Shown: positions 1-12,728 of the stretch, piece after piece
Layout: each line of letters starts with the position of its first letter
Position numbering within the stretch: the first letter of the stretch is position 1
DNA from: Candidatus Lithacetigena glycinireducens
GTDB taxonomy: Bacteria; Coprothermobacterota; HKB111
DNA length: 12,728 bases
Assembly: GCA_018725485.1 (NCBI GenBank)
Contig: QLUP01000017.1
Location: 1-12,728 of the forward strand
Reading direction: 5' to 3'
Made by a program: the position numbers and the translations under genes
The notes under the pieces: model-generated
Seen by the model: only the letters and a program-made list of their open reading frames with translations
Databases searched by the model: none
Told to the model about the DNA's origin: nothing

Positions 1-119
1 TCACCCTGTTCCACCACATCGCCCGTGCTGTCCCCTAGCTGTTCCTAGTAGTCACCCTGTTCCACCACATCGCCCGTGCTGTCCCCTAGCTGTTCCTAGT
101 AGTCACCCTGTTCCACCAC
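1..119. repeat. 51-bp tandem direct repeat, two full copies plus a partial third
   Basis: Two exact 51-bp units (1-51 and 52-102) are followed by the first 17-18 bases of a third (from 103). Each unit starts TCACCCTGTTCCACCAC and ends TTCCTAGTAG. The first 17 bases recur, with one change, at 1186-1202, so this core is found outside the tandem block. The block is more GC-rich than the rest of the window. The unit is a multiple of three, but every frame on both strands meets stop codons, so it is not a protein repeat. It could be iterons, a regulatory array or slippage debris. The window starts inside the block, so the true copy number is unknown. Confidence 0.95.
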
Positions 120-224
120 GTCCTCACTGCGGACTCTATAAGTCTCTCTACTCTCGCCAATGTCTTTTATTTTCCTTGTTATATGTGAATTATTTAAAAA
201 ATATAAAAAAAGGAGGTGATAAGA
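103..224 (+). promoter_or_regulatory. Shared 5' leader, copy A, upstream of the zinc-ribbon gene
   Basis: This stretch is about 90% identical over 103-180 to 1186-1262. It contains GCGGACTCTATAAGTC, a pyrimidine-rich block ending GTCTTTTATTTTCC, an A/T-rich tract with GTGAATT, and the SD AAAAGGAGGTGAT directly before the ATG at 225. Looser versions of the pyrimidine block, A/T tract and SD precede the genes at 493 and 1383. Because the same leader precedes unrelated genes, a promoter or mRNA leader role is inferred. I could not define convincing -35/-10 boxes. Confidence 0.5.
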
Positions 225-371
225 ATGTTTATTAAATGCGTTGGCTGTGAATTTGACTTCCTCGCAACAAACGAGGAAGTTCAAATCTGTCCGGAATGTA
301 ATGCAAAGTTCCGGGCAGACGAAGTTCCTCTGATAAATATCATATCATCAGAGGAATGTGAGGCAGGCTAA
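225..371 (+). CDS. Small zinc-ribbon protein, 48 residues
   Basis: This short gene starts with ATG after a near-perfect SD (AAAGGAGGTGAT, spacing about 5-6). The protein begins MFIKCVGCEF and has two CxxC knuckles, C5-V-G-C8 and C22-P-E-C25, the usual four-cysteine zinc ribbon (inferred metal binding). The tail after residue 33 is acidic and has an extra Cys45. No enzyme domain is present; such mini-ribbons are common in phages as small nucleic-acid or protein-binding modules, but the role here is unknown. Almost the whole coding sequence folds into successive stem-loops (251-286, 286-320, 325-356, 362-378), so it may also act as structured RNA. The SD and both CxxC pairs support real translation. 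Confidence 0.75.
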   Translation: MFIKCVGCEFDFLATNEEVQICPECNAKFRADEVPLINIISSEECEAG

Positions 372-378
372 GTCTGCC
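251..378 (+). other. Run of four stem-loops inside the zinc-ribbon gene
   Basis: Four consecutive inverted repeats can be read. (1) ATTTGACTTCCTCG at 251-264 pairs with 272-286, with one bulged base. (2) CTGTCCGGAA at about 287-296 pairs with TTCCGGGCAG at 309-318, with one G-U. (3) TTCCTCTGAT at 325-334 pairs perfectly with 347-356. (4) GGCAGGC at 362-368 pairs with 372-378 around the TAA stop, with one G-U. They cover most of the open reading frame. Whether they matter as RNA or as DNA palindromes is not decided. Confidence 0.7.
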
Positions 379-492
379 GAATTTCCCGGTAAGTCCTGAC
401 TTGTATGGCTCTGGACTTTCTCCAGCGTTTTTTATTGTCTTTTTCCTTTATGAAATTTCTAAAAAAATCTATAAGAAAAGGAGGTGAGAGAA

Positions 493-996
493 ATGTTAAA
501 AAAGATCTACGAGATCTCCCCCGATGATAGATACTCATTGGAGGAGGTCCAGAACAGCTTCCTGAATAAGGGAAAAGCACTCTGCTCCCTCTCTGATGGA
601 AAGATTAAGTTCTCCGTGGATGATCACGAGGATTTCGTTGTCATCCACAATAGCTACGGGTCCGGGGACTTTAAGTTCCTTTGGACTCCAGAGATCTCCT
701 TTAGATCTCTAAAGGAGATCGAGGATTACCTTAGCAAAAAGCATAATAGGGTAATCCTTATGGTTCATCATAAGTTCACCTGGTTCCCGAAAATGGGATG
801 TATTCTCCATACATCCTACAACTGGGACCAGATTTATCATCTCCTCTTCCCAGAAAAAAGAAGGGAGGAGGAGCTGAAAGAAAAAGTTTCTGCTCTTGAA
901 GCAAAAAATGAGCAACTGCTTCAAGAAATTTCGGATCTTCGAGAGAAGGTCCGAAGAAGAAATAAGGCTTTAAAGTGCCTCCGCAAGGCACTATAA
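493..996 (+). CDS. Hypothetical protein with C-terminal coiled coil
   Basis: ATG at 493 is preferred over an in-frame GTG at 484, because that GTG lies inside the SD (AAAAGGAGGTGAG, 478-488). The 167-residue protein is not one I recognise. Residues 1-120 look globular and contain aromatic clusters (FKFLWTPEISF, VHHKFTWFPKMG). Residues 123-160 form a charged helix with regular leucines (EELKEKVSALEAKNEQLL), a likely dimerising coiled coil with a basic end. No signal peptide or membrane segment is seen. The gene stands alone between a shared-type leader (about 379-492) and an intrinsic terminator at 1043-1084. Its DNA holds several strong hairpins: 693-720 (11 bp), 796-816 (8 bp), 895-925 (9 bp) and 930-955 (11 bp with GAGA loop). 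Confidence 0.75.
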   Translation: MLKKIYEISPDDRYSLEEVQNSFLNKGKALCSLSDGKIKFSVDDHEDFVVIHNSYGSGDFKFLWTPEISFRSLKEIEDYLSKKHNRVILMVHHKFTWFPKMGCILHTSYNWDQIYHLLFPEKRREEELKEKVSALEAKNEQLLQEISDLREKVRRRNKALKCLRKAL

Positions 997-1046
997 AGAA
1001 CTTGCGGATCGTTCCCGACCTATCGGGAACGGCTGACACTTCAGCC
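974..1046 (+). promoter_or_regulatory. Chain of overlapping, partly exclusive hairpins before the terminator
   Basis: The arms overlap in series. AGTGCCT 974-980 pairs with 986-992. CCGCAAG 981-987 pairs with 1001-1007 and so competes with the first. CGTTCCCGA 1010-1018 pairs with TCGGGAACG 1023-1031 around CCTA. GGCTGA 1031-1036 pairs with TCAGCC 1041-1046, which overlaps the 5' arm of the terminator stem. This is the geometry of an attenuator or antiterminator, but it sits at the 3' end of a gene, so it could also be simple hairpin stacking. No known riboswitch class was recognised. Confidence 0.45.
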
Positions 1047-1084
1047 ATCTGCTGGCAAGCAAGCCCGCAGGTGGCTTTTTTTTT
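1043..1084 (+). terminator. Rho-independent terminator
   Basis: AGCCATCTGC (1043-1052) pairs with GCAGGTGGCT (1067-1076), ten base pairs with one G-U, across a 14-nt loop, followed by nine T residues from 1076. It lies 46 bases after the stop of the gene at 493-996 and would end that transcript. Confidence 0.85.
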
Positions 1085-1382
1085 GCTCTAGAAGGACAAG
1101 GGGATAAGAGCATAAGGAAGGAATTGATCACCTTGCACAGCCGCAGCGCATAGTGCCAAGCTAGATACTTTCGTGGTCTTTCGATCACCCTGCTCCACCA
1201 CATCCTCTCTGCGGACTCTATAAGTCTCTCTACTTCCGCCAACGTCTTTTATTTTCCTTATTATTTTAAAAAAACCAATTCCCAGTCCTGCTTACTCTAC
1301 AGGCTTCTCTACTCCGCCAACGTCTTTTAGTTCCCTTTTTATTTGTGAATTTTCTAAAAAATAAAAAAAGGAGGTGAGAAAC
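1085..1382 (+). promoter_or_regulatory. Intergenic region with leader copies B and C
   Basis: No gene is seen in this roughly 300-base gap. Bases 1186-1262 repeat leader copy A (103-180), including GCGGACTCTATAAGTC and GTCTTTTATTTTCC. A shorter third copy follows at about 1291-1350 (TCTCTACTCCGCCAACGTC, then TTTTAG), with GTGAATTTTCTAAAAAATA and the SD AAAGGAGGTGAG before the ATG at 1383. A weaker echo of the TCACCCTG core lies at about 1128-1144. So leader sequence has been duplicated in tandem upstream of the next gene. Confidence 0.6.
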
Positions 1383-1718
1383 ATGAAGAAAACTTCTGCT
1401 ACCCCAGAAGTAACTGCCGCAAGCCCGGCAGCCCCAGCGACTCCAGAATCCCCTGCTCCTACTACTCCTACCAGAACAAACCCCAATTGGAAGAGGTTTG
1501 TTCAAAAAGGGGAGAGTATCACCGGGCGGATAATGTCCACTCGGTTTGGCTTGTTGATAGATGGAGGCTCTTGTGTTTACGAAATTAGAGCCTCCAAGAG
1601 GATCGAAAAAATGATCAACAAAGCAGGTATAGTGGAGGAAGTCGAAAGACTCCGTCCATACATTGCCGAGTTGACCGATGAGCGTGCGAAAAAAGCACGT
1701 TCGTGGGAAAATAGATAG
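1383..1718 (+). CDS. Hypothetical protein with Pro/Ala/Thr-rich N-terminus
   Basis: ATG at 1383 is chosen; an in-frame GTG at 1374 falls inside the SD. The 111-residue product starts MKKTSATPEVTAASPAAP, and residues 1-34 are a flexible Pro/Ala/Thr/Ser linker. From about residue 38 a small folded domain follows (GESITGRIMSTRFGLLID, then CVYEIRASKRIEKMI) with a basic helical end (ERAKKARSWENR). The linker is not a signal peptide because it lacks a hydrophobic core. The last residues (RSWE) resemble those of the next gene (RSWELR), and a 16-nt sequence after both stop codons is shared. Coding hairpins occur at 1392-1411, 1414-1431, 1474-1503 and 1562-1596. Function unknown. Confidence 0.7.
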   Translation: MKKTSATPEVTAASPAAPATPESPAPTTPTRTNPNWKRFVQKGESITGRIMSTRFGLLIDGGSCVYEIRASKRIEKMINKAGIVEEVERLRPYIAELTDERAKKARSWENR

Positions 1719-1810
1719 ATGAGCTAGGTTTGCGGTTATCCTATCCCAAAAACCGTACCAGCACTTATAATTCTCTTAAAACATTGAAAAGAAAAAAGGA
1801 GGTGATAAAA

Positions 1811-2062
1811 ATGAAGATAAATATTAAAGCCGGTGGAAGAACCGTTTCTTTAGAATACAAAAGTGAATATACAGGAGGAAAAAATTATTGGAAAATAATA
1901 CGCGAAGGTACAAAAGATCTTATTAATAGAGCAATTGATAAAGTTAGTAAAGTCGTATCTATTGAAATTGAGAGGGACGAACAGAATACAAAACTTAGTC
2001 TCTTTGTCGATGGAGAACGTCTTCGACCATTACGCTCATGGGAACTTCGTCAGTCAGAATAG
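1811..2062 (+). CDS. Small hypothetical protein, paralog of the next gene
   Basis: The start is ATG 1811, directly after the SD AAAAAAGGAGGTGATAAAA. A longer in-frame start (TTG 1730) has no SD and runs through leader-like sequence. The 83-residue product starts MKINIKAGGRTVSLEYK and contains KDLINRAIDKVSKVVSIEIER, closely matching the gene at 2115-2318 (VKNLVDKAVDKVNKVASIEIER). It looks like a beta-hairpin, then a helix, then a beta-strand. It has an extra C-terminal part ending LRPLRSWELRQSE that the neighbour lacks. Function unknown; the pair is a recent duplication. Confidence 0.75.
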   Translation: MKINIKAGGRTVSLEYKSEYTGGKNYWKIIREGTKDLINRAIDKVSKVVSIEIERDEQNTKLSLFVDGERLRPLRSWELRQSE

Positions 2063-2114
2063 GTTTGCGGTCATCACACTATTTTTTGATTATTAATATA
2101 AGGAGGTGAGAGAG

Positions 2115-2318
2115 ATGAAAGTAAATATCAAGGTAGGAGGAAAAACCCTCTCCCTAGAATATAAAGGACATAAAGAAGAAAATAGGGGGGAAGAAGAAAA
2201 AATAGCGTTTTGGGAAAAAACACGCTATACTGTAAAGAACCTTGTTGATAAAGCAGTAGACAAGGTCAATAAAGTTGCCTCCATTGAAATTGAGAGAACC
2301 CCTCCTGATCCTAAATAA
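2115..2318 (+). CDS. Small hypothetical protein, paralog of the previous gene
   Basis: ATG 2115 follows AAGGAGGTGAGAGAG; the in-frame GTG at 2106 is part of the SD. The 67-residue product starts MKVNIKVGGKTLSLEYK and shares with the previous gene both this start and the block around DKAVDKVNKVASIEIER. It differs by a charged insert (residues about 18-32) and by ending soon after the shared block. An intrinsic terminator follows 18 bases downstream, so this is probably the last gene of its transcript. Hairpins ATAGCGT/ACGCTAT and ACCTTGT/ACAAGGT lie in the coding sequence. Confidence 0.75.
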   Translation: MKVNIKVGGKTLSLEYKGHKEENRGEEEKIAFWEKTRYTVKNLVDKAVDKVNKVASIEIERTPPDPK

Positions 2319-2335
2319 CCTTTTAAAAGAGAAAC

Positions 2336-2366
2336 ACCCTCCAATATAGGGGAGGGTTCTTTTTTA
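2336..2366 (+). terminator. Rho-independent terminator, possibly bidirectional
   Basis: ACCCTCC (2336-2342) pairs with GGAGGGT (2351-2357) across an 8-nt loop and is followed by TTCTTTTTT. A-rich sequence before the stem (CTTTTAAAAGAGAAA) makes it roughly symmetric, so it may also stop transcription from the other strand. Confidence 0.8.
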
Positions 2367-2407
2367 AAAGAGGCATTCTTGCCAGCCTTCAAGGACAAAT
2401 GGAGGAA

Positions 2408-2429
2408 TAAGTCATGTCGACATGACTTA
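2408..2429. repeat. 22-bp perfect palindrome, copy 1
   Basis: The core AAGTCATGTCGACATGACTT is a perfect palindrome, extended by one T/A pair to 22 bp. The same palindrome recurs at 5710-5731, with matching flanks (AATAAG before, AAG plus T-C/T-AAAAGG after). It lies in a 109-base gap between the terminator and the next gene. A dimeric-regulator operator or a mobile palindromic repeat would both fit. The rest of the gap (2367-2475) holds AAAAGGAGGAG-type SD-like sequences twice. Confidence 0.9.
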
Positions 2430-2475
2430 AGTTAAAAGGAGGAGCGAACCCATAACTTATAAAAGGAGGAGACCA

Positions 2476-2661
2476 ATGATATTTAGTTGCTATTGTTCGA
2501 ACACTTTTTCAACACAGATTTGGACAGAAACTGATAAAAACCTCTTTAAGAGTTTCTGTCCAAAGTATGGTGCTGTGTGTTATGTTTATATAAAGAGACA
2601 ACCAAAAGTGAACTTGACAAAACACCAAACGTGCGATATATTATATTATGCCGCAAGCTAA
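2476..2661 (+). CDS. Small Cys-rich protein, probable degenerate zinc ribbon
   Basis: ATG 2476 follows AAAAGGAGGAGACCA, a strong SD. The 61-residue product starts MIFSCYCSNTFSTQIW and contains FCPKYGAVCYVYIKRQP. The cysteines C5-x-C7 and C28-P-K-Y-G-A-V-C35, with aromatic residues after each pair, resemble a zinc ribbon in which the usual second Cys of CPxC has become Tyr (inference). A perfect 14-bp inverted repeat (2519-2532 with 2551-2564) lies in the coding sequence. The last residues run into a GC-rich palindromic repeat, so the C-terminus may be a repeat-derived replacement. Confidence 0.55.
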   Translation: MIFSCYCSNTFSTQIWTETDKNLFKSFCPKYGAVCYVYIKRQPKVNLTKHQTCDILYYAAS

Positions 2662-2662
2662 G

Positions 2663-2717
2663 GGTCGCTCGGCGACCACCAGCGAACCATAGCCCCCCCC
2701 TTTGGGGGGGGCTATGG
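2663..2717. repeat. Double GC-rich hairpin, probable dispersed palindromic repeat
   Basis: GGTCGC-TCG-GCGACC (2663-2677) is followed by CCATAGCCCCCCCC (2687-2700) paired perfectly with 2704-2717 across a TTT loop. It contains runs of eight C and eight G. It lies in the 98-base gap between two small genes. A reading frame passes through it (PPLWGGLWGG), but no SD supports that. There is no T-run right after the stem, so it is not a classic terminator. Its base composition is unlike the A/T-rich flanks, which suggests an inserted element. Confidence 0.7.
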
Positions 2718-2759
2718 GGGGGGTTTCTTGCCACAAGTGAAAATACGAGGAGAATTAAA

Positions 2760-2984
2760 ATGACAAGAAAAGTTTTACAAGCAAAAGCGAAAAAGGAGTG
2801 CCCAGACTTGATAAGGTTAAGGTGTTTGCAGAACTTGGACCGAAGTTCCAAGTGTGGTAGGGGTACCTTTTCTGAGTGTTGTTTCGTTGGTTGTAGCTGG
2901 GAGTGTTTTCAACACTGTCCGCAAATAACCTACCTTACCAAACTTGTGAAAAAAGACGAGGAAGAGCAAAAAAAGAAAAAATAA
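2760..2984 (+). CDS. Small Cys-rich protein with Lys-rich tail
   Basis: ATG 2760 is preferred over a much longer frame from 2577, because CGAGGAGAATTAAA lies just upstream and the longer version would translate a palindromic repeat. The 74-residue protein has eight cysteines (14, 22, 32, 40, 41, 45, 49, 53), some in CCFVGC and CSWECFQHC arrangements that could bind a metal or form disulfides. The end is highly charged (KKDEEEQKKKK). No known family was recognised. It is 13 bases upstream of the next gene and probably co-transcribed with it. Confidence 0.6.
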   Translation: MTRKVLQAKAKKECPDLIRLRCLQNLDRSSKCGRGTFSECCFVGCSWECFQHCPQITYLTKLVKKDEEEQKKKK

Positions 2985-2997
2985 AAGGAGGCAAAAA

Positions 2998-3225
2998 ATG
3001 TTTGACTTAACAGCGAGGGTTTACGAAATGATGGGGTTGTATGTCCCAAAGTCGGAGCGTCCAGCAATAGATAACTCCCTATTGCGTGGAAGCGAGATAG
3101 AGCAAGAGGAGAGTTTTGAAACTGTTAGGGACATGCTGGAAGCAGGTGGGCATTGCACCTGCGGGGCACACTCGGAGGAGGTAGTAGACGGAGAGTGTAT
3201 GAGTTGTGGAAAAATTAATGTTTAG
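2998..3225 (+). CDS. Small protein with C-terminal zinc ribbon
   Basis: ATG 2998 follows AAAAGGAGGCAAAAA. The 75-residue product has an acidic helical part (EQEESFETVRDMLEAGG) and a C-terminal cysteine motif, C53-T-C55 and C67-M-S-C70-G, typical in spacing of a short zinc ribbon. Its last 20 bases overlap the start of the methyltransferase gene, so the two are probably translationally coupled. A role as a helper or DNA-binding partner of the methyltransferase is possible but rests only on position. Confidence 0.7.
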   Translation: MFDLTARVYEMMGLYVPKSERPAIDNSLLRGSEIEQEESFETVRDMLEAGGHCTCGAHSEEVVDGECMSCGKINV

Positions 3226-3997
3226 GCAGTTAGCAGAGCAGTTAAAAGACGAGGTATTTTATCAAGAGGATGATGGGCTTTTGGTAAGGGGAGATTGTCT
3301 TGACATATTACCGATGCTACCAGAAAATTCGGTGGATTTGGTGCTTACCGACCCACCCTATAATGTTAGATGGAAGTCGGCAATAGAATTACACGGTAGA
3401 AAGGCAATGATGCATTTCGCTGATGAGGTTAAAAAAGGTTGGGATAATGTTTGTTTAAAGGAATTATACCGAACAATTTTCCCCCACTTTGATAAACTGT
3501 TAAAAGTCAATGGTTCAGTCCTGCTTTTTACCTCTCAAGAAGGGGTAGGATATGCAAAGGATGAGGGAATGAAAAATGGTCTTGATATGAAGTGTCAAAT
3601 GATTTGGGAAAAACTAAACCCTCCTCCACAAGTTAGGAAGAAAAACTATTTAAGTACTTTTGAATGCATTATTTGGTTAGCAAGGTGGGAAAAGAAATGT
3701 AATTTTACCTTTAATTTTGGGGCACAGAACGAAATGAAAAATATTTTTAGGTTTCCTTTATGTCAAGGACAGGAGAGAACAGCCCACCCGACCCAAAAAC
3801 CTCAAGAGTTAATAAAGAAATTACTCCTAATACATAGCAATGAAGGAGACATAGTCCTTGACCCATTTTTAGGAAGTGGGACAACCGCGGTTGCCTGTAA
3901 GCAACTGGGCAGAAGGTTTATTGGTTGTGATATAAATGCTAAATACTGTGAGATAGCAAAAAAGAGAATAATGAGTGTAAGTGAGCCGTTATTCTAA
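3206..3997 (+). CDS. DNA adenine-N6 methyltransferase, beta class
   Basis: This enzyme transfers a methyl group from S-adenosylmethionine to adenine in DNA. The catalytic motif IV is TDPPY (residues 48-52); HPTQKP is at 194-199 and the AdoMet-binding DPFLGSGTT at 219-227. Motif IV preceding motif I makes it beta class (the CcrM/HinfI type of order), and DPPY rather than SPPY favours N6-adenine over N4-cytosine. The length of 263 residues is normal and complete. GTG 3206 is taken as the start; ATG 3218 is a plausible alternative four codons in. No restriction endonuclease is adjacent, so it looks like a solitary methyltransferase, as is common in phages, where it can protect DNA or regulate. 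Few hairpins occur in this gene, unlike its neighbours. Target site not predictable. Confidence 0.93.
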   Translation: MEKLMFRQLAEQLKDEVFYQEDDGLLVRGDCLDILPMLPENSVDLVLTDPPYNVRWKSAIELHGRKAMMHFADEVKKGWDNVCLKELYRTIFPHFDKLLKVNGSVLLFTSQEGVGYAKDEGMKNGLDMKCQMIWEKLNPPPQVRKKNYLSTFECIIWLARWEKKCNFTFNFGAQNEMKNIFRFPLCQGQERTAHPTQKPQELIKKLLLIHSNEGDIVLDPFLGSGTTAVACKQLGRRFIGCDINAKYCEIAKKRIMSVSEPLF

Positions 3998-4063
3998 ATA
4001 AGGCAAGGAGATAAGGATAAAGCAAGGGAATAAGGGTATAAGCAAGGGAAGGAGAAGTTATAT

Positions 4064-4579
4064 ATGGAAGTAGAAGTGAGAGGAATAAAGTTAAAGGGTT
4101 ATGGAGATAGGTTAAAGAGAACTAAATATAAAGGGATACCAAAGGAAATCAGATTGACAGCAGGAGAAAAAGATGGAACAGAAGAAGTAAAACAGATTAC
4201 AAAAGAGATAGCGAAAGCATTTAATAGTGTGTTTGGTTATGTGGCAATTGACCACATAGAAAAGGTTCTAAAAAATGTAAGTAGAGAAAAAATATACAAG
4301 AATATAGTTTGGATGGCTAAAAATAATGAAGGAGTAATGAATGTAGACAGAGCAGGGCAGGTAGTGTATTTTAGAGTGCAAGGGGATAAGGGTATAAGGG
4401 TACAAGGGAGTAAGGGAATAAGAGAGAGTAGGAAAATAAGCCCTGACGACATGACTAAAGGGGATCTTGTGCAGAATTCTTCACAAAGTCAAAAGGATGA
4501 AACGAAAGTTAAAAGAAGGAGCGAAAGTCAAAAGGGGGAAACGAAGTGGAGGAATTTTGACGAAGCGGGTGAATTTTAA
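4064..4579 (+). CDS. Possible winged-helix protein with repeat-derived tail
   Basis: ATG 4064 follows AAGGAGAAGTTATAT. Residues 42-106 (KQITKEIAKAFNSVFGYV, then VSREKIYKNIVWMAKN, then GQVVYFRV) have the helix-helix-helix-strand-strand pattern of a winged-helix DNA-binding domain; this is a structural guess, not a recognised family. Residues 107-171 are different: DKGIRVQGSKGIR comes from a purine-rich repeat, LVQNSSQSQKDE covers a near-palindrome (4463-4490), and SESQKGETKWRNFDE is the translated GTCAAAA...TTTTGAC repeat. The original C-terminus was probably replaced by repeat DNA. The 66-base gap before it (3998-4063) is purine-rich simple sequence of AAGGGTATAAGG type. Confidence 0.65.
   Translation: MEVEVRGIKLKGYGDRLKRTKYKGIPKEIRLTAGEKDGTEEVKQITKEIAKAFNSVFGYVAIDHIEKVLKNVSREKIYKNIVWMAKNNEGVMNVDRAGQVVYFRVQGDKGIRVQGSKGIRESRKISPDDMTKGDLVQNSSQSQKDETKVKRRSESQKGETKWRNFDEAGEF
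4463..4490. repeat. 28-bp near-palindrome with AGAATTCT core, copy 1
   Basis: The sequence runs GATCTTGTGCAGAATTCTTC and continues ACAAAGTC. Copy 2 at 5775-5802 ends ACAAGATC and is a nearly perfect palindrome with one mismatched pair. This copy lies inside the coding sequence of the winged-helix-like gene and is immediately joined to an AGTCAAAAGGATG repeat. Confidence 0.8.
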
Positions 4580-4641
4580 CGAAGTGAAGGAATTTTGACG
4601 GGTTTTGACGGGTTTTAACGAAAGTCAAAAGGAGGTAAAAG
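4487..4641. repeat. GTCAAAA...TTTTGAC dispersed repeat cluster 1
   Basis: This cluster contains several units of the form GTCAAAAGG...GAATTTTGACG, for example 4524-4563, plus shorter AATTTTGACG and GGTTTTGACGGG pieces. Each unit can form a hairpin through GTCAAAA and TTTTGAC. The left part encodes the tail of the gene at 4064-4579; the right part is the only gap before the paralog array and runs directly into the SD AAAAGGAGGTAAAAG. Confidence 0.85.
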
Positions 4642-5133
4642 ATGAGTAAATACTACACACTTAAAGAGGTAAGAGCTCTCAGAGATAAAATAAGCAAGTT
4701 AGGTGAAAGAAAAATTGATGAGTTGGAGGCGAAATACGAGAAGGCAGAGGAGGAATATGACGAGGCAGAGGCGGAGCATTATGAGCATTATGGAACAGAG
4801 GGAGAGTATGGTAGAACAGAAGCGGAACTGGATAAGATAGCAGCAGAGCGGGATAAAGCAAGAGCGGAGCGGAATAAGGCAAGAGCGGAGTATGAGAAGG
4901 TAGGAGCGGAGTATGATGTCCAACTCTTCACCCTTCTTACTTCCTGTTGTCCAAAGGCTCACTACTGGGATTGGGAAGGTTATCTTGCTATCTCCAAGAG
5001 TAAAAAAGATGACTGGATTATCCCCGTCTTTGCGGGGGACTTTAATGGGATAAAGCACAAGGCATTTTCTATATGGGAGATGCCAAAAGATAGTTGTGAT
5101 AAGAAGGATATGAAGGAGGTAAAAGATGAGTAA
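4642..5133 (+). CDS. Array paralog 1: head, coiled coil, conserved C-terminal domain
   Basis: First copy of the array family, which I do not recognise. It has 163 residues: head MSKYYTLKEVRALRDKISKLGER, a charged Ala/Glu/Lys-rich coiled-coil middle, then the C-terminal domain from VQLFTLL to the end. The spacing from LGER to LF is 71 residues. The middle is unusual in holding Tyr/His/Gly-rich sequence (EHYEHYGTEGEYG) before it returns to AERDKARAERNKARAE heptads. The C-terminal domain has CCPKAHYWDWEGYLAIS and DDWIIPVF and KHKAFSIWEMPKDSCD. The start is fixed by AAAAGGAGGTAAAAG. The gene ends KEVKDE, whose codons form the SD of paralog 2, and overlaps it by 8 nt. No signal peptide or membrane segment, so probably intracellular. 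Confidence 0.88.
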   Translation: MSKYYTLKEVRALRDKISKLGERKIDELEAKYEKAEEEYDEAEAEHYEHYGTEGEYGRTEAELDKIAAERDKARAERNKARAEYEKVGAEYDVQLFTLLTSCCPKAHYWDWEGYLAISKSKKDDWIIPVFAGDFNGIKHKAFSIWEMPKDSCDKKDMKEVKDE

Positions 5134-5557
5134 ATACTACACATTAGAGGAAGTGAGAGTAGTCAGGAATAAAATAAGTGAGTTAGGTGAGAGGAGATTT
5201 CCCCTACTGGAGGAAGAATGGGATAAAGCAAGGGCAGAACGGAATAAGGCAATGGCAGAGCGGGATAATGTAGGGGCAAAATGGAGTAAGGCAGTGGCGG
5301 AGCGGGATAAGGCAGTGGCGGAGTATGATAAGGCAAGGGCGGAGTATGATATAAAACTTTTTGATACTCTTATTGTAATTTGTCCAGAGGCCTATTACTG
5401 GGATTGGAGGGGCTATATCGCTATCCCCAAGAGTAAAAAAGATGACTGGATTGTCCCCGTATTTTCTGGGGATTACAAGGGCGTAAAACATAAGGCATTT
5501 CCTATATGGGAGATGCCGAAAGATAGTTATGATGAGAGGAATGCAAAGGAGGTATAA
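5126..5557 (+). CDS. Array paralog 2
   Basis: This copy has 143 residues: head MSKYYTLEEVRVVRNKISEL, a middle of clean AERDKAV/AEYDKAR heptads (54 residues from LGER to LF) and the C-terminal domain ICPEAYYWDWRGYIAIPKS through KAFPIWEMPKDS. It begins by an 8-nt overlap (ATGAGTAA) with paralog 1. It ends AKEV, encoded by AAGGAGGTATAA: the SD is kept, but no start follows, so a downstream partner was probably lost or replaced by the 260-base repeat-filled gap. Bases 5402-5477 are identical to 6563-6638 in paralog 4, a sign of recent gene conversion. Confidence 0.88.
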   Translation: MSKYYTLEEVRVVRNKISELGERRFPLLEEEWDKARAERNKAMAERDNVGAKWSKAVAERDKAVAEYDKARAEYDIKLFDTLIVICPEAYYWDWRGYIAIPKSKKDDWIVPVFSGDYKGVKHKAFPIWEMPKDSYDERNAKEV

Positions 5558-5709
5558 AGGCAAGGGAAAGTCAAAAGGAGGAACGTTAGCGGGTGAATTT
5601 TGACGAAAGTCAAAAGGATGAAAGTCAAAAGAAGGAGCGCTAGCGGGTGAATTTTGACGAATGCGTAAGCAGGGTGAATTTTGACGGGTTTTGACGAATA
5701 AGGGGAAAA

Positions 5710-5731
5710 TAAGTCATGTCGACATGACTTA
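5710..5731. repeat. 22-bp perfect palindrome, copy 2
   Basis: This is identical to 2408-2429 (core AAGTCATGTCGACATGACTT). It is joined directly to a GTCAAAAGGATG repeat unit on its right side, as the first copy is joined to a GTTAAAAGGAGG sequence. The conserved join suggests that palindrome and repeat travel together. Confidence 0.9.
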
Positions 5732-5774
5732 AGTCAAAAGGATGAAACGAAGTGAAGGAATTTTGACGAGAGTG

Positions 5775-5802
5775 GATCTTGTGCAGAATTCTTCACAAGA
5801 TC
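5775..5802. repeat. 28-bp near-palindrome, copy 2
   Basis: This copy starts GATCTTGTGCAGAATTCTTC and ends ACAAGATC. It is symmetric except for one base pair (C against T ten bases from each end). It ends 16 bases before the ATG of paralog 3, so as RNA it would be a hairpin just upstream of the SD and could affect its translation. Confidence 0.85.
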
Positions 5803-5817
5803 AAAAGGAGGTAAAAG

Positions 5818-6195
5818 ATGCGTAAATACTACTCACTAGAGAAAGTAAGGAGTATAAGAAATGAGATAAGCAAGTTAGGGGAAAGGAAATCTAATAGGTT
5901 GAAGGTAAACTTAAGTAAAGCAGGGGCAAGGTATGATAAGGCAAAGGCAGAGTGGAGTAAGGGAATAGCGGAATGGGATGTCCAACTTTTTACTCTCCTT
6001 GTCCAGATTTGTCCAGAAAGTCATTACCGCAATTGGACAGGTTATCTTATTATCCCAAAGAGTAAAGATGAAGATTGGATTGTCCCCGTATGGACAGGGA
6101 ATTATTTTGGTGTCAAGCACAAAGCATTTTCTATATGGGAAATACCGAAATACAGTTGTAATGGGAGCGATGCAAAGGAGGTGAAAGATGCGTAG
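5818..6195 (+). CDS. Array paralog 3, short coiled coil
   Basis: At 125 residues this is the shortest complete copy: head MRKYYSLEKVRSIRNEISK, only 33 residues from LGER to LF, then the C-terminal domain (ICPESHYRNWTGYLIIPKS, DWIVPVWTGNY, KHKAFSIWEIPK). The start is fixed by AAAAGGAGGTAAAAG after the near-palindrome. Its stretch GATGTCCAACTTTTTACTCT and the following 20 bases match paralog 7 almost exactly, again pointing to segment exchange between distant copies. It ends KEVKDA and overlaps paralog 4 by ATGCGTAG. Confidence 0.87.
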   Translation: MRKYYSLEKVRSIRNEISKLGERKSNRLKVNLSKAGARYDKAKAEWSKGIAEWDVQLFTLLVQICPESHYRNWTGYLIIPKSKDEDWIVPVWTGNYFGVKHKAFSIWEIPKYSCNGSDAKEVKDA

Positions 6196-6727
6196 GTACA
6201 CATTAGAGGAAGTAAGGAGTATAAGAGATAAAATAAGCAAGTTAGGTGAAAGAAAAATTGAGTCGGAGGCGGAGCGAGATAGAATAGAGGCAGAGTACGA
6301 GAAAGCAGAGGAGAGGTATGAGAAAGCAGAGAAGAAGTTCAAGAAAGCAGAGAAGAAGTTCAAGAAAGCAGAGAAGAAGTTCAAGAAAGCAGAGGCGGAA
6401 CTGGATAAGATAGAGGCAGAGTGTGATAAAGCAAGAGCGGAGCGAGATAGGCTAGGAGCAGAGTGTGATAAAGCAGGGGCGGAGTATGATAAAGCAGAGG
6501 CGGAGTGGGACATAAAACTTTTTGACATCCTTATCTCAATTTGTCCAGAAGGTCATTACCGCGATTGGAGGGGCTATATCGCTATCCCCAAGAGTAAAAA
6601 AGATGACTGGATTGTCCCCGTATTTTCTGGGGATTACAGGGGCGTAAAACATAAAGCATTTTCTATTTGGACCATACCAAAAGATAATTGTGATGAAAGG
6701 GAAGCAAGGGAGGTAAAAGATGAGTAA
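6188..6727 (+). CDS. Array paralog 4, longest coiled coil
   Basis: At 179 residues this is the longest copy. The head is slightly shortened (MRRYTLEEVRSIRDKISK); the middle is 88 residues from LGER to LF and includes three KKFKKAE heptads that are near-identical in DNA (6320-6382). The C-terminal domain is standard (ICPEGHYRDWRGYIAIPKS, DDWIVPVFSGDY, KHKAFSIWTIPKDNCDE). Relative to paralog 3 its middle is eight heptads longer, allowing for one missing residue near IESEAERD. It overlaps both neighbours by 8 nt, and its end REVKDE contains the AGGGAGGT SD for paralog 5. Confidence 0.88.
   Translation: MRRYTLEEVRSIRDKISKLGERKIESEAERDRIEAEYEKAEERYEKAEKKFKKAEKKFKKAEKKFKKAEAELDKIEAECDKARAERDRLGAECDKAGAEYDKAEAEWDIKLFDILISICPEGHYRDWRGYIAIPKSKKDDWIVPVFSGDYRGVKHKAFSIWTIPKDNCDEREAREVKDE
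6320..6382 (+). repeat. 21-bp coding minisatellite in paralog 4
   Basis: Three tandem units of AAGAAAGCAGAGAAGAAGTT plus C occupy 6320-6340 (first base differs), 6341-6361 and 6362-6382, followed by a partial fourth. Each unit encodes one heptad (KKAEKKF). This shows coiled-coil growth by whole 21-bp steps, as expected from replication slippage or unequal recombination. Confidence 0.92.
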
Positions 6728-7181
6728 ATACTACACATTAGAGGAAGTAAGGAGTATAAGAAATGAGATAAGCAAGTTAGGGGAAAGGAAAATAGATGAG
6801 TTGGAGGTAGAGTATGATAAGGCATGGGCGGAGTGGGATAAGGTAGCGGCAGAGTTGAATAAGGAAGGGGCAGAGTGTGATAAAGCAAAGGCGGAGTGGA
6901 TTAAGGTAGGGTCGGAGCGTGATAAGGCAGTGGCTGAGTGGAATAGGGCGAGAGCAGAATGGGATATAAAACTTTTTACCCTTCTTATTGTCCTTTGTCC
7001 AGAGGCATATTACCGTGATTGGAATGGCTATCTTGCTATTTCAAAAAATGATAATGAAGAATGGATTTTACCTGTATGGACAGGGAATTACAATAGTATA
7101 GAACATACAGCCTTTTCTATATGGACTATGCCGAGAGGAAGTTGTAATGAGGAAGATGCAAGGGAGGTAAAAGATGAGTAA
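6720..7181 (+). CDS. Array paralog 5
   Basis: This copy has 153 residues with 61 residues from LGER to LF, exactly four heptads more than paralog 3. The middle has clear seven-residue periodicity with Trp/Tyr/Cys/Leu alternating with Ala (AEWDKVAAELNKEGAECDKA). The C-terminal domain reads LCPEAYYRDWNGYLAISK, EEWILPVWTGNY, EHTAFSIWTMPRGSCNE. The first 61 or so bases are identical to the start of paralog 6. It is linked on both sides by 8-nt ATGAGTAA overlaps. Confidence 0.88.
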   Translation: MSKYYTLEEVRSIRNEISKLGERKIDELEVEYDKAWAEWDKVAAELNKEGAECDKAKAEWIKVGSERDKAVAEWNRARAEWDIKLFTLLIVLCPEAYYRDWNGYLAISKNDNEEWILPVWTGNYNSIEHTAFSIWTMPRGSCNEEDAREVKDE

Positions 7182-7683
7182 ATACTACACATTAGAGGAA
7201 GTAAGGAGTATAAGAAATGAGATAAGCAAGTTAGGTGAAAGAAAATTTGATGAGTTGGAGGCAGAGCGGGATAAGGCAAGGGCAGAGTGGGATAAGGCAG
7301 CGGTGGAGTGGGAAAAAGTATTTATAAGGTGGGGTAAGCAATTGCATAGCCAAGTTCTTATCATCCAGCCACTGGTAGAGCGGGATAAGGCAGAGTGGAG
7401 TAAGGCAGTGGCGGGGTGGAATAAAGCAAGGGCGGAGTTGGATAAGGCAAGGGCGAAATGGGATATGAAACTTTTTAAAATTCTTGTTTCAATTCTCCCA
7501 GAAGGTCATTATCGTGATTGGCTTGGATACCTCACTATCCCAAAAGATGAAGATGAGGAATGGATTATACCTATATTTACGGGGGCTTATAGAGAAATAA
7601 AGCATACAGCATTCTCTATATGGACTATTCCGAAAGAAAGTTGCGATGAGAAATTAGCAAAGGAGGTAAAAGAAGATGAGTAA
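7174..7683 (+). CDS. Array paralog 6 with non-heptad insert
   Basis: This copy has 169 residues with 76 residues from LGER to LF. The middle starts and ends in the usual heptads, but a hydrophobic insert (FIRWGKQLHSQVLIIQPLVE) breaks the charged pattern at about residues 50-68. The insert is unlike any other copy and may come from foreign or out-of-frame DNA, or form a hinge. The C-terminal domain is kept, but the cysteine of the ICPE motif is replaced (ILPEGHYRDWLGYLTIPKD). It ends KEVKEDE, with one extra residue before the ATGAGTAA overlap. Confidence 0.88.
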   Translation: MSKYYTLEEVRSIRNEISKLGERKFDELEAERDKARAEWDKAAVEWEKVFIRWGKQLHSQVLIIQPLVERDKAEWSKAVAGWNKARAELDKARAKWDMKLFKILVSILPEGHYRDWLGYLTIPKDEDEEWIIPIFTGAYREIKHTAFSIWTIPKESCDEKLAKEVKEDE

Positions 7684-8080
7684 ATACTACACATTAGAGG
7701 AAGTAAGAGCGATTAGGGATAAGATAAGCCAGTTAGGTGAAAGAAGTTCTCCCGAGCTGGATGTCCAATTAGAAAAAGCAAGGGCAGAGTATAGTAAAGC
7801 AAAAGCAGAGTGGGGTAGAGTATATGCAGAGTGGAATAAAGCACGGGCGGAGTGGGATGTCCAACTTTTTACTCTCCTTGTCCAGATTTGTCCAGAAGGT
7901 TATTACCGTGATTGGGCAGGTTATCTTGCTATACCACAAGATAAAAGTGAGGACTGGATTATACCAGTGTTTGCAGGAGATTATGTCGGTGTCCAACATA
8001 AAGCATTTTCTATATGGGATGGACCATACCGAAATGCAGGTATAATGAGAATAATGCAAAGGGAGGTAGCAGATGAGTAA
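7676..8080 (+). CDS. Array paralog 7
   Basis: This copy has 134 residues with 40 residues from LGER to LF, one heptad more than paralog 3. The head is MSKYYTLEEVRAIRDKISQL and the C-terminal domain ICPEGYYRDWAGYLAIPQD, EDWIIPVFAGDY, QHKAFSIWDGPY. The final part differs from other copies (YRNAGIMRIMQREVADE instead of the usual PKDSCDE-KEVKDE), which suggests a local frameshift or replacement that still kept the SD-coding REV end. The start of its C-terminal domain is nearly identical in DNA to paralog 3. Confidence 0.87.
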   Translation: MSKYYTLEEVRAIRDKISQLGERSSPELDVQLEKARAEYSKAKAEWGRVYAEWNKARAEWDVQLFTLLVQICPEGYYRDWAGYLAIPQDKSEDWIIPVFAGDYVGVQHKAFSIWDGPYRNAGIMRIMQREVADE

Positions 8081-8471
8081 ATACTACTCCTTAGAGGAAG
8101 TGAAAAATGTTAGGGATAGGATAAGCAGGTTGGGGGAAAGAAATTCCCCCCAGCTGGAGGCGAAGTTAAGTAAAGCAAGGGAGAAGTTAAGTAAAGCAAG
8201 GGCAAAATGGGGTAGGGCACATGCAAAATGGAGCAAAGCAAGAGCAGGATGGGATGTGAAACTTTTTACTCTTCTTATCCCAATTTGTCCAGAAGGTCAT
8301 TATCATGATTGGAACGGTTATCTTGCTATCCCCAAAGATGATAATGAGAATTGGATAATTCCTGTATTTACGGGGAATTACAAAGATATGGAACACAAAG
8401 CGTTTTCTATATGGACTATTTTGAAATATAATTACGATATGGATAAAGCAAAGGAGGTGAAGGATGCGTAG
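8073..8471 (+). CDS. Array paralog 8
   Basis: This copy has 132 residues with 40 residues from LGER to LF, the same as paralog 7. The middle is basic and Ala-rich (SKAREKLSKARAKWGRAHAKW). The C-terminal domain reads ICPEGHYHDWNGYLAIPKD, NWIIPVFTGNY, EHKAFSIWTILKYNYD. It ends KEVKDA; AAGGAGGTGAAGG then serves as SD for the membrane-protein gene, which it overlaps by ATGCGTAG, the same junction found between paralogs 3 and 4. Confidence 0.87.
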   Translation: MSKYYSLEEVKNVRDRISRLGERNSPQLEAKLSKAREKLSKARAKWGRAHAKWSKARAGWDVKLFTLLIPICPEGHYHDWNGYLAIPKDDNENWIIPVFTGNYKDMEHKAFSIWTILKYNYDMDKAKEVKDA

Positions 8472-8835
8472 AAAAGTGAAAAGATTTTGGAGAAATACAA
8501 GGGAAAGGTGGCATCGGACGGAAGATAAATTTTTCAAGGTTCTTTTTGCCATTACCATTTGTCTGGGAATAGCAATTATCATAAGTCAGACAAAAATGTA
8601 TATCACCCGCTTAAATAGAGAGTTGAAGGATTGCAAGCAGGTGGTAAGAACCTTGCAGACTAAGGAGGCTGCAAGTAAAGGCATTATGCGTGGGCTGCAA
8701 ATTGAACTTGACAAATGCAACAAGAAATATAACGAGTGCGAAGGGTTCAGGAGTATAATTCGCAATTTGCCAGTTGGTGAGGACATTGAGTTTGATAAAG
8801 TTATCCCATTACCGGGAATAGAGGAGACAAAATAA
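8464..8835 (+). CDS. Single-pass membrane protein with extra-membrane coiled coil
   Basis: This 123-residue protein starts with a strongly basic segment (MRRKVKRFWRNTRERWHR) and has one hydrophobic helix at residues 23-42 (FFKVLFAITICLGIAIII). A charged helical region with coiled-coil character follows (about 46-95, RLNRELKDCKQVVRTLQTKE) and a Pro-ending tail. The positive-inside rule predicts N-in, C-out (inference). It is not a family I recognise; i-spanin-like proteins have this layout, but there is no o-spanin or lysis gene nearby. It is coupled to paralog 8 by an 8-nt overlap and its TAA shares one base with the ATG of the amidoligase gene, so it belongs to this operon and could anchor the system at the membrane. 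Confidence 0.75.
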   Translation: MRRKVKRFWRNTRERWHRTEDKFFKVLFAITICLGIAIIISQTKMYITRLNRELKDCKQVVRTLQTKEAASKGIMRGLQIELDKCNKKYNECEGFRSIIRNLPVGEDIEFDKVIPLPGIEETK

Positions 8836-10277
8836 TGAAAAGAAGATTAAAATTACAACAGAACTCCCCACCCACCACTGAGTGCATGGCGGAGGCAAAA
8901 GAGAGATTCTTTCGCTCCTACTTTAAACAGGGGATAAATCATGTCTCCATAGTGTCCTTAGAAAAGGACACGGTTTACGTCTTTTGTTATTTCCAGCACC
9001 CTCTCCCCTTTCACGGAGAGAGAGTTTTTCCTTTCCACCTTCGCCTCCCAGAGGAAAAAATAAGGGAGTGCAATTGTTTCTTCGACTGGAGGGGAGAAAG
9101 GGAAATGCTTAATTCTGGATTCGGAATTAAGCTCATAGAAAAAGACAGAGGACAAGTTATGGGGTTTTATGACCCTGTAAACAATGTCCTGATTACATCG
9201 GATTGGACGCATAGCAGTGAAAATTTTCCTCTTATTGAGGAAATTATGCTTGCTATCAGGTGGATAAAAGAAACTCCATCTGACCTCTGGCAAGAGATAG
9301 GGCTAAAAACTCTAGCCTTTGCCAACAAAGAATTAATAAGTAAAAAAATAACTCTGGGAGCGGACCCAGAGTTTGAATTGTTGAGGGATGGATGGATAGT
9401 TCCTGCAGAGGAATATTTTTCGTCTCTGCAAAGTCGCATTGGATGTGACGGCTCAGGTCACCAACTTGAGCTGAGACCGTCTGCGAGCTCCTCCTCTGAG
9501 GAACTTGTCAAGAAAGTAGCCTCACTGATAAGTGAGGTTTACAGCGAAGGCTTCACTTTATCCACAGAGGGAGATGAATTTCCTCTCGGTGGACACCTGC
9601 ATTTTGGGGTAGAAAATTTTTCTACTTCATATGTAGAGTTGTTAGATCTCTTTTTGGGAGGATTACTTCTCCCGCTTTCTGGAGAAGCCAGAGGGAGTTA
9701 CAGAAGGTTGGGGAAGTATGAAACAAAGGACTGGGGGTTTGAGTATCGCAGTCTGCCATCTGCTATCTTTGCTTCGCCAAAGATAGCAGCGATAGTGGGA
9801 GAACTTGCTCTCTCGCTTATTCAAGAATTAACAGACCTGGAAGAGGTCTGCGTTGATGTCTCAAAAAGAGACCTTCCCTACATTCATGAATATAGGAAAA
9901 GGATAGGCCATGAAAAAACTAATGCCCTTCTTAACTTTGTCAGAAACAAAATAACCTCATTCAAGAGTGAGGAATGGGGTGTCTTAGAAAGCTACAGAAT
10001 TAGCTTCAGCTCAGCAGACACCTTCTCTGAAGATGTCAGAGGAGAAATAATTAGAATTCTAGGTCCAAAGATAAAAAGAAATATCCGCTTCTTTGGGCTT
10101 AGAGCTGACAGAGGAAACGATGTCATCTCTGGGTTTGATGCAGAAGGGTATAGGAATATAGAATTATCGGGAGGTTATGGGCTCCCGTATCATGTGAGAA
10201 CAAATAATGATAATTTTAGCGAATTGCATTATTTGTTATCTAAAATAATAGAAAGTCAAAAGGATGAACGTGAGTGA
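8835..10277 (+). CDS. phiEco32-like COOH-NH2 ligase (amidoligase, glutamine-synthetase-like fold)
   Basis: This 480-residue protein belongs, by motif, to the phage phiEco32-like COOH-NH2 ligase family (type 2): GADPEFELL (175-183), DGSGHQLELRPS (205-216), GGHLHFGV (252-259) and RLGKYETKDWGFEYRSLPSA (291-310). These carry the acidic and histidine residues expected to bind metal-ATP and the carboxylate in GCS2/glutamine-synthetase-like ligases, which form amide bonds from a carboxyl and an amine using ATP. Residues 1-165 form an extra domain I do not recognise. The last residues (ESQKDERE) are translated GTCAAAA repeat. Its gene starts by a 1-base overlap with the membrane-protein gene. It is rich in exact coding hairpins, including a 12-bp stem at 9760-9789. 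The true substrate is unknown. Confidence 0.85.
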   Translation: MKRRLKLQQNSPPTTECMAEAKERFFRSYFKQGINHVSIVSLEKDTVYVFCYFQHPLPFHGERVFPFHLRLPEEKIRECNCFFDWRGEREMLNSGFGIKLIEKDRGQVMGFYDPVNNVLITSDWTHSSENFPLIEEIMLAIRWIKETPSDLWQEIGLKTLAFANKELISKKITLGADPEFELLRDGWIVPAEEYFSSLQSRIGCDGSGHQLELRPSASSSSEELVKKVASLISEVYSEGFTLSTEGDEFPLGGHLHFGVENFSTSYVELLDLFLGGLLLPLSGEARGSYRRLGKYETKDWGFEYRSLPSAIFASPKIAAIVGELALSLIQELTDLEEVCVDVSKRDLPYIHEYRKRIGHEKTNALLNFVRNKITSFKSEEWGVLESYRISFSSADTFSEDVRGEIIRILGPKIKRNIRFFGLRADRGNDVISGFDAEGYRNIELSGGYGLPYHVRTNNDNFSELHYLLSKIIESQKDERE

Positions 10278-10360
10278 AGGAAAGTCAAAAGGATGAAACG
10301 AAGTGAAGGAATTTTGACGAATGCGAAAGCAGGATGAATTTTGACGAATTTTGACGAAAA
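10252..10360. repeat. GTCAAAA...TTTTGAC dispersed repeat cluster 3
   Basis: Units begin inside the end of the amidoligase gene (AAAGTCAAAAGGATGAACG) and fill the gap to the next gene. Bases 10282-10320 are identical to 5731-5769 over 39 bases. A further piece carries AATGCGAAAGCAGG, containing GCGAAAGC, a sequence known to form a very stable DNA mini-hairpin, followed by repeated AATTTTGACGA. Confidence 0.88.
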
Positions 10361-10371
10361 GGAGGAAGAAA

Positions 10372-11001
10372 ATGTGTAGAATATTTGCTTGGGACGACAA
10401 AGAAATGAAGCAAACAATTCCTCAAAAGGAATTGCTTGATGCCAATAAGAGAAACAAAGATGGTATCGGTCTGGCATACCTAAATAGCAGAGGATTCGTA
10501 GAGTTTGAAAAAGGTATTTCTTTGGAAAAAGCCCTGGCTATCTATGAGAGGATAGAATCGCCAGGGTTTATCCATTTTAGACTGGCGAGCTCTGGGAGTG
10601 TATGTCCAGAATTATGCCATCCATTTCCCCTGGGAGGTGATCTAAGGTTATCTGGTACAGTCAAGGAAGTAATTGCACATAACGGTATATGGGGTGGTTG
10701 GGAAAGGTATCTGATAAGTTATTACATGCAAAAGAAGATAGAAGTTCCTCCAGCGACTCTAATGTCAGATACAAGATTATTGGCAATGATAATCAAGGAC
10801 TGTGGAAGAAATGTCCTCGATTACTTAGAAGTTGGCAGGGTAGCCATACTAGACAAAGATGGTATCTATCTTTATGGAGAGTGGAATGAAAGTGGAGGCT
10901 ACTACGATAGCGAAAGGGCTTATAAGCAGTATCCCTATCTTTTTAAAGAGCAGCATCCTTATCTTACGGATCCTAGAGGATACCCTAGTTGGTATCTATA
11001 G
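10372..11001 (+). CDS. Class II glutamine amidotransferase
   Basis: The protein begins MCRIFAW, with Cys2 as the N-terminal nucleophile once Met is removed, which defines the class II (Ntn) glutamine amidotransferase fold. Further motifs are DGIGLAY (30-36), HFRLASSG (68-75), HNGIW (103-107) and MSDTRLLA (131-138). It hydrolyses glutamine to release ammonia. The 209-residue length is that of a stand-alone domain, so ammonia must go to a partner; the adjacent amidoligase or the ATP-grasp ligase is the natural candidate. ATG 10372 is chosen because GGAGGAAGAAA precedes it and because Cys must follow Met; the longer frame from 10351 would bury the nucleophile. The gene comes after a repeat-filled gap of 94 bases and 8 bases before the next gene. 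Confidence 0.9.
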   Translation: MCRIFAWDDKEMKQTIPQKELLDANKRNKDGIGLAYLNSRGFVEFEKGISLEKALAIYERIESPGFIHFRLASSGSVCPELCHPFPLGGDLRLSGTVKEVIAHNGIWGGWERYLISYYMQKKIEVPPATLMSDTRLLAMIIKDCGRNVLDYLEVGRVAILDKDGIYLYGEWNESGGYYDSERAYKQYPYLFKEQHPYLTDPRGYPSWYL

Positions 11002-11009
11002 GAGGGAAA

Positions 11010-11315
11010 ATGATAACACGTTTACAAAGAATGATAGAATATGGAGAAAGGGTCGTGGGAAAGAAAATATTCTTGCACCTATCGTCTGAGCTAGTCGTGG
11101 CAAAGGGTTTCTGTCGGAACGGGACAAGGAGTGATATTGTAATTTCTATCCCAAGGTTAAAAGATGAAAAGGAAATAGAAAGTATTTTTATGGAGGAAAT
11201 TACCCATATGCTCCTAAAACAAAAGGAGCACGATGCTTTCTTCTGGAAAAAGCACAGTGAGTTGTTAGATGCTTTCCAAAAGGAAAATGCAAGGGAAAAA
11301 GGTATAAAGGTATAA
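11010..11315 (+). CDS. Small metallopeptidase-like protein with altered active-site motif
   Basis: ATG 11010 follows TAGGAGGGAAA. The 101-residue protein has a beta-rich start (SDIVISIP, 41-48) and a helix with E62-E-I-T-H66, then H74 and FFWKKH (77-82). The pattern matches the zincin motif HExxH...H...FW of small YgjP/SprT-like metallopeptidases, except that the first His is Glu. The family is inferred from this pattern; activity may be lost or the metal site altered. It sits between the amidotransferase and paralog 9, which suggests it processes or binds a component of the system. Its end (GIKV) is translated from an AAGGTATAAAGG simple repeat. A 7-bp hairpin (11209-11230) lies in the gene. 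Confidence 0.6.
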   Translation: MITRLQRMIEYGERVVGKKIFLHLSSELVVAKGFCRNGTRSDIVISIPRLKDEKEIESIFMEEITHMLLKQKEHDAFFWKKHSELLDAFQKENAREKGIKV

Positions 11316-11333
11316 GGGAATAGGAGATATGAA

Positions 11334-11798
11334 ATGAGCAAATACTATGAACTAAAAGAAGTAACAAGCATTAGAGATGAAATAAGCAAGTTAGGGGAAA
11401 GAAAATTTCCTTTATTGGAAAGACAGTTGGAGAAGGCAATAGAGGAGTGGAGAGAAGCAAGGGCAGAGTGGGAAGAAGCAAAGACAGAAAAGACAATGGC
11501 AGAAATGGATAAAGCAATGGCAAAGTGTGATGAAGTAAGGAAGGAATGGAAAAGAATAATAGTGGAGTGGGACATCAAACTTTTTGATGTCCTTAATGTA
11601 GTCTGCCCAGAAGCATATTTCCACGACTGGGCAAGGTATCTTGTTGTCCCAAGAAATGAAGAGGAGGATTGGATAATCCCCGTCTTTGCAGACGAAAATT
11701 ATGAAATGAAAAATAAGGCATTTTCTATATGGGAGATGCCGAAGGATAGTTGTAGTGAGAAATTAGCAAAGGAAGTAAAAGATGATATAAGGGTATAA
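11334..11798 (+). CDS. Array paralog 9, separated from the main block
   Basis: This 154-residue copy lies between the metallopeptidase-like and ATP-grasp genes. The head is MSKYYELKEVTSIRDEISKL; 59 residues separate LGER from LF, and the middle departs from strict heptads (WEEAKTEKTMAEMDKAM). The C-terminal domain reads VCPEAYFHDWARYLVVPRN, DWIIPVFADENY, KAFSIWEMPKDSCSE. It is the most diverged complete copy. It ends KEVKDDIRV: the SD codons have decayed to AAGGAAGT and the downstream ATG to GATGAT, so it no longer couples to the next gene. Its own start uses a weaker SD (AGGAG, spacing about 7). Confidence 0.87.
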   Translation: MSKYYELKEVTSIRDEISKLGERKFPLLERQLEKAIEEWREARAEWEEAKTEKTMAEMDKAMAKCDEVRKEWKRIIVEWDIKLFDVLNVVCPEAYFHDWARYLVVPRNEEEDWIIPVFADENYEMKNKAFSIWEMPKDSCSEKLAKEVKDDIRV

Positions 11799-11809
11799 GG
11801 GGAGGACTA

Positions 11810-12568
11810 ATGGAAACCTTTCGTCAAAATTCCTCCGCTAACGCTCCTTCTTTTGACTTTGTTCTTTACTCACAAGCTTCTCTTGAAAGCGGGAGATTAT
11901 TAGCAGAGTTCTTTGATAACGGGGGCTGGTATCTATCAAAAGATGTCCACTGCCTTATCAGATGGGGAAATAGTAGTCCTGTCCAACACTCCTTTAAATA
12001 TGAAATAAATTCTCTATCTGCGGTAAAAAACACAGTAAATAAGGTAGAAATGATAAAAAAACTTAGAAAAACAGAAGGAGTTAAAGTTCCCTGGACATAT
12101 ATTCCTGTAAAGACAAAGTTTAAGAAATTAAACAGTATAGTAAATACTTTCATAATAAATAAGATGAAGCCGTTTGTATTTAAAGATATTTGTCATAACA
12201 ATAAATTAGTGAATAAGATTTCTGACAAAGAAGGATACTACCAAAAATTACTTGATATTAAAAATGAATATAGGGTATTCGTATTTAGGGATAAGCCGTT
12301 TTTGGTCTATGTAAAAGAAGGTGGTGATAAAAACTCTCTCTTTAGAAAGAGGGAGAATGGGTGGAGGTTAGTCCTTCTTTTAGATGGATACCCCCCAGAT
12401 ATATTGGGACAAAGCATAAAAGCGGTTGCCGGGCTCGGACTTGACTTTGGTGGAGTAGATGTCATTGAAGATAAGGATGGGAGGGTATATGTCATTGAAG
12501 TAAATACTGCACCACAACTCAATCGATTTAGAGCAAGAAAACTTGCTGAGCACATAAAGGAGGTATAA
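11810..12568 (+). CDS. ATP-grasp ligase (RimK-like)
   Basis: The C-terminal half carries the ATP-grasp signature: EYRVFVFRDKPF (153-164), GLDFGGVDVIEDKDG (210-224) and VYVIEVNTAPQL (226-237), with D217, E230 and N232 as likely metal ligands. The N-terminal part has CLIRWGNSSPV (48-58), a nucleotide-fold motif seen in phage RimK-like members. Such enzymes join a carboxylate to an amine through an acyl-phosphate. At 252 residues it is short but has the core. Residues 4-17 (FRQNSSANAPSFDF) are encoded by an inverted copy of the dispersed repeat, so the N-terminus is partly repeat-derived; GGGGAGGACTA precedes ATG 11810. It ends KEV, encoded by AAGGAGGTATAA, the SD of paralog 10. Confidence 0.88.
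   Translation: METFRQNSSANAPSFDFVLYSQASLESGRLLAEFFDNGGWYLSKDVHCLIRWGNSSPVQHSFKYEINSLSAVKNTVNKVEMIKKLRKTEGVKVPWTYIPVKTKFKKLNSIVNTFIINKMKPFVFKDICHNNKLVNKISDKEGYYQKLLDIKNEYRVFVFRDKPFLVYVKEGGDKNSLFRKRENGWRLVLLLDGYPPDILGQSIKAVAGLGLDFGGVDVIEDKDGRVYVIEVNTAPQLNRFRARKLAEHIKEV
11822..11860 (-). repeat. Inverted copy of the dispersed repeat inside the ATP-grasp gene
   Basis: Read on the minus strand this begins AAAGTCAAAAGAAGGAGCG and ends TTTTGACG; it matches 5621-5659 with only three differences in 39 bases. It codes for part of the N-terminus of the ATP-grasp protein on the plus strand. Confidence 0.9.
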
Positions 12569-12569
12569 A

Positions 12570-12728
12570 ATGTATAGGTACTACACATTAGAGGAAGTAA
12601 GGAGTATAAGAAATGAGATAAGCAAGTTAGGGGAAAGAAGTATCTCCCAACTGGATGCAGAGTTAGCCTGGAGGACTAAAACAAGAACGGGATGGGATTT
12701 GAAACTTTTTACTCTTCTTAGGACAATT
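12570..12728 (+). CDS. Array paralog 10, 5' part only (cut by window end)
   Basis: This begins ATG 12570 after AAGGAGGTATAAA; the SD overlaps the last codons of the ATP-grasp gene. The first 53 residues are visible: MYRYYTLEEVRSIRNEISK, LGERSISQLDAELAWRTKTR, then GWDLKLFTLLRTI, which enters the C-terminal domain. Only 22 residues separate LGER and LF, the shortest middle of all copies, with almost no coiled coil. The array therefore continues beyond the window. Confidence 0.85.
   Translation, partial: MYRYYTLEEVRSIRNEISKLGERSISQLDAELAWRTKTRTGWDLKLFTLLRTI

Follow-up and report, generated by a model that had tools for sequence, protein, structure and literature searches.

Phage tail tape-measure proteins are long and helical, their length can act as a ruler, and each phage carries one such gene, located in its tail module. 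The BG genes of the chicken form a clustered multigene family that expands and contracts and encodes long heptad coiled coils built from 21-nt units, the size of each protein being given by its number of heptads (PMC4046983). In Bacillus phage G, a lineage-specific expansion has produced about 35 copies of a zinc ribbon (PMC7824862). A phage cluster of ligation enzymes is described for the LUZ24-like phage UFV-P2, whose early module contains a COOH-NH2 ligase, an amidoligase, a glutamine amidotransferase and an ATP-grasp protein (PMC3890496). For enzymes of the R2K_3 family, peptide ligation has been predicted, with a role in joining peptides or proteins (PMC4431377). Our search of the literature on tandem heptad arrays in phages returned no relevant prokaryotic case.

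The array and the contigs that carry it

The window, that is, the whole stretch of 12,728 bases analyzed here, is one contig (C79) of a 1.24 Mb genome in 204 contigs, which belongs to a small phylum, represented in the analysis by about nine genomes. It contains ten copies of one protein family, nine complete and one cut by the contig end (Table 1); the open reading frames, the fixed head, the conserved C-terminal domain and the motifs quoted for them in the earlier note are all present. Eight copies (W1–W8) form a tandem block, and W9 and copy 10 lie apart inside a ligase cluster, W9 between the metalloprotease-like frame and the ATP-grasp gene. In the alignment, 29 columns are invariant, and the window copies display 51–62% pairwise identity to the first copy. 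The family recurs on three further contigs of the same genome, C132 (one copy, A1), C151 (five, B1–B5) and C175 (three, C1–C3), which gives at least nine copies beyond the ten of the window. The sample throughout is one genome bin with partial contigs and 18 complete sequences.

Table 1. Features of the window with their positions and strand.
Feature	Position (strand)	Description
Cys-rich backbone protein	2760..2984 (+)	common to all four elements
Zinc-ribbon-like backbone protein (MFDLTA...)	2998..3225 (+)	common to window, C132 and C175
Copy W1	4642..5133 (+)	163 aa, coil 67 aa
Copy W2	5126..5557 (+)	143 aa, coil 50 aa (7n+1)
Gap between W2 and W3	5558..5817 (+)	sole gap in tandem array; holds TTTTGACG/GTCAAAAGG repeats plus two palindromes; candidate for a second control region
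Copy W3	5818..6195 (+)	125 aa, coil 29 aa (7n+1)
Copy W4	6188..6727 (+)	179 aa, coil 84 aa
Copy W5	6720..7181 (+)	153 aa, coil 57 aa (7n+1)
Copy W6	7174..7683 (+)	169 aa, coil 72 aa; orthologue B3 (C151)
Copy W7	7676..8080 (+)	134 aa, coil 36 aa (7n+1)
Copy W8	8073..8471 (+)	132 aa, coil 36 aa (7n+1); orthologue C1 (C175)
Single-pass membrane protein with coiled coil	8464..8835 (+)	123 aa; last gene of array in 4 of 4 elements; 8-nt overlap with W8
COOH-NH2 ligase type 2	8835..10277 (+)	PF14395, 64 bits (cut-off 25)
Class-II glutamine amidotransferase-like protein	10351..11001 (+)	GATase_6, 14.2 bits, below cut-off 27
Small metalloprotease-like protein	10989..11315 (+)	weak WLM match; EEITHMLL motif
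Copy W9	11334..11798 (+)	154 aa, coil 55 aa; C-terminal domain among most divergent
ATP-grasp ligase, R2K_3 family	11810..12568 (+)	R2K_3, 28.1 bits (cut-off 26.3); PHROG 2599, E 5e-24
Copy 10	12570..12728 (+)	cut by contig end; coil 18 aa only

A comparison of the four contigs reveals a common gene order, in which a Cys-rich and a zinc protein are followed by 8, 1, 5 or 3 copies of the family and then by a membrane protein. The Cys-rich and zinc proteins have 57–88% identity to the first sequence of their alignments, and the single-copy backbone proteins in general are mostly 57–88% identical across the four. Upstream of the array lie genes for a DnaC-like loader and a DnaD-like replication protein on C151, a DnaD-like protein on C132 and a DnaC-like loader on C175. 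DNA methylases are found downstream of it on C132 and C175, and C132 also displays a weak candidate for a terminase small subunit. Because the backbone is shared yet diverged and the DnaC/DnaD replication genes are of phage type, we read the four contigs as related, probably phage-like elements in one bin, which could represent prophages of a single host or a number of viral strains that ended up in the same bin. Contig C141, which encodes a tailed-phage terminase and portal, was considered as a partner of the array contigs and rejected, having no genes in common with them.

The amidoligase genes at 8835–12568 are, as judged from their profile matches, a separate cluster of a known phage kind; the ATP-grasp ligase matches 222 phage records. 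The amidoligase was found in a single copy in the genome and arrays are present in four elements, so the array family does not depend on the amidoligase.

Fixed ends joined by a heptad coil

Each protein consists of a head of about 23 residues ending in LGER and a C-terminal domain of about 73 residues that begins at [WY]DxKLF, joined by an Ala-rich heptad coil of 18–84 residues; membrane segments are absent from these rod proteins. Counted back from the [WY]DxKLF anchor, the repeat reads [W/L/Y/R]-[D/S/N]-K-A-x-A-E, with an Ala share of 64% and 79% at its two Ala positions. The coils of the 18 complete copies measure 29, 36 (four copies), 41 (two), 50, 55, 57, 64, 67, 71 (two), 72 (two) and 84 (two) residues. 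Ten of the 18 share the phase 7n+1, with Ala in fixed heptad positions; when orthologues are counted once, this holds for about 8 of 14 lineages, where 2 would be expected; the phase was picked post hoc.

The middle of the protein had been described as highly variable. It does vary, but it is not random sequence: it is a minisatellite coil with a unit of 21 bp, or seven residues, and 21-bp tandem repeats are detectable at the DNA level in most window copies. Between the heptad units of a single gene, differences fall in about equal measure on the three codon positions, the pattern that recently duplicated units would show if individual heptads were not strongly selected. The family is an unrecognised protein in which both ends are fixed and a central rod occurs in many lengths by seven-residue steps. 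A set of parts of different size, as the earlier note had put it, is an apt description of coils that span this range mostly in heptad steps and whose lengths match between orthologues.

Profile searches of Pfam, NCBIfam, PHROGs, PADLOC and PDB with the family yielded generic coiled-coil or chance-level matches only, in agreement with its initial designation as an unrecognised coiled-coil family. No relatives were found in 40 related genomes, GTDB contigs, IMG/VR, INPHARED and PLSDB with short conserved peptides and tblastn, by which distant relatives would be missed. The same outcome was obtained outside the genome (related genomes, GTDB contigs, and viral, phage and plasmid sets) for homologues of the membrane protein, the Cys-rich protein and the amidoligase; two other phyla, searched without a positive control, gave nothing, and Rfam gave no match. 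Absence from related genomes combined with decay had been named beforehand as a finding that would count against the reading in the earlier note. The absence was found and little decay was seen, since all 18 complete copies in the four elements look intact apart from a C-terminal deletion in C2.

AlphaFold models, which are of low confidence (mean pLDDT of 65 for W8 and 58 for the C-terminal domain alone), suggest one helix in the head, one long helix and a C-terminal domain that is small and rich in beta structure; no fold match stands out. In Foldseek, the models of W8 and of the C-terminal domain gave no match at E below 0.36. VIA-align returned mainly helical matches for the head and coil, and Z values of at most 4.1 for the C-terminal domain. 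One SMI1/KNR4 (SUKH) chain aligned to this domain of the low-confidence model with Z 4.1 over 54 residues; the chain was not among the matches of the C-terminal domain alone, and Pfam showed no SUKH match.

Gene junctions, selection and exchange of modules

Across the four elements, 13 of the 17 pairs of consecutive genes, among them three of the four array/membrane-gene pairs, have an overlap of exactly 8 nt, stop on start (ATGAGTAA, ATGCGTAG and close variants). At these junctions, the ribosome-binding site GGAGGT lies within the end of the upstream gene. The closing KEVKDE and the opening MSK are thus encoded by one piece of DNA, read in two frames, that comprises the ribosome-binding site and the overlap (AAGGAGGTAAAAGATGAGTAA). 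The conservation of the C-terminal end is therefore partly a nucleotide constraint, and the fixed last residues are no evidence of a protein signal. As a crossover within the junction keeps both reading frames intact, the junction is able to serve as a boundary between cassettes. The array also houses other small genes: between C2 and C3 lies a 44-residue frame that begins MSKYY and ends KEVKDE, and a zinc-finger-like frame precedes B5.

The median pairwise dN/dS is 0.12 for the head, 0.54 for the coil and 0.28 for the C-terminus, rough values given synonymous distances near saturation. Both ends are under purifying selection, and the coil is less constrained, not positively selected. With all three values below 1, the selection for diversity proposed at the outset is not supported; recombination and unit duplication explain the diversity of the coil. 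No reverse transcriptase of the kind that a diversity-generating retroelement has, with its template and variable repeats, was present among the scanned window frames, and the variation seen consists of unit number and cassette mosaicism.

The coil defines lineages that run across elements, and orthologous coils of different elements are more similar than the coils within one array. The cross-element pairs W8/C1 (94% coil identity; 36 and 36 residues), W6/B3 (77%; 72 and 72), B1/C2 (70%; 71 and 71), B2/C3 (70%; 41 and 41) and W1/B5 (68%; 67 and 64) compare with at most 58% coil identity within the window array. The coil lengths of cross-element orthologues differ by a mean of 0.43 residues, against 20.8 for random inter-element pairs, in a statistic that is based on five clear pairs only and on a length-normalised identity that favours equal lengths; the five pairs also top the ungapped identity matrix. 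Equal lengths could mean only that slippage is slow. The C-terminal domains of some of these pairs gained or lost residues, C2 lacking about 24 and C3 having 8 more than B2.

The three parts of the protein have largely separate histories, with heads and C-termini that do not track the coil. In the DNA of W8 and C1 the coil is 95% identical and the head 68%; W2 and W4 share 86% of the C-terminus and 54% of the coil, and W5 and W6 share 97% of the head and 71% of the coil. The distance matrix of the head is uncorrelated with those of the C-terminus (r = -0.08, p = 0.75) and the coil (r = 0.05, p = 0.29), and for coil and C-terminus the correlation is weak (r = 0.17, p = 0.05). The longest tract shared between copies exceeds the maximum in each of 400 site permutations, with long tracts in, for example, W2/W4. 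Largely uncorrelated matrices together with long shared tracts indicate that heads, coils and tails were shuffled as cassettes. The family is old relative to the split of the elements, its ends are constrained and its modules have been reshuffled.

Possible function and relation to known systems

The membrane protein that closes the array has a charged N-terminus, one membrane helix and a coiled coil, and its orthologues are 76–78% identical to the window's. We tentatively favour, at a little under an even chance, a co-translated kit of length-graded coiled-coil rods that works with this protein. The array would be one translationally coupled operon of a phage-like element, its products soluble rods that differ in coil length, with the common head and the small C-terminal domain as docking ends, and the operon would end with a membrane-anchored coiled-coil protein. 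The rods would most likely pair with each other and with the membrane protein, which may recruit them to the membrane, and would join one pair of partners over a range of distances or in varying combinations. The formation of new rods would involve homologous recombination, both at the shared junction of ribosome site, start and stop and within the conserved ends, as well as the addition or removal of 21-bp units of one heptad. In the sister elements the array lies directly downstream of the replication genes, a position from which the timing of rod action may be anticipated; the rods may also have a part in infection. Since the C132 contig has a single copy, an element can do without a graded set. 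It is doubtful that the operon is a ruler kit, in which rods of stepped length with identical docking ends assemble with the membrane anchor into structures whose spacing depends on the choice of rods, a kit that recombination of cassettes at the junctions would renew.

The strongest rival, possible though not probable, is gene amplification with tolerated length drift, in which all copies do one job, their number raises dosage, and the 21-bp repeat slips to any whole heptad number. Copy number does differ between elements (10, 5, 3 and 1), the junction lets duplications remain in frame, the heptad units differ equally at all codon positions and the coil has the highest dN/dS (0.54). Lineages of the same length, however, persist across diverged elements, and coils differ more within the array than between cross-element orthologues, the reverse of what recent amplification predicts.

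An arms race, in which shuffled coils would confer new specificities for variable targets of the host or of rival phages (anti-defence, decoy or superinfection exclusion) and the membrane protein would be the effector, seems unlikely. It would suit the mosaic cassettes, the variable copy number, the membrane protein that closes the operon and an accessory-gene position beside orphan DNA methylases; yet dN/dS is below 1 in all parts, the PADLOC matches are generic coiled coils only, and what varies in the coil is its length, on a single heptad theme, and not an exposed surface for binding.

Two further readings are very improbable. That the rods are substrates or carriers of the adjoining amidoligase and ATP-grasp enzymes, by a logic like that of small tag proteins that a carboxylate-amine ligase attaches, is suggested by copies 9 and 10 within the ligase cluster and by the predicted role of R2K_3 in peptide or protein ligation (PMC4431377), but a single amidoligase stands against arrays in four elements, and the ribosome-binding site of the next gene accounts for the acidic C-terminus. 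The second reading would make the array an accessory module for lysis or the envelope, with the membrane protein as its Rz-like inner spanin, and draws on the topology of that protein and on PHROG 739 and PHROG 5151, both Rz-like spanins, each of which matches one of the four orthologues (best E 0.00098), but the matches span a generic membrane helix and coil in a minority of members, no gene beside it was recognised as a lysin or holin, and the array adjoins replication and methylase genes; such a likeness of topology and weak profile matches is not enough to call it a spanin.

Returning to the kit of rods, the array provides a clear natural case in which both protein ends are fixed, the rod is stepped in whole heptads, and related elements keep several lengths together. 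Should the rods be spacers, the array would be a ready-made set to study selection on coiled-coil length and pairing. The shared stop/start overlap is also an example of a translation junction at which gene cassettes can recombine in frame.

Among known systems, tape-measure proteins are likewise long and helical with a ruler-like length, and the family gives weak, generic HMM matches to them; an assignment to tape-measure proteins was rejected, as the copies (8+2, 1, 5 and 3) are many and small, and lie between Cys/zinc and membrane/methylase genes, beside replication genes. The cluster of UFV-P2, with its ligase, class-II amidotransferase and ATP-grasp protein together, accounts for window positions 8835–12568; the part of that report drawn on mentions no coiled-coil array, whereas the window cluster embeds two array copies (PMC3890496). 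In Bacillus phage G, too, a single phage carries numerous paralogues of a small family about which little is understood (PMC7824862), but of a different domain, and the copies of the window type are translationally coupled, mosaic and length-graded. Chicken BG shares the clustered family, the 21-nt heptad units and a size determined by heptad count (PMC4046983); its products are exon-encoded vertebrate membrane receptors with immunoglobulin domains and no sequence relation to the family, and the likeness is an analogy in how variation arises, not membership.

Palindromes and DNA repeats around the array

The near-palindrome TTGTGCAGAATTCTTCACAA is found at exactly two sites in the whole genome bin, each with array genes downstream, and looks like a binding site for a dimeric regulator. 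The 22-bp palindrome TAAGTCATGTCGACATGACTTA, which is perfect, has two copies in the window, one upstream of the backbone genes (Cys-rich and zinc-ribbon-like) and the other within the gap between array copies W2 and W3. Mosaic repeats composed of the modules GTCAAAAGG and GAATTTTGACG occupy intergenic positions, and their 35-bp form, the form searched, is confined to the window contig. The contig edge carries a perfect 51-bp tandem repeat (2.3 copies).

Positions of the features in the window and on the sister elements L030 to L032
Feature	Location	Position (strand)
TTGTGCAGAATTCTTCACAA	window	4467-4486; 5779-5798
TAAGTCATGTCGACATGACTTA	window	2408-2429; 5710-5731
Mosaic repeats	window	4485-4620; 5566-5770; 10251-10359
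51-bp repeat	window	1-119
170-residue protein	window	484-996
44-residue ORF	L032	2310-2430
Related stretch	L031	1380-1690
Repeat proteins	L030	6499-7032 (-)
	L031	3-332 (-)
TnpB-like protein	L030	292-1422 (+)

Small ORFs and mobile-element genes

The 44-residue ORF (MSKYYDKLKGMWFKIFGSEADKEAVKYYVQLVKIMLGAKEVKDE) has the same start and end sequences as the array proteins, and a stretch related to it adjoins a zinc-finger-like ORF within the L031 array. The 170-residue protein of the window has a coiled coil at its C-terminal end and a RYSLEEVQ stretch similar to the head of the array proteins; it might be a distant relative of the array family, or the likeness might be due to chance.

A transposon-associated protein, TnpB-like as judged by sequence alone, lies at the end of contig C132. 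Genes for a tailed-phage terminase large subunit and portal are located in the same bin on contig C141 (L131), unlinked to the array contigs.

Repeat proteins of the sister elements

Besides the array family, the sister elements encode proteins with 7-residue GQSxSGD and hexapeptide-type (IGSNCWIGDYCWIG) repeats, which suggests that in-frame minisatellites are common in the array-bearing elements of this bin.
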